Of a DNA stretch of 64,000 nt, positions 1 to 64,000 are shown in pieces. The position numbers and the translations under genes are program-made. The notes below the pieces were generated by a model that saw only the letters and a list, made by a program, of their open reading frames with translations, was not told where the DNA came from and ran no database searches. How positions within the stretch are numbered: position 1 is the stretch's first letter; each line of letters begins with the position of its first letter. Location of the stretch: assembly GCA_027489355.1 (NCBI GenBank), contig JAIXZY010000054.1:1-64000 (forward strand). The letters are read 5' to 3'. This stretch comes from Paracoccaceae bacterium. Its GTDB lineage: Bacteria > Pseudomonadota > Alphaproteobacteria > Rhodobacterales > Rhodobacteraceae.

Positions 1-524
1 AGCGTCAGGTGCATCAGGATCGACTGGCCGCGCGGGCGTTCGTGGATGAACTGCCGGATCGCTTCGAAGAACGGCAGCCCCTCGATGTCGCCGACGGTGC
101 CGCCGATCTCGCACAGCATGAAGTCGACCTCGTCGTTGCCGATCCTCAGGAAGTTCTTGATCTCGTTGGTGACGTGGGGAATGACCTGGATGGTCTTGCC
201 GAGGTAGTCGCCGCGGCGTTCCTTTTCGAGGACGTTCGAGTAGATGCGGCCGGAAGAGATGGAGTCGGTCTGGCGGGCATGGACGCCGGTGAAGCGCTCG
301 TAGTGGCCGAGGTCTAGGTCGGTCTCGGCCCCGTCGTCGGTCACGAAGACCTCGCCGTGTTCGAAGGGCGACATCGTGCCGGGATCGACGTTGAGGTAGG
401 GGTCAAGCTTGCGGAGCCGGACCGTATAGCCGCGGGCCTGGAGCAGTGCGCCAAGGGCGGCAGAGGCAAGGCCCTTGCCAAGCGAGGAGACGACGCCGCC
501 GGTGATGAAGATGTAACGCGCCAA
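1..524 (-). CDS. pyrG: CTP synthase, N-terminal part (cut by window edge)
   Basis: CTP synthase makes CTP from UTP, ATP and glutamine in the cytosol (last step of de novo pyrimidine synthesis). The visible 174 codons are the N-terminal synthase (amidoligase) domain. They open with [17 protein letters not shown], the invariant ATP-binding P-loop of the family, and continue with the [14 protein letters not shown] and GGTVGDIE motifs. The start is a TTG at 522-524, because no ATG precedes the invariant ARYIFITGG and a GGGAG Shine-Dalgarno lies about 8 nt upstream. The C-terminal glutaminase domain lies beyond position 1. The gene follows secG on the same strand. Identification is secure. Confidence 0.97.
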
Positions 525-589
525 GGCGGGTCTCCCGTGTCAAACAGCGCGATTCGGGTGGGGTGGAATCGCGGCACCACGGGAGTTGA

Positions 590-618
590 GATATAGCGAC
601 TCCCGCCAGAATAGGCAA
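590..618 (-). promoter_or_regulatory. Candidate sigma-70 promoter of pyrG
   Basis: On the minus strand the sequence reads TTGCCT (613-618), a 17-nt spacer, then TATATC (590-595), about 65 nt before the pyrG TTG start. It sits in the secG-pyrG gap. It suggests pyrG can be transcribed independently of secG. It rests on consensus matching only. Confidence 0.45.
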
Positions 619-673
619 CGCCCGCCGCTAGATCATGCGGGCGCTGTCCGTCTCTGCTGCAAGCAGTTGTAGG

Positions 674-1078
674 TTATGGGTTCGTGGCCGGGGCGGCGGG
701 TTCGTCCGCGCGGGGCGGGGTCGCGGGCGCGTCGGTCGCGGTACCGGGCAGCGTCAGGTCTGTGCCGGCAAGGCCGCCGCCGGTGGCGGGTGCCTCGGCC
801 GCAGGCGCCTCGGTCGCGGGGGCGGTGGCCGCACTGTCGACAACCGAGCCGCCGTCGCCGCCGCGGGTGGCGAGGATGGTCAGGGTGATCGACGTCACGA
901 TGAAGGCCGAGGCGAAGACCCAGGTCAGCTTGGTCAGCGCCGTGGCGGCGCCGCGGGCGGACATGGTGCCGCCGCCCCCGCCGATGCCGAGCCCGCCACC
1001 TTCGGAGCGCTGCAGGAGCACCACGCCGATAAGGAGGAGCGCGAGGATCAGGTGGATGGTGAGGATGACGTTTTCCAT
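674..1078 (-). CDS. secG: Preprotein translocase subunit SecG
   Basis: SecG is a small inner-membrane subunit of the SecYEG translocon that stimulates SecA-driven protein export. The 134-aa protein starts with MENVILTIHLILALLLIGVVLLQRSEGGGLG, which is a first membrane helix followed by the family's conserved LLQRSEGGGLG loop. A second helix spans about residues 52-72 (LTWVFASAFIVTSITLTIL). The C-terminal third (about residues 85-134) is an Ala/Pro/Thr-rich tail, common in alphaproteobacterial SecG and longer than in E. coli (110 aa). The RBS GGGAAGG lies just before the ATG. It precedes pyrG. Confidence 0.95.
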   Translation of the reverse strand: MENVILTIHLILALLLIGVVLLQRSEGGGLGIGGGGGTMSARGAATALTKLTWVFASAFIVTSITLTILATRGGDGGSVVDSAATAPATEAPAAEAPATGGGLAGTDLTLPGTATDAPATPPRADEPAAPATNP

Positions 1079-1103
1079 AGGCCTTCCCGGAAGCTGACGC
1101 GCC

Positions 1104-1132
1104 TATCTAGGCGGAAGGGGGACGCGGCGCAA
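1104..1132 (-). promoter_or_regulatory. Candidate sigma-70 promoter of secG
   Basis: Minus strand TTGCGC (1127-1132), 17-nt spacer, TAGATA (1104-1109), about 26 nt upstream of the secG ATG. The spacing is ideal and the -10 is good. It is a consensus match only. Confidence 0.4.
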
Positions 1133-1248
1133 GGGTGCGCGCAAGGGGCTTTTCCCGGACGGGGGAGCCGTCCTCGGGGCATCGAGCCCCTCGGACGGCG
1201 CTGCCGCGGAGGGAGGGCGGCCGGGCTTGACAGCGGAAGCGGCGGGAG

Positions 1249-1281
1249 CCTCCGGCGGGAGTATTTGCGGAAAAGAGCAAG
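1249..1281 (+). repeat. Dispersed motif, family IV (GGCGGGAGTATTTG type)
   Basis: Contains CTCCGGCGGGAGTATTTG followed by GCGGAAAAGAGCAAG. The same motif recurs at 7935-7965, inverted at 7969-8001, inverted and diverged at 35758-35780, and as a GATATTTG variant at 45088-45120. Here it lies just downstream of the VOC gene, in the otherwise empty 1079-1293 gap. Confidence 0.7.
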
Positions 1282-1293
1282 CTGGCGGACAGG

Positions 1294-1686
1294 TCAGCCG
1301 CTGCCTTCGTGCACAGCGGAGAGCTTGTTGCCGTCCGGGTCGCGGACATAGGCGGCGAAGAAGGCGGGCCCGTAGGGGCGCAGGCCGGGAGCACCTTCGT
1401 CGGTGCCGCCGTGGGCGAGGGCGGCGGCGTGAAAGTCGCGGACGGCTTGCGGGCTCGCGGCGACGAGGGCGGGCATGGAGCCATTGCCCGGGGTGGCGGG
1501 CCTGCCGTCGAAGGGCTGCGTGATCCAGAGCCGGGTGCGGCTGTCCTCGGGCAGGCCATAGCCGGCCTCGGTCTCCATCATGGCCCGGCGGACAAGGCCC
1601 AGAGGCGCAAGTGCTGCGTCGTAGAAGCGGATCGCGCGGGTCAGGTCGTTCGTGCCGAGCGTGAGGTAGAGGAAGGTCTCAGCCAT
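1294..1686 (-). CDS. VOC/glyoxalase-family protein
   Basis: A 130-aa single-domain member of the vicinal-oxygen-chelate fold (glyoxalase/bleomycin resistance/dioxygenase). The start LYLTLGTNDLTRAIRFYDAAL and the end PAFFAAYVRDPDGNKLSAVHEG are the usual first strand-helix and the 'DPDGN' closing motif of small VOC proteins that act as dimers on small molecules. The substrate cannot be read from sequence. The gene overlaps the upstream small membrane protein gene by 8 nt (1679-1686), so the two are probably co-translated. Confidence 0.85.
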   Translation of the reverse strand: MAETFLYLTLGTNDLTRAIRFYDAALAPLGLVRRAMMETEAGYGLPEDSRTRLWITQPFDGRPATPGNGSMPALVAASPQAVRDFHAAALAHGGTDEGAPGLRPYGPAFFAAYVRDPDGNKLSAVHEGSG

Positions 1687-2074
1687 CGACTTCGTCCGTG
1701 GTCTGCTGGCCCGAGAGTCGCTGGCGCAGGATCGACCAGCTCATCCCGACGCCCAGGATCAGCGACAGGACCAGGACGCCGAGCCAGGTGTTCAGCGACG
1801 AGTTGTCGAGGCCGAGTAGACCCCAGTCGGTCAGCACCCAGAGGCCGGCCGCAAAGATCGCCGCGATCACGATCACGCCCAGCACGCCGATCGAACGCAT
1901 CGTGGCGACGAGGTAGACCATCGCGATCACCGCCAGGATCAGGCCAAGGAAGACGACCAGCGGGGTCTGTTCGCCCCATGCCGTGCGAGCCCAGGCCACG
2001 TAGTTCCAGGGCGTCGGGTTGAAGGTTGCGGCGAGCAGGAAAAAGGCGCCAAGCCAGCGGAGGAGGAAGCCCAT
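1679..2074 (-). CDS. Small integral membrane protein (DUF6524-like)
   Basis: A 131-aa hydrophobic protein with four predicted membrane helices: residues about 3-18, 34-54, 60-80 and 97-115. It starts MGFLLRWLGAFFLL and keeps the NPTPWNYVAWA segment seen in a conserved uncharacterised alphaproteobacterial family. A longer frame runs upstream to 2191. I chose the ATG at 2072-2074 because GAAGGG lies about 8 nt before it and the extension reads like non-coding sequence. The function is unknown. It overlaps the VOC gene. Confidence 0.75.
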   Translation of the reverse strand: MGFLLRWLGAFFLLAATFNPTPWNYVAWARTAWGEQTPLVVFLGLILAVIAMVYLVATMRSIGVLGVIVIAAIFAAGLWVLTDWGLLGLDNSSLNTWLGVLVLSLILGVGMSWSILRQRLSGQQTTDEVDG

Positions 2075-2248
2075 GAACGTGCCCTTCGGGAAATATCCCG
2101 GCCATGCTAGCCGGTTGCGGGGGGGAAGGGGAAGGGCGGACGCAAGGTCGCGAAGGAGTGCGGGCACGATAGCCCGCATCGCCACGTCCAAAGCGAAGCG
2201 CGAGACGCTTTCCGGCAGGCCTCCGTCACGCGGTGCGCATTTGAAGGG

Positions 2249-2277
2249 TTTCCCCGGCGGCGAGGCGTGGCTATACC
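2249..2277 (+). promoter_or_regulatory. Weak candidate promoter of purA
   Basis: TTTCCC (2249-2254), 17-nt spacer, TATACC (2272-2277), about 34 nt before the purA ATG. The -35 is poor and the -10 is good. Confidence 0.3.
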
Positions 2278-2310
2278 CCGCGTGGTTTGACGCGTGACTC
2301 GGGGGATGGA

Positions 2311-3603
2311 ATGGCCAACGTCGTCGTCGTGGGCGCCCAGTGGGGCGATGAAGGCAAGGGCAAGCTGGTCGACTGGCTGTCCGAACGCGCCGATGTGATC
2401 GCGCGGTTCCAGGGCGGCCATAACGCCGGCCATACGCTGGTCATCGGCAACACGGTCTACAAGCTGTCGCTTCTGCCCTCGGGGATCGTGCGCGGCGGCA
2501 AGCTATCGGTGATCGGCAATGGCGTCGTCGTCGACCCCTGGCACCTGGTGGCCGAGATCGAGAAGCTGCGCGGGCAGGGCGTCGACGTCTCGCCCGAGAA
2601 CCTGATGCTGGCCGAGAACGCCAGCCTGATCCTGCCGATTCACGGCGAGCTTGACCGCGGCCGCGAGGCGCAGACGACGGTGGCGAAGATTGGCACGACG
2701 GGCCGCGGGATCGGCCCGGCCTATGAGGACAAGGTCGGCCGCCGGGCGATCCGGGTCGCGGACCTGTTCGATGCGGCGACACTGGACACGCGGATCGGGC
2801 GGCTTCTCACGCACCACAACGCCTTGCGCGCGGGGCTGGGGCTGGAGCCGGTGGACCCCGCGGCGCTGAAGGCGCAGCTGCTGGAGATCGCGCCGAAGCT
2901 GAAGCCCTATGCCGGCCCGGTCTGGAAGGTGCTGGACGAGGCACGGCGGGCGGGCAAGCGCATCCTCTTCGAGGGCGCGCAGGGCTCGCTGCTGGACATC
3001 GACTACGGGACCTATCCCTATGTGACCTCGTCGAACACCATCGCGGGGCAGGCGGCCACCGGGACGGGGGTGGGGCCGACGGCCATCGACTTCGTGCTGG
3101 GGATCGTGAAGGCCTATACGACGCGGGTGGGCGAAGGGCCGTTCCCGGCGGAACTGCACGACGCGGACGGCGAACGCCTGGGCGAGCGCGGGCATGAATT
3201 CGGCACGGTGACGGGCCGGAAGCGCCGCTGCGGCTGGTTCGACGCGGTGCTGGTGCGGCAGACCTGCGCGACCTCGGGCGTGTCGGGCATCGCGCTGACC
3301 AAGCTGGACGTGCTGGACGGGTTCAAGACGCTGAAGATCTGCGTGGCTTATGACCTCGACGGCCAGCGGCTGGACTATCTGCCCATCGCCGCCGACGAAC
3401 AGGCGCGCTGCAAGCCGATCTACGAAGAGCTGGAAGGCTGGTCCGAGACCACGGCCGGCGCGCGGTCCTGGGCCGAGCTTCCGGGCGCGGCGATCAAGTA
3501 TGTCCGGCGGATCGAGGAATTGATCCAGTGCCCGGTCGCGCTACTGTCCACCTCGCCCGAGCGGGACGACACGATCCTGGTGACTGATCCCTTCGCGGAT
3601 TGA
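2311..3603 (+). CDS. purA: Adenylosuccinate synthase
   Basis: Joins IMP and aspartate using GTP to give adenylosuccinate, the committed step to AMP, in the cytosol. The 430-aa product has the family length. It shows the N-terminal GTP-binding loop WGDEGKGK, the IMP-site segment GHNAGHT, and [21 protein letters not shown] in the middle. The C-terminal guanine-binding region includes [12 protein letters not shown]. The ATG at 2311 is preferred over the upstream TTG at 2287 because it gives the canonical [15 protein letters not shown] start and has GGGGGA before it. It is probably transcribed on its own. Confidence 0.98.
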
Positions 3604-3652
3604 GCCGACGGCGCCCGGCCGTGTCTTGCGGCGGGCCGGAAAGGACTTGGCG

Positions 3653-3898
3653 ATGGCACTCAGCTACAAGGCCCGCAGACGCTGGGCGCTGGTGATTCTG
3701 CTTCTTGGGCTGCCGGCTTATGTGGTGGCCGCGGTGACACTGGTCGGACTGATCGACCGGCCCTCGGTGCTGGTCGAACTGGCCATCTATGTCGCGCTGG
3801 GCTTCGCCTGGGCACTGCCCTTCCGCTTCGTCTTTCGCGGCATCGGCCAGGCGGACCCGGATGCGGAAAAGACGGACGGGGCGGGCCCATCCGTCTGA
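3653..3898 (+). CDS. DUF2842 family small membrane protein
   Basis: An 81-aa protein with two membrane helices (residues about 11-32 and 42-60) and a polar C-terminal tail. It matches the short alphaproteobacterial DUF2842 pattern, starting MALSYKARRRWALVILLLGLPAYVV. The start is the ATG at 3653, with AAGGA 8 nt upstream. It lies 49 nt after purA on the same strand and may be read through from it. Function is unknown. Confidence 0.8.
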   Translation: MALSYKARRRWALVILLLGLPAYVVAAVTLVGLIDRPSVLVELAIYVALGFAWALPFRFVFRGIGQADPDAEKTDGAGPSV

Positions 3899-3901
3899 TC
3901 T

Positions 3902-3916
3902 GCGGGTGCAGGCCCG
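3902..3916. terminator. Short GC hairpin between convergent genes
   Basis: GCGGG stem, 5-nt loop, CCCGC stem in the 21-nt gap between the convergent DUF2842 gene and the 713-aa gene. There is no T-run, so its role as a terminator is inferred from position. Confidence 0.3.
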
Positions 3917-3919
3917 CGC

Positions 3920-6061
3920 TCAGGTCAGGCGGCGGGCCTCGGCCAGGTAGGGCGAGTTCTCGGCCAGGCTGTAGTGGCCACGGTTCACCTTCTCGATCCG
4001 GCCGGTGCGCAGCAGCGTGCCGAAGCTGCGCAGCCCGTCCTCGCGGCTGACCGCTTTGCCGCCGGCCGAGGCCATCATCCGGCGCATCAACTGCGGGCGG
4101 GTGAACTGGCTGCGCTTCTCGACGCAGGTGGCATAGGCGGCGGCGGCTTCCAGCATCTCGGCCATCGAGCGCGCGCCGACGAGTTCCGCGAAGGAGGCGA
4201 GGCCTGCCTCGTTGATCTCCTTGCTGTCCTCGGCCAGATCCTCGTCCTCGTCGCTGTCCGCGGCGCTGCCATAGGAAGGCTTTTCCAGCACCAGGTTGCG
4301 GGCCGGTTGGCCGGAGGCCGCGACGGCGGCGCCGGCACCGATCGCGCCGGACAGGCGACCGGTGCGAAGGGCGACCATCGGCTGGCCTTCCGGCGCAGGC
4401 GGGGCCATCGCGGGGGCCGCGGCGACGGGGGCCGTCGCCGGAGCCGGGGCCGGAGACGGAGCGGCAGCGGGACCGACGCGGTCGATGCGCTGTTCCGACA
4501 CCAGAACCAGCGGCGGCGGGCTGATCATGCCGGGACGGATCGTGCCGGGACGCGGCTCGGTCGGGCGGATCGTCACCGACTTGCGGCGCGGCTTGACCTC
4601 GGGTTCGGGCTGCGGCTCGGGGGCCGGAGTGGGCTGGATCGCCTCGGCCAGGTCGCCGCGATAGGGGTCGAGATTCGCGTCCGCCTTCGGTGCCTCGTAG
4701 TCGATGTCGGCGCGGTCGGCCTCGGTCGCCACGACGGCCGCCTTCAGACGTGACAGCGCCTCGTGACGGCGGCGGTTCTCTTCCTCGGCCATGACCTCTT
4801 CGGCCTGCTGCATCAGGCGGGCGATTTCGTTCGAATCCTCGCGGTTCATCACGCGGGTGGCGCCAGGGTCCTTCGGCTCTTCGCTGGGATGAATCCGCAC
4901 GACGCGCGAGTTCACCCGGCGGGCGCGCGCGCCGGACTTGCCGGCCGGCAGCTCTTCGGCGGTACGCGGCGCATCGGCAGGCTCGGCGAAAGCCGCGACG
5001 GCCAGGTCGTCGGGCAGGGCTTCCGCTGGGGCTTCGGCGGCGGGCGCCCCGGTGAATGCAGCGGCAAGTTCTTCCGGCTGGGCTTCGTCGGACGGTCCGT
5101 TCCCGATGGCCTCGGGCAGCAGGTCCTGCAGTTCGGCCTCCGCCAGGCTCGGCGCGGCAGGCTGGTCTTCGGGCAGGGTCTCGTCCAGCCTGGCGGCCAG
5201 GCCGTCCTCGTCGAAGACGGTCCCGTCCAGCTGGGCCAGAAGGGCCACGTCTTCGGCACTGAAATCTTCCTCGACCGGATGCGCCGCGACCGCATCCATG
5301 TCGTCCAGGATCGACAGCGCAGGGATATCGGCGTCAGAAGCCTCATCTTCCAGCTCGACCGGCAGCGGAGCCTCGTCGGCAGCAAGCGCCATCGGCTCGA
5401 CGTCGACGACGGCATCGGGAATGCCGTCCGTCCAGCGCAGATCACCGGCCTCGACCTCTTCCGCAGTCTCGGCGGCAATCAGCGCGCCCAGCCGGGCCGC
5501 GACATCGCCCGCGTCATTGTGGACCTCGTCTTCGGCGGCGGAATGCACGGCCTCGGCCTCGACCGCTTCGCCGACCGGCCGGGACAGTTCGGGATCGGCC
5601 ACGAAGGCAGCCTCGGCCAGCGGCACCGAGGGGTTCACGGCCTTGCGGATGCGGGCCAGCTTGGCGGCGACGCCGTCCGGGATCACGTCGGTCAGCGAGG
5701 GTTCGGGCGCCGCGACCTCGGCCGATACCTGCGGTTCGGCTTCTGCCGGCGGCTGGGCCGGTCGGCGCAGCACCGGGTTCATCTGGATGCGCGGCGACGG
5801 CGCGGTGGGCGCTTCGACCGGATGCAGGCGCGCTTCCTCGGCCTTGGTGGCGGCCAGGCGCGAGACCTCACGTTCGGCCAGGCGGTGCAGCATCGCGGCA
5901 TCGGGCGGCGGCGGCTCGGCCCCGAAATGGCGGTCCTGTGCGGCAAGGTCGCGGAAATACTCGGCAATCGCCTTCATCGTATCGAAAGGGTTGTCGAACC
6001 CTTCCAGCGTGCAGCTGAAGGTCCCGTAGGAAACGGTCAGGATCTTGCTTTCACTGGTCAT
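3920..6061 (-). CDS. Large acidic low-complexity protein, conserved ends (hypothetical)
   Basis: A 713-aa protein with no recognised catalytic motif. Residues 1-55 (SKILTVSYGTFSCTLEGFDNPFDTMK and following) look globular and conserved. About residues 70-600 are Ala/Glu/Asp/Pro-rich and probably disordered. A basic patch near residue 370 reads RARRVNSRVVRIHP. The last 100 residues are again folded and end with RSFGTLLRTGRIEKVNRGHYSLAENS, resembling a small winged-helix-like module. Homologues in this order are often labelled hypothetical or, doubtfully, CheA; I see no kinase or CheA domain. It stands alone, convergent with DUF2842 and divergent from thiN. Confidence 0.8.
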   Translation of the reverse strand: MTSESKILTVSYGTFSCTLEGFDNPFDTMKAIAEYFRDLAAQDRHFGAEPPPPDAAMLHRLAEREVSRLAATKAEEARLHPVEAPTAPSPRIQMNPVLRRPAQPPAEAEPQVSAEVAAPEPSLTDVIPDGVAAKLARIRKAVNPSVPLAEAAFVADPELSRPVGEAVEAEAVHSAAEDEVHNDAGDVAARLGALIAAETAEEVEAGDLRWTDGIPDAVVDVEPMALAADEAPLPVELEDEASDADIPALSILDDMDAVAAHPVEEDFSAEDVALLAQLDGTVFDEDGLAARLDETLPEDQPAAPSLAEAELQDLLPEAIGNGPSDEAQPEELAAAFTGAPAAEAPAEALPDDLAVAAFAEPADAPRTAEELPAGKSGARARRVNSRVVRIHPSEEPKDPGATRVMNREDSNEIARLMQQAEEVMAEEENRRRHEALSRLKAAVVATEADRADIDYEAPKADANLDPYRGDLAEAIQPTPAPEPQPEPEVKPRRKSVTIRPTEPRPGTIRPGMISPPPLVLVSEQRIDRVGPAAAPSPAPAPATAPVAAAPAMAPPAPEGQPMVALRTGRLSGAIGAGAAVAASGQPARNLVLEKPSYGSAADSDEDEDLAEDSKEINEAGLASFAELVGARSMAEMLEAAAAYATCVEKRSQFTRPQLMRRMMASAGGKAVSREDGLRSFGTLLRTGRIEKVNRGHYSLAENSPYLAEARRLT

Positions 6062-6198
6062 GACTGGACAGCCTTTCGCCTTGCTCGTCCCACCATACTA
6101 CGCCGGGACCGTCCTAATGCATGGACAGACGGGGGTAATTTGATGGATTGATTGTGGCCGGACCCCGAGAATCCTGCCTTAATTGGATACAGTCTTAC

Positions 6199-6867
6199 AT
6201 GAATGCGCCGATTGTCCAGTCAACCCACGGTGTAACCCTCGCCGGTGGGGGGCCGTTTTCCGCGCGTGACCTGAAGCTTGCGCTGGCCCGCGCGCCCCTG
6301 GCCGTGGCGGCCGACAGCGGGGCGGACCGGCTCTTGCGGTGGGGCGTGATGCCCGAGGCGGTGATCGGCGACATGGATTCGATCTCGGCCAGGGCGCGGG
6401 CGGACATTCCCTTGGACCGCCAGCATCTTGTCGCGGAACAGGTGACCACCGACTTCGACAAGGCGCTGCGACTGATCGCGGCGCCGCTGGTGCTTGCGCT
6501 GGGTTTCGCGGGCGCGCGGCTGGACCACGGGCTTGCGGCCTTTTCCACCCTGATCGCCCGGGCCGAGCGGCGCTGCATCCTGATCGGCCCGCAGGACCTG
6601 GCCTTTGCCGCGCCCGCCCGGCTGGAGCTTGCGGTCGCCCCGGGCGAGGCGGTCTCATTGTTTCCGATGTCGCAGGTAACGGGGCGCAGCGAGGGCCTGG
6701 AATGGCCCATCGCCGGACTCGACTTCGCCCCCGACGGGATGATCGGCACCTCGAACCGCGCAGTGGCACGCCGCGTGGTGCTGGAGTTCGACCGGCGGGG
6801 GATGCTGGTCATCCTGCCGCGCCGCAGGCTTGACGCGGCGATCAGGGCGCTTCTGGCAGCAGGCTGA
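6199..6867 (+). CDS. thiN: Thiamine pyrophosphokinase
   Basis: Transfers pyrophosphate from ATP to thiamine to make the cofactor TPP. The 222-aa form shows the family landmarks LAVAADSGADRLL, EAVIGDMDSIS (metal/ATP site), TTDFDKALRLI and LGFAGARLDH near the middle. The C-terminal thiamine-binding half includes VSLFPM and GTSNRAVA. The start is uncertain. MNAPIVQS at 6199 fits homologues, though its RBS is weak; a TTG at 6148 would add 17 residues. The 3' end overlaps the convergent DMT gene by 26 nt. Confidence 0.88.
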   Translation: MNAPIVQSTHGVTLAGGGPFSARDLKLALARAPLAVAADSGADRLLRWGVMPEAVIGDMDSISARARADIPLDRQHLVAEQVTTDFDKALRLIAAPLVLALGFAGARLDHGLAAFSTLIARAERRCILIGPQDLAFAAPARLELAVAPGEAVSLFPMSQVTGRSEGLEWPIAGLDFAPDGMIGTSNRAVARRVVLEFDRRGMLVILPRRRLDAAIRALLAAG

Positions 6868-7780
6868 CCTCGGCCGTGCGCCGCTTGGCGCGCGAGGCCA
6901 GCCGTTCGCGGTGGATGATGTACAGTCCCGACGAGACGATGACGGCGATCCCGGCCCAGGTCAGGGCATTGGGGAAGTCGTCAAAGATCAGGTAGCCCAG
7001 GATCACGGCGGTGACGATCTCGAAATAATGCAGCGGGGCCAGCGTGGCCGACGGCGCGAATTTCAGCGCATAGGTCATGCACATGTGGCTGACCGCGGCC
7101 CAGAACCCAACCATGAAGAGCCAAAGCCAGTTCCAGCCCTCGGGCCAGATCGGGTCAAGCGAGGGAATGCCCGACCCGTCTGCCAGGACCATCACCGGCA
7201 GGCAGAGAAGAAGCCCGGTCCAGGAGGTGTGGAACTGCATCGTCACCGGGTGCATCCAGCTGGAAATCGCGCGCGTGACCAGCATGTACAGCGCGAAAAG
7301 GACGGCAGTGCCCAGCGGCCAGAGCGCGACCAGCCCGAAGGCGGCGAGCGAGGGCTGGATCACCAGAAGCGCGCCGCAGAAGCCCACGACGCAGGCCGCG
7401 ATGCGGCGCGGACCGACCTGGTCGCCGAACAGCAGGCGGCCGAGGATCAGCAGGATGAACGGCTCGACGAAGACGATGGCCAAGGCGTCCGCGATCGGCA
7501 TGACCTGGATGCCCGAGACGAAGGCGTAGGTGGACAGCAGCAGCAGCCCCGCGCGCAGGGTGGTGAAGCCAAGTGCCCTGCGGTCCATCCTCAGCGACAG
7601 CCGCATGAGCAGGACCACCGGCAGCATCAGCGCGCTTTGCACGACGAAGCGGGCGGCGGTGACCTGGCCCACCGGCACGCCGTTCTCGGCCGCAAGCTTG
7701 GCCCCCACGTCCAGAAGCGGCGCCAGCGCGCAGAAGGCGAGCATCAGAAGGACGCCCTGAAGGGTGGTGTCGCGGGTCAT
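6842..7780 (-). CDS. DMT-family transporter (EamA type)
   Basis: A 312-aa inner-membrane protein with about ten hydrophobic helices arranged as two EamA repeats of five. It belongs to the drug/metabolite transporter superfamily. The first half ends near VIQPSLAAFG and the second half holds SHMCMTYALKFAPSATLAPLHYFEIVTAVILGYLIFDDFPN, a typical second-repeat signature. The tail (ERLASRAKRR) is basic and cytosolic. The substrate cannot be inferred. Its stop lies inside the convergent thiN 3' end. Confidence 0.87.
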   Translation of the reverse strand: MTRDTTLQGVLLMLAFCALAPLLDVGAKLAAENGVPVGQVTAARFVVQSALMLPVVLLMRLSLRMDRRALGFTTLRAGLLLLSTYAFVSGIQVMPIADALAIVFVEPFILLILGRLLFGDQVGPRRIAACVVGFCGALLVIQPSLAAFGLVALWPLGTAVLFALYMLVTRAISSWMHPVTMQFHTSWTGLLLCLPVMVLADGSGIPSLDPIWPEGWNWLWLFMVGFWAAVSHMCMTYALKFAPSATLAPLHYFEIVTAVILGYLIFDDFPNALTWAGIAVIVSSGLYIIHRERLASRAKRRTAEVSLLPEAP

Positions 7781-7938
7781 GCGCCTTGGGTAACGGCTGT
7801 GCTCCGGCTCTGCCTGCCTGAATGCGACATTTCGCCGGGGAAAGCTTGCAGGATGAGCGTCTTGCGGCGCGAGCCCCTGGTCTCATCGTCGGGCCTGCGC
7901 CCTCCTCCTCGGCGATGGGGGCGCCGCCCCCAATCCCC

Positions 7939-7995
7939 CGGGAGTATTTGCCGAAAAGAGCAAGGGGATTTGCTCTTTTTCCAAATACTCCCGCC
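7939..7995. terminator. Large inverted repeat (two opposed family IV motifs), probable bidirectional terminator
   Basis: Left arm 7939-7963 (CGGGAGTATTTGCCG then AAAAGAGCAA), about 6 nt of loop, right arm 7970-7995 (TTGCTCTTTTTCC then AAATACTCCCG). The near-perfect stem is about 25 bp and has A/T-rich stretches on both strands. It separates sdaA (ending at 8013 on the minus strand) from the DMT gene. It consists of two head-to-head copies of the dispersed motif also seen at 1249 and 45088. Confidence 0.7.
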
Positions 7996-8012
7996 GGAGG
8001 CGTCCTGCGGGT

Positions 8013-9392
8013 TCAGCAGTTCGGAACGTTTACAGCAAGGCCGCCAAGCGAGGTTTCCTTGTACTTCTCGTGCATGTCGCGGCCGGTCTGGCGCATCGTC
8101 TCGATGCAGACGTCGAGCGAGACGAGGTGCTGGCCGTCGCCGCGCATGGAGAGGGAGGCGGCCGAGACCGCCTTGATCGCGCCGAGGCCGTTGCGTTCGA
8201 TGCAGGGCACCTGGACCAGGCCCTTGACCGGGTCGCAGGTCATGCCGAGGTGGTGTTCGAGCGCGATCTCGGCGGCGTTTTCCACTTGTTCCGGCGTGCC
8301 GCCCAGCACGGCGGCAAGGCCGGCGGCGGCCATCGCGGCGGCCGATCCGACCTCGGCCTGGCAACCGCATTCGGCGCCCGAGATCGAGGCGTTGTGCTTG
8401 CAAAGGCCCCCGATGGCCGAGGCGGTGAGCAGGAAATCCCCGACCCGGGCGGGGCTTGCCCCCGGCACATGGTCCAGCCAGTAGCGGATGACGGCGGGGA
8501 CGACGCCCGCCGCGCCGTTGGTGGGGGCGGTGACGACCTGGCCGCCGGCGGCGTTTTCCTCGTTCACCGCCATCGCGTAAAGCGACATCCAGTCGTTGAT
8601 CGTGTGCGGCGGCGTGAGGTTCAACCCGCGCTCGGCCAGAAGCGCGTCGTGGATGCCCTTGGCCCGGCGGCGGACCTTCAGGCCGCCGGGCAGGATGCCC
8701 TCGCCCTTCATGCCGCGGCTGATGCAGTCGTTCATCACCTGCCAGATCCGGTTGATCCCGGCGTCGAGATCGGCGGCAGAGCGGAATTTCAGCTCGTTCG
8801 CGCGTTTCATCTGGGCGATGGTCAGGCCGGATTTCTTCGCCATCTCCAGCATTTCCGCCGCGGTCTCGAATGGGTAGGGCACATCCGCCCGCGCCTTGGC
8901 CTTTGCGCCCCCGGCCTCGGCCAGTTCGGCTGCTGTCAGGACGAAGCCGCCGCCGATGGAATAGTAGATTTCCTCCAGGATCACGTCGCCCTGGGCGTCG
9001 GTGGCCCGCAGGATCATCCCGTTCGCGTGGCCGGGCAGCGCAGGGCCGTAGTCGAAGGCGAGGTCGCGGCCAGGATCGAAGGCCAGGGTGCCAAGGCCCG
9101 GAGCCTCGATCACATGAGTCTCCCTGATCTTTGCCAGCGTGGCCTCGGCCTTCTCGGCGTCGTAGGTGTCGGGCGCGAAGCCCGCCAGGCCCAGGATCGT
9201 CGCGCGGTCCGTCGCGTGGCCCACCCCGGTGAAAGCCAGCGAGCCGTGCAGGGACGCCCGAAGCCCGTGGAAATGGAAGGGTGACGTGCGCATCGCATCA
9301 AGGAAGCGGGCGGCGGCGACCATCGGTCCCATCGTGTGCGAGGACGAGGGGCCGATGCCCACCTTGAACATGTCGAAGACAGAGAGAAACAT
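8013..9392 (-). CDS. sdaA: L-serine ammonia-lyase (single-chain, [4Fe-4S])
   Basis: Deaminates L-serine to pyruvate and ammonia using a [4Fe-4S] cluster. At 459 aa it is the fused alpha/beta form. The N-terminal domain opens with [20 protein letters not shown], the family signature. The C-terminal catalytic domain carries APTNGAAG and the cluster cysteines C344 (ECGCQAEVG), C386 (TCDPVKG) and C397 (VPCIERN). The C-terminal residue is Cys (VNVPNC), as in homologues where the tail reaches the active site. The start overlaps the upstream GST stop (TGATG), so it closes a GST-GST-sdaA operon. Confidence 0.96.
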
Positions 9393-10057
9393 CAGGTACC
9401 CGGATTGGTGAAAGGGGTGGGGCCGAGGCCGTCCGACGCCGCGACGCGCAGGGCGGCGGGGCGCGCCTCATGCGCGGCGAGGACGGCCTTCAGATGTGGG
9501 AAGTCGTCGATCCGGATGCCATAGGGCGCGGGCGGCAAAAGGATCAGCCAGCGCACGAGGACGCCGATGTAATAGCCAAGGACGCCCGGATGCGAGGCCG
9601 AGAGCCAGCGCGGCGACTGCGCGGCCAGCATGGCCTCGATCAGGCCGAGCCGGGCGGTGATCTGCTCTTGCGCGGCGGCGCGGGCGGCATCGGTGTTGGC
9701 CTCGCCTGCCGGGCGGTGCGGGTAGAACATTGCCAGCGCCGCCTGGTGCAGCGCGTTCGAGGTGAAGAAGAGCCAGGACAGGAACGCCCCCCGGTCGGGG
9801 TCCGCGGGCCCCGGGCCCAGCCTGCCGGTCTTGTCGACAAGCCACAACAGGATCGCCGCCGTCTCGAACATCGGGCCGTCGTCTGTCTCCAGCGCAGGGA
9901 TCAGGCCCACCGGGTTGACCCGCCGATATTCGGGCGAAGCCAGTGCCCCGCCCTCGATGTCGACGATGGACAGGGTGTGCGGCAGTTCCAGATCTTCCAG
10001 GGCGAAGCGGACAATGGTCGAGGCGAAGTCGGGGGCGTGGTGCAGGGTCAGGGTCAC
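9392..10057 (-). CDS. Glutathione S-transferase family protein (copy 1)
   Basis: A 221-aa GST-like protein. The thioredoxin-fold N-terminus starts with LTLHHAPDFASTIVRFALEDLELPH, has NPVGLIPALETDDG (cis-Pro loop) and FETAAILLWLVDK (Glu-Thr glutathione contact), then an all-helical C-terminal domain. It starts with GTG overlapping the stop of the upstream paralogue by 4 nt, and its stop overlaps sdaA. The two GSTs share layout and motifs (GLxPxxET, GPGPxDPDRGxFLxWLFFxSNxxH), consistent with tandem duplication. The substrate is unknown. Confidence 0.9.
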   Translation of the reverse strand: MTLTLHHAPDFASTIVRFALEDLELPHTLSIVDIEGGALASPEYRRVNPVGLIPALETDDGPMFETAAILLWLVDKTGRLGPGPADPDRGAFLSWLFFTSNALHQAALAMFYPHRPAGEANTDAARAAAQEQITARLGLIEAMLAAQSPRWLSASHPGVLGYYIGVLVRWLILLPPAPYGIRIDDFPHLKAVLAAHEARPAALRVAASDGLGPTPFTNPGT

Positions 10058-10734
10058 AGGACCGATCCTTCCGGCGGGTTGGGCTGTTCGGGGTGGGTGA
10101 AGGGATGCGCGCCTAGGCCCTCGGCCCGGGCGACCACCGGCGTCTCGACGCGGGCCTCCTGCGCGCGGGCCAGCGCCTGCAGCGTGGGGAAATCGGCCAT
10201 CTCCAGCCAGCGCGGACCGTTGACCGGGTAAAGCTGCGCCCAGCGGGTCAGGACGACCGTGTAGACCCCCAGCGGCCGGCCGCCGGCGAACAGCTTCGGA
10301 TGCTGCAGGGCAGCGGTCTCAAGCAGGTCGAAATGGCGCAGCATTCGGGTCGAGAGGATCTCGAGATGCCCGCGGTGCGCCTCGGCCGGGGCGTACTGGT
10401 GCGGATAGAAGATCTGACGCAGGTCGGCATGGGCCGTGTTCGACAGGAAGAACAGCCACTTCAGGAACAGCCCGCGGTCGGGATCGGTCGGGCCGGGCCC
10501 AAGGTGGTGCGTGTCAGCCAGCCACAGCAGGATCGCCCCGGTTTCCGAAATCGGCCCCACCGGCGTCTCGATCGTCGGAACAAGCCCTGTCGGGTTCAGC
10601 GCCCGGTAGGCTGCGCTGTCCTGCTGCCGCTTGGAGCGGTCCACCAGCGCCGTGCGATAGGGAATGCCTGCGCCATCCAGCACCAGCCGGATGATCAGCG
10701 AAGCGTTGTCGGGCGCGTAGTGCAGCGTGTACAT
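10054..10734 (-). CDS. Glutathione S-transferase family protein (copy 2)
   Basis: A 226-aa GST-like protein. It starts MYTLHYAPDNASLIIRLVLDGAGIPY and carries NPTGLVPTIETPVG and SETGAILLWLAD in the glutathione-binding domain, followed by a helical domain. The frame stays open upstream to 11151, but the ATG at 10732-10734 gives the proper family N-terminus and has AGGA about 8 nt before it. It is first in the GST-GST-sdaA operon, with GTGA coupling to copy 1. It is divergent from the EF-hand gene across a 160-bp gap. Confidence 0.88.
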   Translation of the reverse strand: MYTLHYAPDNASLIIRLVLDGAGIPYRTALVDRSKRQQDSAAYRALNPTGLVPTIETPVGPISETGAILLWLADTHHLGPGPTDPDRGLFLKWLFFLSNTAHADLRQIFYPHQYAPAEAHRGHLEILSTRMLRHFDLLETAALQHPKLFAGGRPLGVYTVVLTRWAQLYPVNGPRWLEMADFPTLQALARAQEARVETPVVARAEGLGAHPFTHPEQPNPPEGSVL

Positions 10735-10832
10735 CGTCGGTCCTCTGGCGCGAGCCTTGCGCAACTCTATCCGCCGCGCAGGGCGAAAAGCGACCCCTTG
10801 TCGTGCTGCGGCGGAGGAAAGCCGGGGCGCGG

Positions 10833-10847
10833 TTAACCCGATCTCAA
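10833..10847. promoter_or_regulatory. Possible CtrA-type site (TTAA-N7-TCAA)
   Basis: TTAACCCGATCTCAA matches the alphaproteobacterial CtrA consensus TTAA-N7-TTAA except for one base. It lies in the divergent gap, 48 nt before the EF-hand start. A chance match is quite possible. Confidence 0.25.
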
Positions 10848-10894
10848 CCATTTCTGAGCGACCCTGCGCCGCGATGACCGGAAGGAGGGCTCGG

Positions 10895-11428
10895 ATGCTG
10901 CGAATGCTGCTGATCCTGGGGGCGCTGTTGTGGCCGCTACAGGCGATCGCCGAAGAAACCGCGCTGCAAAAGGCGATGGAGCGGAACCCCGAGAGGTTCG
11001 CCAACCGGGTCGTCGACCTGATCGCGGGCTTTGGCGGGGCAGACGGCCTGCGGCCGGACGGAATCGAGGCGCATGTCGCGCTGGAACGGGCCGGGGCGCG
11101 GGCTTCGGCGCAGCGGCGGTTCCTGGCGATGGACCTGGATGGCGACGGCACGGTGGTGCGGGACGAACTTGCCGTCAGCCAGCGCGCCGCCAGCGCGCAG
11201 GGCCGTGGACGGCTTGAGCGCGAGTTTCTGGCCGCCGACGCAGATGGCGACGGGCGGGTCGATGCGGCCGAGCAGGCAGAGATGGGCCGGATCGCGGGAC
11301 TGCGGGCCCTGGGCGCCGAGGAGGCAGAGCTTCTGCGCGGGCTGATGGCGCTGGACGGGGACGGTAACGGCGCGCTGACGGCGGCCGAAGTCGAGCGTGC
11401 CGTGGCGGGGCTGGAAAAGGCCGACTAG
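10895..11428 (+). CDS. Secreted EF-hand domain protein
   Basis: A 177-aa protein with an N-terminal signal peptide (MLRMLLILGALLWPLQAIA, then EE). It has three EF-hand-like calcium loops of the DxDxDG type: DLDGDGTVVRDE, DADGDGRVDAAE and DGDGNGALTAAE. It is presumably periplasmic and calcium-binding. The ATG at 10895 was chosen because GAAGGAGGG ends 6 nt before it and it begins the signal peptide. Upstream in-frame ATGs would put a charged leader in front. No enzymatic domain is visible. Confidence 0.85.
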   Translation: MLRMLLILGALLWPLQAIAEETALQKAMERNPERFANRVVDLIAGFGGADGLRPDGIEAHVALERAGARASAQRRFLAMDLDGDGTVVRDELAVSQRAASAQGRGRLEREFLAADADGDGRVDAAEQAEMGRIAGLRALGAEEAELLRGLMALDGDGNGALTAAEVERAVAGLEKAD

Positions 11429-11511
11429 CGCAACGGACTGTCGCCACCGAAGCCTCTCGCCCTTCGCGGGCGATTGCGTTATCCCGGAAGCGGGACAACA
11501 GGGGGACTTTC

Positions 11512-12297
11512 ATGGCTGCCGAGCTTTCTCCGATCGATCAGGCCAAGTTCGTCGCCGCGCGCCGGTCGGTCGATTTCGTCGAGACTGGCATGAAGCTGGG
11601 CCTCGGCACCGGCTCCACCGCGGCCTGGATGGTGCGCTGCCTGGCCGAACGCGTGCGGGAAGAGGGGCTGCAGGTGACCTGCGTCGCGACCTCCAGCCGG
11701 ACGGCGGACCTGGCGCAAAGCCTGGGGCTGACCGTGGTGGGTCTGGACGAGATGAAATGGCTGGACCTGACCATCGACGGCGCGGACGAGTTCGACCAGA
11801 ACCTGAACCTGATCAAGGGTGGCGGGGCCGCGCTGTTGCAGGAAAAGATCGTGGCCACGGCCAGCGACCGGATGATCGTGATCGCCGATGCTGCGAAAGA
11901 GGTCGCGCAGCTGGGGGCCTTCCCTTTGCCGGTCGAAGTGATCCCCTTCGGCTGGCGCACGACCAAGGCGCTGATCGAAGAGACGCTGTTCAGCCTGGAC
12001 GTGATGACCCGCGACGTGGCGCTGCGGATGGCGAAGGATGCGCCGCTGGTCACGGACGAGGGGCATTACATCCTGGACCTCAAGCTCACGCGGATCGGCA
12101 ATCCGCGGCAACTGGCGCTGGTGCTGAACCAGATCCCCGGCGTGGTGGAGAACGGGCTGTTCATCGACATCTGCGACGTGGTCGTGGTGGGCCACGGCGA
12201 CGGGCGGGTCACGGTGCGCGACATCAACTCGGGCCGGGTCGAGACGGGCGCCGTCGATATCACGGAAAGCCGCAACATCTTTGCCGACCTGGACTGA
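11512..12297 (+). CDS. rpiA: Ribose-5-phosphate isomerase A
   Basis: Interconverts ribose-5-phosphate and ribulose-5-phosphate in the pentose phosphate pathway. The 261-aa protein shows the RpiA motifs LGTGSTA (phosphate loop, near residue 31), IDGADEFD, KGGGAALLQEKI (catalytic Glu/Lys region) and LPVEVIPFG. GGGGGA precedes the ATG at 11512. It reads towards gor with a 102-nt gap, so the two may be co-transcribed. Confidence 0.97.
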   Translation: MAAELSPIDQAKFVAARRSVDFVETGMKLGLGTGSTAAWMVRCLAERVREEGLQVTCVATSSRTADLAQSLGLTVVGLDEMKWLDLTIDGADEFDQNLNLIKGGGAALLQEKIVATASDRMIVIADAAKEVAQLGAFPLPVEVIPFGWRTTKALIEETLFSLDVMTRDVALRMAKDAPLVTDEGHYILDLKLTRIGNPRQLALVLNQIPGVVENGLFIDICDVVVVGHGDGRVTVRDINSGRVETGAVDITESRNIFADLD

Positions 12298-12399
12298 GAC
12301 CGGCTGACCACCCGGTAACCGGAAAAACCGCCCCCGGGTCTTCCGTCCCGCCGCGATAGCGCATAGCTCTGTCCCGGGGTGCAGCAGGCGGGGCCGGAC

Positions 12400-13758
12400 A
12401 TGACTTTCGACTACGATCTCTTCGTCATCGGCGGCGGCTCGGGCGGTGTGCGTGCGGCGCGTGTCGCGTCGGGCGAGTACGGTGCCAGGGTGGGCCTGGC
12501 CGAGGAAAGCCGGATGGGCGGGACCTGCGTCATCCGGGGCTGCGTGCCGAAAAAGCTGATGGTCTTTGCCAGCGCCTATCCCGAGGCCATCGCCGAGGCG
12601 CGGGAATACGGTTGGGACGTCCAGGCCGGCGGCTTCGACTGGACGCATTTCCGCACCCGGCTCGAGTCCGAGCTTGACCGCCTGGAAGGCGCCTACCGCA
12701 ACACGCTGAAGAATGCCGGCGTCACCGTCCACGACGAACGTGCGGTGATCGTCGATCCGCACCGCGTGCGCCTTGCCTCGGGGCAGGAGTTCACGGCAAA
12801 GCACATCCTGGTCGCCACCGGCGGCTGGCCCTTCGTCCCGGACATTCCCGGACGCGAGCTGGCGATCACCTCGAACGAGATCTTCCATCTCTCCGCGCTG
12901 CCGAAGCGCGCGCTGGTCGTGGGCGGCGGCTATATCGCCAGCGAATTCGCCTGCATCCTGAACGGGTTGGGCGTGAAGGTCAGCCAGTACTACCGCGGCG
13001 CCCAGATCCTGCGCGGCTTCGACGACGAGGCGCGGGGCCATGTCGCCAATGCCATGCGGGCGAACGGGATCGACATCCACTGCGGCACTGACGTGATGCG
13101 GCTGGAAAAGACCGGGACCGGCATCCGCGCCGTGGCGACCGACGGCAGCGAAGAGGAATTCGACCTGGTCCTCTACGCCACCGGCCGCCGCCCGAACACC
13201 TCGGGCCTGGGCCTGGAAGCGATTGGCCTGACCCTGGGGCGCGCGGGCGAGATCCCGGTCGACGCCTACAGCCAGACCGCCGTCCCCTCGGTCTTCGCCG
13301 TGGGCGACGTGACCGGCCGCATCAACCTGACCCCGGTCGCCATCCGCGAGGGCCACGCCTTCGCCGACACGGTCTTCGGCGCCAGGCCCACCACCTTCGA
13401 CCACGAGCTGGTCGCCTCGGCCGTCTTCACCCAGCCCGAGATGGGGACCGTCGGCCTGTCCGAGGAAGCCGCCCGCGAGCAGGAGCCGATCGAGGTCTAC
13501 TCCACCGCCTTCCGCCCGATGCGGACGATCTTCGCCGGCAAGCAGGACCGCGTGCTGATGAAGCTCATCGTCAGCCAGGCGACGCGCAAGGTCCTGGGCT
13601 GCCATATCGTCGCACCCGAGGCCGGAGAGATGATCCAGCTGGCCGCCATCGCGATCCGCATGGGGGCCACGAAAGAGGATTTCGACCGCACCTGCGCCGT
13701 ACACCCGACGATGTCGGAGGAACTGGTGACGATGCGAAAACCGGTACGGACCGCGTGA
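12400..13758 (+). CDS. gor: Glutathione-disulfide reductase
   Basis: An NADPH-dependent flavoprotein that reduces GSSG to GSH in the cytosol. The 452-aa protein has the FAD Rossmann motif VIGGGSGG (residues 9-16) and the redox-active disulfide C43-VIRG-C48 followed by VPKKLM. The NADPH fold is VVGGGYIASEFA, the second FAD contact is VFAVGDVTG, and the C-terminal interface carries the catalytic His-Glu pair (HPTMSEE). The ATG at 12400 gives the normal start. The TTG/GTG upstream would add seven residues without homology. Thiol redox context: two GST genes lie nearby. Confidence 0.96.
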   Translation: MTFDYDLFVIGGGSGGVRAARVASGEYGARVGLAEESRMGGTCVIRGCVPKKLMVFASAYPEAIAEAREYGWDVQAGGFDWTHFRTRLESELDRLEGAYRNTLKNAGVTVHDERAVIVDPHRVRLASGQEFTAKHILVATGGWPFVPDIPGRELAITSNEIFHLSALPKRALVVGGGYIASEFACILNGLGVKVSQYYRGAQILRGFDDEARGHVANAMRANGIDIHCGTDVMRLEKTGTGIRAVATDGSEEEFDLVLYATGRRPNTSGLGLEAIGLTLGRAGEIPVDAYSQTAVPSVFAVGDVTGRINLTPVAIREGHAFADTVFGARPTTFDHELVASAVFTQPEMGTVGLSEEAAREQEPIEVYSTAFRPMRTIFAGKQDRVLMKLIVSQATRKVLGCHIVAPEAGEMIQLAAIAIRMGATKEDFDRTCAVHPTMSEELVTMRKPVRTA

Positions 13759-13835
13759 GTTCCGGCCGCGACGGGTTGATTTCCGGCTGGATATGACCAG
13801 CTTAGGGCAAAGTGCATAAAAAGGGGTTCTGATCT

Positions 13836-15002
13836 ATGGCAGGAAGTGGCGGTCCCTGGGGCGGCGGTGGCTCTGGAGGAGACGGCGGCAGGGGCAACAA
13901 CGACGACGACGACCGGCGCGGTGGCCGGCGCGGCGACGAACGCCCGCAGATCCCCGAGATCGACCAGTTGATGAAACGCGGCCAGGAACAGCTGCGCGTC
14001 CTGATGGGCGGGCGCGGCAATCGCGGCACGGGCGGGCCCAGCGGCCCCGAGGGCCCGGTCTTCACCAGGCAGAGCCTGGGCCTCGGCGCCCTGGCGCTGG
14101 TCGCGGTCTGGGCCTTCATGTCCTTCTACACCGTGCGCCCCGAAGAACGCTCGGTCGAACTCTTCCTCGGCGAAAGCTCGGGCGTGGGCGACCCCGGCCT
14201 GAACTTCGCACCCTGGCCGGTCGTGACCTACGAGAAGGTCCAGGTCACGGGCGAACGGACGACCGAGATCGGCACCCGCGCGGGCAGCGCGGACAGCGGG
14301 TTGATGCTGACCCGCGACCAGAACATCGTCGATATCGGCTTCCAGGTGGTCTGGAACATCTCGGACCCCGAGAAGTACCTGTTCAACCTGGTCGACCCCG
14401 AGGACACGATCCGCGCCGTCAGCGAAAGCGCCATGCGCGACATCATCGCCAGGTCGGAACTGTCCCCCATCCTCAACCGCGACCGCGGCGTCATCGCCGC
14501 CGACCTGCGGACGGCCGTCCAGGCCACGCTCGACAGCTACAACGCCGGGATCAGCGTGATCCGCGTCAACCTGCAAAGCGCCCAGCCCCCGCGCGAGGTG
14601 ATCGACGCCTTCCGCGCCGTGCAGGCCGCACAGCAGGAACGCGACCGGCTGGAGAAAGAGGCCGATGCCTATGCCAACCAGGTCACCGCTGGCGCCCGAG
14701 GCGAGGCGGCGCGGCTTCTGGAGGACGCCGAAGCCTATCGCGCCCAGGCGGTGAACAGCGCCCAGGGTGAGGCGGCGCGGTTCCTGTCGGTCTATACCGA
14801 ATACGTGAAGGCGCCCGAAGTGACCCGGCGGCGGCTTTACCTGGAAACGATGGAGCGGGTGCTCGGCGGCATGAACAAGGTGATCCTCGACGGCGTCTCG
14901 GGCGGCGAGGCGGGGCAGGGCGTCGTGCCCTTCCTTCCCCTGAACGAGCTTGGACGGACTTCGCCCGCGCAAGGCGGTGCGGCGACCGGGGGGACCAACT
15001 GA
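13836..15002 (+). CDS. hflK: FtsH protease modulator HflK
   Basis: HflK and HflC form the large SPFH/prohibitin-type cage around the membrane protease FtsH and restrict its access to membrane substrates. The 388-aa protein has a Gly/Arg/Asp-rich cytoplasmic leader (about residues 1-75) and one membrane helix (about 84-104). The periplasmic SPFH domain follows (VRPEERSVELFLGE onward) with a long coiled coil (RAVQAAQQERDRLEKEADAYANQ) and a low-complexity tail. Its stop overlaps the hflC start (TGATG). Confidence 0.96.
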   Translation: MAGSGGPWGGGGSGGDGGRGNNDDDDRRGGRRGDERPQIPEIDQLMKRGQEQLRVLMGGRGNRGTGGPSGPEGPVFTRQSLGLGALALVAVWAFMSFYTVRPEERSVELFLGESSGVGDPGLNFAPWPVVTYEKVQVTGERTTEIGTRAGSADSGLMLTRDQNIVDIGFQVVWNISDPEKYLFNLVDPEDTIRAVSESAMRDIIARSELSPILNRDRGVIAADLRTAVQATLDSYNAGISVIRVNLQSAQPPREVIDAFRAVQAAQQERDRLEKEADAYANQVTAGARGEAARLLEDAEAYRAQAVNSAQGEAARFLSVYTEYVKAPEVTRRRLYLETMERVLGGMNKVILDGVSGGEAGQGVVPFLPLNELGRTSPAQGGAATGGTN

Positions 15003-15991
15003 TGCGTGCGATGTACATCATTCCGGCCTTCGTGGTGCTTCTGGTGTTGATCCTGTCGTCGGTCTTCATCGTCGACGAACGCAAGAAGGCGCTGGTCCTG
15101 CAGTTCGGCGAGGTCATGCAGGTGAAGGAAGAACCCGGACTTGGGTTCAAGATTCCGCTGGTGCAGGACGTCGTGCTGTATGAGGACCGCATCCTCGGCC
15201 TGCAGACCCAGCCCATCGAAGTGACCCTCCTGTCCGATCGCCGGCTGGTGGTCGACGCCTTCGCGCGCTGGCGCATCGTCGACCTGGTGGAGTTCCGCCA
15301 GTCCGTCGGCACCGCGGGTGAGGAACGCGCGCAGCAGCTTCTGGGCAACATCCTCAGCCAGGCGATCCCGGAAGTCCTGGGCAACGCGACGCAGGAGCAG
15401 GTCCTCAGCCAGGACCGCGCCGGGCTGATGAACCAGATCCTGACCATCGCCAAGCGCGAGGGTTCGGCGCTGGGGATCGACGTGATCGACGTGCGTCTGA
15501 CCCGGACCGACCTGCCCGAGCAGAACCTGGAAGCCACCTTCGCCCGGATGCGGGCGGAACGCGAACGGGAAGCGGCGGATGAACGCGCCCGCGGTGGCGA
15601 AGCTGCGCAGCGGGTGCGGGCCTCGGCCGACCGGACGGTGATCGAGCTGACCTCGGACGCCCGGCGCCAGGCCGAGGTCATCCGCGGCGAAGCCGACGCC
15701 GAACGCAACCGTATCCTCGCCGAAGCCTATGGCCAGGATCCGGAGTTCTTCGCCTTCACCCGGTCGCTCACGGCCTACGAGTCCAGCCTGCAGGGCGCCA
15801 ACTCGTCCATCGTGATGCAGCCGGACAGCGAGTTCTTCGACTACCTGCGCTCGGACGCCGGGCGGCCGACCGGGGCTTCGATCGGCCCGACCAATCCTGC
15901 CCCGGCAGAAGCGGCCCCCGCGGATACTGCCCCGGCAGAAGCTGCTCCGGCAGAAGCAGCTCCGGCAGAAGCGGCTCCGGCCTCGCCTTGA
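15002..15991 (+). CDS. hflC: FtsH protease modulator HflC
   Basis: Partner of HflK in the membrane cage around FtsH. The 329-aa protein has an N-terminal signal-anchor helix (residues about 4-24), then an SPFH domain (FIVDERKKALVLQFGEV) and a coiled coil rich in Arg/Glu/Ala (FARMRAEREREAADERARG). The C-terminus carries an imperfect repeat of the unit PAEAA (about residues 300-329), encoded by near-identical 15-nt steps prone to slippage. The tail is not part of the usual family fold. It is coupled to hflK and, through TTGA, to the next gene. Confidence 0.95.
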   Translation: MRAMYIIPAFVVLLVLILSSVFIVDERKKALVLQFGEVMQVKEEPGLGFKIPLVQDVVLYEDRILGLQTQPIEVTLLSDRRLVVDAFARWRIVDLVEFRQSVGTAGEERAQQLLGNILSQAIPEVLGNATQEQVLSQDRAGLMNQILTIAKREGSALGIDVIDVRLTRTDLPEQNLEATFARMRAEREREAADERARGGEAAQRVRASADRTVIELTSDARRQAEVIRGEADAERNRILAEAYGQDPEFFAFTRSLTAYESSLQGANSSIVMQPDSEFFDYLRSDAGRPTGASIGPTNPAPAEAAPADTAPAEAAPAEAAPAEAAPASP

Positions 15992-16173
15992 GCCAGGTCA
16001 TCCTGGCCCTCGGGCTGGTCCTTGCGGTCGAGGGGCTGGTGCTTGCACTGGCCCCTCGCCGGATCGAGGATGCGATGCGGCTTCTGGCAAGCCTCGGGAT
16101 CGACCAGCGCCGGACGATCGGACTTGTCGCACTGGCTTTCGGGGTCGCCCTGATCTGGCTGGTTCGCGGATGA
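15988..16173 (+). CDS. DUF2065 (YjeT-like) small membrane protein
   Basis: A 61-aa protein with two membrane helices (residues about 3-22 and 43-59) around a short loop (RRIEDAMRLLASLGIDQRRTIG). It fits the DUF2065 family often found beside hflKC. The TTG start overlaps the hflC stop (TTGA), so translation depends on hflC. Function is unknown; the position suggests a link to the FtsH/HflKC complex. Confidence 0.85.
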   Translation: MSQVILALGLVLAVEGLVLALAPRRIEDAMRLLASLGIDQRRTIGLVALAFGVALIWLVRG

Positions 16174-16319
16174 TGACATAATCCTTCACATGGCTTTGAT
16201 GCGCTGCGACGGGGTTTGCATTGCGACTTGCCTTCCCTAACTGTTTTCTCAAGCCCGACGCGGCAGGGTCGACCCCGCATGCCGTTGCCGCCAGATCCGA
16301 CAGAACAGGAGTTCGCATC

Positions 16320-17774
16320 GTGCCCGATCTCACCCCCTCCATCCGCAGCGCCCTGCGGTCCAGCACGCTTTTGGCGCTGGTCCTCGGCTTCGGCCTCAGC
16401 CTTGCGCCCGCAACCGATGTGCAGGCCTTCGGTGCGCCCGAAAGCTTTGCCGAGCTGGCCGAAAAGATCAGCCCGGCCGTCGTGAACATCACCACCTCGG
16501 CCATGATCGCCGCCCCGGCGGATGGAATGCCGATGGTGCCCGAGGGCAGCCCGTTCCAGGATTTCTTCGATGACTTCGGCGGCCCGGGCCAGCAGGGTCC
16601 GCAGCGGTCCGAGGCGCTCGGCTCGGGCTTCGTCATCTCGGAAGACGGCTATATCGTCACCAACAACCACGTGATCGAGAACGCCGACGAGATCGAGGTC
16701 GAGTTCTTCTCGGGCGAGAGGCTGAAGGCCAAGCTGGTCGGCACCGACCCCAAGACCGACATTGCGCTGCTGAAGGTGGAAAGCGACCAGCCTCTGCCTT
16801 TCGTGAGTTTCGGCAACTCCGACTTGATGCGGGTGGGGGACTGGGTCATGGCAATGGGCAACCCGCTGGGCCAGGGCTTCTCGGTCAGCGCGGGTATCGT
16901 CTCGGCCCGCGGGCGCCAGCTCCAGGGGACCTATGACGACTTCATCCAGACCGACGCCGCGATCAACCGCGGCAACTCGGGTGGGCCGCTGTTCAACATG
17001 GACGGGCAGGTCGTGGGGGTGAACACCGCGATCCTGTCGCCGAACGGCGGGTCCATCGGCATCGGCTTCTCGATGTCCTCGAACGTGGTGACCAAGGTGG
17101 TGGACCAGCTGAAACAGTTCGGCGAGACCCGCCGCGGCTGGCTGGGGGTGCGCATCCAGGACATCTCGCCCGAGATTGCCGAGTCGATGGGTCTGGCCGA
17201 CGCCAAGGGGGCGCTCGTGTCCGACGTGCCCGAAGGTCCGGCGAAGGACGCCGGCATCCGGGCCGGAGACGTGATCACGCGCTTTGCCGGTGCGGAAGTT
17301 GCCAGCGCCGGCGATCTGACCCGCCGCGTTGCCGACGCCCCGATCGGCGAGGCGGTCCCGGTGATCGTCCTGCGCGGCGGCAAGACCGAGACGCTGGCCG
17401 TGACGCTGGGCCGTCGCGAAGAGGCCGAGGCCGCAGCGATGCCCGCCGCCGCCCCCGCCGCCGAGGCCCCGAAAGAGATGGAGACGCTGGGCCTGACGCT
17501 CGCGCCGCTGGACGACGACATGCGCCAACGGCTGGGGCTTGAGCCCTCGGCCGAGGGGCTGATGATCATGGCCGTGGATCAGGCTTCCGAGGCCTTCACC
17601 AAGGGACTTGTCGAGGGAGACCTGATCACCGAGGCGGGCCAGCAGAAGGTCGTGCGCCTGCAGGACCTGGAGGACAGGATCAAGGAAGCGAAAGACGGCG
17701 GCCGCAAGTCGATCCTGCTTCTGGTGCGCCGCGGCGGCGACCCGCGCTTCGTGGCGCTGTCGATCGAGGACTGA
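16320..17774 (+). CDS. degP: Do/DegP-type periplasmic serine protease
   Basis: An envelope protein quality-control protease of the HtrA family. The 484-aa protein starts with a signal peptide (about residues 1-36). The trypsin-like domain carries the triad H117 (TNNHV), D147 (KTDIALLK) and S220 (GNSGGPL). PDZ1 (about 285-370) and PDZ2 (about 395-480) follow, joined by an Ala/Pro/Glu linker. The GTG at 16320 is the start because AGGAG ends 8 nt before it; the frame opens earlier (16221) but that leader is not signal-like. It follows hflKC, giving a membrane-proteolysis cluster. Confidence 0.95.
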   Translation: MPDLTPSIRSALRSSTLLALVLGFGLSLAPATDVQAFGAPESFAELAEKISPAVVNITTSAMIAAPADGMPMVPEGSPFQDFFDDFGGPGQQGPQRSEALGSGFVISEDGYIVTNNHVIENADEIEVEFFSGERLKAKLVGTDPKTDIALLKVESDQPLPFVSFGNSDLMRVGDWVMAMGNPLGQGFSVSAGIVSARGRQLQGTYDDFIQTDAAINRGNSGGPLFNMDGQVVGVNTAILSPNGGSIGIGFSMSSNVVTKVVDQLKQFGETRRGWLGVRIQDISPEIAESMGLADAKGALVSDVPEGPAKDAGIRAGDVITRFAGAEVASAGDLTRRVADAPIGEAVPVIVLRGGKTETLAVTLGRREEAEAAAMPAAAPAAEAPKEMETLGLTLAPLDDDMRQRLGLEPSAEGLMIMAVDQASEAFTKGLVEGDLITEAGQQKVVRLQDLEDRIKEAKDGGRKSILLLVRRGGDPRFVALSIED

Positions 17775-17797
17775 TCGGCGGCTTCACGGTATCGAAT

Positions 17798-17821
17798 GGC
17801 GGCGGGGACCTCTCCGCCGCC
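17798..17821. terminator. GC-rich hairpin after degP
   Basis: GGCGGCGG stem, 8-nt loop, CCGCCGCC stem, 24 nt past the degP stop and directly before the twin-hairpin repeat. There is no T-run. Confidence 0.4.
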
Positions 17822-17869
17822 AAATTTCTTAAGGAAGAAATTTGACAAATTCCTTGCTTAAGGAATTTG
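17821..17869. repeat. Twin-hairpin repeat, family I, copy A
   Basis: Two perfect 10-bp stem-loops in tandem. 17821-17844 has stem CAAATTTCTT and loop AAGG. 17846-17869 has stem CAAATTCCTT and loop GCTT. One base separates them. It lies between the convergent degP and dnaE2-fragment genes. Related copies are at 44466-44514 and 56040-56087. Confidence 0.85.
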
Positions 17870-17879
17870 GGTCCCGGCC

Positions 17880-18284
17880 CTACGGCTGGTCCCCCGCCCT
17901 GACGCCGTCGAACTTGAACCCGGGGTCCAGAAGCCGGTCCAGCAGCGGCGACAGATCCTCGATCAGTTCGGCCACCACATGCACCACCCCCGCCTCGCGC
18001 TGCAGCTTGCCTGTCACCCGCAACAGCCGCCCCGCGATCACCGCCCGGCGGAAGCGTTCGTAGACATTGGCCCAGACCACGACATTGGCCGTCCCCGTCT
18101 CATCCTCGAGCGTGACGAAGATCACCCCCTTCGCCGTCCCCGGCCGCTGCCGCACCAGCACCAGCCCCGCCACCGTCACGCGCGCCCCGGCCGGAGGTTC
18201 GCCCAGCCGCGCGGCCTGCAAGGCCCGAGGCGGCCGCGGCCAAGGCGTGGCCCGCGAGGGAAGCGAGGGGGGCAAGGATGTCAT
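17880..18284 (-). CDS. DnaE2 (ImuC) C-terminal OB-fold fragment under a LexA box
   Basis: A 134-aa product. Residues about 35-120 match the C-terminal OB domain of the error-prone polymerase DnaE2/ImuC (VAGLVLVRQRPGTAKGV, TLEDETGTANVVVW, VTGKLQREAGVVHVVAE, DLSPLL). DnaE2 is normally above 1000 aa; no polymerase, PHP or finger motifs and no imuA/imuB lie nearby. The first 30 residues are unrelated and Pro/Arg-rich. The ATG at 18282-18284 lies 3 nt after a perfect LexA box and the frame is intact. It is either the remnant of a deleted imuA-imuB-dnaE2 cassette that kept its promoter, or a small stand-alone SOS protein. Confidence 0.7.
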   Translation of the reverse strand: MTSLPPSLPSRATPWPRPPRALQAARLGEPPAGARVTVAGLVLVRQRPGTAKGVIFVTLEDETGTANVVVWANVYERFRRAVIAGRLLRVTGKLQREAGVVHVVAELIEDLSPLLDRLLDPGFKFDGVRAGDQP

Positions 18285-18287
18285 GAA

Positions 18288-18302
18288 GAACAATACTAGA
18301 AC
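18288..18302 (-). promoter_or_regulatory. LexA (SOS) box GTTC-N7-GTTC
   Basis: Minus strand GTTCTAGTATTGTTC, an exact match to the alphaproteobacterial LexA operator. It covers the -10 hexamer of the promoter below and ends 3 nt before the ATG of the dnaE2 fragment, so repression and damage induction of that gene are expected. Confidence 0.8.
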
Positions 18303-18320
18303 ATCCGCGCCGGAAGGCAA
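18293..18320 (-). promoter_or_regulatory. SOS promoter of the dnaE2 fragment, probably leaderless
   Basis: Minus strand TTGCCT (18315-18320), 16-nt spacer, TAGTAT (18293-18298). Only 8 nt separate the -10 from the ATG at 18284, so the transcript would have a leader of 0-2 nt. No Shine-Dalgarno is present. Confidence 0.6.
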
Positions 18321-18380
18321 GCCCGCAGCCCCCCGCGCCCCTCTGGCAAATCCGGGCAGACTGGCCTATGTCACGTCTGA

Positions 18381-18725
<345 letters not shown>

Positions 18726-18770
18726 TCCTGAAACCGGCCTCCCCCGCGCACAGGCGGGGCGAGGCCGCGA

Positions 18771-19175
18771 TCACTCGCCCTTGGCCAGGCGATCCGCCTT
18801 GCGCTTGACCAGCATCGTGCGCAGGTCGTGCATGGCCAGAAGCAGCGCATCCGTCACCGCCTCCAGCTGGGCGTCCGTCGCGCGGGATTGCGCCCATTGC
18901 GTCGTCAGGTTCAGGTGGTCCACGGTGCGCAGGATGTCATCGACCTCGCGCGCCTGAAGCTGCGCCTGCCGCGCCACCAGCCAGTCGTCGATGGCGGCCC
19001 GGTCGGCCTCGGTCAGCTCCACCTCGCCATGCGGCCTGACGTTGCCGTTCTTCACGTTCACCGCAGCGATCTCGACCATCTCGATGCGGCGCTGGCGGTT
19101 CTCGGTCCCGATGCGGAACACCGCCGCGCCATTCTCGCGCACCCGGAAATAGTAGTCGGGAAGGTCAGCGCCCAT
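18771..19175 (-). CDS. Conserved hypothetical protein
   Basis: A 134-aa soluble protein. The N-terminal part (DYYFRVRENGAAVFRIGTENRQRRIEMVEIAAVN) looks like a beta-rich domain. A helical C-terminal half follows (IDDWLVARQAQLQAREVDDILRTVDHLN onward) and ends basic (VKRKADRLAKGE). I do not recognise a characterised family. AGGGA lies before the ATG. It is a single gene in a 544-bp space between the convergent fdxE and the downstream aminotransferase. Confidence 0.75.
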   Translation of the reverse strand: MGADLPDYYFRVRENGAAVFRIGTENRQRRIEMVEIAAVNVKNGNVRPHGEVELTEADRAAIDDWLVARQAQLQAREVDDILRTVDHLNLTTQWAQSRATDAQLEAVTDALLLAMHDLRTMLVKRKADRLAKGE

Positions 19176-19268
19176 CGTCCCTGGTCCATGCTCGCCGGGC
19201 CGCAGCCGCCCGCCCCGCCATTCCTTGCGGAGCGCGGGGCGATCGTCAACCCGGAAGCCGTAACCCGC

Positions 19269-20534
<1,266 letters not shown>

Positions 20535-20555
20535 TCAAGCGGGAACGGTGGGGCA

Positions 20556-20831
20556 ATGGGCGAGACGGCCGAAGCGCGCCTGAAGCGGATGACGATGCGG
20601 TCCTGGCGGCGCGGGACAAAGGAGATGGACCTGGTCCTGGGGCCGTTCGCGGACGCGCATCTGGCCGACCTGACCGAGGACGAGCTTCAGACCTACGACG
20701 CCCTTCTGCTGGAGAATGACCAGGACCTGATGGCCTGGATCCTGGGCCAAGCCAGCCCGCCGGCGGCGCTGCAACCGCTTCTGGCGCGGATCACCGCCTT
20801 CGCGGAAAAGCGCCTCACGCCGGGAAAATAG
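20556..20831 (+). CDS. sdhE: Succinate dehydrogenase assembly factor 2 (SdhE)
   Basis: A 91-aa member of the SdhE/Sdh5 family, which promotes covalent FAD attachment to SdhA. The defining RGxxE motif is present as RRGTKEMD (residues about 18-25), followed by the helical bundle LTEDELQTYDALLLENDQDLMAWI. It lies divergent to the aminotransferase and upstream of the MarR-type regulator. No sdh genes are visible in the window. Confidence 0.93.
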   Translation: MGETAEARLKRMTMRSWRRGTKEMDLVLGPFADAHLADLTEDELQTYDALLLENDQDLMAWILGQASPPAALQPLLARITAFAEKRLTPGK

Positions 20832-20845
20832 GCGAAGTTCTTCGC
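20832..20845. promoter_or_regulatory. Palindrome between sdhE and the LdtR-like gene
   Basis: GCGAAGTTCTTCGC, a perfect 14-nt palindrome starting at the sdhE stop and 63 nt before the regulator start. It could be an operator for the MarR protein or a weak terminator of sdhE. Confidence 0.3.
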
Positions 20846-20908
20846 AAGTTTACGGAATGTTTGCGGTTTGTGCCGATTCTACCCCCGTCCGAACGGTGGA
20901 GAAACGGT

Positions 20909-21406
20909 ATGACAATGTACGCCCCGGTGCTGGATGGATCGCAAAAGGCCTTCCTGTCCTGCTACCTTGAAAACCTGGCGCTGGTGGAACGGCTGCATCG
21001 CCTGCTTCTGGACGTCATCAAGGACGAATTCGAACGGCTGAACCTCCTGGAGATCAACTCGGTCCAGGCGCTCTTGCTGTTCAACATCGGCGAGAATGAG
21101 GTCACCGCCGGGGAACTGAAGTCGCGCGGCTACTACCAGGGCTCGAACGTCAGCTACAATCTGAAGAAGCTGGTTGAACTGGGCTACATGCACCACCAGC
21201 GCAGCGAGATTGACCGCCGCTCGGTCCGGGTGAAGCTGACAGAGAAGGGCCGCCACGTGCGCGGGCTGATCGCGGACCTCTTTGCCCGGCATTCGGAAGG
21301 GATCGAACGGCGCGGTCTGATCGATGCCTCCGGCATGGATGAGATCAACACCGCGCTCAAGCGGATGGAGCGGTTCTGGACGGAACAGATCCGCTACATC
21401 TACTGA
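20909..21406 (+). CDS. ldtR: MarR-family winged-helix regulator (LdtR-like)
   Basis: A 165-aa MarR-type transcription factor. The winged helix covers about residues 45-115 (LLEINSVQALLLFNIGENEVTAGELKSRGYYQGSNVSYNLKKLVELGY). The recognition helix contains the unusual YYQGSNVSYNLKKL segment shared with LdtR, which controls L,D-transpeptidase and stress genes in Liberibacter and Sinorhizobium. Flanking helices form the dimer. The ATG at 20909 has GGTGGAG upstream; a longer frame from 20861 has no support. The targets here are unknown. Confidence 0.87.
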   Translation: MTMYAPVLDGSQKAFLSCYLENLALVERLHRLLLDVIKDEFERLNLLEINSVQALLLFNIGENEVTAGELKSRGYYQGSNVSYNLKKLVELGYMHHQRSEIDRRSVRVKLTEKGRHVRGLIADLFARHSEGIERRGLIDASGMDEINTALKRMERFWTEQIRYIY

Positions 21407-21505
21407 CCCGGCGCCTGCCGCACGCCGCGGATGACCCCGGCCACATGGTTGCCAAAGGGTGAACGGTTTCATCCAAGTCTCTGATTTCATTGCGTTCCCG
21501 GCGCA

Positions 21506-21520
21506 TGTCCACCGTGGACA
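21506..21520. repeat. Palindrome TGTCCAC-S-GTGGACA, copy 1 (family V)
   Basis: TGTCCACCGTGGACA, 5 nt past the DUF1178 stop, in the 118-bp gap after the LdtR-like gene. The same element with a G at the centre is at 44368-44382. Confidence 0.6.
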
Positions 21521-21524
21521 GGGG

Positions 21525-21956
21525 TCAGTTCACCTTCCGCGCCGGCAGGAAGGGCAGGGGCGCGACGGGAAGGCCTTCCTCGATCATCGCGCGGGCCTCG
21601 TCGGGTTTCGCCTCGCCATGGATCGCCCGCTCCGGCGCCTCGCCCGCGTGGATGCGCCGCGCCTCGGCCGCGAAATTCATGCCGACGTATTCCGAGTTCT
21701 CCTCGATCTGGCGGCGCAGGGCGGCGAGCTTCTCCTCCAGCTCCGAGGCCGGGGCCGAAAGGTCGGGACGCGGGGCAGCTTCGGCCTTTCGGGCGGGGCG
21801 GACGGCGGGGGCCATCAGCTCCTTCTCGACTCTGGACGAGCCGCAAACCGGACACTGGACCTGCCCGGCCGTCTGGAGGGCCGAGAACGCCCCGGCTTCC
21901 TTGAACCAGCTTTCGAAGCCATGTCCGGCCTCACATTTCAGGCTGTATCGGATCAT
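21525..21956 (-). CDS. DUF1178 family protein
   Basis: A 143-aa protein. The N-terminal zinc-ribbon-like part has C8 in LKCEAGHGFESWF and C35-PV-C38 (QCPVCGSSRVEKELMAP). The C-terminal helical half (LEEKLAALRRQIEENSEYVGMNFAAEARRIHAGEAPERAIHGEA) is the DUF1178 signature. Function is unknown. It follows the NUDIX gene on the same strand with a 51-nt gap, a pair conserved in many alphaproteobacteria. Confidence 0.9.
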   Translation of the reverse strand: MIRYSLKCEAGHGFESWFKEAGAFSALQTAGQVQCPVCGSSRVEKELMAPAVRPARKAEAAPRPDLSAPASELEEKLAALRRQIEENSEYVGMNFAAEARRIHAGEAPERAIHGEAKPDEARAMIEEGLPVAPLPFLPARKVN

Positions 21957-22007
21957 CTTCCGGCATCCCGCTTTCCGCCCCCAGAGCTAAGCACCGCAGC
22001 CGAAAGG

Positions 22008-22547
22008 TCAATGCCCCTTGCGCTTGCCCGTCGCGCGCAGGACCGGGAGGCCGTCGTCATCATCATCCCCCGCAATCGGCGCGGCGCGGCCCATGAGGGG
22101 CGGGATGAATTGCGCGATGATCGTCTGCAACTCGGGCTCGGCCACCAGCGTCGCGGCCTCGGCCAGGGGGAACCACTTGCGGCGGCGTTCCTTCACCTCG
22201 GGGAAGCTTTTCGCCAGGTCCTCGACCCGCAACCCGTAGACGGCGACGGCGCAGGGCACGCTGGCCTCGGCCGAGAGGCATTTCTGATAGCCGTAGCGTC
22301 CGATGCAAAGCGGGTTCATCACGCCCTGGACACCGGCCTCTTCCCAGGCTTCCTGTGCGGCGGCAGCCTCGGGCGAGAGGCCGGGCATCGGCCAGCCCTT
22401 CGGGATCACCCAGCGCCCGGTATCCCGGCTGGTGATCAGCAGAACCTCGATCCCGCCGCTGCCCGGCCGCCAGCACAAGGCACCGTACTGCATTCTGGTA
22501 CCACCGGAATCGGCGCCTTGCGCCGCAATCTTGTCTTGCCAACCCAT
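22008..22547 (-). CDS. NUDIX hydrolase
   Basis: A 179-aa NUDIX protein. The NUDIX box runs through GLSPEAAAAQEAWEEAG (residues about 55-72), with the EAWEEAG core in place of REUXEE; the catalytic Glu pair is kept. The preceding WVIPKGWP segment and the YGYQK loop resemble diphosphoinositol/diadenosine-polyphosphate hydrolases (DIPP class). A poly-Asp stretch (DDDDD) sits near the C-terminus. AGGTGA precedes the ATG. It is divergent from gpx. Confidence 0.88.
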   Translation of the reverse strand: MGWQDKIAAQGADSGGTRMQYGALCWRPGSGGIEVLLITSRDTGRWVIPKGWPMPGLSPEAAAAQEAWEEAGVQGVMNPLCIGRYGYQKCLSAEASVPCAVAVYGLRVEDLAKSFPEVKERRRKWFPLAEAATLVAEPELQTIIAQFIPPLMGRAAPIAGDDDDDGLPVLRATGKRKGH

Positions 22548-22649
22548 ATTGTCACCTGGACCGCCCGGTTCCCGGATCTGGTCGCTGCCTGAACCTCATT
22601 TTTCACTATCGCATATATATGGCGTGAATTGGAAAAAAGTTCCGGGAAA

Positions 22650-22677
22650 TTGACGGAAACTGCTGTCGGATTATCTG
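22650..22677 (+). promoter_or_regulatory. Candidate sigma-70 promoter of the gpx-HDAC-thpR operon
   Basis: TTGACG (22650-22655), 16-nt spacer, TATCTG (22672-22677), about 33 nt before the gpx ATG. It lies in an AT-rich patch (22595-22660) that is unusual for this window and separates gpx from the divergent NUDIX gene. Confidence 0.5.
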
Positions 22678-22710
22678 ACCTTGCATGGAAACCAGGCACA
22701 GGCGGGTGCA

Positions 22711-23226
22711 ATGAGGCGATTTCTGACGGCAAGTCTGCTGGTCCTGCTGGCCATCCCGGGTCATGCGGGCGACGGGTTCCGGTTTTCCTCGATCGACGGG
22801 GGCTCCATCAACCTGGACGACTGGCGCGGCAAGCCGGTGCTCGTTGTCAATACCGCCTCGCTGTGCGGCTTTGCCGGGCAGTTCGACACGCTGCAGGCGC
22901 TGCACGAAGAGTTCGGGGACCGGGCGCTTATCCTTGCCGTCCCCTCGGACGATTTCAACCAGGAGCTTGCCGACGAGGCGGCGGTCAAGGAATACTGCGC
23001 CATGACCTTCGATCTGACGCTGCCGATGACCGAGATCACCCATGTGACCGGCAAGGCCGCGCATCCCTTCTATGCCTGGGTCAAGGCCGAGACCGGCTTC
23101 GTCCCCGGCTGGAACTTCAACAAGGTGCTGCTCGCGCCCGACGGGACCATCGCCGGGACCTTCGGCGCGCCGGTCAGGCCCGAGGGGCCGCAGATCGCGG
23201 GGCAGATCAAGGCCATGCTGGAATGA
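22711..23226 (+). CDS. Glutathione-peroxidase family protein, exported
   Basis: A 171-aa thiol peroxidase of the GPX family. A signal peptide (MRRFLTASLLVLLAIPGHAG) sends it to the periplasm. The peroxidatic cysteine is C52 in NTASLCGFAGQF (Cys rather than Sec). Catalytic partners are probably in PSDDFNQE and the W/N of PGWNFNKVLL. The ATG at 22711 starts the signal peptide. It overlaps the next gene by ATGA, so it is the first gene of a coupled three-gene operon. Confidence 0.9.
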   Translation: MRRFLTASLLVLLAIPGHAGDGFRFSSIDGGSINLDDWRGKPVLVVNTASLCGFAGQFDTLQALHEEFGDRALILAVPSDDFNQELADEAAVKEYCAMTFDLTLPMTEITHVTGKAAHPFYAWVKAETGFVPGWNFNKVLLAPDGTIAGTFGAPVRPEGPQIAGQIKAMLE

Positions 23227-24365
23227 TCGAGGGGCCGCCGCCCCGGCCCGCCGCGACGGGGACGACGCCGCTTTTCCTGGGTTCCGACATCTATCGGGGC
23301 TCGTCCTACGGCGCGCGCCATCCCCTGCGGGTGCCACGCGTCTCGACCGTGATGGACCTCGCGCGGGCGCTGGGATGGTTGCCGCGCGACCGCTTCCGCG
23401 TCAGTCCGCGGGCCAAGCCGGCCGCGCTGACCCTGTGGCATGAGCCCGCCTACATCGCCGCCCTGCAAGAGGCCGAGGGTCTGGGCGAAGCGACCGAGGA
23501 GATGCGTCACCGTTTCCACCTTGGCACGCTCTCCAACCCCGTCTTTCCCGAAGTCTACCGCCGCCCCGCCACCGGGGCCGGAGGCACGATGCTGGCGGCC
23601 GAACTTCTGGCCGCCCGTCCGGGAAGCATCCATGTCCCCGGCGGCGGCACGCATCACGGCTTGCCGGGGCGGGCCAACGGGTTCTGCTACCTCAACGACG
23701 TGGTGCTGGGGATCAAGGTCCTGCAGCGCGCCGGGCTGGGACGGATCGCCTATGTCGACCTTGACGCGCATCACTCGGACGGGGTGGAACTGGCCTTCGC
23801 TTGCGATCCGGGTGTGCGGATGATCTCGGTCCACGAGGAAGGCCGCTGGCCCTTCACCGGCGCGCTGGACGACACGGCCGGGGGCAGCGCCTTCAACCTG
23901 CCGGTGCCGCGGGGCTACAACGACAGCGAGGCGCGGGCGGTGCTGCACGGGCTGATCCTGCCGCGGGTCGAGGCGTTCAAGCCCGAGGCACTGGTCTTGC
24001 AATGCGGGGCGGACAGCCTGCTGGAGGACCCCCTGTCGCGCCTTGCCCTGTCGAACCGCGCTTATCTGGAGGCGATCCGGGCGCTGCTTCCGCTGGCCCC
24101 GCGCGTGCTGGTGCTGGGCGGGGGCGGGTACAATCCCTGGTCGGTCGGGCGGCTTTGGACGGCGATCTGGGGCTGCATCGCCGGATGGGACCTGCCCGAC
24201 CGCCTGCCGCCCGAAGGGCGCGCGGTATTGCAGGCGCTGAGCTGGAACGGGGGCGGGCGCGCTCTGCCCGGGCCGGACATGCTGGAGACTCTGGTCGACC
24301 CGCCACGTGAAGGCCCCGTGCGCGAGGTGATCCGCGACCGGCTGGGCGTACTGGCGCGCCGATGA
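23223..24365 (+). CDS. Histone-deacetylase-family hydrolase
   Basis: A 380-aa zinc amidohydrolase of the HDAC/AcuC/acetylpolyamine-amidohydrolase superfamily. Active-site residues are the H144-H145 pair (GGGTHHGLPGR), zinc ligands D181 and H183 (DLDAHHSDG) and D264 (CGADSL), and Y303 (GGGGYNPWS). In bacteria such enzymes deacetylate polyamines, acetoin-related compounds or protein lysines; the substrate is not readable here. Start and stop overlap both neighbours as ATGA. The polyamine-type ABC operon lies 11 kb away. Confidence 0.92.
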   Translation: MIEGPPPRPAATGTTPLFLGSDIYRGSSYGARHPLRVPRVSTVMDLARALGWLPRDRFRVSPRAKPAALTLWHEPAYIAALQEAEGLGEATEEMRHRFHLGTLSNPVFPEVYRRPATGAGGTMLAAELLAARPGSIHVPGGGTHHGLPGRANGFCYLNDVVLGIKVLQRAGLGRIAYVDLDAHHSDGVELAFACDPGVRMISVHEEGRWPFTGALDDTAGGSAFNLPVPRGYNDSEARAVLHGLILPRVEAFKPEALVLQCGADSLLEDPLSRLALSNRAYLEAIRALLPLAPRVLVLGGGGYNPWSVGRLWTAIWGCIAGWDLPDRLPPEGRAVLQALSWNGGGRALPGPDMLETLVDPPREGPVREVIRDRLGVLARR

Positions 24366-24904
24366 TCCGCGCCTTCCTTGGTATCGACCTGCCGCCGCCG
24401 GTGCGCGGCGCACTTCAGGTGCAACAGTTCCTCTTGCCTCTGCCGCGCAAGGTGGAGCCGGAAAACCTTCACCTCACCCTGATCTTTCTGGGCGATTGTC
24501 CCGAACCGGCGCTGGAAGCCGCGCATGAGGGGTTCGATGCCCTGCGCGAGCACCGCTTTTCCCTGGCGCTGCAAGGTCTTGGCCTGTTCGGCAAGGACAA
24601 GCCGCGCGTCGCCTGGGCCGGGGTGGCGCCGTCACCCGCTCTCATGCACCTGCAGGCCAAGGTCGAGACCATCGCCCGCCGCACCTTTTGCCCGGTCGAG
24701 GCGCGCAGGTTCGTCCCCCATGTCACCCTGGGCCGCTTCCCACCCCCGCCGCCCACTGACGCGATGCGGCTGGAACGCGCCGTGGCGATGGGGCAGGGGT
24801 TCCGCTCCGACCCGTGGGAGGTGACAGAGCTGACCCTTTGGCGCAGCCACCAGACCGGCAAGGGTTCGCACTACGAGGTTCTCGCCCGCTACCCGCTGGC
24901 TTGA
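24362..24904 (+). CDS. thpR: RNA 2',3'-cyclic phosphodiesterase (2H family)
   Basis: A 180-aa 2H phosphoesterase (LigT/ThpR), which opens 2',3'-cyclic phosphates on RNA ends to 2'-phosphates. The two catalytic H-x-T motifs are HLTLIFLG (about residues 38-45) and HVTLGRFP (about 120-127). The start IRAFLGIDLPPPVRGAL is typical. ATGA overlap with the HDAC gene gives tight coupling. The 49 nt after it contain no obvious terminator before neuB. Confidence 0.92.
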   Translation: MIRAFLGIDLPPPVRGALQVQQFLLPLPRKVEPENLHLTLIFLGDCPEPALEAAHEGFDALREHRFSLALQGLGLFGKDKPRVAWAGVAPSPALMHLQAKVETIARRTFCPVEARRFVPHVTLGRFPPPPPTDAMRLERAVAMGQGFRSDPWEVTELTLWRSHQTGKGSHYEVLARYPLA

Positions 24905-24953
24905 CAGGGCCACGGGCCTGACGCACCACGGGCGACAACCAAGGGAGTGACCC

Positions 24954-25982
24954 ATGAAGATCGCCCACCGCGAGATCGGCCCGAACCACCCGCCGCTTGT
25001 CATCGCCGAGATCGGCATCAACCACGGCGGCGACCTGGCCGTGGCCAAGGAGATGGTGCGCCTGGCCGCCGGGGCTGGCTGCGAGATGATCAAGCACCAG
25101 ACCCACATCATCGAAGACGAGATGACCGAGGAGGCGAAGCAGATCTTCCCGCCGAACGCCGACGTTTCGATCTGGCACGTGATGGAACGCTGCGCGCTTA
25201 GCCTGGACGAAGAGGCCGATTTGAAGCGGTACACGGAAAGCCTGGGACTGATCTGGATCTCGACCCCGTTCAGCCGCGCGGCTGCCGACTGGCTCGAGAC
25301 GCAGGATGTGCCGGCCTACAAGATCGGCTCGGGCGAGGCCGACAACCTGCCGCTCATCCGCCACATCGCGCGGAAGGGCAAGCCGGTGATCCTGTCCACG
25401 GGGATGCAGACCATCGAGACGATCCGCGCCTCGGTTGACATCCTGGACCAGGCCGGGGTGGACTATGCGCTTCTGGAATGCACGAACCTCTATCCCAGCC
25501 CGGCCGAGATCGTCTCGCTGCGCGGGGTGACCGAGTTGCGGCAGGCTTTCCCCAAGGCGGTCGTCGGATTCTCCGACCACTCCATCGGTCCCGAGATGGC
25601 TTTGGCCAGCGTGGCCCTTGGCGCCTGCATCCTGGAGCGGCATTACACCGACACGCGCTATCGCAAGGGGCCGGACATCATCAACTCGATGGACCCGGCC
25701 GAGCTGCGCTTCCTGATCGACCGGTCGAAGGAAATCTGGATCGCCGCCAACAACCCCAAGCAGCGGTCAGCGCCCGAGGAAGATGTCTACCGCTTCGCCC
25801 GCGGGTCCGTGGTGGCCGATGCCGACCTTGCCGAGGGCCATGTGATCACCGAGGCCGACATCTGGGCCCGCCGGCCCGGGTCGGGCGAGATCGCGGCCTA
25901 TGACTTCGACAAGGTCGTCGGCAAGCGGCTGAAGCGGGCGGTGACGCGGAACACGCAGCTGAAGTGGAGCGACCTGGGGTGA
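24954..25982 (+). CDS. neuB: N-acetylneuraminate-type synthase (NeuB)
   Basis: Condenses PEP with ManNAc (or a related N-acyl sugar) to make a nonulosonic acid. The 342-aa protein has the TIM-barrel NeuB domain (AEIGINHGGDLAVAK, MIKHQTHIIEDEM, STPFSRAAADWLE, YKIGSGEADNLPLI, LSTGMQ, HYTDTRYRKGPD). A C-terminal SAF/antifreeze-like domain follows (about residues 285-342, ending RRPGSGEIAAYDFDKVVGK). The IKHQTHI-x-EDEM segment resembles the Campylobacter sialic acid synthase more than legionaminic or pseudaminic synthases, from memory of those sequences. AAGGGAG precedes the ATG. It is the first gene of the glycan locus. Confidence 0.9.
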   Translation: MKIAHREIGPNHPPLVIAEIGINHGGDLAVAKEMVRLAAGAGCEMIKHQTHIIEDEMTEEAKQIFPPNADVSIWHVMERCALSLDEEADLKRYTESLGLIWISTPFSRAAADWLETQDVPAYKIGSGEADNLPLIRHIARKGKPVILSTGMQTIETIRASVDILDQAGVDYALLECTNLYPSPAEIVSLRGVTELRQAFPKAVVGFSDHSIGPEMALASVALGACILERHYTDTRYRKGPDIINSMDPAELRFLIDRSKEIWIAANNPKQRSAPEEDVYRFARGSVVADADLAEGHVITEADIWARRPGSGEIAAYDFDKVVGKRLKRAVTRNTQLKWSDLG

Positions 25983-27106
25983 CGGGCGCGTCGACCCCCG
26001 GCGAGGCGCTGGCCTTTGTCTGTCTGGACCCCCGGAAGGTCAAGCACGACATCGTCCAGGGCTTGCTTGGTCCGCTTGGTCCGATCGCGTGGTGGCGGCT
26101 GCCTCCGGTCCGGTCGCGGCCCTACCCCGAGACCGCGGCCCGCGCCGAGGCAGCCCAGGCGGCGGCTCGGCGACCCGCGCGGGCAGGGCTGCGGCGATAC
26201 CTGCAGCGCCAGTTCTACGCCTGGCACTACAATGGCACGCGCGCCTGGTTCGAGCGCCACCCGGACCGGATCGCCGTGGCGTGGAACGGTCTCAACGGAC
26301 TGCGGCGGGTCTTCATGGAGGCAGCCCGGGATGCGGGCGCGCGCACGCTCTTCTTCGAACTTGCGCCGTTCAAGGGACGGATCACCTGCGATCCGGTCGG
26401 CGTGAACCAGGCCAACGCACTACCGCGCACGGCCGGATTCTATCTGGACTGGATCGCCCGGTCCCCTGTCCCGAGGGACGCCTGGCGCGACTATCGCCGC
26501 AACATCCTGCAACGCGCCCCGGCGCGCGAAAAGCCGGCGGGAGACGGCGAAAGGTCGGACAAGGGGCCTTACCTGTTCGCGCCCCTGCAGGTTCCGGGGG
26601 ACTCGCAACTGCGGCTGTTCGGCGGCCGGTTCCGCACGGTGCCCGCCTTCATCGATGCCCTGATCGCTGCGGCCGAAAGACTGCCCGAGGGGTGGCACCT
26701 GAAGATCAAGGAACATCCGACCGCCGACATCTCTTACGCCGATCAGGTGATCGGGCGCAGCAGCCGCGTCGTGCTGGACAACCGGACCGACACCTTCGCG
26801 CTTGTCGCCGGGTCTGCGGGCGTAATTACGGTGAATTCCTCTGTCGGGCTGGAATCGATGTTCTTCGACAAGCCCGTCGTCGCCTGCGGCGAATGCTTCT
26901 GGGCGATACCCGGGGTCGCCGAAACGGCAACTGATCCGGAATCGCTGGCGACGGCCTTCTCCCGCCCCGAGAGCTGGGCCTACGACAGCGCCATAAGGGG
27001 GGCCTTTCTCAGCTACCTTTTGAACGAGTACTATGTGTCCACCGACGGGTCGCCAGCCGAGGCCGAGAAGGTCCGTCGCAGATTGGTGCTGGGGAGTGTG
27101 TCGTGA
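25979..27106 (+). CDS. Capsule polysaccharide biosynthesis-like protein (KpsS/KpsC-like)
   Basis: A 375-aa protein. The second half (YLFAPLQVPGDSQLRL, WHLKIKEHPTADISYAD, TDTFALVAGSAGVITVNSSVGLESMFFDKPVVACGECFW) matches the pattern of capsule-synthesis proteins of the KpsS/KpsC/LipB type. Those are beta-Kdo transferases that begin the lipid-linked capsule primer. The N-terminal part is less typical. The start is a GTG that overlaps the neuB stop (GTGA); its own stop overlaps the next gene the same way. Role in the locus: assembly or anchoring of a surface glycan (inferred). Confidence 0.75.
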   Translation: MTGASTPGEALAFVCLDPRKVKHDIVQGLLGPLGPIAWWRLPPVRSRPYPETAARAEAAQAAARRPARAGLRRYLQRQFYAWHYNGTRAWFERHPDRIAVAWNGLNGLRRVFMEAARDAGARTLFFELAPFKGRITCDPVGVNQANALPRTAGFYLDWIARSPVPRDAWRDYRRNILQRAPAREKPAGDGERSDKGPYLFAPLQVPGDSQLRLFGGRFRTVPAFIDALIAAAERLPEGWHLKIKEHPTADISYADQVIGRSSRVVLDNRTDTFALVAGSAGVITVNSSVGLESMFFDKPVVACGECFWAIPGVAETATDPESLATAFSRPESWAYDSAIRGAFLSYLLNEYYVSTDGSPAEAEKVRRRLVLGSVS

Positions 27107-28224
27107 TCCCACTGTGGAAAGTTCGCCGGGAATTGCGGCGGGTGAGGGACCGTTTCGTTGCCGTCTCCGGCAACCTGTACGAACCGCTCCAGCAGCGAAA
27201 GCACGACCGGTGGCGAGAGAGCCAGCCCGTCCCGCGGGATCTTGGATGCCGGCTGACCGGAAAGGTCGCGATCTTCCTGATCTACCAACCCAAGGGCATT
27301 GCCCCGTCGATCCTCTGCACCCTGCGCTGGCTTCGCGCGAACGGGTATTCTCCGTTCGTCATTGCAAACACGCCCATCCCTGCCTCGGACCGACCTGCCG
27401 TCGAGGCGCTGTCGTGGCGGGTGTTCGAGCGACCGAACTTCGGATACGATTTCGGGGGCTACCGGGACGGGATTCTGCTGCTGGATGCCTGGGGCGTGAA
27501 GCTGGAGAGACTTCTGATCATCAACGACAGCGTCTGGATGCCGCTTCGCAGCGATTCAGACCTGATTGCGCGCCTGGAAAGGGTGGACGCTGATCTGGTT
27601 GGCGGAACGATGCATCCGGCCGCATTACGGCGGGCTGGAAGGGTCCGTCCGCCATTCCTGGAATCCTACGTGTTCATCATCAACGCGCGGCTTCTGAACG
27701 ACAGGCGATTCTTTGCCCATTGGCGAAATTTTCCGTCCTCCAGCCACAAGGAGAACGCCGTTCGTCGTGGCGAGAAGCGGCTGACGGAAAAGATCAGGTC
27801 AATGGGTTTCACTACAAAGGGTCTCTTCTCGACGCAGGGACTTTTGGACGCGTTGGGAGAAGCCGACGCAGAAACCTTGCGGCTGACGCTTTTCCATGGG
27901 GCCTACATCGACCGGGACCACATCTCGGAAAATGCGCAGCTTCTTGCGACGTTTCAGGACAGCCCGGAATGGAGGGAGCGGGCTCTCGACTTCATCACGC
28001 GCATGGTGCACCGGAGGCGCTACAATGCCGTCTACCCGTACCCTTGCGACAAGCTGCTTGGTATGGATTTTCTCAAGAAGTCCGACGGATCAACCGGGCT
28101 GGATGGTCGGGCCCTGCACGTGGAAATGCGGACTGAATTTCTGAAAGCCGTGGCGACGGGCGACCTGCCTGCCATCCTGCCCGAGGTGCAAGCCGAGATG
28201 CAGGCTGCAAACCAGCGGCGATGA
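27103..28224 (+). CDS. RgpF-like (rhamnan synthesis F family) glycan protein
   Basis: A 373-aa protein with the RgpF-type core: KVAIFLIYQPKGIAPSILCTLRWLRANGY, RPNFGYDFGGYRDGI, LLIINDSVWMPL, PFLESYVFIIN. Members are associated with rhamnose-glucan or O-antigen assembly and probably act as glycosyltransferases. The GTG start overlaps the preceding stop (GTGA). Codon use here is visibly less GC-rich than in the flanking genes (for example TTT, AAA and ATT runs around 27700-27860), hinting at separate acquisition. The 7-nt gap to neuC keeps it in the operon. Confidence 0.78.
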   Translation: MIPLWKVRRELRRVRDRFVAVSGNLYEPLQQRKHDRWRESQPVPRDLGCRLTGKVAIFLIYQPKGIAPSILCTLRWLRANGYSPFVIANTPIPASDRPAVEALSWRVFERPNFGYDFGGYRDGILLLDAWGVKLERLLIINDSVWMPLRSDSDLIARLERVDADLVGGTMHPAALRRAGRVRPPFLESYVFIINARLLNDRRFFAHWRNFPSSSHKENAVRRGEKRLTEKIRSMGFTTKGLFSTQGLLDALGEADAETLRLTLFHGAYIDRDHISENAQLLATFQDSPEWRERALDFITRMVHRRRYNAVYPYPCDKLLGMDFLKKSDGSTGLDGRALHVEMRTEFLKAVATGDLPAILPEVQAEMQAANQRR

Positions 28225-28231
28225 CTGCCCC

Positions 28232-29347
28232 ATGACCCGCCACCTCCTCTTCCTCACCGGCACCCGGGCCGACTTCGGCAAGCTGGAACCGCTGGCCGCC
28301 GCCGCCCGGGACGCGGGGCATCGGGTGACGTTCTTCGTCACCGGGATGCACATGATGGACCGCTATGGCCTGACCCGGACCGAAGTGCGGCGCATGCCCG
28401 GTGTCGAGGTCGAGGAATTCGTCAACCAGGCCGAGGGCGACCCGCAGGACCTGGTCCTTGCCCGCACGGTCACCGGGTTCTCGGCCTATGTGAACCGGGT
28501 GAAGCCGGACCTCATCGTGCTGCACGGCGACCGGATCGAGGCCTTGGCCGGGGCGCTGGTGGCCGCCACGAACTACATCCGTTCGGCGCATGTCGAAGGG
28601 GGCGAGGTCTCGGGGACGATCGACGAGGTCTTCCGCCACTGCAACACAAAGCTCTGCACCCACCATTTCGTCTCGTCCGAGGCCGCCGCCCGCCGCGTGC
28701 GCGCGCTGGGGGAGCCGGAAGAGACGATCCACGCCATCGGCTCGCCGGAGCTGGATTTCCACGCCCGCCCCTCGGGCGTCACGCTGGACGAGGTCCGCGC
28801 GCGCTACGAGATCCCCTTCGCCGACTTCGGCATCGTCACCTTCCACCCGGTGACGTCGGAACAGGACACGATCGGCCAGCAGGCGGCGGACCTGTTCGGC
28901 GCGCTGGAGGCCTCGGGGCGCAGCTTCGTCGTGATCGCACCGAACAACGACCCCGGCTCGAAGGCCATCTTCCAGGTGCTGGAAAAGCTGCCGAAATCCC
29001 GCTTCCGCGTCCTGCCCTCGATGCGGTTTGCGCATTTCAGCGAATTGATGAAGAACGCGGCCTGCATGGTCGGCAACTCCTCCGCCGGGGTCCGCGAAGC
29101 GCCGTTCCTGGGCCTGCCGTCGCTGGACATCGGGACGCGGCAGTCGAACCGGTCGGACGCGCCCTCGGTCACAGCCTGCGAGGCGGCGGACCGGGACACC
29201 ATCCTTGCCTTCCTGGCGACGCATTGGGGCCGACAGGCCATCCCGCATGACGGCTTCGGCCAGGGCAGCGCGGCGGAGCGTTTTGTCGAGGTGCTGGCGC
29301 GGCCCGATTTCTGGACGCTGAGCCTGCAGAAGGCGTTCCGTGACTAG
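28232..29347 (+). CDS. neuC: UDP-N-acetylglucosamine 2-epimerase, hydrolysing (NeuC-like)
   Basis: Converts UDP-GlcNAc to ManNAc plus UDP, the first step of bacterial sialic acid synthesis. The 371-aa GT-B-fold protein shows FLTGTRADFGKLEPL, FVTGMHM, KPDLIVLHGDRIEALAGA, HVEGGEVSGTIDEVFRH and VGNSSAGVREAPFLGLPSLDIGTRQ, the hallmarks of hydrolysing epimerases. Its layout (GFSAYVN, SGTIDE) resembles Campylobacter NeuC. Other members (LegG, PseG-associated) use 6-deoxy sugars, so the exact substrate is inferred. It overlaps the next gene by 8 nt. Confidence 0.88.
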   Translation: MTRHLLFLTGTRADFGKLEPLAAAARDAGHRVTFFVTGMHMMDRYGLTRTEVRRMPGVEVEEFVNQAEGDPQDLVLARTVTGFSAYVNRVKPDLIVLHGDRIEALAGALVAATNYIRSAHVEGGEVSGTIDEVFRHCNTKLCTHHFVSSEAAARRVRALGEPEETIHAIGSPELDFHARPSGVTLDEVRARYEIPFADFGIVTFHPVTSEQDTIGQQAADLFGALEASGRSFVVIAPNNDPGSKAIFQVLEKLPKSRFRVLPSMRFAHFSELMKNAACMVGNSSAGVREAPFLGLPSLDIGTRQSNRSDAPSVTACEAADRDTILAFLATHWGRQAIPHDGFGQGSAAERFVEVLARPDFWTLSLQKAFRD

Positions 29348-30584
29348 GGCGGGCCTCACGCTTTCCGCCTATCTCGCCGCCTCGCGCGCGATCCCGCTGG
29401 CCGCGCCGCGGGTGCTGGCGGCACGGCTGGCCAAGGGGAAGGAACTGCCCGACCGCTGGCGCGAGAAGCTGGGCGAGCCGTCGCTGCCCCGGCCGCAGGG
29501 GCCGCTCGTCTGGCTGCACGCGGTGGGCCTGGGCGAGGTGCTGGCCCTGCGCGGCCTGGTCATCGCCCTGGCCCGACAGGCACCGTCGGCGGAGTTCCTG
29601 ATCACCTCCACCACCCGCGGTTCGGCCGAGGTGCTTGGCGCGAACCTGCCGCCGCGCACGCGCCACCAGTTCCTGCCGCTGGATGCGCCGGGCTACCTGG
29701 CCCGCTTCCTGGACCACTGGCGTCCGGCCCTGTCGATCTGGGCCGAGCAGGATCTCTGGCCCGGTGCGGTGGCCGCGACGGACGCCCGCGGCATCGCCCT
29801 GGCCCTGGTCAACGCCCGGATGAACGCAGAAGCCTACGCCCGCCGCCGCCGGTGGAGGGGGCTTTACCGCGATCTCCTGTCGCGCTTCCGCCTGGTCACC
29901 GCGCAGGACGAGGCCACGGCGCGGCACCTCGGGTCGCTGGGCGCACCCGGTGTCCGGGTGACGGGGTCGCTCAAGGCCGCGGCGCCAGTGCTTTCGGCGG
30001 ACCCCGCCGCGCTCGCCTCGGCGCGCGCGGCGCTGGTCGGCCTGCGTCCGGTCCTTCTGGCCTCGTCCCACCCCGAGGACGAGTTCGTCGTGCTCTCTGC
30101 CTTCCGCGCCCTGCAGCCGCGCCCCCCGCTGATCATCGCCCCCCGCGATCCCGCCCGCGGGGCCGAGGTCGCCGCCCGCGCCGCGGAACACGGGCTGACG
30201 GCCACGCGGCGCTCGGCCGGGGAGGGGCCGACCGCCGATGTCTGGGTCGCCGACACTTTCGGCGAGATGGGGATCTGGTACCGCATCTGCCCCGTCACGA
30301 TCCTGGGCGGCACCTTCGGACCGACCGAGGGCCACAACCCGTGGGAGCCCGCCGCCCTGGGCTCGGCCATCCTGCACGGGCCGCGCACCGCGAACTTCGC
30401 CGCCGACTTCACCGCCTTGCACCAGGCCGGGGCGGCGCTCTGCGTCTCGGCGGACAGTCTTGGCGCGGCGGTGAGCCAGGACCACTCGGCGATGGTGGCC
30501 CGCGCGTCGGCGCTGTCCGAGGCGGCGCAGGATGCGCTGGACCCTCTGGCAGAAGAGCTTCTGGCGCTGGGGGGGCTGGGATGA
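29340..30584 (+). CDS. GT30 (Kdo-transferase-like) glycosyltransferase 1
   Basis: A 414-aa protein of the WaaA/KdtA type. The N-terminal anchor region is followed by WLHAVGLGEV, in which E66 corresponds to the catalytic base of WaaA, then TSTTRGSAEVL and WAEQDLWPG. The C-terminal nucleotide-binding half has WVADTFGEMGIWYRI and the GHNPWEPAALG loop (H332). The canonical WaaA adds Kdo from CMP-Kdo to lipid A. Placement between neuC and a second paralogue makes a CMP-nonulosonate donor plausible. It starts with GTG inside neuC and overlaps the next gene by ATGA. Confidence 0.85.
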   Translation: MTRAGLTLSAYLAASRAIPLAAPRVLAARLAKGKELPDRWREKLGEPSLPRPQGPLVWLHAVGLGEVLALRGLVIALARQAPSAEFLITSTTRGSAEVLGANLPPRTRHQFLPLDAPGYLARFLDHWRPALSIWAEQDLWPGAVAATDARGIALALVNARMNAEAYARRRRWRGLYRDLLSRFRLVTAQDEATARHLGSLGAPGVRVTGSLKAAAPVLSADPAALASARAALVGLRPVLLASSHPEDEFVVLSAFRALQPRPPLIIAPRDPARGAEVAARAAEHGLTATRRSAGEGPTADVWVADTFGEMGIWYRICPVTILGGTFGPTEGHNPWEPAALGSAILHGPRTANFAADFTALHQAGAALCVSADSLGAAVSQDHSAMVARASALSEAAQDALDPLAEELLALGGLG

Positions 30585-31864
30585 AGCTCTGGATCTTCCT
30601 GCGGGTCTGGTCGCTGATCTGGTTTGTCGGCTTGCCCGTCGTGCTGCTTTACCTCTGGCGCCGGGGCCGGAAGGACGCGCTTTACGCCCAGCACCTTGGC
30701 GAACGCTTCGGCCGCTATCCGAAACCGCTGCCGGGCGCGGTCTGGGTCCATGCGGTGAGCCTGGGCGAGATGCGGTCCGCCGTGCCGCTCATCCGCGCAC
30801 TGCTGGCCCGCGGCGAAAGCGTCGTAACCACCCATTTCACCCCCGCCGGAAGGCGCGAGGCCGAAAGGGTCTTTGCCGACGAGATTGCCGCCGGGCGGCT
30901 GCGGGCGGTCTGGGTTCCGTTCGAGACGTCAAGGGCTTACGCCGGGTTCTTCCAGGCCTTCCAGCCCAGGCTTGGCTTGGTGATGGAGATCGAGATCTGG
31001 CCGCGCATGATCTTCGCCTGCCGTGCGGCGCGGGTTCCGCTGTACATGTGCAACGCGCAGTACCCCACGGATTCCATGGCACGCGACGCCCGCTTCGGCC
31101 TTCGTCCCGCCCTGATGCGCGGCTTTGAGGGCGCTCTGGTCAAGTCCGACCTGCAGGCGGAACGCTTCGCCTCGATTGGCGTGCGAAACATCTCCGTCAC
31201 CGGAGAGTTGCGCTTCGACCAGCCGATCCCGGCCGCGCATCTGGCCGCCGCGGCCGCCGTGCGCCCGACGCTCGGCCCGCGCCGGGTGATCGCCTTCGCC
31301 TCGGTGACCGAGCCGGAAGAGCCGCTCTTCCTGGCTGCCGCGCAAGAAATACTGTCGGTCCGGACGCCGCCCGTGATCCTGTTCATCCCGCGCGCTCCGG
31401 AACGTTTCGAGGCGGTGGCCCGCGCGATGAAAGAGAAGGGCATCCTCTTCGCCCGCCGCAGCCAGCGGCTCGACCGCAAGTTCGGGCCCCAGTCCGAAGC
31501 GCCGATGGACGTGCTGCTGGGGGATTCGCTGGGCGAGATGTATTTCTACCTGGCGATGGCCGACCGGGTCGTGGTGGGCGGCGGGTTCCAGCCAAAGGGC
31601 TCGCACAACATCATCGAGCCTCTGGCGCTGAAGAAACCGGTGCTGGTCGGCCCGGAGATCCAGACCATCGAATACCCGGCCGTCGAGGCCATCGCGGCGG
31701 GCGTTTGCCACGAGACCACCGCCGAGCGCCTGGTCGAGGACGTGCTGCATTGGCCCGACCCCTCGCCGCAGGCGATTGCCGCCTTCACTGCCGCCCATGC
31801 CGGGGCCACGGCGCGGACCATGGCCGCCCTCGCGCCGCTTCTGGCGCGGACGGGCCGGGGCTGA
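30581..31864 (+). CDS. GT30 (Kdo-transferase-like) glycosyltransferase 2
   Basis: A 427-aa paralogue of the preceding gene. An N-terminal membrane anchor (residues about 5-26) precedes WVHAVSLGEMRSAVPLI (catalytic Glu E63), TTHFTPAGR, MEIEIWPRMIFACRA, VKSDLQAERFASIGV, LLGDSLGEMYFYLAMADRVVVGGGF and the GSHNIIEPLAL loop (H342). This copy keeps the E-IWP motif of true WaaA more closely than copy 1. One of the two may be the house-keeping Kdo transferase and the other locus-specific. It ends 10 nt from the convergent Gfo/Idh gene. Confidence 0.86.
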   Translation: MKLWIFLRVWSLIWFVGLPVVLLYLWRRGRKDALYAQHLGERFGRYPKPLPGAVWVHAVSLGEMRSAVPLIRALLARGESVVTTHFTPAGRREAERVFADEIAAGRLRAVWVPFETSRAYAGFFQAFQPRLGLVMEIEIWPRMIFACRAARVPLYMCNAQYPTDSMARDARFGLRPALMRGFEGALVKSDLQAERFASIGVRNISVTGELRFDQPIPAAHLAAAAAVRPTLGPRRVIAFASVTEPEEPLFLAAAQEILSVRTPPVILFIPRAPERFEAVARAMKEKGILFARRSQRLDRKFGPQSEAPMDVLLGDSLGEMYFYLAMADRVVVGGGFQPKGSHNIIEPLALKKPVLVGPEIQTIEYPAVEAIAAGVCHETTAERLVEDVLHWPDPSPQAIAAFTAAHAGATARTMAALAPLLARTGRG

Positions 31865-31873
31865 GCGGCCCCG

Positions 31874-32818
31874 TCAGCCCATGTCCATGCTGACCGTGCC
31901 TTGGAAAGCCCGCGCCTCCCAGGCGGCGGCGATGAGGTCGCTGGACTCCCGCATCCGGTCGAACCGCGGGCGCAGCGGGTCTTCGGGCAGGACTTCGCCC
32001 GCCGCGAGCGCCAGGTAATCCCGCATCGCGGCAAGGAACATGTCATTGCGTTCGAAGGAAAACGCCTGCTCGGTGCGACCTTCGGGCGTCACGATGACCA
32101 AGCGCGCCGCCTGGAAATCCGCCTCGATCCGGGCCGAGGCCGCGGACAGCTCCAGCCGCCTGACGACGACCGGAGAGATGTAGTCCATCGCCACCGCCCC
32201 TGCCGCGCCCGTCGGAGCGGACAGATGCAGGCTGGTCGCAAAGTCCACGCCGGGAAAGGCGGCGTGACCGAGGCTGCGGGCGTCGTGCAGGCGCAGGCCG
32301 GGAAACAGCGCCAGCATCAGGTCGACCTCGTGGCTGAGGTCCAGAAGCACGCCGCCCCCCTCGGCACGGGCGGCGTAGCTGTCGGCAAAGCGCCAGTTCG
32401 CCCGCCACTGCCGCACGTCATGGCCGATTTCGGCATGGAAGCGGAACACGTCCGACAGATCCATCGCCGCCAGCGCGCGCAGGACCGGGTGGTAGCGCAT
32501 CATGAAGCCGACCATCGACCGGGCCGCGACGGGGGCAGCCGCTTCATGGATTGCCGCGACCTGATCGGCCCGCCAGGCCAGCGGCTTTTCGGCATAGAAC
32601 GGCCAGCCCTTTTCGGCGCAAAGCTGGATCAGCTCCAGCCGGATCGGGGTTTCGGTGGCGATCACCATCCCGGCAACATCGCCGCGCGCCGCAAGCGCCG
32701 CCCGGTCGAAGCTGCGCCAGGGGATCAGCTCGACCTTGGCCCCCAGCGACGTCAGGTTCCCCGCATGCCGCCGCCCGATCGACCCCGCGCCGATGACGAC
32801 GATGGTGCCTGAGGGCAT
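31874..32818 (-). CDS. Gfo/Idh/MocA-family oxidoreductase (glycan locus)
   Basis: A 314-aa NAD(P)-dependent sugar oxidoreductase. The N-terminal Rossmann fold has VIGAGSIGRRHAGNL; the conserved EKP motif is YAEKPLAW. The C-terminal alpha/beta domain includes GGVLLDLSHEVDLML, with the His expected in the active site. The substrate is unknown, and its position suggests a sugar modification step in the nonulosonate pathway or a branch sugar. Its ATG overlaps the SDR stop (TGATG). A longer frame upstream lies inside the SDR gene and is spurious. Confidence 0.87.
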   Translation of the reverse strand: MPSGTIVVIGAGSIGRRHAGNLTSLGAKVELIPWRSFDRAALAARGDVAGMVIATETPIRLELIQLCAEKGWPFYAEKPLAWRADQVAAIHEAAAPVAARSMVGFMMRYHPVLRALAAMDLSDVFRFHAEIGHDVRQWRANWRFADSYAARAEGGGVLLDLSHEVDLMLALFPGLRLHDARSLGHAAFPGVDFATSLHLSAPTGAAGAVAMDYISPVVVRRLELSAASARIEADFQAARLVIVTPEGRTEQAFSFERNDMFLAAMRDYLALAAGEVLPEDPLRPRFDRMRESSDLIAAAWEARAFQGTVSMDMG

Positions 32819-33606
32819 CACCACCCTGAGAACCCGCCGTCCACGTTCACCAGCTGCCCGGTCATGTATCCGGCCGCAGGGCTGCACAGGAACAGCATGG
32901 CATCCGCGATCTCGTCGGGTTTCGCCATCCGGTTCAGCATGATCAGCTCGCCCACCCGGCGCTGGAACTCCTCGGAGTGGTTGTTGAAGACCGCCCCCGG
33001 CGCGATGGTGTTGACCGTGGCCCCCCGGTCGGCCCAGTATCCCGCAAGCCAGACCGTCAGCCCGTGGATGCCCGCTTTCGACACGCCATAGGCGGCGAAA
33101 TTCTTGAACGGCATCCCGTCGTAGATGCGATGATGCGCGCCTTTCAGCGCATACATCGAGGCGACGTTGATCAGCGTGCAGGGCCATTTGCCCACGATGT
33201 CCCGGTCCATCTGGCGCGCCACCATGAAGGGCGCGGTCAGGTTGGTCCGCATCGTGCGTTCCCAGTCGGTGACGCTGATGTCGCGGAAATCCGGGAAGGG
33301 CTTGCCCGCGCCCATCAGAAGCTCGCCGGTGATGGCCGCGTTGTTCAGGACGACGTTCGGCTCCCACCCGTCGGCGAGAATGCGGGAGAAGATCTCCGTG
33401 ACCTGATCCTCGTCGCCCACGTCGAGGTCGTAGAAGCGGAACCGGTCGTTGCCAGCATGCGCGTCCTTCAACGCCTCGGCCCGCGCGCCGGGCAGGTCGG
33501 ATGCGATCACCCGCGCCCCGGCGGCCAGCATCCGGCGGACATAGGTCGAACCCAGGACCCCGCCCGAGCCGGTGATGAAGATGGTGCGCGCAGCCAGGTC
33601 AGTCAT
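32818..33606 (-). CDS. SDR oxidoreductase, PtmA-like
   Basis: A 262-aa short-chain dehydrogenase. The cofactor motif is ITGSGGVLGSTYVRR, NNAA follows at about residue 92, and the catalytic Tyr-Lys pair is in AAYGVSKAGIHGL. The C-terminus TGQLVNVDGGFSGW is typical. Layout and neighbourhood (next to a CMP-nonulosonate synthetase) recall PtmA of the Campylobacter flagellin-glycan locus. The reaction is not established for that family. It overlaps the cytidylyltransferase gene by 8 nt. Confidence 0.87.
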   Translation of the reverse strand: MTDLAARTIFITGSGGVLGSTYVRRMLAAGARVIASDLPGARAEALKDAHAGNDRFRFYDLDVGDEDQVTEIFSRILADGWEPNVVLNNAAITGELLMGAGKPFPDFRDISVTDWERTMRTNLTAPFMVARQMDRDIVGKWPCTLINVASMYALKGAHHRIYDGMPFKNFAAYGVSKAGIHGLTVWLAGYWADRGATVNTIAPGAVFNNHSEEFQRRVGELIMLNRMAKPDEIADAMLFLCSPAAGYMTGQLVNVDGGFSGW

Positions 33607-34306
33607 TCCGGGTCTCCTTCAGCCGTTCGCCCATCATCCACTCCACCAACCGGAAATCGAAGGGCGTGTCGATGTCCACACAGCGTTCGGGCGGCATCTC
33701 GAAGGGGATCACCTTGCCCTCGTAAATGGTCTTCGCGCGGCGCAGGTAGTCCGGATTCACCACATAGGTCGAGGCCGCGTGTTCCCAGACTTTCGGCGCC
33801 GCCTGCCGCGACCAGACGCCCCCCGGCAGTTCCTTGGAAACTTTCAGGCCGCCATCCTCCCGAAGCTCCACAAGGTTGAAATAGGGATTCTTTCGTGCCT
33901 CGCAGACGCTCATCACCATGTCGGGATGTTCGATTTCGTAAAGGTTCAAGGCGGCGTCGATGTCCTGTGGCAACCGCAGGGGCGAGGTGCAGTCGAGGTC
34001 GAGGAAGGCCGAGACCGGCCCCAGCATTGCCTCGGAGGCCGCGAGCGCGTGCTGCCAGACGCCCCATTTCGGCGCCGCGTCTGTGGACAGCTCCGCCGGG
34101 CGCAGACCGATGGCCAGCGCGCCCTTGGCAACCGCATGGGCATAGATCGCCTCGTCGTCGGTCGACACCACCACCGCGCCCACGCGCGGATTGGCGAAAA
34201 GCTGGTCCAGCGACCAGTCGATCAGGGGCTTGCCGCAGAGCGGACGGAAGTTCTTGCCCGGCACGCCCTTCGACCCCTTGCGCGCCCCGATATGCCCAAG
34301 GATCAT
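33599..34306 (-). CDS. neuA: CMP-nonulosonic acid synthetase (NeuA/PtmB-like)
   Basis: Activates a nonulosonic acid with CTP to give the CMP-sugar donor. The 235-aa protein has the cytidylyltransferase signature GARKGSKGVPGKNFRPLCGKPL (residues about 7-28), VVVSTDDEAIYAHA, DLDCTSPLRLPQDID and the C-terminal VDIDTPFDFRLVEW metal-binding region. The ATG at 34306 has a strong AAGGAGGGA upstream, so the longer frame to 34384 is rejected. Whether the substrate is Neu5Ac, legionaminate or another acid is not decided by sequence. It leads a three-gene minus-strand operon convergent on neuB-neuC. Confidence 0.88.
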   Translation of the reverse strand: MILGHIGARKGSKGVPGKNFRPLCGKPLIDWSLDQLFANPRVGAVVVSTDDEAIYAHAVAKGALAIGLRPAELSTDAAPKWGVWQHALAASEAMLGPVSAFLDLDCTSPLRLPQDIDAALNLYEIEHPDMVMSVCEARKNPYFNLVELREDGGLKVSKELPGGVWSRQAAPKVWEHAASTYVVNPDYLRRAKTIYEGKVIPFEMPPERCVDIDTPFDFRLVEWMMGERLKETRND

Positions 34307-34350
34307 CGCATCCCTCCTTTTTGCGCCAAGCCTTAGCGCGTCGGCGCGGG

Positions 34351-35751
34351 CTATGCCAGCGCCGGAGGGCGGCGCTGCGGCCATTCGGTCGCGCGGTGCC
34401 AGGCTTGCCCGATGCCGAGCACGCCCATGTCGTCCCCGGACCGTCCGATGATCTGCATCCCCGTCGGCAGGCCCGTGTCCGAGAATCCCACCGGAACCGA
34501 CAGCGCCGGCAGGCCGATCAGGCTGGCCGGGACGACGACCTCCATCCAGCGGTGATAGGTGTCCATCTGCCGCCCGGCGATCTCCTGCGGCCAGCGCCAG
34601 TCGGCGGGGAAGGGCCAGACCTGGGCCGAGGGCAGCACGACGGCGTCATAGCGGTGGAAAAGCCGCGCGGCATGGGCGTGCCAACGGCTGCGGATCACGC
34701 TGGCCTCATACACCGCCTGGGCCGACAGGCCCATGCCCTGCTCGATCTCCCAGATCGTCTCGGGCTTGGTCAGCGCGCGCTTCGCCGGGTCCTCGGCCAG
34801 GGCACGCTTGCTGCCCGCGTTCATCATGGCTCGCAAGGTGACCCAGGCGGACCAGAGCTTTTCGGCCGGGAAGGGTGGCGGAAGCGGCTCGACCACCGCA
34901 CCCATCTCCTCCATCTGCCGCAGCGCCGCCTCGCACAGCGGCAGGATGCCGGGCTCCATCGCATAGGCGCCGCCCCAGTCGGCCAGCCAGCCGATCCGGC
35001 AGCCGCGCAGGTCGCGGTCCAGCCGCAAGTCCGGCACCCCGCGGGGGAAGGGGACTTCGGAGTTCTCGCCAGCAAGCACCAGCAGCAGCCGCGCCACATC
35101 CTCGACCGTACGGCCCATCGGGCCTTCGGTGGACATGGTGGACAGGTAGGTGTCGCCCTCGGCATCCTGCGGGACCAGCCCCCAGGTCGGCCGAAAGCCA
35201 TAGACGTTGCAGAACGCGGCCGGGTTGCGCAAGCTGCCCATCATGTCCGACCCGTCCGCGACCCATGCCATCCGCGTCGCCAGCGCCGCCGCCGCCCCGC
35301 CCGAGGACCCGCCTGCGCTGCGCGAAAGGTCGTAGGGGTTCCGCGTGACCCCGAAGATCGGGTTGAAGGAATGCGACCCCTGGCCCCATTCCGGCACATT
35401 GGTCTTGGCCGCGATGACTGCCCCCGACGCGCGCAGCCGCGCGGCCACCAGGTCATCCTTCAGGGGCACATGGTCACGGTAAAGCGGCGAGCCCCAGGTG
35501 GTCCGCACTCCCTCGGTGGCCACCAAATCCTTGACCGCAAAGGGAAACCCATGCAGCCAGCCCTGCGGTGCCACGTCGTCCAGCGCCCGCGCCTCGGCCA
35601 TCAGCTCGTCAGGATCGCGCTGCGACACCACGGCATTCACTGCCGGATTGACCGCCGCAACCTGCGCCAGCCACGCCGCCATCACCTCGGACGGGGCCAC
35701 CTTGCGCGCGTGTATCGCCGCCGAAAGCACCGTCGCCGACCACTGCAGCAT
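34351..35751 (-). CDS. Amidase-signature family hydrolase (1)
   Basis: A 466-aa amidase with the Ser-cisSer-Lys triad: Lys in PFAVKDLVATEG and the glycine/serine stretch SAGGSSGGAAAALA. DGSDMMGSLRNPAAFCNVYGFRPTWGLVP is typical of the family, and the C-terminus has SLIGLPALSVPVGF. The substrate is unknown. It is last in the minus-strand operon amidase-ATPase-permease-permease-binding protein-amidase, separated from the binding-protein gene by 71 nt containing a hairpin. The same frame runs on to 36531 as an antisense artefact. The ATG at 35751 has AGAAAG before it. Confidence 0.9.
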   Translation of the reverse strand: MLQWSATVLSAAIHARKVAPSEVMAAWLAQVAAVNPAVNAVVSQRDPDELMAEARALDDVAPQGWLHGFPFAVKDLVATEGVRTTWGSPLYRDHVPLKDDLVAARLRASGAVIAAKTNVPEWGQGSHSFNPIFGVTRNPYDLSRSAGGSSGGAAAALATRMAWVADGSDMMGSLRNPAAFCNVYGFRPTWGLVPQDAEGDTYLSTMSTEGPMGRTVEDVARLLLVLAGENSEVPFPRGVPDLRLDRDLRGCRIGWLADWGGAYAMEPGILPLCEAALRQMEEMGAVVEPLPPPFPAEKLWSAWVTLRAMMNAGSKRALAEDPAKRALTKPETIWEIEQGMGLSAQAVYEASVIRSRWHAHAARLFHRYDAVVLPSAQVWPFPADWRWPQEIAGRQMDTYHRWMEVVVPASLIGLPALSVPVGFSDTGLPTGMQIIGRSGDDMGVLGIGQAWHRATEWPQRRPPALA

Positions 35752-35757
35752 GGCTTT

Positions 35758-35780
35758 CTCTTCTGCAAATATCCTGCGGT
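35758..35780 (-). repeat. Dispersed motif, family IV (diverged copy)
   Basis: On the minus strand CCGCAGGATATTTGCAGAAG precedes GAGAAA and the amidase start. It is a diverged copy of the GGCGGGRATATTTGCAGAAG element at 45088. Here it may also supply the purine-rich ribosome-binding stretch. Confidence 0.45.
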
Positions 35781-35781
35781 G

Positions 35782-35806
35782 GTCCGGGGGTGCAAAACCC
35801 CCGGAC
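35782..35806. terminator. Hairpin between binding-protein gene and amidase
   Basis: GTCCGGGGGT stem (35782-35791), loop GCAAA, ACCCCCGGAC (35797-35806), a perfect 10-bp stem. No T-run follows, so it may limit read-through into the amidase or protect the 3' end of the highly expressed binding-protein mRNA. Confidence 0.5.
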
Positions 35807-35822
35807 GGTGGGCAAGTGGACC

Positions 35823-36851
35823 CTACTTCTGCAACTCGGTCCAGATTGCCGTGATGTAATCCAGCGACTTGCCGGTGCAGGTCGGCAGGAAGTGCCCGGC
35901 AGACTTGAACTCTTCGGGGATCACCACCTCGGGCGCGGTCTTCATGTCTTCCGGCATGAACTGTTCCGACCCGGAAATCCCGTTGGCATAGCGCGCAAAG
36001 CTGGAGATCAGCGCGGCGTTCTCGGGCAGCATGATGAAGTCCAGGAACTTGTACGCCTCCTCGACGTTCTTCGCGTCCGACAAGAGCGCAACCGAATCCA
36101 TGAACAGCGGGTAGCCTTCCTTCGGGTAGCCGTACTGCACGTCGCCGTTGGTGTTGGCGCGGACCCGCATGGTCGACCCGTTCCAGTTGACCGAAGCCGC
36201 CCAGTCCCCGTTGGACAGGCGTTCCGTGGCACCGTAGTCCATGCTGATCCAGTTGGGCTTGGCGGCCAGAAGGACGTCGCGCGCCTTCTTCATGATCTCC
36301 GGGTCTTCGCTGCACGGCTCGCCGCCGACATACATCGTGGCGAGGCTCACGACGTCGTTCATCTCGGGCACGACGTTGATCTTGCCGACCAGTTCCGGCG
36401 GCACGTCCAGGAACACGGCCGAGGTGTTGATGTCGCCCGAATAAACCTTGGTGTTCACCGCAATCCCGGTCGAGCCCCACTGCCACGGAATGGTGAACTT
36501 GCGGCCCGGGTCCCAGGCCACGTCCATCCATTCCGGCGCGATGTTCTTGTGATTGGGAAGCTTGGACAGGTCCAGTTCCTGGATCAGGCCCTTCTCGACC
36601 CAGATCGGCACGTAGTTAGCCGAGGGCACCACGAGGTCGAAGCCCGAGCCCCCGGCCTCGACCTTGGCAAGCGCCACGTCGTTGCTGTCATAGTCGGTGA
36701 CGGTGACCTTGATCCCGGTCTCCTTCTCGAACTTGTCAAGCAGTTCCTGCGACGTGTAGTTGCCCCAGTTGTAAAGCTGCAGCTCGCCCTCGGCAGCTGC
36801 CAGGCTTGCCGAGGCAAGGACCATCGCGGTCGCGGACAGAAGGTACTTCAT
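35823..36851 (-). CDS. Polyamine-type ABC transporter substrate-binding protein
   Basis: A 342-aa periplasmic solute-binding protein (PotD/PotF class) with a signal peptide (MKYLLSATAMVLASASLAAA). The mature start EGELQLYNWGNYTSQELLDKFEKETGIKVTVTDYDSND is the PotD/F signature. FDLVVPSANYVPI, IPWQWGSTGIAVN and LFMDSVALLSDAKNVEEAYKFLDFIM follow. It binds putrescine or spermidine-like cations in the known family; the exact ligand is inferred. It lies between the second permease and amidase 1. Confidence 0.92.
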   Translation of the reverse strand: MKYLLSATAMVLASASLAAAEGELQLYNWGNYTSQELLDKFEKETGIKVTVTDYDSNDVALAKVEAGGSGFDLVVPSANYVPIWVEKGLIQELDLSKLPNHKNIAPEWMDVAWDPGRKFTIPWQWGSTGIAVNTKVYSGDINTSAVFLDVPPELVGKINVVPEMNDVVSLATMYVGGEPCSEDPEIMKKARDVLLAAKPNWISMDYGATERLSNGDWAASVNWNGSTMRVRANTNGDVQYGYPKEGYPLFMDSVALLSDAKNVEEAYKFLDFIMLPENAALISSFARYANGISGSEQFMPEDMKTAPEVVIPEEFKSAGHFLPTCTGKSLDYITAIWTELQK

Positions 36852-36871
36852 CGGTCGTCTCCCAGTTTGTG

Positions 36872-37675
36872 TCAGTCTTTGTTGCGCGTCAGAAGGAAGA
36901 AGGCGGTGAGCAGGACAACCGTCACCCCCAGAAGCATGGTCGAGATCGCATTGACCTCGGGCGTGAAGGCGCGGCGCAACTGGCCCAGCATGTAGGTGGG
37001 CAGCGTGTCCTGCCCGCCGGACTTCACGAACTCGGTAATCACCACGTCGTCGAGGCTGATCACGAAGGCGAGCATGGCCCCCGCCATGATCCCCGGTGCC
37101 AGAAGCGGCAGCGTCACCCGCCGGAAGGTCTGCCAGGGACTGGCGTAAAGGTCCGCCGCCGCCGTTTCCAGCGCAAGGTCCATGCTTTCCAGACGCGCCC
37201 GGATCGGCAGGTAGGCGAAGGGGATGCAGAAGGCGGTGTGCGCCGCGATCAGGTAGCCAAGCCCCTGGTAGCCGGTCGCCACCTTGATGATCCCGAAGAA
37301 GATCAGCAGCGCCACGGCGGTCACGATCTCGGGCACCATCAGGGGCTGGTTGATCATCACATAGATGAAGGTCTGTCCCCGGAATTCCCGCCGCCGGGTG
37401 GTGCCAAGCGCGGCCAGCGTTGCCAGGATCGTCGACAGGAACGCCGCCGAAACCCCGATGATCAGCGACCGCATGGTTGCGGCCTTCACGTCGGCATTGT
37501 CCCAGGCATCCGCGTACCAGTGCAGTGACAGTCCGCCCCAGGTCGCGACCGAGTTCGAGTCATTGAAGGAAAAGACCACCAGCGTGACGATGGGCAGATA
37601 AAGGATCACGAAGGCCGCCACGGCCACGGTGGCAAAGCCTGGCAGGCGGCTGATCTCGAACCCGCGCTCAGCCAT
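36872..37675 (-). CDS. Polyamine-type ABC transporter permease (PotI/PotC-like)
   Basis: A 267-aa inner-membrane permease with six predicted helices. The EAA loop (about residues 165-190: ETAAADLYASPWQTFRRVTLPLLAPGI) contacts the ATPase. The start IVTLVVFSFNDSNSVATWGG is typical of PotC/PotI. The ATG at 37675 overlaps the preceding permease stop by 8 nt; an upstream in-frame ATG (37717) lies well inside that gene and is less likely. Confidence 0.92.
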   Translation of the reverse strand: MAERGFEISRLPGFATVAVAAFVILYLPIVTLVVFSFNDSNSVATWGGLSLHWYADAWDNADVKAATMRSLIIGVSAAFLSTILATLAALGTTRRREFRGQTFIYVMINQPLMVPEIVTAVALLIFFGIIKVATGYQGLGYLIAAHTAFCIPFAYLPIRARLESMDLALETAAADLYASPWQTFRRVTLPLLAPGIMAGAMLAFVISLDDVVITEFVKSGGQDTLPTYMLGQLRRAFTPEVNAISTMLLGVTVVLLTAFFLLTRNKD

Positions 37676-38582
37676 GACCCTGGCTCCGGTCCCGGTTGGC
37701 GACGCGGACATAGACAAGAAGTGCGGCCATGACGATCAGCAGAAGCAGCACCGACAGAGCAGCCCCCAAAGGCCAGTTCTTGCCTTGCAGGAACTGCAGC
37801 TCGATGAAGTTGCCGATCATCATCTTCTTGCCCCCGCCCAGGATGCGCGGCGTCACATAGGCGCCAAGCGAGGGGACGAAGACCAGGATCGACCCCGCGA
37901 TGATGCCCGGTTTCACGATAGGCAGGATCACCCGGCGCAAGGTGGTCCAGCGGCTGGCGTAAAGGTCGTAGGCCGCCTCCAGAAGCCGCATGTCGAAACG
38001 CTCGATCGTGGCGTACAGCGGCAGGACCATCAGGGGCAGGTAGACATAGGTCATCCCGATCAGCACCGCGCCTTCGGTGTAGTTGATCTGCAGCGGCGCA
38101 TCGATCACCCCCAGCATGAGAAGCACCGTGTTCAGGATGCCCTCGTTGCGGATCACCTCGTTGATCGCGAAGGTGCGGATCAGCAGGTTGGTCCAGAAGG
38201 GGATTGTGATCAGGAACAGCCACATCGCGCGTTGCTGTGCGGGCCGGGTGGCGATGAACCAGGCCGTTGGAAAGCCGATGGCAAAGGCCAGCAGCGTCGT
38301 GGTCAGCGACAGCCAGACCGACCGCCAGAAGATCGTCAGGTGCGCGTCGGCCAGCGCGTACTTCTCTTCGAAGATGTCATAGGTCAGGAAGATGCCCTTC
38401 CAGCCCTCGAGGCTGAACTCCCGGATGATGCCGCCAGTGTCGTTCGCGGTCAGGAAGGAATACCACACGACGATCAGCAGCGGACCCGAGGCGGCGAGCG
38501 CCAGCACGATCAGCGCCGGGGCCGAGAGCAGCCAGCCGTTGCGGGCCGAGCTTCGAACGGCGTTTTCCTCGGCCGGGCTCAT
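37668..38582 (-). CDS. Polyamine-type ABC transporter permease (PotH/PotB-like)
   Basis: A 304-aa permease, first of the pair. Six helices and the EAA motif EAAYDLYASRWTTLRRVILPIVKPGI are present. The periplasmic loop after helix 1 is long, as in PotB/PotH. The ATG overlaps the ATPase stop as TGATG. It works with the neighbouring permease, ATPase and binding protein as one importer. Confidence 0.92.
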   Translation of the reverse strand: MSPAEENAVRSSARNGWLLSAPALIVLALAASGPLLIVVWYSFLTANDTGGIIREFSLEGWKGIFLTYDIFEEKYALADAHLTIFWRSVWLSLTTTLLAFAIGFPTAWFIATRPAQQRAMWLFLITIPFWTNLLIRTFAINEVIRNEGILNTVLLMLGVIDAPLQINYTEGAVLIGMTYVYLPLMVLPLYATIERFDMRLLEAAYDLYASRWTTLRRVILPIVKPGIIAGSILVFVPSLGAYVTPRILGGGKKMMIGNFIELQFLQGKNWPLGAALSVLLLLIVMAALLVYVRVANRDRSQGHG

Positions 38583-39646
38583 CAGTCTTCCACCCGCTGC
38601 ACGGCGCCGTCGGCGAAGCGGATGCTGACGGCCTGGCCTTCGCTGAGGCCTGCCTCGCCCGAGGCCGGGCTTTGCAGTCGCGCCACGACCTCGGTGCCGT
38701 CGGCCAGGGCCAGGTGGCAATGCGTGTCGGTGCCGAAATAGACCAGCGTCTTCACCTTCGCCTGCAACCCGCCGTCGCCCGGCGCGCCGAGCCGCAGCTG
38801 CTCGGGCCGGACGCTGACCGTGGCCTGTCCGCCGGCCGTCAGGCCCGGGACCTCGATCCGCTCGCCCGTGGTCAGGCGCAGGCCGCCGTCCTCGGCCGTG
38901 CCGGTCAGGAAGTTCGTCTCGCCGATGAAGCTGGCCACGAAGCGGTTGCGGGGATGGATGTAGATGTCCTTCGCCGTGCCGACCTGCTGGATATTGCCCG
39001 CGCTCATCACCGCGATGCGGTCGGACATGGTCAGGGCTTCTTCCTGGTCATGGGTGACGAAGATGAAAGTGATCCCGGTTTCCAGCTGAAGCCGCTTCAG
39101 CTCGATCTGCATCTCTTTCCGCAGCTTCAGGTCCAGCGCGGACAGCGGTTCGTCCAGAAGCAACACCTTCGGCTGCGGTGCCAGCGCCCGGGCCAGCGCC
39201 ACCCGCTGCTGCTGCCCGCCCGAAAGCTGGCTGGTCTTGCGTCCCGCCATCGCCTCAAGCTTCACAAGCGCCAGCATCTGCGCCGTGCGCGCCTTGACCT
39301 CGGCGGACGGTTTCCCCAGCATTTCAAGCCCGAAGGCGATGTTCTGCGCCACGGTCAGGTGCGGAAACAGCGCGTAGCTCTGGAACACCGTGTTCACTGG
39401 CCGCTTGTTCGGCGGCAGCACGGTGATGTCCGCGCCATCCAAAAGGATCGTGCCATCGGTCGGCATCTCGAACCCTGCGATCAGGCGCAGAAGCGTCGTC
39501 TTGCCGCAGCCCGAGGGGCCAAGAAGCGTGAAGAACTCTCCCCGCCGAATGTCTACCGAAACGTCGTCCAGCGCCCGCACGGTGGCGGCACCCTGCCCGA
39601 AGGCCTTCACGACATTCCGGGCCGAGATCGTCACCTCATCGGTCAC
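38582..39646 (-). CDS. Polyamine-type ABC transporter ATP-binding protein (PotA/PotG-like)
   Basis: A 354-aa ATPase with Walker [10 protein letters not shown] (residues about 40-48), Q-loop, signature [15 protein letters not shown], Walker [14 protein letters not shown] and H-loop [16 protein letters not shown]. The C-terminal TOBE/OB domain (about 240-354) typical of PotA/MalK-type ATPases follows. It powers the adjacent permeases. It is second in the operon after amidase 2. Confidence 0.94.
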
Positions 39647-39719
39647 GGCCGCCCCCTCGTATTCCCCGTTTGATCATATTGAGCCGCAGGTCTGTTCGCT
39701 GACAAGCGATTCCTTCCCC

Positions 39720-41168
39720 TCACCCCGCCATCGGCGCGCGCCTGCCCGCCCAGGGGGCAGCCCGCTCGATTTCCGCACAGAGCGCGATCAGATCCTCGTC
39801 CTGCCCGTAGGCCGCGGCGAGATGGACGCCGATCGGCAGGCCCGAAGCGGACCAGCCCAGCGGGACCGAGGCCGCCGGCTGCCCCGAGGCATTGAACACC
39901 GCGCAGAAGGGGGAATAGGCGAAAATGCCGTTCGGACCGACGCGATAGCCGACATAGTCTTCGGTATCGTGGCTGAAGCGGCCCACTGTCGCAGGGGGTT
40001 CGGCCAGCGTGGCCGACAGCAGGATGTCCGGCCCCGCGCCGCTTTCGGGCTGGAAGAACCCCGCCATCTGCCGCCCGAAGGCATGGATCTCGCCCACCGC
40101 CTGCAGGTAGCGCGTCGGATGCAGGGTCTGCGCATAGGTCCAGGCGCCGCGGCCCACGCCCTCGACCTCGTCTGCGGTGGGGGCGCGGTCGCCCAGCTTT
40201 GACCGGATCGACAGCGCCGAGCCGACGCCGACGATGTCCGTCCAGGCCCGCATCATCATCGGAACGTCCGCCGTGGGCCGGGACGGTTCCACCACATGCC
40301 CCAGGTTTTCCAGAAGCCGTCCCGCCGCGCGCACCGCCTCGGCCACCTCGGGATGGATCGGCTCGCCGGTGAAGGTCGTGTCACAGATCGCCACGCGCAG
40401 CCGCCGCGGCGGGCGCGAGATCGCCGCCGCGTGGCCCCGGCCCAGCGGCGGCGCCACGTAGGGCGCGCCAAGGTCCGGCCCCGCGCAGGCGTCCAGCATC
40501 ACTGCCGTGTCGCGCACCGACCGCGTGAGGAAGCCGTCGATCGCCATTCCCGCCCAGCCTTCGCCCGCATAAGGCCCGTCCGGCAGCCGCGCCCGGGTCG
40601 GCTTGAACCCGAACAGCCCGCAGGACGAGGCCGGGATCCGCACCGACCCGCCCCCGTCCGAGCCATGCGCGAAGGAGACGATTCCCGCCGCCACCGCCGC
40701 CCCCGCACCGCCGGAAGAGCCGCCCGGCGTATGCTGCAGGTTCCACGGGCTCCGCGTCGGCCCGCCATAGACTGCCGCCTCGGTCGCCGCCCCGACGCCG
40801 CCTTCGGGCGAGGTGGTCCGCCCGAAGGTCACGACGCCCGTCGCCTTCATTCTCGCGAAGATCGCCGAATCCTGGCCATAGACCATGTTTGCGAACAGAC
40901 GCGAGCCATTGTGCGAAGGGAAATCCTTCGCCTCGGCCCCCAGGTCCTTGATCAGGAAGGGAACGCCACGGAACGGCCCGTGCGGCAGACCCTCGGCGAT
41001 GGCCTTCCGCGCCACGCCTTCCTGCACAAGGACCACCGCGTTCAGCGCCGGATTGCGTGCCTCGACGGCCGCCAGCGCCGCGTCCAGAAGCTCGCTTGGC
41101 GAGACCTCGCCAGCCGCCACCAAAGCGGCCAGAGCGGTTGCATCCGCCGCGCCCAGATCTCCGATCAT
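39720..41168 (-). CDS. Amidase-signature family hydrolase (2)
   Basis: A 482-aa amidase with Lys in [12 protein letters not shown], the Ser/Gly region [17 protein letters not shown] and [32 protein letters not shown], the canonical signature with catalytic Ser-cisSer. It is clearly divergent from amidase 1. It is the first gene of the transporter operon (73-nt gap to the ATPase). Together they suggest uptake and hydrolysis of an amide- or polyamine-containing nutrient (inference). Confidence 0.9.
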
Positions 41169-41254
41169 TGTCTTCCCCTTGCTTGACCGGCACCAACCTG
41201 CGGCCCCCGCGCGCGCTGGTCATGTCCGTCACCGACATCCGCAGCCAAGATGCG

Positions 41255-42964
41255 TCAGGCGCGGAACAGCTCTGCCAGCACGCCCCGCAACGTCTCGGGC
41301 AGGATCGGCTTTGGCAGGAAGCCGTCCAGCCGCTCGCTCAGCGTGTCGTCGCGCCGGATCGAGACCACGTCGGCCGTCATCGCCACCACCGGGATCTTGC
41401 TGCCGTGCGCCTCGCGGATGCGGAACAAAGTCTCCTGGCCGTCCATTCCGGGCATCATCATGTCCAGAAGCACCGCGTCGATCCCGCCTTGCGCGAGGCG
41501 CGCCAGGGCTTCCGGGCCGCTGGCCGCCTCGACCACCCGGATGCCCGAGGCCGCAAGCAGTTGCCCCGCGACCAGCCGGTTCGTCGCGATGTCGTCGACC
41601 ACCAGGATCACCCGGTCCCGCAGGTCGGGAAGGTCCACCGCTTCCTGCCTTGCCTGGACTTCGGGCGCGGGGATGGTCAGGCGGAAGGTTGTGCCCTGTC
41701 CGACGGGCACCAGCACCAGGTCCCCGCCCATCTGCCGCGCCACCGCGCGGCTGATGGCCAGGCCCAGGCCGACGCCGGGCGTATCGTCCGACCCCCGGAA
41801 GAAGGGCTCGAACACTCGGTCCTGCAGGGCGGGAGGGATGCCCTCGCCCTGATCCGCCACGTCGATCTGCAGCCGTCCCTTGGGATAGCGCACCGTCACC
41901 GTCACCGCCCCGCGCGAGGAATGTTTCAAGGCGTTGCCGATCAGGTTGCCCAGGCATTGCCGCACGCGCTGGCTGTCGACCATCACCACGGCGGGCACAT
42001 CCCGCTCGATCCCGACTGTCAACGTCCGCCCCTGGTTGCGCGCCTGCAGTTCGAAGACCAGAAGGCTTGCCGACAGTTCCGGCCGCAGCGCCACCGCGCG
42101 CGAAGTGACGGCCACCCGTCCCTCGGTGAGCGCCGAGTAGTCCACCGCATCGTCCAGCATCACCGCCAGGTCCCGTGCCGAGGTCGCCACGGTGCGCAGC
42201 CGCTGCCGGGAGGAACCCGCAGCGTTGGCCGCCTCGATCTCCACCAGGCCGATCACCGCGTTCAACGGAGTCCGCAGTTCGTGGCTGATCTGCGCCAGGA
42301 ACTGCCCCTTTGCGGCACTCGCCGCCTTTGCCGCCGCGGCAGCCTCGGCCCCGGCGCGGTGCAGGCGGTTGTTCGAGATCATCGCCGTGGCCGCGTAACC
42401 CAGGCCGACCAGCGCCGTGGCGGTCGAGACGACAAGCCCCAGCCAGTCGCCCCGCTGCAGCCAGTGCAGGCCATTGAAGCCAAGCGCCACCGCGCCCACG
42501 GTTGCCATGCCCACGATGCCAAGCGGTAGATGGATCGACCGAACCGAGGTCAGGTGCAGAAGGGATCCCATGACCAGACCGACGGCAACTGACTTCGCAT
42601 AGGGGTCGTCCTGCAACCAGACGAGCCCCGCCGCCGAGATCAGCGCGGCCTCCATCGGGACCAGACTGGCCAGATACAGCCGGTAGCGCAGCGGCGAGCG
42701 CAGTGGGTCCAGACCGTCCAGAAGGCGCTGCGAGACGATCTCGCCCCCCACCTCGACCAGGAACAGCGCCACCATGATCCAGGGCGAGACGTATTGCGCG
42801 CAGATCGTATAGGCCAGCGCCATGAGCAGCAGCCGCACCGCAACCTCGCCGCGCAGGATGCGGCATTGCCGCGCAAGTTCGTCCCTCAGCCGCTCACCGT
42901 CGGCCGTGGACAAGGTGGAGAGGCGGACAGGCAAGCGCGCACCAACGGGTTGTAACCGGCGCAC
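41255..42964 (-). CDS. Membrane hybrid histidine kinase/response regulator
   Basis: A two-component sensor of about 569 aa. An N-terminal block of about six helices (residues about 35-215) has no obvious extracellular domain. HisKA follows with H228 (FLAQISHELRTPLNAVIG). The HATPase domain has N-box NLIGNALKHS, DQGEGIPP and GVGLGLAISRAVARQMGG. A C-terminal receiver carries phospho-acceptor D501 (VLLDMMMPGMDG) and Lys in FLPKP. The start is uncertain; I chose the GTG at 42964 as the first after the DUF6476 stop. No output regulator is adjacent, and the signal is unknown. Confidence 0.85.
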   Translation of the reverse strand: MRRLQPVGARLPVRLSTLSTADGERLRDELARQCRILRGEVAVRLLLMALAYTICAQYVSPWIMVALFLVEVGGEIVSQRLLDGLDPLRSPLRYRLYLASLVPMEAALISAAGLVWLQDDPYAKSVAVGLVMGSLLHLTSVRSIHLPLGIVGMATVGAVALGFNGLHWLQRGDWLGLVVSTATALVGLGYAATAMISNNRLHRAGAEAAAAAKAASAAKGQFLAQISHELRTPLNAVIGLVEIEAANAAGSSRQRLRTVATSARDLAVMLDDAVDYSALTEGRVAVTSRAVALRPELSASLLVFELQARNQGRTLTVGIERDVPAVVMVDSQRVRQCLGNLIGNALKHSSRGAVTVTVRYPKGRLQIDVADQGEGIPPALQDRVFEPFFRGSDDTPGVGLGLAISRAVARQMGGDLVLVPVGQGTTFRLTIPAPEVQARQEAVDLPDLRDRVILVVDDIATNRLVAGQLLAASGIRVVEAASGPEALARLAQGGIDAVLLDMMMPGMDGQETLFRIREAHGSKIPVVAMTADVVSIRRDDTLSERLDGFLPKPILPETLRGVLAELFRA

Positions 42965-42992
42965 GACAGTAGCCTGAAGGCTGTGGCGTCGG

Positions 42993-43325
42993 TCAAGGCC
43001 CCGGAGTGGGGGAAATTGTGACCTCCTGGCGCAACACACCGTTGCCGTCAAAGACCAGAATCCGGTCGTCGGTGGTGACGACGGCGGTCCAGCCCGTGCC
43101 GAAGGTGACGGCCGCGGGTTTCGCACCCTCGGGCAGAGCCAGCTCTGCCGGCACCGTCGGGGCACTGCCGCCCAGGGCCTGCGGCATCCGGGTGACAAGC
43201 AGCCAAACCACGGTTATGACGGCGCCGATCATCGACAGCGTCAGCAGGATGACCAGCCATTTCAGAAGCCGCAGGCTGGGCGGCAGGGCCGCATCGGAGG
43301 CGTCGGGCGTGACTGGATCGGACAT
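42993..43325 (-). CDS. DUF6476 family single-pass membrane protein
   Basis: A 110-aa protein with a short cytoplasmic leader, one membrane helix (residues about 22-47, LLKWLVILLTLSMIGAVITVVWLLV) and a periplasmic domain ending in TDDRILVFDGNGVLRQEVTI. It fits a conserved uncharacterised alphaproteobacterial family. GAAAGG lies before its ATG, inside the coding region of the divergent pseudouridine synthase gene. The two 5' ends overlap by 17 nt. Confidence 0.82.
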   Translation of the reverse strand: MSDPVTPDASDAALPPSLRLLKWLVILLTLSMIGAVITVVWLLVTRMPQALGGSAPTVPAELALPEGAKPAAVTFGTGWTAVVTTDDRILVFDGNGVLRQEVTISPTPGP

Positions 43326-44358
43326 CGACGGGCCTTTCGAGGACGAAGAGGGATCGCTGACCGTCACCATCGGCGCGGAGGCCCCCACGCGCCTTGATAA
43401 GGCGCTCGCCGCCGCCGTGCCAGAGGAAGCTGCCCTGTCGCGGTCCCGCCTGATGCGGATGATCGCAGAGGGCGCCGTGTTTCGGCATGGGGTGGCGGTG
43501 ACGGACCCCAAGGCGAAGGTCGCCGAGGGCGAGGTTTACACGCTTCGTCTCGACCCGGCCGTCGAGGTGGAGACCCTGGCCGAGGACATCCCGCTCTCGG
43601 TGGTGTGGGAGGATGGCGACCTCATCGTCATCGACAAGCCTGCCGGAATGGTCGTTCACCCCGCGCCGGGCTCACCTTCGGGGACGCTGGTGAACGCGCT
43701 TCTGTTTCACTGCGGCGACACGCTGTCGGGGATCGGCGGCGAGAGGCGGCCGGGGATCGTGCACCGGATCGACAAGGATACCTCCGGGCTGCTCGTGGTG
43801 GCCAAGTCCGACCGGGCGCACCACGGGCTGGCGCGGCAGTTCGAGGATCACTCGGTCAACCGGCATTATCTGGCGGTGGTCCACGGGGTGCCGTCCTCGG
43901 CGGATCCCCGGCTGCGGGGGCTGCGCGGGGTCAGCTTCGAGGCCGGGGGCATCCTGCGGATCGCGACCCACCTCGCCCGGCACCGGACCGACCGGCAGCG
44001 GCAGGCGGTGGTCTGGGAGGAGGGCCGCCATGCCATCACCCGGGCAAGGGTGGTGGAAGGGTTCGCCGGGCAGGCGGCGCTGGTCGACTGCTGGCTGGAG
44101 ACGGGGCGCACCCACCAGATCCGGGTTCACCTCGCCTATGCGGGGCATGGCCTTGTCGGGGACCAGACCTACGGGGGCCGGCGGAAGCTGTCGGCCGCTC
44201 TGGGGCAGGGGGCGGAGATCGGGAATGCCTTCCCCCGGCAGGCCCTGCATGCAGCGACGCTGGGGTTCGACCATCCGGTGACGGGAGAGCGGCTGGAGTT
44301 CTCCTCGCCGCTGCCGGCGGACATCGCGGGGCTGATCGAGGCGCTGCGGGGGGCCTAA
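43309..44358 (+). CDS. rluD: RluA-family pseudouridine synthase
   Basis: Isomerises uridine to pseudouridine in rRNA (or tRNA). The 349-aa protein has an N-terminal S4-like RNA-binding part (RLDKALAAAVPEEAALSRSRLMRMIAEGAV) and the catalytic domain with D155 in HRIDKDTSGLLVVAKS, plus GRTHQIRVHLAYAGHGLVGDQTYGG. It resembles RluD-type enzymes acting on 23S rRNA, though RluC cannot be excluded. The GTG at 43309 is chosen because GGAGG lies 8 nt upstream and no ATG fits. It overlaps DUF6476 head to head. Confidence 0.9.
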   Translation: MTGSDIDGPFEDEEGSLTVTIGAEAPTRLDKALAAAVPEEAALSRSRLMRMIAEGAVFRHGVAVTDPKAKVAEGEVYTLRLDPAVEVETLAEDIPLSVVWEDGDLIVIDKPAGMVVHPAPGSPSGTLVNALLFHCGDTLSGIGGERRPGIVHRIDKDTSGLLVVAKSDRAHHGLARQFEDHSVNRHYLAVVHGVPSSADPRLRGLRGVSFEAGGILRIATHLARHRTDRQRQAVVWEEGRHAITRARVVEGFAGQAALVDCWLETGRTHQIRVHLAYAGHGLVGDQTYGGRRKLSAALGQGAEIGNAFPRQALHAATLGFDHPVTGERLEFSSPLPADIAGLIEALRGA

Positions 44359-44367
44359 GGCAAGAAG

Positions 44368-44382
44368 TGTCCACGGTGGACA
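44368..44382. repeat. Palindrome TGTCCAC-S-GTGGACA, copy 2 (family V)
   Basis: TGTCCACGGTGGACA, 10 nt past the rluD stop. It matches the element at 21506-21520 except for the central base. Confidence 0.6.
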
Positions 44383-44465
44383 AAGCCGGGAAAGATTTTG
44401 GAATCAAAGGCTTGGTCGCGGACGTTAGGGATTTGGCAACCTTTGCCCGGCGCGGGCTCCGGGGC

Positions 44466-44514
44466 CAAATTTCTTGAGGAAGAAACTTGTCAAATCCCTT
44501 ACTTAAGGGATTTG
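44466..44514. repeat. Twin-hairpin repeat, family I, copy B
   Basis: Hairpin 1 at 44466-44489 (CAAATTTCTT, loop GAGG, one mismatch). Hairpin 2 at 44491-44514 (CAAATCCCTT, loop ACTT, perfect 10 bp). Spacing and loop size are identical to copies A and C. Confidence 0.85.
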
Positions 44515-44585
44515 GGTCCGCTATCATGGGACCCGCACTGACCACGCGGGGCCACAGGAGTGCGTTCATGTCCGAGACTGTAGCC

Positions 44586-44602
44586 ACCTGCTGACGTCAT
44601 CC
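44586..44602 (+). repeat. 17-nt direct repeat flanking yjhX, left copy
   Basis: ACCTGCTGACGTCATCC, found again with one mismatch (ACCTCCTGACGTCATCC) at 45024-45040. The pair brackets the YjhX-like gene. Confidence 0.55.
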
Positions 44603-44698
44603 GCCCCTGACCGGGGCCGCTGGATGACATGAACGACCCGACGAAGCGCCCATGCCTTCGTTGGGTCCGGCATGGCTCGACACTTCGGACTATCCCTC

Positions 44699-44956
44699 AT
44701 GAACATTTCACGGACCGAGCAGCGGGTGCTGCACGTCCTTGCCCTGGGCGGGCGCATCGAACACGCGCGGAGCGGCAAGCGGATCGACGAGATCCTCTGT
44801 GTCACCCGCGACGGCTTCATCCTGGCCGACTGCACTCTGGGGGTCTTCCAGCGGTTGCGGCGCAAGCGGCTGATCGCCTCGGAGGGCGGCGGACCCTACC
44901 GCATCTCGCGGCTGGGACGGCTGAGCGTCCGGGCCCAGGCGGACAACCAGGGATGA
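44699..44956 (+). CDS. YjhX-family (UPF0386) protein, toxin-like
   Basis: An 85-aa protein, the family's normal length. It starts [20 protein letters not shown] and contains [39 protein letters not shown] and [15 protein letters not shown], the UPF0386 signature with a winged-helix look. E. coli YjhX is reported as the toxin of a pair with the acetyltransferase YjhQ. No YjhQ-like gene is next to it here. It stands alone, between two copies of a 17-nt direct repeat, with 340 and 213 bp of non-coding DNA on its sides. Confidence 0.85.
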
Positions 44957-45023
44957 GGATTTGCGACAACTTGCTTCCGTCGCTTCCTGTCCCGCCAGAA
45001 TCGGGCGAGGCGGGGGTAAGCTG

Positions 45024-45040
45024 ACCTCCTGACGTCATCC
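45024..45040 (+). repeat. 17-nt direct repeat flanking yjhX, right copy
   Basis: ACCTCCTGACGTCATCC; 16 of 17 bases match 44586-44602. It contains the palindrome TGACGTCA. Confidence 0.55.
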
Positions 45041-45087
45041 CTGTCGGGACGCGGTGCGCCGGGGCCGGTGCCCTTGGCGGGCGTAGA

Positions 45088-45120
45088 GGCCTCCGGCGGG
45101 GATATTTGCAGAAGGGAAGA
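45088..45120 (+). repeat. Dispersed motif, family IV (GATATTTGCAG variant)
   Basis: GGCCTCCGGCGGGGATATTTG followed by CAGAAGGGAAGA. It is the same element as at 1249 and 7935 with a G-A change. It lies 50 nt downstream of the DUF4189 stop in the gap after yjhX. Confidence 0.65.
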
Positions 45121-45169
45121 CGCCGGGGCGATCCATAGCGACGGGGCGGTTGATGCTGCCCCGCCGCGG

Positions 45170-45718
45170 TCAGTTGCCGACCCAGGCGGCGGGGCTTTCC
45201 AGGACCTCTTCGATCTTGCAACCCTTGCCACCCTGCGCCTTGCAGAAGCGCAGGGCCTTTTGCTTGGCCGCGCGCGCATCTTCGCCCCAGTCGGTGTGAA
45301 GCCTGCCGGACTTGTCGATCGCGATGGCGATGGCACCGTTGGTCACGCCCACCGCGATCCGGCAGTCCCGGAAGCCCGAGGCCTGGCATTGGGCCAGCGC
45401 GCCGGTGTCGGCCTCGGCCTGGCTGGAGGCGTTGACATACCAGGAATAGGTCGGACCGCCGTTCGGGTCGCTGCCCCAGGCGAGCGTGGCATGGCGATCG
45501 ACCCAGTAGCCGCCGGGGTCGGAAGTGCCGTCCCCGCCGTCCTCGCCGACATACTCGCACAGCGGCGTGGGGGCGACGCCGTTTCCGCCGGGATCGACGC
45601 CGACCAGCACCTCGTCCGGCCCCGGCCCGTTGCAGGGGTAGTAGGCGAACGCCTGCGTCGCCGTCAGTCCGAAGACGACAGCGAGGAGGAAGCGGAGAAC
45701 GAGGGGAAGCGGCGACAT
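45170..45718 (-). CDS. Secreted DUF4189 protein
   Basis: A 182-aa protein with a signal peptide (LVLRFLLAVVFGLTATQAFA, cleavage before YYPCNGPG). A short region with two cysteines (residues about 29-54) precedes the DUF4189 domain (about 75-175): YSWYVNASSQAEADTGALAQCQASGFRDCRIAVGVTNG, and KQKALRFCKAQGGKGCKIEEVL. Six cysteines suggest disulfides. It is periplasmic or extracellular with unknown function. GGAAGG precedes the ATG. Confidence 0.85.
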   Translation of the reverse strand: MSPLPLVLRFLLAVVFGLTATQAFAYYPCNGPGPDEVLVGVDPGGNGVAPTPLCEYVGEDGGDGTSDPGGYWVDRHATLAWGSDPNGGPTYSWYVNASSQAEADTGALAQCQASGFRDCRIAVGVTNGAIAIAIDKSGRLHTDWGEDARAAKQKALRFCKAQGGKGCKIEEVLESPAAWVGN

Positions 45719-46045
45719 GGCAACCTTCCAAAGGGGGAATGGCCAAGTGCTAGCGGGAACCCGCCGAACTGTAAGGTTCGGAATTCCTTATCCGCCGATA
45801 GCCGGTGCGCGCCAGGAAGACCGCATCCCGCCCATTGTGCAGTTGCAGCATGTTGTCACGCGGCTGTTATCGGAGTATGTCTTGCGCGACGCCGGCGCAT
45901 GAGTCGGTAACGGCATCGGAGCCATCGCGCACCCCTCCTGCCAGGGGGGACCCGGACCTGACCGTCGCCATGTGGCGACACGGCTGTGTGCCGGACTCGC
46001 ATCCAACCCTTACATTCCATCGGAGCCGCACCCCCGGGGTGAGCC
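45719..46045. other. 327-bp divergent intergenic region DUF4189/kup
   Basis: No coding sequence is visible. A possible kup promoter is TTGTCA (45853-45858), 17-nt spacer, TATGTC (45876-45881), but it lies about 165 nt from the kup start and is weak. No riboswitch-like fold (for example a c-di-AMP ydaO element) was recognised. Confidence 0.35.
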
Positions 46046-48022
46046 ATGATCAACGACCCGATTCCGCGGGGCGTCCAGCCCGCCTTGCCTCTGTTCGACG
46101 AAGAGGCCCTGGACATCGCCGACTACCTCAAGTCCGAGGTGGATCCGGACGATATCCACAGCGACCAGTCGCATCGGCAGGGCCTGGCGGCGCTGACGCT
46201 GGGGGCGGTCGGGGTGGTCTATGGCGACATCGGCACCTCGCCGATCTATGCCTTCCGCGAGGCGCTGCGCGCCACCGGGGCGCGCGATCCCGGGCCGGCC
46301 GAGGTGCTGGGAATCCTGTCGCTTCTGATCTGGACGCTGATCCTGATCGTGACGGTGAAATATGTCTTCTTCCTGCTGCGCGCCGACAACCGGGGCGAGG
46401 GGGGCATCCTGTCGCTGTATACGCTGGTGCGGCTGGCAGCGGGCAAGCGGTCGGTGCCGATCCTGCTGCTGGCGCTGGCGGGGGCGGCGCTGTTTGCCGG
46501 GGATGCGGCGATCACGCCGGCGATCTCGGTCCTGTCGGCGGTGGAGGGGCTGGAACTGGTGCTGCCGGCGCTGAGCGACTACGTGATTCCGGTGACGCTG
46601 GGCATCCTGATCGCGCTTTTTGCGGTGCAGCGGCATGGCACCGCCAGCGTGGCGCGGCTGTTCGGCCCGGTCTGCGCCTTGTGGTTCCTGACGCTTGGCG
46701 GGCTGGGCCTGGCCCATATCGCCGAGGGGCCGGCGGTGCTGGCCTCGTTCAACCCGGCCTGGGGGGTGGGGTTTCTTGTGGATCACTCGGCGGTGGCGTT
46801 CGTCGTGCTGGGCGCGATCTTCCTGGCGGCGACCGGGGGCGAGACGCTTTACGCCGACCTTGGCCATTTCGGCCGTCGGCCGATCCGGCTGGCCTGGTTC
46901 GGGCTGGTGCTGCCCGCGCTGGTGCTGAACTATCTGGGGCAGGGCGCGATGGTGCTGGTGGACCCTGATCTGGCAGAAGAGTCCTTCTTTGCGCTGGCCC
47001 CCGAGGCGCTGTTGCCGGCGCTGGTGGTGCTGGCGACCGCAGCCACGGTGATCGCCAGCCAGGCGGTCATCACGGGCGCCTTCTCGATGGCGCGGGGGGC
47101 GATCCAGCTGGGTTTCCTGCCGCGGCTGCGCATCCTGCACACGGCCGAAGGGCAAAGCGGGCAGATCTACATCGGGGCGGTGAACTGGCTGCTGCTGTGG
47201 GGCGTGCTGTGGCTGGTCATGTCCTTCGGGTCCTCATCGGCGCTGGCCTCGGCCTACGGCATCTCGGTCACGGGCAGCATGGTGCTGGAGACGACGCTGG
47301 GCGCGCTGTTCCTGTGGCGCGCGCTGAAGGTGCCGCTGGCGCTGAGCATCCTGTTCGTGGCCCCGGTGCTGCTGGTCGAGACGACGTTCTTTGCCTCGAA
47401 CGCGCTGAAGTTCTTCGATGGCGGCTACGTGCCGGTCACGGTGGCGGTCGTGGTGGGGCTGCTGATGTGGGCCTGGTGGCGCGGGACGCAGGCGGTGAAG
47501 GCGCGGGTGGCGAAGCTGGCCATCTCGACCGACAGTTTCGTGCGGATGATGCGCGGGTCGAGTGTGAACGTGATCCCGGGCACGGCCTTCTTCCTGACCG
47601 GCGATCCGGGGATCGTGCCCTCGGCGCTGTTGCACAACATCAAGCACAACCGGGTGCTGCACGAGCAGACGGTGCTCTTGACGGTCGAGACGCTGCGCGT
47701 GCCCTATGCCACGGCCGAGGAACGCGCGACGGTCGAGCCGCTGGGGGGCTGCTTCATCCGGCTGATCCTGCGCTTCGGCTTCATGGAGACGCCGAACGTC
47801 AGCCGGGCGATGGCGCATGCGCGGTCGGCGGGGCTCAAGTTCGACGTGATGGCCTCGACCTTTTTCCTGGGCCGTAGGCGCGCGGTGGCGACCGGCAAGG
47901 GGCTGGAGCTGGTGATGGACCGGCTTTACGTTGCGCTTAGCCGGATGGCGGCGGACCCCACGGACTTCTACCATCTTCCCCGCGACCGGGTGGTCGAGCT
48001 GGGCGAGCGGGTGGCAATCTGA
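46046..48022 (+). CDS. kup: Low-affinity potassium transporter Kup
   Basis: A K+ (H+ symport) uptake protein of the KUP/HAK family. The 658-aa protein has a polar leader of about 40 residues and about 12 membrane helices beginning with ALTLGAVGVVYGDIGTSPIYAFREAL (family signature with GDIGTSP). RGEGGILSLYTLVR and GDAAITPAISVLSAVEGLE follow, then a C-terminal cytoplasmic domain of about 150 residues. GGGGTGAG precedes the ATG. It stands alone. Confidence 0.96.
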   Translation: MINDPIPRGVQPALPLFDEEALDIADYLKSEVDPDDIHSDQSHRQGLAALTLGAVGVVYGDIGTSPIYAFREALRATGARDPGPAEVLGILSLLIWTLILIVTVKYVFFLLRADNRGEGGILSLYTLVRLAAGKRSVPILLLALAGAALFAGDAAITPAISVLSAVEGLELVLPALSDYVIPVTLGILIALFAVQRHGTASVARLFGPVCALWFLTLGGLGLAHIAEGPAVLASFNPAWGVGFLVDHSAVAFVVLGAIFLAATGGETLYADLGHFGRRPIRLAWFGLVLPALVLNYLGQGAMVLVDPDLAEESFFALAPEALLPALVVLATAATVIASQAVITGAFSMARGAIQLGFLPRLRILHTAEGQSGQIYIGAVNWLLLWGVLWLVMSFGSSSALASAYGISVTGSMVLETTLGALFLWRALKVPLALSILFVAPVLLVETTFFASNALKFFDGGYVPVTVAVVVGLLMWAWWRGTQAVKARVAKLAISTDSFVRMMRGSSVNVIPGTAFFLTGDPGIVPSALLHNIKHNRVLHEQTVLLTVETLRVPYATAEERATVEPLGGCFIRLILRFGFMETPNVSRAMAHARSAGLKFDVMASTFFLGRRRAVATGKGLELVMDRLYVALSRMAADPTDFYHLPRDRVVELGERVAI

Positions 48023-48129
48023 CATAAACTGTCGGAATTTCTGACAATCCCGTGACCCGACTGACATGATCCTTTGTCGGCGACAGGAAAATGCACACCT
48101 GACGTTAAAACTTGGGTGCTAAGGAACCC

Positions 48130-48158
48130 TTGCATGGGGATCGCGGTTACTTTAGGTT
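48130..48158 (+). promoter_or_regulatory. Candidate rpoH promoter
   Basis: TTGCAT (48130-48135), 17-nt spacer, TAGGTT (48153-48158), about 48 nt before the rpoH ATG. It is a sigma-70-like match. I could not make a convincing heat-shock or RpoE-type promoter. Confidence 0.45.
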
Positions 48159-48205
48159 ATCGCATTCCCGGGGGCGCTGACGCACCGGGCAGAATAGGGG
48201 GCAGA

Positions 48206-49102
48206 ATGAGCACCTACACGAACCTACCCGCACCCAGCCCGGAACAGGGCTTGAACCGCTACCTGCAGGAGATCCGCAAGTTTCCGCTGCTGGAGCCGGA
48301 ACAGGAATACATGCTGGCCAAACGCTGGGTCGACCACCAGGACGCCAACGCCGCGCACCAGATGGTTACCAGCCACCTGCGGCTCGCTGCCAAGATCGCG
48401 ATGGGCTATCGCGGCTATGGCCTGCCGCAGGCCGAGGTGATCAGCGAGGCGAACGTGGGCCTGATGCAGGCGGTCAAACGCTTTGACCCGGAAAAGGGCT
48501 TCCGGCTGGCGACTTATGCGATGTGGTGGATCCGCGCTTCGATCCAGGAATACATCCTGCGGTCCTGGAGCCTGGTGAAGCTGGGCACGACCAGCGCCCA
48601 GAAGAAGCTGTTCTTCAACCTGCGGAAGGCCAAGGCCAAGGTCGGTGCGCTGGAGGAAGGCGACCTGCGGCCCGAGAACGTGGCCCAGATCGCCAAGGAC
48701 CTGTCGGTGTCGGAAGACGAGGTCATCGACATGAACCGCCGGCTTTCCGGCTCGGACGCGTCCTTGAACGCGACCGTGGGTTCGGACGGCGAAAGCGCGA
48801 CCCAGTGGCAGGACTGGCTGGAGGATGAAGACTCCGACCAGGCCGAGGCCTATGAGGAGAAGGACGAACTCGACGCCCGCCGTGCGCTTCTGGTCCAGGC
48901 CATGTCGGTCCTCAACGACCGCGAGAAGGACGTGCTGATGCAGCGCCGCCTGGCGGAAGACCCGGTGACGCTGGAAGAGTTGTCGGAAAGCTACGGCGTC
49001 AGCCGCGAGCGGATCCGCCAGATCGAGGTGCGCGCCTTCGAGAAGCTGCAGGCGAAGATGCGCGAACTCGCCAAGACCAAGGGGATGGTGATCCCGGCTT
49101 GA
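48206..49102 (+). CDS. rpoH: Heat-shock sigma factor RpoH (sigma-32)
   Basis: A 298-aa group 3 sigma factor directing heat-shock transcription. Region 1.2/2 starts with [27 protein letters not shown] and region 2.4 has [23 protein letters not shown]. The RpoH box is [12 protein letters not shown]. The region 4 helix-turn-helix is [26 protein letters not shown]. Rhodobacterales often have two RpoH paralogues (RpoHI and RpoHII); I cannot assign which one from sequence alone. The ATG at 48206 has AGGGGG upstream; the frame open from 48074 is the untranslated leader. Confidence 0.95.
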
Positions 49103-49174
49103 AGCCGGTCACCGACTTCTTCGAAGAGATCGGATCGGAGCCTTTGAAGGCTCCGGTCCGCAGTTTTTGAGAAC
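49091..49174. repeat. Multi-hairpin repeat, family II, copy 1
   Basis: Three palindromic parts after rpoH. 49114-49131 is GACTTCTTCGAAGAGATC. Positions about 49136-49155 form an 8-bp stem CGGAGCCT with loop TTGA. Around 49161-49174 AGTTTTTGAGAACT precedes CCGGAGTC. It is a diverged relative of 55276-55317, with an extra middle hairpin. It may terminate rpoH. Confidence 0.6.
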
Positions 49175-49238
49175 TCCGGAGTCTGCGATACGCAGGTTTC
49201 ATTTGATCCCCGGGGGCCGCAAGGGTACAGGGACGCCC

Positions 49239-49931
49239 ATGCGCATGATCGACACCTTCCTCAAGCCGATGCACCCCGAGGGGTGGAAATTCGTTCCCGT
49301 TTTCGCTGCGGTGACGGTGGTCCTCTGGTGGCTGTGGGAGCCGCTTGGCTGGCTGGGCTTGGGCCTGACGGTCTGGTGCTACTACTTCTTCCGCGACCCC
49401 AGGCGCGCCGTGCCCGAGAACGCGGGCCTGCTGGTCAGCCCCGCCGATGGCGTGGTCAGCCTGATCGAGCGCGCCGTGCCACCCGCCGAACTGGGCATGG
49501 GACCCGAGGCGCTGGTGCGGGTGAGCGTCTTCATGTCGGTCTTCAACTGCCATGTGAACCGTGCGCCCATCGCGGGGAAGATCACCGCCGTCGCCTACCG
49601 GCCGGGCAAGTTCTTCAACGCCTCGCTTGACAAGGCGTCCGAGGAGAATGAGCGCAACGCGCTGGCGATCGAGATGCAGGACGGCCGCCGGATCGCCGTG
49701 GTGCAGATCGCGGGCCTCGTCGCCCGCCGCATCATGTGCTGGAAGAAGCCCGGCGACGCGGTGCGGACCGGCGAACGCTTCGGCCTGATCCGCTTCGGCA
49801 GTCGGCTGGACGTCTACCTGCCCGAGGGCGTGCAGCCGCAGGTCGCGCTGGGCCAGACCATGGTCGCGGGCGAAAGCGTCATCGCCTTCATCGGCCAGGA
49901 CGCCCCGGCCCGCGCGGCGCGGATCGAATAG
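49239..49931 (+). CDS. psd: Phosphatidylserine decarboxylase proenzyme
   Basis: Decarboxylates phosphatidylserine to phosphatidylethanolamine. The 230-aa protein is the short PSD form: a membrane-anchoring hydrophobic segment (residues about 19-51), [21 protein letters not shown] and the self-cleavage site G187-S188 in RFGSRLD that generates the pyruvoyl group. The first ATG of the MRM pair (49239) follows AAGGGTACAGGG; 49245 is possible. One base separates it from pssA. Confidence 0.95.
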
Positions 49932-49932
49932 C

Positions 49933-50685
49933 ATGACCCGCAGACCCGATGACGCCCCGCGCGAGCTTCTGGTCCTGAAGCTGCTGCCGAACCTGGTGTC
50001 GATCCTGGCGCTGTGTTCGGGCCTGACTGCGATCCGTTATGGCATCGCGGGCAACTTCTCGCTGGCGGTTCTGCTGATCGGTGTCGCGGCGGCGCTGGAC
50101 GGGCTGGACGGGCGGCTGGCGCGGATGCTGAAATCCGAAAGCGCCATCGGGGCCGAGCTCGACTCGCTATGCGATCTGGTGAACTTCGGCGTCACCCCCG
50201 CGCTGATCCTGTACATGTGGGGCCTGCGCCCGGAGACGAGCCTTGGGTGGATCGCGGTGCTGGTCTATGCCGTCTGCTGCATGCTGCGGCTGGCGCGGTT
50301 CAATGTGGGCTCGAAGGCGCCTGCGGGCGATGCGGCCGAGAAGACCAGCTTCATCGGCGTGCCGTCGCCCGCCGGGGCGATGCTGGTGCTGTCGCCGCTT
50401 TACCTGTCCTTCGCCACCGACCGGGCACTGCACCTGCCGCCGGTGCTGGTGGCCGCCTGGATGGTGGGGATCGGCGCGCTGATGATCAGCCGGGTGCGCA
50501 CGCCCTCGCTGAAGCGGATCACCATCGCCACCGACTATGCCCGCTATGCGCTGGTGGGCGCGGTGATCGTCGTGGCGGCGCTGCTGACCTATCCCTGGAC
50601 CACGCTTCTGGCGCTGTGCCTGGCCTATCTGGCCGGCGTGTTCTGGCTGGGCCTGCGCAGCCTGCGGAAGCCCCCCGTCGGCTGA
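49933..50685 (+). CDS. pssA: CDP-diacylglycerol--serine O-phosphatidyltransferase
   Basis: Makes phosphatidylserine from CDP-diacylglycerol and serine. The 250-aa membrane protein has about seven helices and the CDP-alcohol phosphatidyltransferase motif DGLDGRLARMLKSESAIGAE followed by LDSLCD (the DGxxAR-x8-G-x3-D-x3-D pattern). It is directly coupled to psd, so the two steps to PE are made together. Downstream pmtA continues to phosphatidylcholine. Confidence 0.95.
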   Translation: MTRRPDDAPRELLVLKLLPNLVSILALCSGLTAIRYGIAGNFSLAVLLIGVAAALDGLDGRLARMLKSESAIGAELDSLCDLVNFGVTPALILYMWGLRPETSLGWIAVLVYAVCCMLRLARFNVGSKAPAGDAAEKTSFIGVPSPAGAMLVLSPLYLSFATDRALHLPPVLVAAWMVGIGALMISRVRTPSLKRITIATDYARYALVGAVIVVAALLTYPWTTLLALCLAYLAGVFWLGLRSLRKPPVG

Positions 50686-50772
50686 TTTCCCGCGAAGGTT
50701 GCGGCTTTTCCTTGCATTCGCCTGACGTTGCGTCACGGTCGCGCCACTGGAAATGCCAAGGGAATCATGTGC

Positions 50773-51396
50773 ATGCAAGTGGAAGCCATCCAGAAGTCCT
50801 ATCGCCGCTGGGCGCCGGTCTATGACGTCACCTTCGGGCGGATCACGCAGGGCGGCCGCATCCTTGCCGCCGAGCACGTGAACGCCCAGGGCGGATCGGT
50901 GCTGGAAGTGGGGATCGGGACGGGCCTCGCGCTCGACTTCTATGGCCCGCATGTGCAGGTGACGGGCATAGATCTGTCCGAGGACATGCTGCGCGAGGCC
51001 GAGGCCAAGGCGCGCAAGGTGCGGCTGAAGAACCTGGCGAGGCTGCACCAGATGGATGCCCGCACGCTGGCCTTCCCGGATGCCAGCTTCGATCACGTTG
51101 CGGCGATGCACATCATGTCCGTCGTCCCCGAGCCCGAGCGGGTGCTGGACGAGATGGTCCGCGTGACGCGCCCCGGCGGGTCGGTCATCATCGGCAACCA
51201 TTTCGCAGGCCGCTCGGCCGAGGGCTGGGCGATTGCCGAACGTCTGGCAGCGCCGCTGGCGAACCTGCTGGGCTGGCACGCCGACTTTGCCATCGACCGG
51301 GTGCTTGGCCATCCGCGTCTGCGGCTGGAGGAGCAGCGGCAGGTCAAGCCCTTTGGCCTGATGACCTTCCTGCGCTTCCGGCGGGTTGAAGGTTAG
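50773..51396 (+). CDS. pmtA: Phosphatidylethanolamine N-methyltransferase (PmtA-like)
   Basis: An SAM-dependent methyltransferase that converts PE stepwise to phosphatidylcholine. The 207-aa protein starts MQVEAIQKSYRRWAPVYDVTFG, a PmtA hallmark. It has SAM motif I LEVGIGTGLALDFY, then GIDLSEDMLREA and VTRPGGSVIIGNHF. Two in-frame ATGs exist; 50773 is preferred because AGGGA lies 9 nt upstream, while 50767 is only 3 nt from it. It follows pssA by 87 nt. It forms the PS-PE-PC route with psd and pssA. Confidence 0.9.
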   Translation: MQVEAIQKSYRRWAPVYDVTFGRITQGGRILAAEHVNAQGGSVLEVGIGTGLALDFYGPHVQVTGIDLSEDMLREAEAKARKVRLKNLARLHQMDARTLAFPDASFDHVAAMHIMSVVPEPERVLDEMVRVTRPGGSVIIGNHFAGRSAEGWAIAERLAAPLANLLGWHADFAIDRVLGHPRLRLEEQRQVKPFGLMTFLRFRRVEG

Positions 51397-51442
51397 CGCA
51401 AAACCTGACCTATTGGCAGCGGTGCTTTCGGGGAGGGATGAC

Positions 51443-52426
51443 ATGAAGCCGGTCAGATGGGGTGTGCTTGGGGCTGCGCGGTTTGCGCGTGAACATATGG
51501 CGCCGGCCATCCACGCGGCAGAAGGGGCGGAACTGGCGGCGCTGGCGACCTCGGACGCGGCGAAGGCCGAGGGTTTCCGGGCCTTCTGCCCGTCGCTGAC
51601 GGTGCATGAAAGCTATGATGCGCTGCTGGCCGACCCGGGCGTAGACGCGGTCTACATCCCGCTGCCGAACCACCTGCACGTCGACTGGACGCTGAAGTGC
51701 CTGGCTGCCGGCAAGCATGTGCTGACCGAAAAGCCCATCGCGCTGCGGGCCGAGGAGATCGACCGGATCATCGCCGCACGCGACGCCTCTGGCCTGCTGG
51801 CGGCCGAGGCCTACATGATCGTCCACCACCCGCAATGGCAACGCGCGAAGGAGTGGTTCGAGGCCGGTGAGATCGGGGACCTGGTCCATGCCGACGTGGC
51901 CTTCAGCTTCAACCTTTCCGACATGGGCAACATCCGCATGAAGCCCGAGACCGGCGGCGGCAGCTTGCGCGACATCGGCGTCTATACCTTCGGCTGCACC
52001 CGCTTCGTGACCGGGGCGGAGCCGGTGGACATCTCGGCCCGCATCCACCGCGACAACGGGGTGGACACCTTCGCCCAGGTCGCCGCCACGATGGAGGGGC
52101 CGCGCGGACGGTTCACCTATGGCTCGATGACCTCGATGCGGATGTACAACCGGCAGGTGGCGACCTTCCAGGGCACGAAGGGGATGATCCGGCTGGAGGG
52201 CGGGCCGTTTAACGCCAACGTCAACGACCTCGCCGAGGTGGAACTGCACCAGAACGGCAACCGCGTGACGGTGGAGCGTTTCCCGACCGCAAACCACTAC
52301 AAGCTGCAGGTCGAGGCCTTCTCGCGCAGCGTGCGGACCGGCGCGGCCTATCCCTGCCCGCTGGAATTCGTGCGCGGGACGCAGGCGATGATGGATCGGG
52401 TCTATGACGTGGCGGTCGAGATCTGA
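51443..52426 (+). CDS. Gfo/Idh/MocA-family oxidoreductase
   Basis: A 327-aa NAD(P)-dependent dehydrogenase with the Rossmann start VRWGVLGAARFAREHMAPAI, VYIPLPNHLHVDWTLKCLAAGKHVLTEKPIAL (EKP motif) and the GGGSLRDIGVYTFGCTRFV segment of the C-terminal domain. It resembles the dihydrodiol-dehydrogenase/xylose-dehydrogenase branch, but the substrate is not known. GGGGAGGGA precedes the ATG at 51443. It is distinct from the glycan-locus member at 31874. Confidence 0.9.
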   Translation: MKPVRWGVLGAARFAREHMAPAIHAAEGAELAALATSDAAKAEGFRAFCPSLTVHESYDALLADPGVDAVYIPLPNHLHVDWTLKCLAAGKHVLTEKPIALRAEEIDRIIAARDASGLLAAEAYMIVHHPQWQRAKEWFEAGEIGDLVHADVAFSFNLSDMGNIRMKPETGGGSLRDIGVYTFGCTRFVTGAEPVDISARIHRDNGVDTFAQVAATMEGPRGRFTYGSMTSMRMYNRQVATFQGTKGMIRLEGGPFNANVNDLAEVELHQNGNRVTVERFPTANHYKLQVEAFSRSVRTGAAYPCPLEFVRGTQAMMDRVYDVAVEI

Positions 52427-52460
52427 CCGCCTCACGACGTGGCGAGATCGCGCTGCGGGG

Positions 52461-52484
52461 CGGTCCGGGGGTTTTCCCCGGCCG
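52461..52484. terminator. Hairpin after the Gfo/Idh gene
   Basis: CGGTCCGGGG, loop about GTTT, TCCCCGGCCG. This is an 8-9 bp GC stem 35 nt past the stop, before pepF. There is no long T-run. Confidence 0.45.
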
Positions 52485-52526
52485 CTCTGACGCATAGATG
52501 AGATGAAAGTTTCCCCGGAGGACAAG

Positions 52527-54353
52527 ATGACCCTGACCCTGCCGCAGCCCGTGTTCGACGCCAATGCCTCGGGGGGCGGGTTCGGCGATTTGCCGGACTG
52601 GGACCTGACCGATCTTTACCCGGACGCCGACGGCCCCGAATACGCCGCCGACATGGCCGAGCTGGAACGCGCCTGCGCGGCCTTCGCCAAGACCTATGAG
52701 GGGCGGCTTGGCCGTCAGGACGCCGCGGGGCTGCTGGCCTGCGTGCAGGAATACGAGCGGATCGAGGTGATCGCCGGGCGGCTCATGTCCTATGCGGGCC
52801 TGCGCTATTACCAGAACACCATCGACCCCGAACGCGCCCAGTTCATGGGGAACGCGCAGGACAAGGTGACGACGGCCACCACGCCGCTGGTGTTCTTCAG
52901 CCTGGAGTTCAACCGGCTGGACGACGACCACCTTGCCCGCCTTCTGGCCGAGAATGCGGACCTTGCCCGCTACAAGCCCGTCTTCGACCGGATGCGCGCG
53001 ATGCGGCCGCACCAGCTGTCGGACGAGCTGGAGCGGTTCCTGCATGACGAAAGCGTCGTGGGCGCCAGCGCCTGGAACAAGCTGTTCGACGAGACGATGG
53101 CGGGCCTCATGTTCACCGTCGAGGGTGAGCCGGAGGAGCTGAACCTTGAGGCGACGCTGAACCTTCTGACCGACCCCCAGCGCAACCGGCGCGAGGCGGC
53201 GGCGCATGCGCTGGCCGAAGTGTTCGGCAAGAACATCAAGCTCTTCGCCCGCATCCACAACACGCTGGCCAAGGAAAAGGAAATCCACGACCGCTGGCGC
53301 AAGATGCCCTCGCCCCAGCATGGCCGCCACCTGTCGAACCATGTGGAGCCCGAAGTGGTGGAGGCGCTGCGCAACGCCGTCGTCGCGGCCTATCCGAAAC
53401 TCAGCCACCGCTACTACCGCCTGAAGGCCAAGTGGATGGGGCTGGACAAGCTCCAGGTCTGGGACCGGAACGCGCCGCTGCCGACCGAGACCCCGCGCCT
53501 GGTCGACTGGGCCGAAGCCCGCCGCACGGTGACCGAGGCCTACGCCGCCTTTGACCCGCGCATGGCGGACCTGGCGAAACCGTTCTTCGAAAAGGGCTGG
53601 ATCGATGCCGGGGTGAAGCCGGGCAAAGCCCCCGGCGCCTTCGCGCATCCGACGGTGACCACGGTCCACCCCTACGTGATGCTGAACTACCTCGGCAAAC
53701 CGCGCGACGTGATGACCTTGGCGCATGAGCTGGGCCACGGCGTCCACCAGGTGCTGGCGGCGGGGCAGGGGGAATTGCTGTCGTCCACCCCGCTGACCCT
53801 GGCCGAAACGGCGAGCGTCTTTGGCGAGATGCTGACCTTCCGCAAGCTCCTCGACCAGGCGAAGAACGCGGCCGAGAAGAAGACGCTCCTCGCCGGCAAG
53901 GTCGAGGACATGATCAACACGGTCGTCCGCCAGATCGCCTTCTACGACTTCGAGTGCAAGCTTCACGCCGCCCGCGCGGAAGGCGAGCTGACGCCCGAGG
54001 ACATCAACGCGCTGTGGATGTCGGTGCAGGCGCAGTCGCTGGGCGACGCGTTCGAGTTCATGGACGGGTACGAGACCTTCTGGGCCTATATCCCCCACTT
54101 CGTCCACTCGCCCTTCTACGTCTATGCCTATGCCTTTGGCGACGGTCTGGTGAACGCGCTTTACGCGGCCTATGCGGGCGGGCTGCCGGACTTTCAGGAA
54201 AAGTACTTCGCCATGCTCAAGGCGGGCGGGTCCATGCACCACAAGGAACTGCTCGCGCCCTTCGGTCTGGACGCGAGCGATCCGAAGTTCTGGGACAAGG
54301 GCCTGTCGATGATCGCGGGCTTCATCGACGAGTTGGAGGCGCTGGAGGGCTGA
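52527..54353 (+). CDS. pepF: M3-family oligoendopeptidase (PepF-like)
   Basis: A zinc metallopeptidase cleaving oligopeptides in the cytosol. The 608-aa protein has the zinc motif H400-E401-L-G-H404 (TLAHELGHGVHQ), a downstream Glu ligand in LAETASVFGEML, and the C-terminal PHFVHSPFYVYAYAFGDGLVNALYA characteristic of the PepF/M3B clade. The ATG at 52527 is chosen over 52503 because CCGGAGG lies between them at ideal spacing for the second. Confidence 0.94.
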   Translation: MTLTLPQPVFDANASGGGFGDLPDWDLTDLYPDADGPEYAADMAELERACAAFAKTYEGRLGRQDAAGLLACVQEYERIEVIAGRLMSYAGLRYYQNTIDPERAQFMGNAQDKVTTATTPLVFFSLEFNRLDDDHLARLLAENADLARYKPVFDRMRAMRPHQLSDELERFLHDESVVGASAWNKLFDETMAGLMFTVEGEPEELNLEATLNLLTDPQRNRREAAAHALAEVFGKNIKLFARIHNTLAKEKEIHDRWRKMPSPQHGRHLSNHVEPEVVEALRNAVVAAYPKLSHRYYRLKAKWMGLDKLQVWDRNAPLPTETPRLVDWAEARRTVTEAYAAFDPRMADLAKPFFEKGWIDAGVKPGKAPGAFAHPTVTTVHPYVMLNYLGKPRDVMTLAHELGHGVHQVLAAGQGELLSSTPLTLAETASVFGEMLTFRKLLDQAKNAAEKKTLLAGKVEDMINTVVRQIAFYDFECKLHAARAEGELTPEDINALWMSVQAQSLGDAFEFMDGYETFWAYIPHFVHSPFYVYAYAFGDGLVNALYAAYAGGLPDFQEKYFAMLKAGGSMHHKELLAPFGLDASDPKFWDKGLSMIAGFIDELEALEG

Positions 54354-54776
54354 TCAGCCCTTTTCCTGCAGGTGATCGGCAAGGGCGTGGTCGGGGATGT
54401 CCGACAGGTCCTTGTCGAACTCCGCTGTGATCGCCTGGGCAAGATCCTTGGGCATCGCCTTGCGCAACTCGCCCAGCATCTTCGGGCCGGCCGCCAGGAT
54501 GATGTGGTCGGCACCGCCCTTCTTCCATTCTTCTTCCAGCGCGGCGACGATGTGCTTTGCCAGGCGCGGACGCTCGATCTCGGCGGCATCACCGCCCCCG
54601 GTGCCGAAGCTGACGCCGCCCGACTGGTTGCGGCCGCGGCCGGAGAGCGCGTGCGACACGTCCGAGAAATCGTCGGCTCCGGCGGCATGGATCGGCTCCA
54701 TCCGGCCGGCGTTGCCGCGAAGCAGCCGGAAGCCGCCTTCGTCAGCGATGCAATAGAGGGTGTCTGCGACTTTCAT
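54354..54776 (-). CDS. Host-attachment family protein
   Basis: A 140-aa protein of the 'required for attachment to host cells' family (PF10116-like). It starts with DTLYCIADEGGFRLLRG, then HIILAAGPKMLGELRKAMPKDLAQAITAEFDKDLSDIPDHALADHL, the typical C-terminal signature resembling eRF1 domain 3/baeRF folds. The family name comes from an Agrobacterium phenotype; the actual biochemical role is unknown. AGGAGG precedes the ATG. Its stop directly abuts the convergent pepF stop. Confidence 0.9.
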   Translation of the reverse strand: MKVADTLYCIADEGGFRLLRGNAGRMEPIHAAGADDFSDVSHALSGRGRNQSGGVSFGTGGGDAAEIERPRLAKHIVAALEEEWKKGGADHIILAAGPKMLGELRKAMPKDLAQAITAEFDKDLSDIPDHALADHLQEKG

Positions 54777-54965
54777 GGCCAGTCCTCCTGTCTGATCGTG
54801 TCAGTCTTGCACGCCTGCGGGGCCGCTGCCCTGATCCATGTCAGCGCGAGGCCCGTTTTTCGGGCGGGCAGCCTGACGCTGCGGCGGAATCGCGCAGGAG
54901 GGGAACGCGGGGCTTGGCAAGCCGGTTCCGCGCGCCTAGCTTCAAGGGAAATGCAGGAGGTCCCG

Positions 54966-55277
54966 ATGCCCAAGCTCGTCCGCCTTTACATCCAGAGCGT
55001 CGCGCTCGGCTTCCTGATTTCGGCGGTCTTCACGGCGGGGTTGCTGTGGCTGGACGTCGCGGGTCTCGGGCATCTGGTGATGGCTTCCAGCATCGGCTGG
55101 ATCGCGGTGGCGATGCTGGTGGTGTTCAACGGGATTGTGTTCTCGGCCGTGCAGTTCGCGTTCCGCGTCATGGGCATGGCAGAGACGGACGAAGGCCCGC
55201 GCGGCGGCCGTGGGGTGCGTGAGCCGGTGCTGGTTCCCGTCCCGGTTCGGGTGCGCAACCGTCGGCGCTCAGGCTGA
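54966..55277 (+). CDS. Small two-helix membrane protein, unknown
   Basis: A 103-aa protein with two membrane helices (residues about 9-31 and 37-61) and a basic/Val-Pro-rich C-terminal tail (EPVLVPVPVRVRNRRRSG). I recognise no family. Support for coding is the strong GGAGG 6 nt before the ATG at 54966 and a coherent topology. A longer frame from 54372 is not used because it starts inside the convergent gene. A family II repeat begins at its stop codon. Confidence 0.7.
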   Translation: MPKLVRLYIQSVALGFLISAVFTAGLLWLDVAGLGHLVMASSIGWIAVAMLVVFNGIVFSAVQFAFRVMGMAETDEGPRGGRGVREPVLVPVPVRVRNRRRSG

Positions 55278-55317
55278 TTTCTTCGAAGAAATCGGGGCGG
55301 AGTTTTCGAAAACTCCG
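55276..55317. repeat. Double palindrome repeat, family II, copy 2
   Basis: Two perfect palindromes, GATTTCTTCGAAGAAATC (55276-55293) and CGGAGTTTTCGAAAACTCCG (55298-55317), 4 bases apart and both centred on TTCGAA or TTTCGAAA. They overlap the end of the small membrane protein gene. The remainder of the gap to mmcB (55318-55570) shows nothing further that I can support. Confidence 0.75.
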
Positions 55318-55570
55318 CATCCCGGCAGGTTGGGTGGCGGGCCCGCAGCAACCGTGAGGACCGGGTTTTTCCCGAGAGCCAGAGGTCTCAGGTGGGCGCC
55401 AGGTACCTGGACCAGGATCCAGGCAGAGCCAGCCCCCGTTCGCTTGCTTATCGGCCACTGGAAAATTGGCCCCGCACGCGAGGAGCAGAACCCGCCATCG
55501 CTCAAGATAGGGCGCGGGAGGCCGGGCTGCAAGGCTGGACAGATGTTCACCTTTGGTTCATATTTCTCGC

Positions 55571-56032
55571 ATGGACATGCCCGTCGACATTGCCGAAATC
55601 CTGCCCGCGCTTCCGGGCCAGCGCCTGCAGCGCGGCGTCTGCCGGGGTTTGCGGGCGCTGGATTTCGTCTGCGTGGAGGAGCTGATCCCGACCTCGGGCC
55701 TGCGCGTCGACGTGATGGCGCTGGGGCCGAAGGGCGAGGTCTGGGTGGTCGAGTGCAAGTCGGGCCGGGCGGATTACCGGGCTGATCGCAAGTGGCAGGG
55801 CTACCTGGACTGGTGCGACCGGTTCTTCTGGGCGGTGGATGCCGATTTCCCGGTGGAGCTGCTGCCCGAGGGGACGGGGCTGATCCTGGCCGATGCCTAT
55901 GACGCCGAGGTGGTGCGGATGGCACCCGAGACGCCCTTGTCGGGCGCGCGGCGGAAGGTGGTCCTGCGGACCTTCGCGCGGGCGGCGGCAGGGCGGCTGC
56001 AACTGATGCGGGACCCGGGCGCCGGGGTGTAA
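55571..56032 (+). CDS. mmcB: MmcB-family DNA repair-associated protein
   Basis: A 153-aa protein with a PD-(D/E)xK nuclease-like core: GLRVDVMALGPKGEVWVVECKSGRADYRADRKWQGYLDWCDRFFWAV, with the Asp, Glu and Lys of the fold in D-V-M and E-C-K. MmcB is implicated in DNA-damage tolerance in alphaproteobacteria. The start is uncertain (ATG at 55571 or 55577, no clear RBS). It is convergent with ppk1, with a twin-hairpin repeat between them. Confidence 0.88.
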   Translation: MDMPVDIAEILPALPGQRLQRGVCRGLRALDFVCVEELIPTSGLRVDVMALGPKGEVWVVECKSGRADYRADRKWQGYLDWCDRFFWAVDADFPVELLPEGTGLILADAYDAEVVRMAPETPLSGARRKVVLRTFARAAAGRLQLMRDPGAGV

Positions 56033-56039
56033 GGGGCCA

Positions 56040-56087
56040 AAATTCCTTGAGTAAGGAATTTGTCAAAATCCTTGCTCAAGGATTTTG
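56040..56087. repeat. Twin-hairpin repeat, family I, copy C
   Basis: Hairpin 1 at 56040-56061 (AAATTCCTT, loop GAGT, 9 bp) and hairpin 2 at 56064-56087 (CAAAATCCTT, loop GCTC, perfect 10 bp). It lies in the 58-bp gap between convergent mmcB and ppk1, so it probably serves both as terminator. Confidence 0.85.
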
Positions 56088-56090
56088 GCC

Positions 56091-58292
56091 CTAACGCGCC
56101 GCCACCACCCCCGCCGCATCGTCGTCCTTCACCGGAATGAGTCGCGGGGCATCCTTCGCCGCCGTGCCGCGCCCCGAAAGCGACGGGTTCTGCATGAAGA
56201 ACTGGTGGCAGTTGAACAGCTGCGCCCCCTCTGGCCCGAGATCGCGGGAATAGCTGCCGTCGGGTGACAGCACCCAGCTTTGCGCCTCGTCCGCAAGGTT
56301 CGCGGCCATGATCTGGCTGAGGATCTGGTTCTTCACCGTGGGGTTATGTGCCTCGACCAGGGTCTCCACGCGCCGCGTGAGGTTCCGCCCCATCCAGTCG
56401 GCGCTGGAGAAGAACACCCGCGCCTTCTTGGCCGGAAGCCCGTAGCCGTTGCCGAAGCAGACGATGCGGGAATGTTCCAGGAAGCGCCCGACGATCGACT
56501 TGACCCGGATGTTTTCGCTGAGACCCTTCACGCCAGGCCGCAAGCCGCAGATGCCGCGCACGACGAGGCTGATCTTCACCCCGGCCTGGCTGGCGGCATA
56601 CAAGGCGTCGATCACGTCGGGCTCGATGATCGAGTTCATCTTGGCCCAGATTTCCGCCGGCCGCCCCGCCCGCGCATGCTCGGCCTCGGCGGCGATCAGC
56701 TGCAGCAGGCGCGGCTTCAGCGTGATGGGCGAGATCGCCAGGTTCTCCAGCCCTTCGGGCTGCACATAGCCGGACAGGTAGTTGAACACCTTGGTCGCAT
56801 CGCGCCCCAGCGCCGCGTCGCAGGTGAAGAAGCTGAGGTCGGTGTAGATCCGCGCGGTGATCGGGTGGTAGTTGCCGGTGCCGTAGTGGGTGTAGGTGAC
56901 CAGATGGTCGCCCTCGCGCCGCACGACGGTGCTGATCTTGGCGTGGGTCTTGTAGTTGACGAAGCCGTAGACGACATGCGCCCCGGACCGCTCGAGCCGC
57001 CGCGACTGGCGGATGTTCGCGGCCTCGTCGAAGCGGGCCCTCAGTTCCACCAGGGCGGTGACCGATTTCCCGGCCTCGGCCGCCTCGCACAGCGCGCTGA
57101 CCACGGGGCTGTCCCAGGAGGTGCGGTAGAGCGTCTGCTTGATCGCCAGCACGTTCGGGTCGGTCGCTGCCTGTTGCAGGAAGCGGATGACCATGTCGAA
57201 GGTTTCGTAGGGATGATGCAGCAGCATGTCCTTCTGCCGGATCGCCGCGAACATGTCGCCCTCGTGGTCCTGCACCCGTTCCGGCACGCGGGGGGTGAAG
57301 GGCGGCCACATCAGGTCTTGCCGGCTGGGCAGGATCAACTCCTTCAGGTCCGCCACGCCAAGAAGGCCCTTGACCTCGACCACCTCGTCCTCGCTGACCG
57401 CGAGCTCTTCCATGATCAGCGCCCGCAGGCTTTCCGGGGCGCCGGCGGACATCTTCAGCCGGATCACCTCGCCCCGGCGGCGGCGTTTCAGCGCGGTCTC
57501 GAACTCGCGCACCAGGTCCTCGGCCTCGTCCTCGACTTCCAGGTCGCTGTCGCGCAGGACGCGGAAGGTGCAGTGGCCGCGGTCGGTGTAGCCGGGGAAG
57601 AGCATGTTGAGATGCATCAGCAGCAGTTCTTCCAGCGGCAGGAAGCGATGTTCGCCCTCTTTCCCCGGCAGGGGGACGAAACGTGCGATCTGCTGCGGGA
57701 TGGGCAGAAGCGCCTTCAGCGGGCGGTGGTCGGTCATCCGCTCCAGCTCCAGCGCAAGGGAGAAGCCGGTGTTGGGGATGAACGGGAAGGGGTGGGCCGG
57801 GTCGATGGCAAGCGGCGACAGGACCGGGAAGACGTTCGAGAGGAAGTGCATTTCCAGGTGCTTCAGGTCGCGGGCCGTCAGCTTGGACCGCTGGACGAGC
57901 GAGATGCCCTCGCCCTCCATCTCTTTGCGCAGGCGGTTGAACGTGGTCTGCTGGGTCTGCATCAGCCGCCGTGCATCGGCGTTGATCAGTTGCAGCTGTT
58001 CGGCGGGGCTGCGGCCATCCTCGGAGAGCGTGGCGTTGCCGTTGCGCACCAGCGCCCGCAGGCCGGCCACACGCACGGTATAGAACTCATCCAGGTTGGT
58101 CGCGCTGATCGACAGGAAGCGTAGCCGTTCCAGCAGCGGGACCGCCGGATTCGCGGCCTCTTCCAGCACACGCCAGTTGAAGGCCAGCCAGCTGAGCTCG
58201 CGGTTGAAGAAGCGCCCCGGTCCGGCCGTTTCGGCGAAGGGCAGTTCGACGGGGGCGGGGAAGCTGGACTTGAGGAAATCGGCCTGGGTCAT
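56091..58292 (-). CDS. ppk1: Polyphosphate kinase 1
   Basis: Reversibly polymerises the ATP gamma-phosphate into polyphosphate. The 733-aa protein is full length: an N-terminal domain ([20 protein letters not shown]), a middle domain, and the PLD-like catalytic half with H469 in [11 protein letters not shown] as the phospho-His candidate. [17 protein letters not shown] is near the C-terminus. No Shine-Dalgarno precedes the ATG. A candidate Pho box and a -10 at leaderless distance lie immediately upstream. It follows hda on the same strand. Confidence 0.96.
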
Positions 58293-58315
58293 GGCGCGCT
58301 TATGCCGTGGTCTGT

Positions 58316-58333
58316 GTGAAAGTATTACGACAG
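58316..58333 (-). promoter_or_regulatory. Candidate Pho box upstream of ppk1
   Basis: Minus strand CTGTCGT-AATA-CTTTCAC, close to the PhoB repeat CTGTCAT-N4-CTGTCAY. Eleven nt further is CATAAG (a possible -10), and 6 nt later the ppk1 ATG. The arrangement fits a PhoB-activated promoter giving a leaderless mRNA. Confidence 0.5.
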
Positions 58334-58414
58334 TTAGGCAGCTTGCGGCGCGACTGTCCAGAAAGGACCGGGCCGGTCAGGACAACGTGTCCGGCCTGTG
58401 GCGACGGGTGGGGC

Positions 58415-59080
58415 TCAGATCGGGAAAACCACGTCCAGAAGCTCGGCCGCGAGTGCGCGGGTGATGGGGCGGGCCTCGGAGAGGGCGCGGGCGTCAAGGG
58501 CTGCGACGAGCGCGCGGGCGGCCCCGATGGAGCGGGGCATCCGGCTGACGAGATAGGGAATGAGGTTCGCAGGCACCGCGACCTGGCGGTCGGCGAAAAG
58601 CTTGACCAGCACGGCCGACAGCAGCGCGTCGTCCGGCCCGTCGAGTTGCGCGATGGGCGTGGCCTGCATCCGGCTTTTCAGGTCGGGAAGTGTCAGTCCC
58701 CAATCGCGCGGCGGGGTGCGCGCGGTAAGAAGAAGCGCGCCGGTCGTGGTGGCCAGGTTGTGCAGGTGGAAAAGCTGGGCCTCGGCAGCGCCGATGCGGT
58801 CGGCATCCTCGACCGCGACGGCGCGGCCGGACAGGCTTGCGATGTCCGCACCGGCCAGCGTTTCCGCGGCCAGGATCACCGCGTCGGCCTTGGCCGCCCA
58901 GACATGGGCCAGGTGGGTCTTGCCCGCACCTTCCGGCCCGACCAGCAGCAGCTTGCGGCCCGGCCAGTGCTGCCAGTCGTCCACGGTCTGAAGGGCGAGG
59001 GCGTTCGATGGCGCGACGAAGAAGTGTTCCCGCGTCATCGCTTCAAGCCCTCGCAGGTCGAACGCAAGCTGCCGGATCAC
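58415..59080 (-). CDS. hdaA: Hda/DnaA-like replication regulatory ATPase
   Basis: A 221-aa AAA+ protein homologous to the ATPase core of DnaA, lacking its DNA-binding domain. The N-terminus RQLAFDLRGLEAMTREHFFVAPSNALAL includes a clamp-binding-like QLAFDL element. Walker A is GPEGAGKTHLAHVW, and a Walker B-like VEDADRI and a sensor II region (SIGAARALVAALD) follow. With the beta clamp, Hda-type proteins stimulate ATP hydrolysis by DnaA after initiation. It starts with GTG overlapping the upstream permease stop (GTGA). Confidence 0.9.
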   Translation of the reverse strand: MIRQLAFDLRGLEAMTREHFFVAPSNALALQTVDDWQHWPGRKLLLVGPEGAGKTHLAHVWAAKADAVILAAETLAGADIASLSGRAVAVEDADRIGAAEAQLFHLHNLATTTGALLLTARTPPRDWGLTLPDLKSRMQATPIAQLDGPDDALLSAVLVKLFADRQVAVPANLIPYLVSRMPRSIGAARALVAALDARALSEARPITRALAAELLDVVFPI

Positions 59081-60207
59081 GCGCCCTCTCCAGCGCTACC
59101 GGTCTTGCGGCGGCGGGGTGTGGCGACGGCGGTGTCAAGCGGCGCCGGGGGGAGGGCGGTGGTGCCCTTGTACAGCAGGCTCGCCCGGTATTGCTCGATC
59201 CCGAAGCGGGCGAGGACCCCGATCGAGGCCGCGACGGGGACGGCGATCAGCATGCCGACGAAGCCGAAGACCGTGCCGAAGGCCGAGAGGGCGAACAGAA
59301 GCCAGACCGGGTGCAGGCCCACCGACTTGCCCACCAGGCGCGGGGTCAGGATGTTGCCCTCGACGAACTGCCCGGCGGCGAAGATCGCGGCGATGATGCC
59401 GATCTGCAGCCAGTCGCCCCAGAACTGGAACAGCGCCAGCCCGATCGCCAGTGCGCCGCCGACCAGCGAGCCGACATAGGGAATGAAGGTGATGGCGCCG
59501 GCGATGGCTCCGACGACCAGGCCGAACTGCAGCCCCGCGGCCATCAGGGCGACCGCGTAGAAAGTCCCCAGCGCCAGGCAGACCGAGACCTGGCCGCGCA
59601 CAAATCCGGCAAGCACTGCGTCGATCTCGCGCGCGAGTCGGCGGATCGTCGGGGCGTGGTCCAGGGGAAGCATCCCGTCGACCTTTGCGACGATGTCGTC
59701 CCAGTCAAGCAGCAGGTAGAAGGCCACCACCGGCACGACCACGATGAACAGGACGATGGAGATCACGCCCAGGGCGGAGGACAACACGCCCTGCGCCAGT
59801 TCCGCGCCCCGGGCCTGGATCGCCAGACCGATCTCGGCCAGCGTCTGCCGGATGGTCGAGGTCGAATCGGCCAGTTCGGGAAAACGTTCGAGAAGGAACC
59901 CCTGCAACCGCCTGGTGATGTCGGGCGCGGCGTTGACGAGGGCGGTCAGCTGGTTGACCAGAGTCGGGATGACGGCCAGCACCAGCAGCACCACGGCCAG
60001 CAGCGCCACCAGCGAGATCACCGTCGTCGCCGCGGCGCGCGAGAGGCCCAGACGCTCCAGCCGGTCGGCGACAGGGTCCAGGAAATAGGCGATGGCTCCG
60101 CCGACGATGAAGGGCAGCAGGACGTCGCCCAGGAACCACAGAAGCAGCAGGAACACCGCCGCGGCGATGCCCCAGTAACGCAACTGGTGTGAGGTCGGCA
60201 AAGCCAT
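59077..60207 (-). CDS. AI-2E (PerM/TqsA)-family membrane transporter
   Basis: A 376-aa membrane protein with about eight helices and the family's features: LWFLGDVLLPFIVGGAIAYFLDPVADRLER at the start, VVAFYLLLDWDDIV, TFIPYVGSLVGGALAIGLA and LTPRLVGKSVGLHPVWLLFALSAFGTVFGFVGMLIAVPVAA. Members export autoinducer-2 or act as Na+/H+ antiporters; the substrate here is unknown. The ATG at 60207 (AAGGAC upstream) is preferred to the longer frame from 60258. It is coupled to hda by GTGA. Confidence 0.9.
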   Translation of the reverse strand: MALPTSHQLRYWGIAAAVFLLLLWFLGDVLLPFIVGGAIAYFLDPVADRLERLGLSRAAATTVISLVALLAVVLLVLAVIPTLVNQLTALVNAAPDITRRLQGFLLERFPELADSTSTIRQTLAEIGLAIQARGAELAQGVLSSALGVISIVLFIVVVPVVAFYLLLDWDDIVAKVDGMLPLDHAPTIRRLAREIDAVLAGFVRGQVSVCLALGTFYAVALMAAGLQFGLVVGAIAGAITFIPYVGSLVGGALAIGLALFQFWGDWLQIGIIAAIFAAGQFVEGNILTPRLVGKSVGLHPVWLLFALSAFGTVFGFVGMLIAVPVAASIGVLARFGIEQYRASLLYKGTTALPPAPLDTAVATPRRRKTGSAGEGA

Positions 60208-60425
60208 CCCGGGTCCTTCCTTTGGCCCACATATCGCCCGACGCGCCCCCCCGCGCAAGGGCGGGACCGGCGAAAAGCCGCTGTCAGCATGTGCTTAAGA
60301 CGGGTCGGGTAAGCGTGGCCGGGATGGAGGCTGCCCGCAGAACCGGGGCAGGAGAGGCCATCCGGGGCACGGTGTCCCGGGTTCCGGTCGGCCGGTGACG
60401 GCAGGCCCAACCGAAAGGCAAGACC

Positions 60426-60689
60426 ATGAAACTGAAGCTTCTCTCGATCCTTGCGCTGACTTCGATGCCGATGGCCGCGATGGCGATGCCCGTCGTCGGT
60501 GACGTGGTCGGCACCGAACCGGAGGCCGCCAAGGCCGCGCTGGAAAAGGCCGGCTGCACGGTGAACGAGTTCGAGGCCGAGGACGGCAAGATCGAGGCCA
60601 AGTGCACTGACACCGCCACGCAGAAGGCGATGGAAGTCTACATCGACCCGGCCTCGGGCAAGGTCACCGACATCAAGTCGGAAGACTGA
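60426..60689 (+). CDS. Secreted PepSY-domain protein
   Basis: An 87-aa protein with a signal peptide (MKLKLLSILALTSMPMAAMA) and one PepSY-like domain (AKAALEKAGCTVNEFEAEDGKIEAKC, AMEVYIDPASGKVTDIK). It is probably periplasmic. The gene stops 1 nt before the cytochrome b561 gene. It forms a three-gene module with a cytochrome and a membrane-bound LuxR-type protein. The 218 bp upstream hold no promoter I would defend. Confidence 0.88.
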   Translation: MKLKLLSILALTSMPMAAMAMPVVGDVVGTEPEAAKAALEKAGCTVNEFEAEDGKIEAKCTDTATQKAMEVYIDPASGKVTDIKSED

Positions 60690-60690
60690 C

Positions 60691-61332
60691 ATGGCGACCC
60701 CCCGGACACTTGCCGCCTCGGCGGCGCCCCCCTCGCTGTGGGATCCTGTCGTTCGGCTGACCCATTGGGGCATCGCCGTCTCGGTCCTGCTGAACGCCGC
60801 GCTGGACGAAGGCGGAAGCCTTCTGCACGTCTCGCTGGGCTGGCTGGTGATGGCGCTGCTGCTCTTGCGGCTGGTCTGGGGGGTGCTTGGCCCGGCCGAG
60901 GCCCGCTTCTCGGCCTTCCCGCCCAATCCGGTCGCGGCGCTGCGCCATCTTGGCCAGCTCGTCTCGGGCCGGGTGCGGGAACACCCCTCGCACAACCCGG
61001 CCGGGGCAATGATGGCCTATGCCTTCTGGGCCTGCCTGGCCCTTGTCACTGTCACCGGCCTCTACATGACCGGCGGAGCGACACCGATGCAGGTGGCCGC
61101 CGAGAAAGCAGCTGTTGCATCCGGCGACTGGTCTGCTTTGATCAAGGAGAGCGAAGGCGAATCCTCGGACGAGGACAGGGGCCTGCGTCACACGGCCGAA
61201 GAGGTGCATGAAGTGGTTGCCAATCTTCTGTTGATCCTAGCCGCGCTGCACGTGGCAGGCGTCCTTGTCGAGGCCCGGGCCATGCGCCGGAACCTCGTCG
61301 CGCCGATGGTGCTTGGCCACAGGCGCAAATGA
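60691..61332 (+). CDS. Cytochrome b561-type membrane protein
   Basis: A 213-aa di-haem cytochrome b (cytochrome_B561 / Ni-hydrogenase b-type family) with four helices. Histidine candidates for haem are H26 (LTHWGIAV), H46 (LLHVSLGW), and those in TAEEVHEVVANLL and LILAALHVAGVLVE. A loop (about residues 130-170) is Glu/Ser-rich. PepSY-cytochrome b pairs are usually linked to electron transfer across the membrane. ATGA overlap with the following regulator gene. Confidence 0.9.
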   Translation: MATPRTLAASAAPPSLWDPVVRLTHWGIAVSVLLNAALDEGGSLLHVSLGWLVMALLLLRLVWGVLGPAEARFSAFPPNPVAALRHLGQLVSGRVREHPSHNPAGAMMAYAFWACLALVTVTGLYMTGGATPMQVAAEKAAVASGDWSALIKESEGESSDEDRGLRHTAEEVHEVVANLLLILAALHVAGVLVEARAMRRNLVAPMVLGHRRK

Positions 61333-61859
61333 CGGCCAGCCCGGATATTGTCAGCGCAGGGCGCCGCCAGACTGCGGCGCTCTCGATCTTCCTGATGGTG
61401 CAGACCCTGGGGACGGTGTTCTTCGTCGGCGACGTGATCGGCGACCTGCGAGCCGACCCTCTGTCCGCCCATTTCATCTTCGAGGCCATGGTGACCGCCG
61501 CACTGGTCCTGGGCATCCTCTTTGGCACATTTGCGCTGCGCCGCACGATCGAGCTTCTGCGCGCTCAGGACCAGGCACTGGCCGTGGCGCGCGGGGCGCT
61601 GTCCGACGTGATCGACCGTCAGTTCCAGACCTGGGCCCTGACACCCGCGGAGCGGGACGTGGGGTTCCTGGCGCTGAAGGGCCTGGACGTGGCCGAGATC
61701 GCCGAGCTGCGCGGCGCGGCCCAGGGCACGGTCCGGGCGCAGCTGACGCGGATCTATTCCAAGGCGGGCGTTTCGGGCCGCGCCCAGTTCGCGGCCTTCT
61801 TCGTCGAGGACCTTCTGGGTGAAGGCGTGCCAGAGGCCGCAGCGCAAGCCGCCCAGTAG
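61329..61859 (+). CDS. Membrane-anchored LuxR-type helix-turn-helix protein
   Basis: A 176-aa protein. Two membrane helices (residues about 17-38 and 50-70) are followed by a short coiled linker (LRAQDQALAVARGALSDVIDRQFQTW) and a C-terminal LuxR/GerE-type HTH (LTPAERDVGFLALKGLDVAEIAELRGAAQGTVRAQLTRIYSKAGVSGRAQFAAFF). It has no receiver domain. It is coupled to the cytochrome gene by ATGA. Its stop codon TAG lies inside a 28-nt palindrome. The arrangement suggests a membrane-tethered regulator that may sense the redox module. Confidence 0.88.
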   Translation: MTASPDIVSAGRRQTAALSIFLMVQTLGTVFFVGDVIGDLRADPLSAHFIFEAMVTAALVLGILFGTFALRRTIELLRAQDQALAVARGALSDVIDRQFQTWALTPAERDVGFLALKGLDVAEIAELRGAAQGTVRAQLTRIYSKAGVSGRAQFAAFFVEDLLGEGVPEAAAQAAQ

Positions 61860-61883
61860 GGTGGGCGATATCGCCCACCCTAC
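61856..61883. repeat. GTAGGGTGGGC palindrome, family III, copy 1
   Basis: A perfect 28-nt palindrome: GTAGGGTGGGCGAT and its exact reverse complement. It contains the stop codon of the LuxR-type gene and ends 4 nt before the GlpQ-like stop (convergent), so it may terminate both. Copy 2 is at 63551-63580. Confidence 0.85.
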
Positions 61884-61886
61884 GGC

Positions 61887-62663
61887 TCAGGCCCGCAGGG
61901 TGAAGCCGCGCGCAAGGTGGTTGCGCACGAACCAGATCATTGCCACCCCCGGCACCAGCGACAGGCAGGTCATCGCCATCACCATTCCGATGTCGGTCTG
62001 GAACGAAAACATCGCCTGGATCGCCATGGTGATGGGCTTGCCCCCCGTCACCGTCAGGATCCGCGCGAAGACCACCTCGACCCAGCTGAAGATGAAGCAG
62101 AAGAAGGCAGCCACCCCGATCCCCGGGGCGATCTGCGGGATCAGGTGACGGAAGAAGAACGACGCCCGGCTGTGCCCGTCCAGATAGGCGGTCTCGTCGA
62201 ACTCGCGCGGGACGGCGCGGATGAAGCTTTCCAGCACCCAGATCGCCACGGGCATGTTGAACAGGCAATGCACCAGCGCGATCCCGACCGGTGAGTTCAC
62301 CAGGGCGAAGTGGCTGAACAGGATGAAGATCGGCAGTGACAGCACCACGGGCGGCGTCACCCGGAAGACGAGGATCATCAGCAGGAAATGCCGGTCGCCC
62401 GTGAAGCGGTAGCGCGCCAGGGCATAGGCGGCGGGCAGGCCGATCGTGATGCAGAGTGCGACGTTCAGCACCACGTAGATCAGCGAGTTCACCATCGCCG
62501 CCCGCAGCTCGGGTGCGGCGAGGACGTTGCGGTAGTTAATCAGTCCGATGGCGCCTTCCGCCACCGTGTCGGTCGGAAGGGTGGCGGTGAAGGACAGAAG
62601 GATCGCCTGCACCAGCGGCAAGAGGATGAAGACGGCCAGCGCCAGGATGCCGAGATGTCTCAT
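61887..62663 (-). CDS. glpQ: Sugar/glycerol ABC permease, GlpQ-like
   Basis: A 258-aa carbohydrate-type permease (CUT1) with six helices and the EAA loop in FDETAYLDGHSRASFFFRHLIPQIAPGIG. The LIYVVLNVALCITIGLPAAYALARYRFTGDRHF and FNMPVAIWVLESFIRAVPREFDETAYLDG segments resemble rhizobial GlpQ, the glycerol ABC permease. A longer upstream frame is an artefact; the ATG at 62663 overlaps the GlpP-like stop (ATGA). No ATPase or binding-protein gene follows before the convergent regulator. Confidence 0.85.
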   Translation of the reverse strand: MRHLGILALAVFILLPLVQAILLSFTATLPTDTVAEGAIGLINYRNVLAAPELRAAMVNSLIYVVLNVALCITIGLPAAYALARYRFTGDRHFLLMILVFRVTPPVVLSLPIFILFSHFALVNSPVGIALVHCLFNMPVAIWVLESFIRAVPREFDETAYLDGHSRASFFFRHLIPQIAPGIGVAAFFCFIFSWVEVVFARILTVTGGKPITMAIQAMFSFQTDIGMVMAMTCLSLVPGVAMIWFVRNHLARGFTLRA

Positions 62664-63508
62664 GCCTCGCGCTCTCGCGTGGCGGCGACGAAGGCCCAGA
62701 CGACGGCCAGCACGATCAGGAAGTACAGCGTGGCCCGTGCAGCGGCCTGTCCGTAGGAAAAGCCCTTGATTTCCTCGCCCAGCTCCAGCGTCAGGAAGCG
62801 GGTGGCGTCGTCCGGCCCGCCGGCGTTGATCGCGAAGGCTTCGGTGTAGATCATGAAGCTGTCTATGAAGCGCAGCAGCAGGACAATGGCCAGCGCGCCC
62901 GCGATCTTCGGCAGCTGGAGGAAGCGGAAGACGGCCCAGCGCGAGGCCCCGTCGATGGCTGCGGCCTGCGTGTAGGCGGGCGGGATCGCTGAAAGGCCCG
63001 CATAGGCCAGCACCACGACCAGCCCCAGCCAGTGCCAGGTGTCCACCACCAGGATCAGCGCCCAGGTATGCCAGCCGGTAAACTTCCAGTCGAAGCCGAT
63101 CGCCGCCAGGCCGGGGCCCAGCAGCCCGGTCCGAGGTTCGATCAGCCCCAGCCAGAACATAGGAATCATGTTCCATGGCACCACCAACGGCAGCGCCACC
63201 AGCATCAGCCCCCAGACCGCCCGTTTCCCGTAGCTCAGAAGAAGCAGCGCCACGCCGATCCCCAGCGGCACCTGAATGCCAAGGGCAAGGGTGGAGAAAA
63301 GGAGGCTCCGTCCCAGCGAGGCAAGGAAGCGGTCGGACTGCAGGATGTCGGCGAACCACTGCGGGCCGACCCAGTAGACGTCCGAGAGGGTGAAGATGTC
63401 GTGAAAGCCGTAGTTGATGACCGCCAAAAGCGGCAGCGCCCCCACCAGCGCCAGAAGCGTGAGGGCGGGAAGGACCAGGAACCAGGCGCGGTTGTCGTGC
63501 GGGCGCAT
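62660..63508 (-). CDS. glpP: Sugar/glycerol ABC permease, GlpP-like
   Basis: A 282-aa CUT1 permease, first of the pair. The segments [99 protein letters not shown] (EAA loop) and [10 protein letters not shown] resemble rhizobial GlpP. The ATG at 63508 gives the normal family start; the frame further upstream runs through the repeat at 63551. The substrate assignment is by resemblance only. Confidence 0.85.
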
Positions 63509-63550
63509 GTCCCGAACCGACAGGCCCGCACGCCGGAAGTCAAGCGCAAG

Positions 63551-63580
63551 CGTAGGGTGGGCAGCATTGCCCACCCTACG
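63551..63580. repeat. GTAGGGTGGGC palindrome, family III, copy 2
   Basis: CGTAGGGTGGGCA stem, loop GCAT, TGCCCACCCTACG stem (13 bp perfect). It lies 42 nt upstream of the GlpP-like start, so copies 1 and 2 bracket the permease pair. Confidence 0.85.
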
Positions 63581-63665
63581 GGGCGCGCGGCCGCAGGCCC
63601 TCGCGGCTTGCCTGCCCGGCCTTGACCCGCTAGGAAACGCGGGACCCTTTGCATGGCAGGCCAAA

Positions 63666-64000
63666 ATGCGTCTTTCCCGCTACTTCCTCCCCGTCCTCAA
63701 GGAAAATCCCGCCGAGGCGCAGATCGTCAGCCACCGCTACATGCTGCGCGCCGGCATGATCAAGCAGCAGGCTGCGGGCATCTATTCCTGGCTGCCGCTG
63801 GGCTTTCGGGTCCTGAAGCGGATCGAGGAGATCGTGCATCAGGAACAGATCCGCGCGGGTCACATCCCGCTGCTGATGCCGACCCTGCAACCGGCCGACC
63901 TGTGGCGCGAAAGCGGTCGCTATGACGACTACGGCCAGGAGATGCTGCGGATCAAGGACCGGCAGGACCGCGAGATGCTCTACGGCCCCACCAACGAGGA
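63666..64000 (+). CDS. proS: Prolyl-tRNA synthetase, N-terminal part (cut by window edge)
   Basis: A class II aminoacyl-tRNA synthetase that charges tRNA-Pro. The 111 visible codons start [57 protein letters not shown] (motif 1) and include [24 protein letters not shown] at the edge leads into motif 2. GGCAGG lies 6-11 nt before the ATG at 63666. Whether the gene has the short alphaproteobacterial (editing-less) form cannot be seen. Confidence 0.96.

Follow-up and report, generated by a model that had tools for sequence, protein, structure and literature searches.

A stand-alone OB-domain gene opposite a ferredoxin gene

In silico analysis of 64,000 nucleotides of DNA from a Paracoccaceae bacterium (contig JAIXZY010000054.1, hereafter the window) established the presence on the minus strand of a small gene encoding an OB domain of the DnaE2 type, which is transcribed divergently from a 2Fe-2S ferredoxin gene (Table 1). 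An earlier note on this DNA had described an intact frame of 134 codons within a feature extending from 17880 to 18320; the frame was confirmed, from ATG to stop, and the stop end of the feature stands, while 18320 corresponds to an upstream in-frame TTG which is not a likely start.

Table 1. Features of the OB-domain gene and its surroundings, in positions of the window.
Feature	Position	Strand	Remarks
Stand-alone DnaE2 OB-domain gene	17880..18284	-	134 codons; ATG 18284-18282, stop 17882-17880
OB-fold core, residues 36-111	17952..18179	-	Pfam PF01336; AlphaFold2 model
WPRPP motif, N-terminal tail of OB protein	18228..18242	-	W-P-x-P-P pattern in 71/73 stand-alone proteins
LexA box GTTC-N7-GTTC, GTTCTAGTATTGTTC	18288..18302	-	Exact; 3 nt before OB-gene ATG
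-10 element TAGTAT	18293..18298	-	Within LexA box
-35 element TTGCCT	18315..18320	-	16-nt spacer to TAGTAT
Divergent 2Fe-2S ferredoxin gene	18402..18725	+	Pfam PF00111; conserved neighbour, not thought part of function

That the protein consists of the OB domain of DnaE2 alone, as had been proposed, was borne out by profile searches. The OB-fold family PF01336 matched over its cut-off at residues 36-111 (E 1.2e-13), and the top NCBIfam match was to the error-prone DNA polymerase model PRK05672 at its C-terminus (positions 942-1041 of 1047, E 4.8e-33), the 114 bits of this match lying under the model's full-length cut-off of 939. A weak profile match to residues 983-1073 of E. coli Pol III alpha was also observed (E 0.0069). 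An AlphaFold2 model based on a 54-sequence alignment had a mean pLDDT of 88.2, with strands and helices in the order of an OB fold, and was used in place of a model from a 12-sequence alignment (pLDDT 49.6), which was set aside. The best 50 rows of a Foldseek search with the former model, among them AspRS, LysRS, RPA and Stn1-Ten1, represent what we take to be OB-domain-holding proteins, the top TM-score by query length being 0.58, and Pol III alpha was absent among these 50 rows. RPA14/32 and Stn1-Ten1 are small OB-fold proteins which act in assemblies; their likeness to the present protein is that of a small OB fold, and homology beyond the fold is not claimed.

The 73 unique stand-alone OB proteins collected in this work measure 119-154 aa and keep the consensus of the fused OB domain, and the W-P-x-P-P pattern was found in 71 of them, the N-terminal tail that bears it being a candidate dock to DnaE2. 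A C-terminal SRDF[H/R] tail, which is given for about 77% of DnaE2 sequences in the sections of PMC3919608 considered here, was present in none of the 73 proteins and in none of the OB-less DnaE2 ends among those listed.

Paired AT-rich inverted repeats of the AAATTYCTTAAG type occur at window positions 17822-17868 and 44467-44513, one pair being located between the stop of the OB gene and a DegP-like gene; five matches of the AAATTYCTTAAG type with at most one mismatch were counted as compared to 0.03 expected.

LexA box and promoter

The exact LexA box reported by the earlier note, covering the TAGTAT of a TTGCCT-N16-TAGTAT promoter, was found as described. Four LexA-type boxes are present in the window as compared to 1.55 expected, a number of at least four being reached in 8 of 100 shuffles, and one such box in the window is little proof alone; the conservation of the box nevertheless exceeds chance. 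It was detected at 70 of the 75 unique stand-alone OB loci having flank, and the ferredoxin gene adjoins the OB gene at 73 of these 75. The counts derive from 79 loci with a box or a ferredoxin gene, which reduce to 73 unique loci (70 with the box and 73 with the ferredoxin gene), and the denominator further includes the OB loci L072 (stand-alone) and L074, which have neither; L048, which is situated at a contig end, stays outside the 75.

The spacing between box and ATG was likewise confirmed, and among the 70 box-bearing loci the start codon lies in-frame 1-3 nt past the box in 63, at a distance of 11-37 nt in six, and was not found in one. As a start codon 1-3 nt past the box leaves no space for a ribosome site, the message of the OB gene is probably leaderless or nearly so, and its transcript would begin with the ATG or immediately ahead of it, the -10 element being contained in the LexA box. 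The reading of the -35 and -10 elements is based on the aligned loci and the window sequence rather than on a promoter-scanning program: across the 70 aligned loci the first T, second T and G of the -35 TTG are kept at 93%, 57% and 84%, respectively, and the commonest letters of the -10 element are TAT.TT, inside the box. Expression of the OB gene is predicted to be repressed by LexA and inducible by DNA damage.

The remainder of DnaE2 and the imu genes

Two C-family polymerases were identified in the source genome (G000), DnaE1 on contig C7 and DnaE2 on contig C44, of which the latter aligns with full-length DnaE2 only as far as the OB boundary. As the OB query matched no second place in this genome at E <= 0.001, the window gene represents the piece that is missing from DnaE2, and the polymerase core and the OB domain, rather than being joined in the chain of the C44 DnaE2, are encoded at separate loci. 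The start codon of the C44 dnaE2 gene lies 18 nt past a LexA box of its own. The DnaE2 loci of other members of the genus end with LLRPxL[D/E]AA in 22 of 26 cases, the remaining four being cut by contig ends, and the catalytic aspartate motif PDxDxDF was retained at each of the 45 loci with an OB-less DnaE2, of which two or more are one genome counted twice, while the pattern for a second motif was matched at 32 of the 45. At L013:6840-6995 (G000:C44) the DnaE2 of the source genome itself has no stop after LLRPVLDA and is about 50 residues longer, still without an OB domain; these extra residues correspond to the sequence past the stop in relatives, and the other listed genus loci that reach a stop differ in this respect.

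The absence of imuA, imuB and the remainder of dnaE2 that the earlier note had stated holds for the window but not for the genome, in which imuB (G000:C35) and an imuA-like gene (G000:C19) are present in addition to the OB-less dnaE2. A search of the genome for a full imuA-imuB-dnaE2 cassette, as proposed there, recovered the genes but not one cassette, DnaE2 itself being without its OB domain. In four genomes of the genus (G000, G001, G005 and G010) imuA, imuB, dnaE2 and the OB gene occupy four separate loci with a LexA-type box beside each, and neither a contiguous nor a two-part imuA-imuB-dnaE2 cassette is present in these four. As a separate observation made by eye, a WPAPP stretch precedes the C-terminal part of the ImuB protein of the source genome (L156:1412-3085); it is similar to the WPxPP motif in the N-terminal tail of the OB protein, possibly by coincidence.

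Distribution of the split arrangement

Within the genus 28 of 32 genomes have an orthologue of the OB gene, encoded by a short frame of 113-325 aa. G007, where the split pair is missing, encodes two full-length DnaE2 proteins with an OB domain; G017 and G019 have neither the OB gene nor DnaE2; only fragments were obtained from G012 (81% complete), and G011 (59% complete) has the OB gene with no match for DnaE2. The G007 loci L154 and L155 represent two clusters of imuA-like, imuB and dnaE2 genes with a fused OB domain, the second imuA match being weak.

When full-length DnaE2 was used as the query, 21 of 25 genomes were seen to have a DnaE2 that stops near residue 980 of 1121 together with a separate OB locus, these 25 genomes being those reached via 26 of 80 named loci, with some already included in the genus or family sets under other labels. 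The 21 include Ruegeria, Leisingera, Roseivivax, Seohaeicola, Maritimibacter, Rhodovulum and Amaricoccus; of the other four, G035 has the OB gene without a DnaE2 match, G050 has the OB gene with fragments of DnaE2, and G053 and G054 have the fused form only.

At the level of the family, 160 genera were surveyed by one genome each, with the DnaE2 C-terminus and the OB protein as queries, and classed by hand. A first tally of 64 genera with both an OB-less DnaE2 and an OB gene, 4 with the OB-less DnaE2 only, 2 with the OB gene only and 90 with neither (Fisher p 4e-37, shared ancestry uncorrected) was amended by a closer search of eight genomes, which moved G208 and G139 to the split pairs. The resulting counts among the matches listed are 66, 3, 2 and 89; as co-occurrence tracks a single clade, the 160 genera do not count as independent. 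A separate OB gene is present in 68 of them among the matches listed. The 89 genera with neither include G109, which could not be classed among the matches listed; 12 of the 89 are without a listed match to the DnaE2 C-terminus, and the rest have the OB domain in one match or long frame with DnaE2.

The three genera with an OB-less DnaE2 and no OB gene are represented by G095, G115 and G199. The ferredoxin gene, too, was not found at E <= 1e-20 in G095 and G199, and the contig of G115 ends 222 nt past the ferredoxin start; the missing OB gene in these three genomes likely reflects assembly gaps. The sequence past the ferredoxin gene at the end of G115:C75 (L290) resembles, by eye, the start of a transposase gene, which may interrupt or hide an OB gene. 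For the two genera with the OB gene only, the DnaE2 piece of G112 is cut at a contig end, and G102 (7 contigs, 100% complete), in which the OB gene and ImuB were found and DnaE2 was not, looks like a real exception for which an independent role of the OB protein or a recent loss of DnaE2 is possible.

In a sample of 144 genomes of the class the OB query matched 72, with frames of less than 340 aa only in the family members G000 and G233, and with three further OB matches in frames of 343-639 aa (G268:C68, G264:C12 and G348:C3). Short OB frames were also seen at L097, L100 and L120, which belong to other lineages or to bins without placement. Matches for dnaE2 and the OB domain that abut each other were observed on plasmids of Dinoroseobacter, Sulfitobacter and Paracoccus. 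A Rhodobacteraceae-like locus with the OB and ferredoxin genes (L049) was found in CP059262.1, which is titled as an Exiguobacterium profundum MAG and is probably mislabelled.

Origin, selection and co-divergence

In the tree of OB domains all 72 stand-alone sequences form one clade against 45 fused ones (support 0.951), and in the tree of DnaE2, which was thinned to 101 tips, all 30 OB-less tips, defined by locus ranges and with the protein of the source genome counted twice, likewise form one clade (support 0.865). This suggests that the split is an old arrangement, shared by descent from a single event. G139 and G208 are sister to the other split lineages, on long branches; in both, the OB gene already lies opposite ferredoxin and is accompanied by a LexA-type box, but imuB is within about 1 kb of dnaE2; imuB is similarly near dnaE2 at L170 of Ruegeria marina. 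As these lineages keep imuB near dnaE2, the OB domain would have left first, with imuB being separated later in some lineages.

The earlier note had regarded the frame as undamaged, and this judgement was sustained both by its conservation in relatives and by the substitution rates. Over 91 pairs from 14 genomes of the genus the median dN/dS was 0.156 for the OB gene (range 0.084-0.230), as compared to 0.125 for the OB-less dnaE2 and 0.088 for ferredoxin, and in a wider set of 32 loci (496 pairs) the median for the OB gene was 0.179 with a largest value of 0.453. By these measures the OB gene is intact and under selection, and two outcomes that the earlier note had named as counter-evidence, a frame not conserved in relatives and a dN/dS near 1, were not obtained. 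Pairwise distances of the OB protein over 496 pairs from 32 genomes correlated with those of DnaE2 at 0.930 as compared to 0.754 for ferredoxin, with partial correlations of 0.829 and 0.039, respectively; this co-divergence with DnaE2 is support rather than proof, as the pairs are non-independent and ferredoxin is short and slow.

Proposed role of the detached OB domain

The split, the co-occurrence of its two parts, their co-divergence, the purifying selection and the LexA boxes are all evident at the level of sequence, and we consider it probable that they reflect a DnaE2 whose OB domain has become a detached subunit, produced under separate SOS control from a near-leaderless message, so that DnaE2 has probably acted in the form of two proteins ever since the old split. 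The C-terminal OB domain would, in an ancestor of some of the Rhodobacteraceae, have moved to a separate gene opposite ferredoxin with its own LexA-repressed promoter, dnaE2 having retained everything before the OB domain and now stopping there. Inactivation of LexA upon DNA damage would then derepress the OB protein and the truncated DnaE2, and in the genus also the separate ImuA and ImuB, at dispersed loci, whereupon the OB protein would join the truncated DnaE2/ImuB complex in trans and non-covalently, supplying the DNA-binding function, presumably for single-stranded DNA, of the normal C-terminal domain, and the proteins would act jointly in mutagenesis. In a published modelling study (PMC12926913) the regions of DnaE2 that ImuB contacts are the PHP and (HhH)2 parts; since these precede the OB domain, docking of ImuB could survive its loss. 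It is possible, if doubtful, that the OB protein further acts as a dose-setting switch, with truncated DnaE2 engaging DNA poorly until the OB protein docks, and with mutagenesis requiring coincident derepression of several dispersed SOS loci. Weighing against the subunit role are the genomes in which one half of the pair was found without the other (G102, G035 and G011, and G095, G115 and G199), the missing SRDF[H/R] tail of the stand-alone OB proteins, and the statement in PMC3919608 that DnaE3, which is a different group, might not depend critically on its OB domain and CTD.

A subunit role of this kind would fit the co-occurrence and co-divergence better than that of a competitor or modulator, namely an OB protein repurposed as a free SOS-induced single-stranded DNA-binding protein or modulator, for example of ImuB or of other polymerases, with a truncated DnaE2 that works OB-free. 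Such a repurposing would account for G102, with its OB gene and ImuB and no detected DnaE2, and is consistent with the conservation of the WPxPP tail in 71 of 73 proteins and with the existence of some other C-family polymerases without OB domains (PMC3919608, in the sections considered); we nevertheless regard it as unlikely, given that the OB protein co-diverges with DnaE2 beyond its neighbour, that co-occurrence is near-strict (66 genera with both and 5 discordant of 160) and that the stand-alone copies retain the fused-OB consensus. That the OB protein instead serves another polymerase during SOS, such as DnaE1, whose OB domain is homologous to that of DnaE2, seems very improbable: DnaE1 was matched in G007, G017, G019, G053 and G054, all of which are without the OB gene, so that the OB gene follows OB-less DnaE2 and not DnaE1, and NCBIfam groups the protein with DnaE2. 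The local deletion by which the earlier note had explained the layout, taken here as a chance fusion of the cassette promoter to a remaining dnaE2 tail that is now neutral, agrees with the layout of the single window but has a negligible chance of being correct, as the arrangement is old and shared across lineages with its box and neighbour conserved, a separate OB gene being present in 68 of the 160 genera, and as the dN/dS values over both the 91 genus pairs and the 496 wider pairs, together with this conservation, rule out a decaying remnant or pseudogene.

Relation to known systems

The detached-subunit arrangement proposed here has in common with the canonical ImuA-ImuB-DnaE2 system the domain sequence, the LexA boxes, the catalytic motif and the ImuA-like and ImuB genes, and it differs in that the OB domain is a separate gene whose product is without SRDF[H/R] and in that the genes of the cassette lie at four different loci in the four genus genomes considered. 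The DnaE of cyanobacteria is also split, its two halves being joined by a split intein, and is thus likewise a C-family polymerase encoded by two genes; here an intein-joined split was ruled out, as the new ends (OB proteins of 119-154 aa and DnaE2 ends of the LLRPxL[D/E]AA type) are too short for intein halves, and no splicing is expected. Split ImuB and stand-alone ImuB-C proteins have been described in other mutasomes, in the portions considered of PMC6511836 and PMC12926913, and are likewise a mutasome domain made as its own SOS-linked protein, but they concern a different domain and are mostly described as parts of operons, whereas in the present case the OB domain of the polymerase itself is encoded far from the polymerase gene. 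Several DnaE2 and DnaE3 sequences without an OB domain are noted in the sections considered of PMC3919608; these also end before the OB domain, and an OB domain in trans is unmentioned in those sections, whereas here it is kept as a gene. Among the many mutasome variants, split ImuB included, that are listed in the part of PMC12926913 available here, a DnaE2 with its OB domain in trans does not appear.

In the open-access PMC literature no description of a DnaE2 OB domain in trans was recognised among the matches listed, and a split DnaE2 with the OB domain as a separate gene is apparently an undescribed form. What the OB domain does in DnaE2 is, to our knowledge, poorly established, and a large bacterial lineage in which this domain stands apart from the polymerase offers a natural system where it can be removed, added or titrated with the catalytic subunit untouched. 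If the proposed reading is correct, DnaE2 proteins that are counted as lacking an OB domain may nevertheless function with one, and a short gene which is easily mistaken for a fragment would be a predicted mutagenesis factor. Fused and split DnaE2 were observed within one genome in two Rhodovulum assemblies, G041 (L157 and L183) and G044 (L158 and L182), which provide a natural comparison of the two forms.
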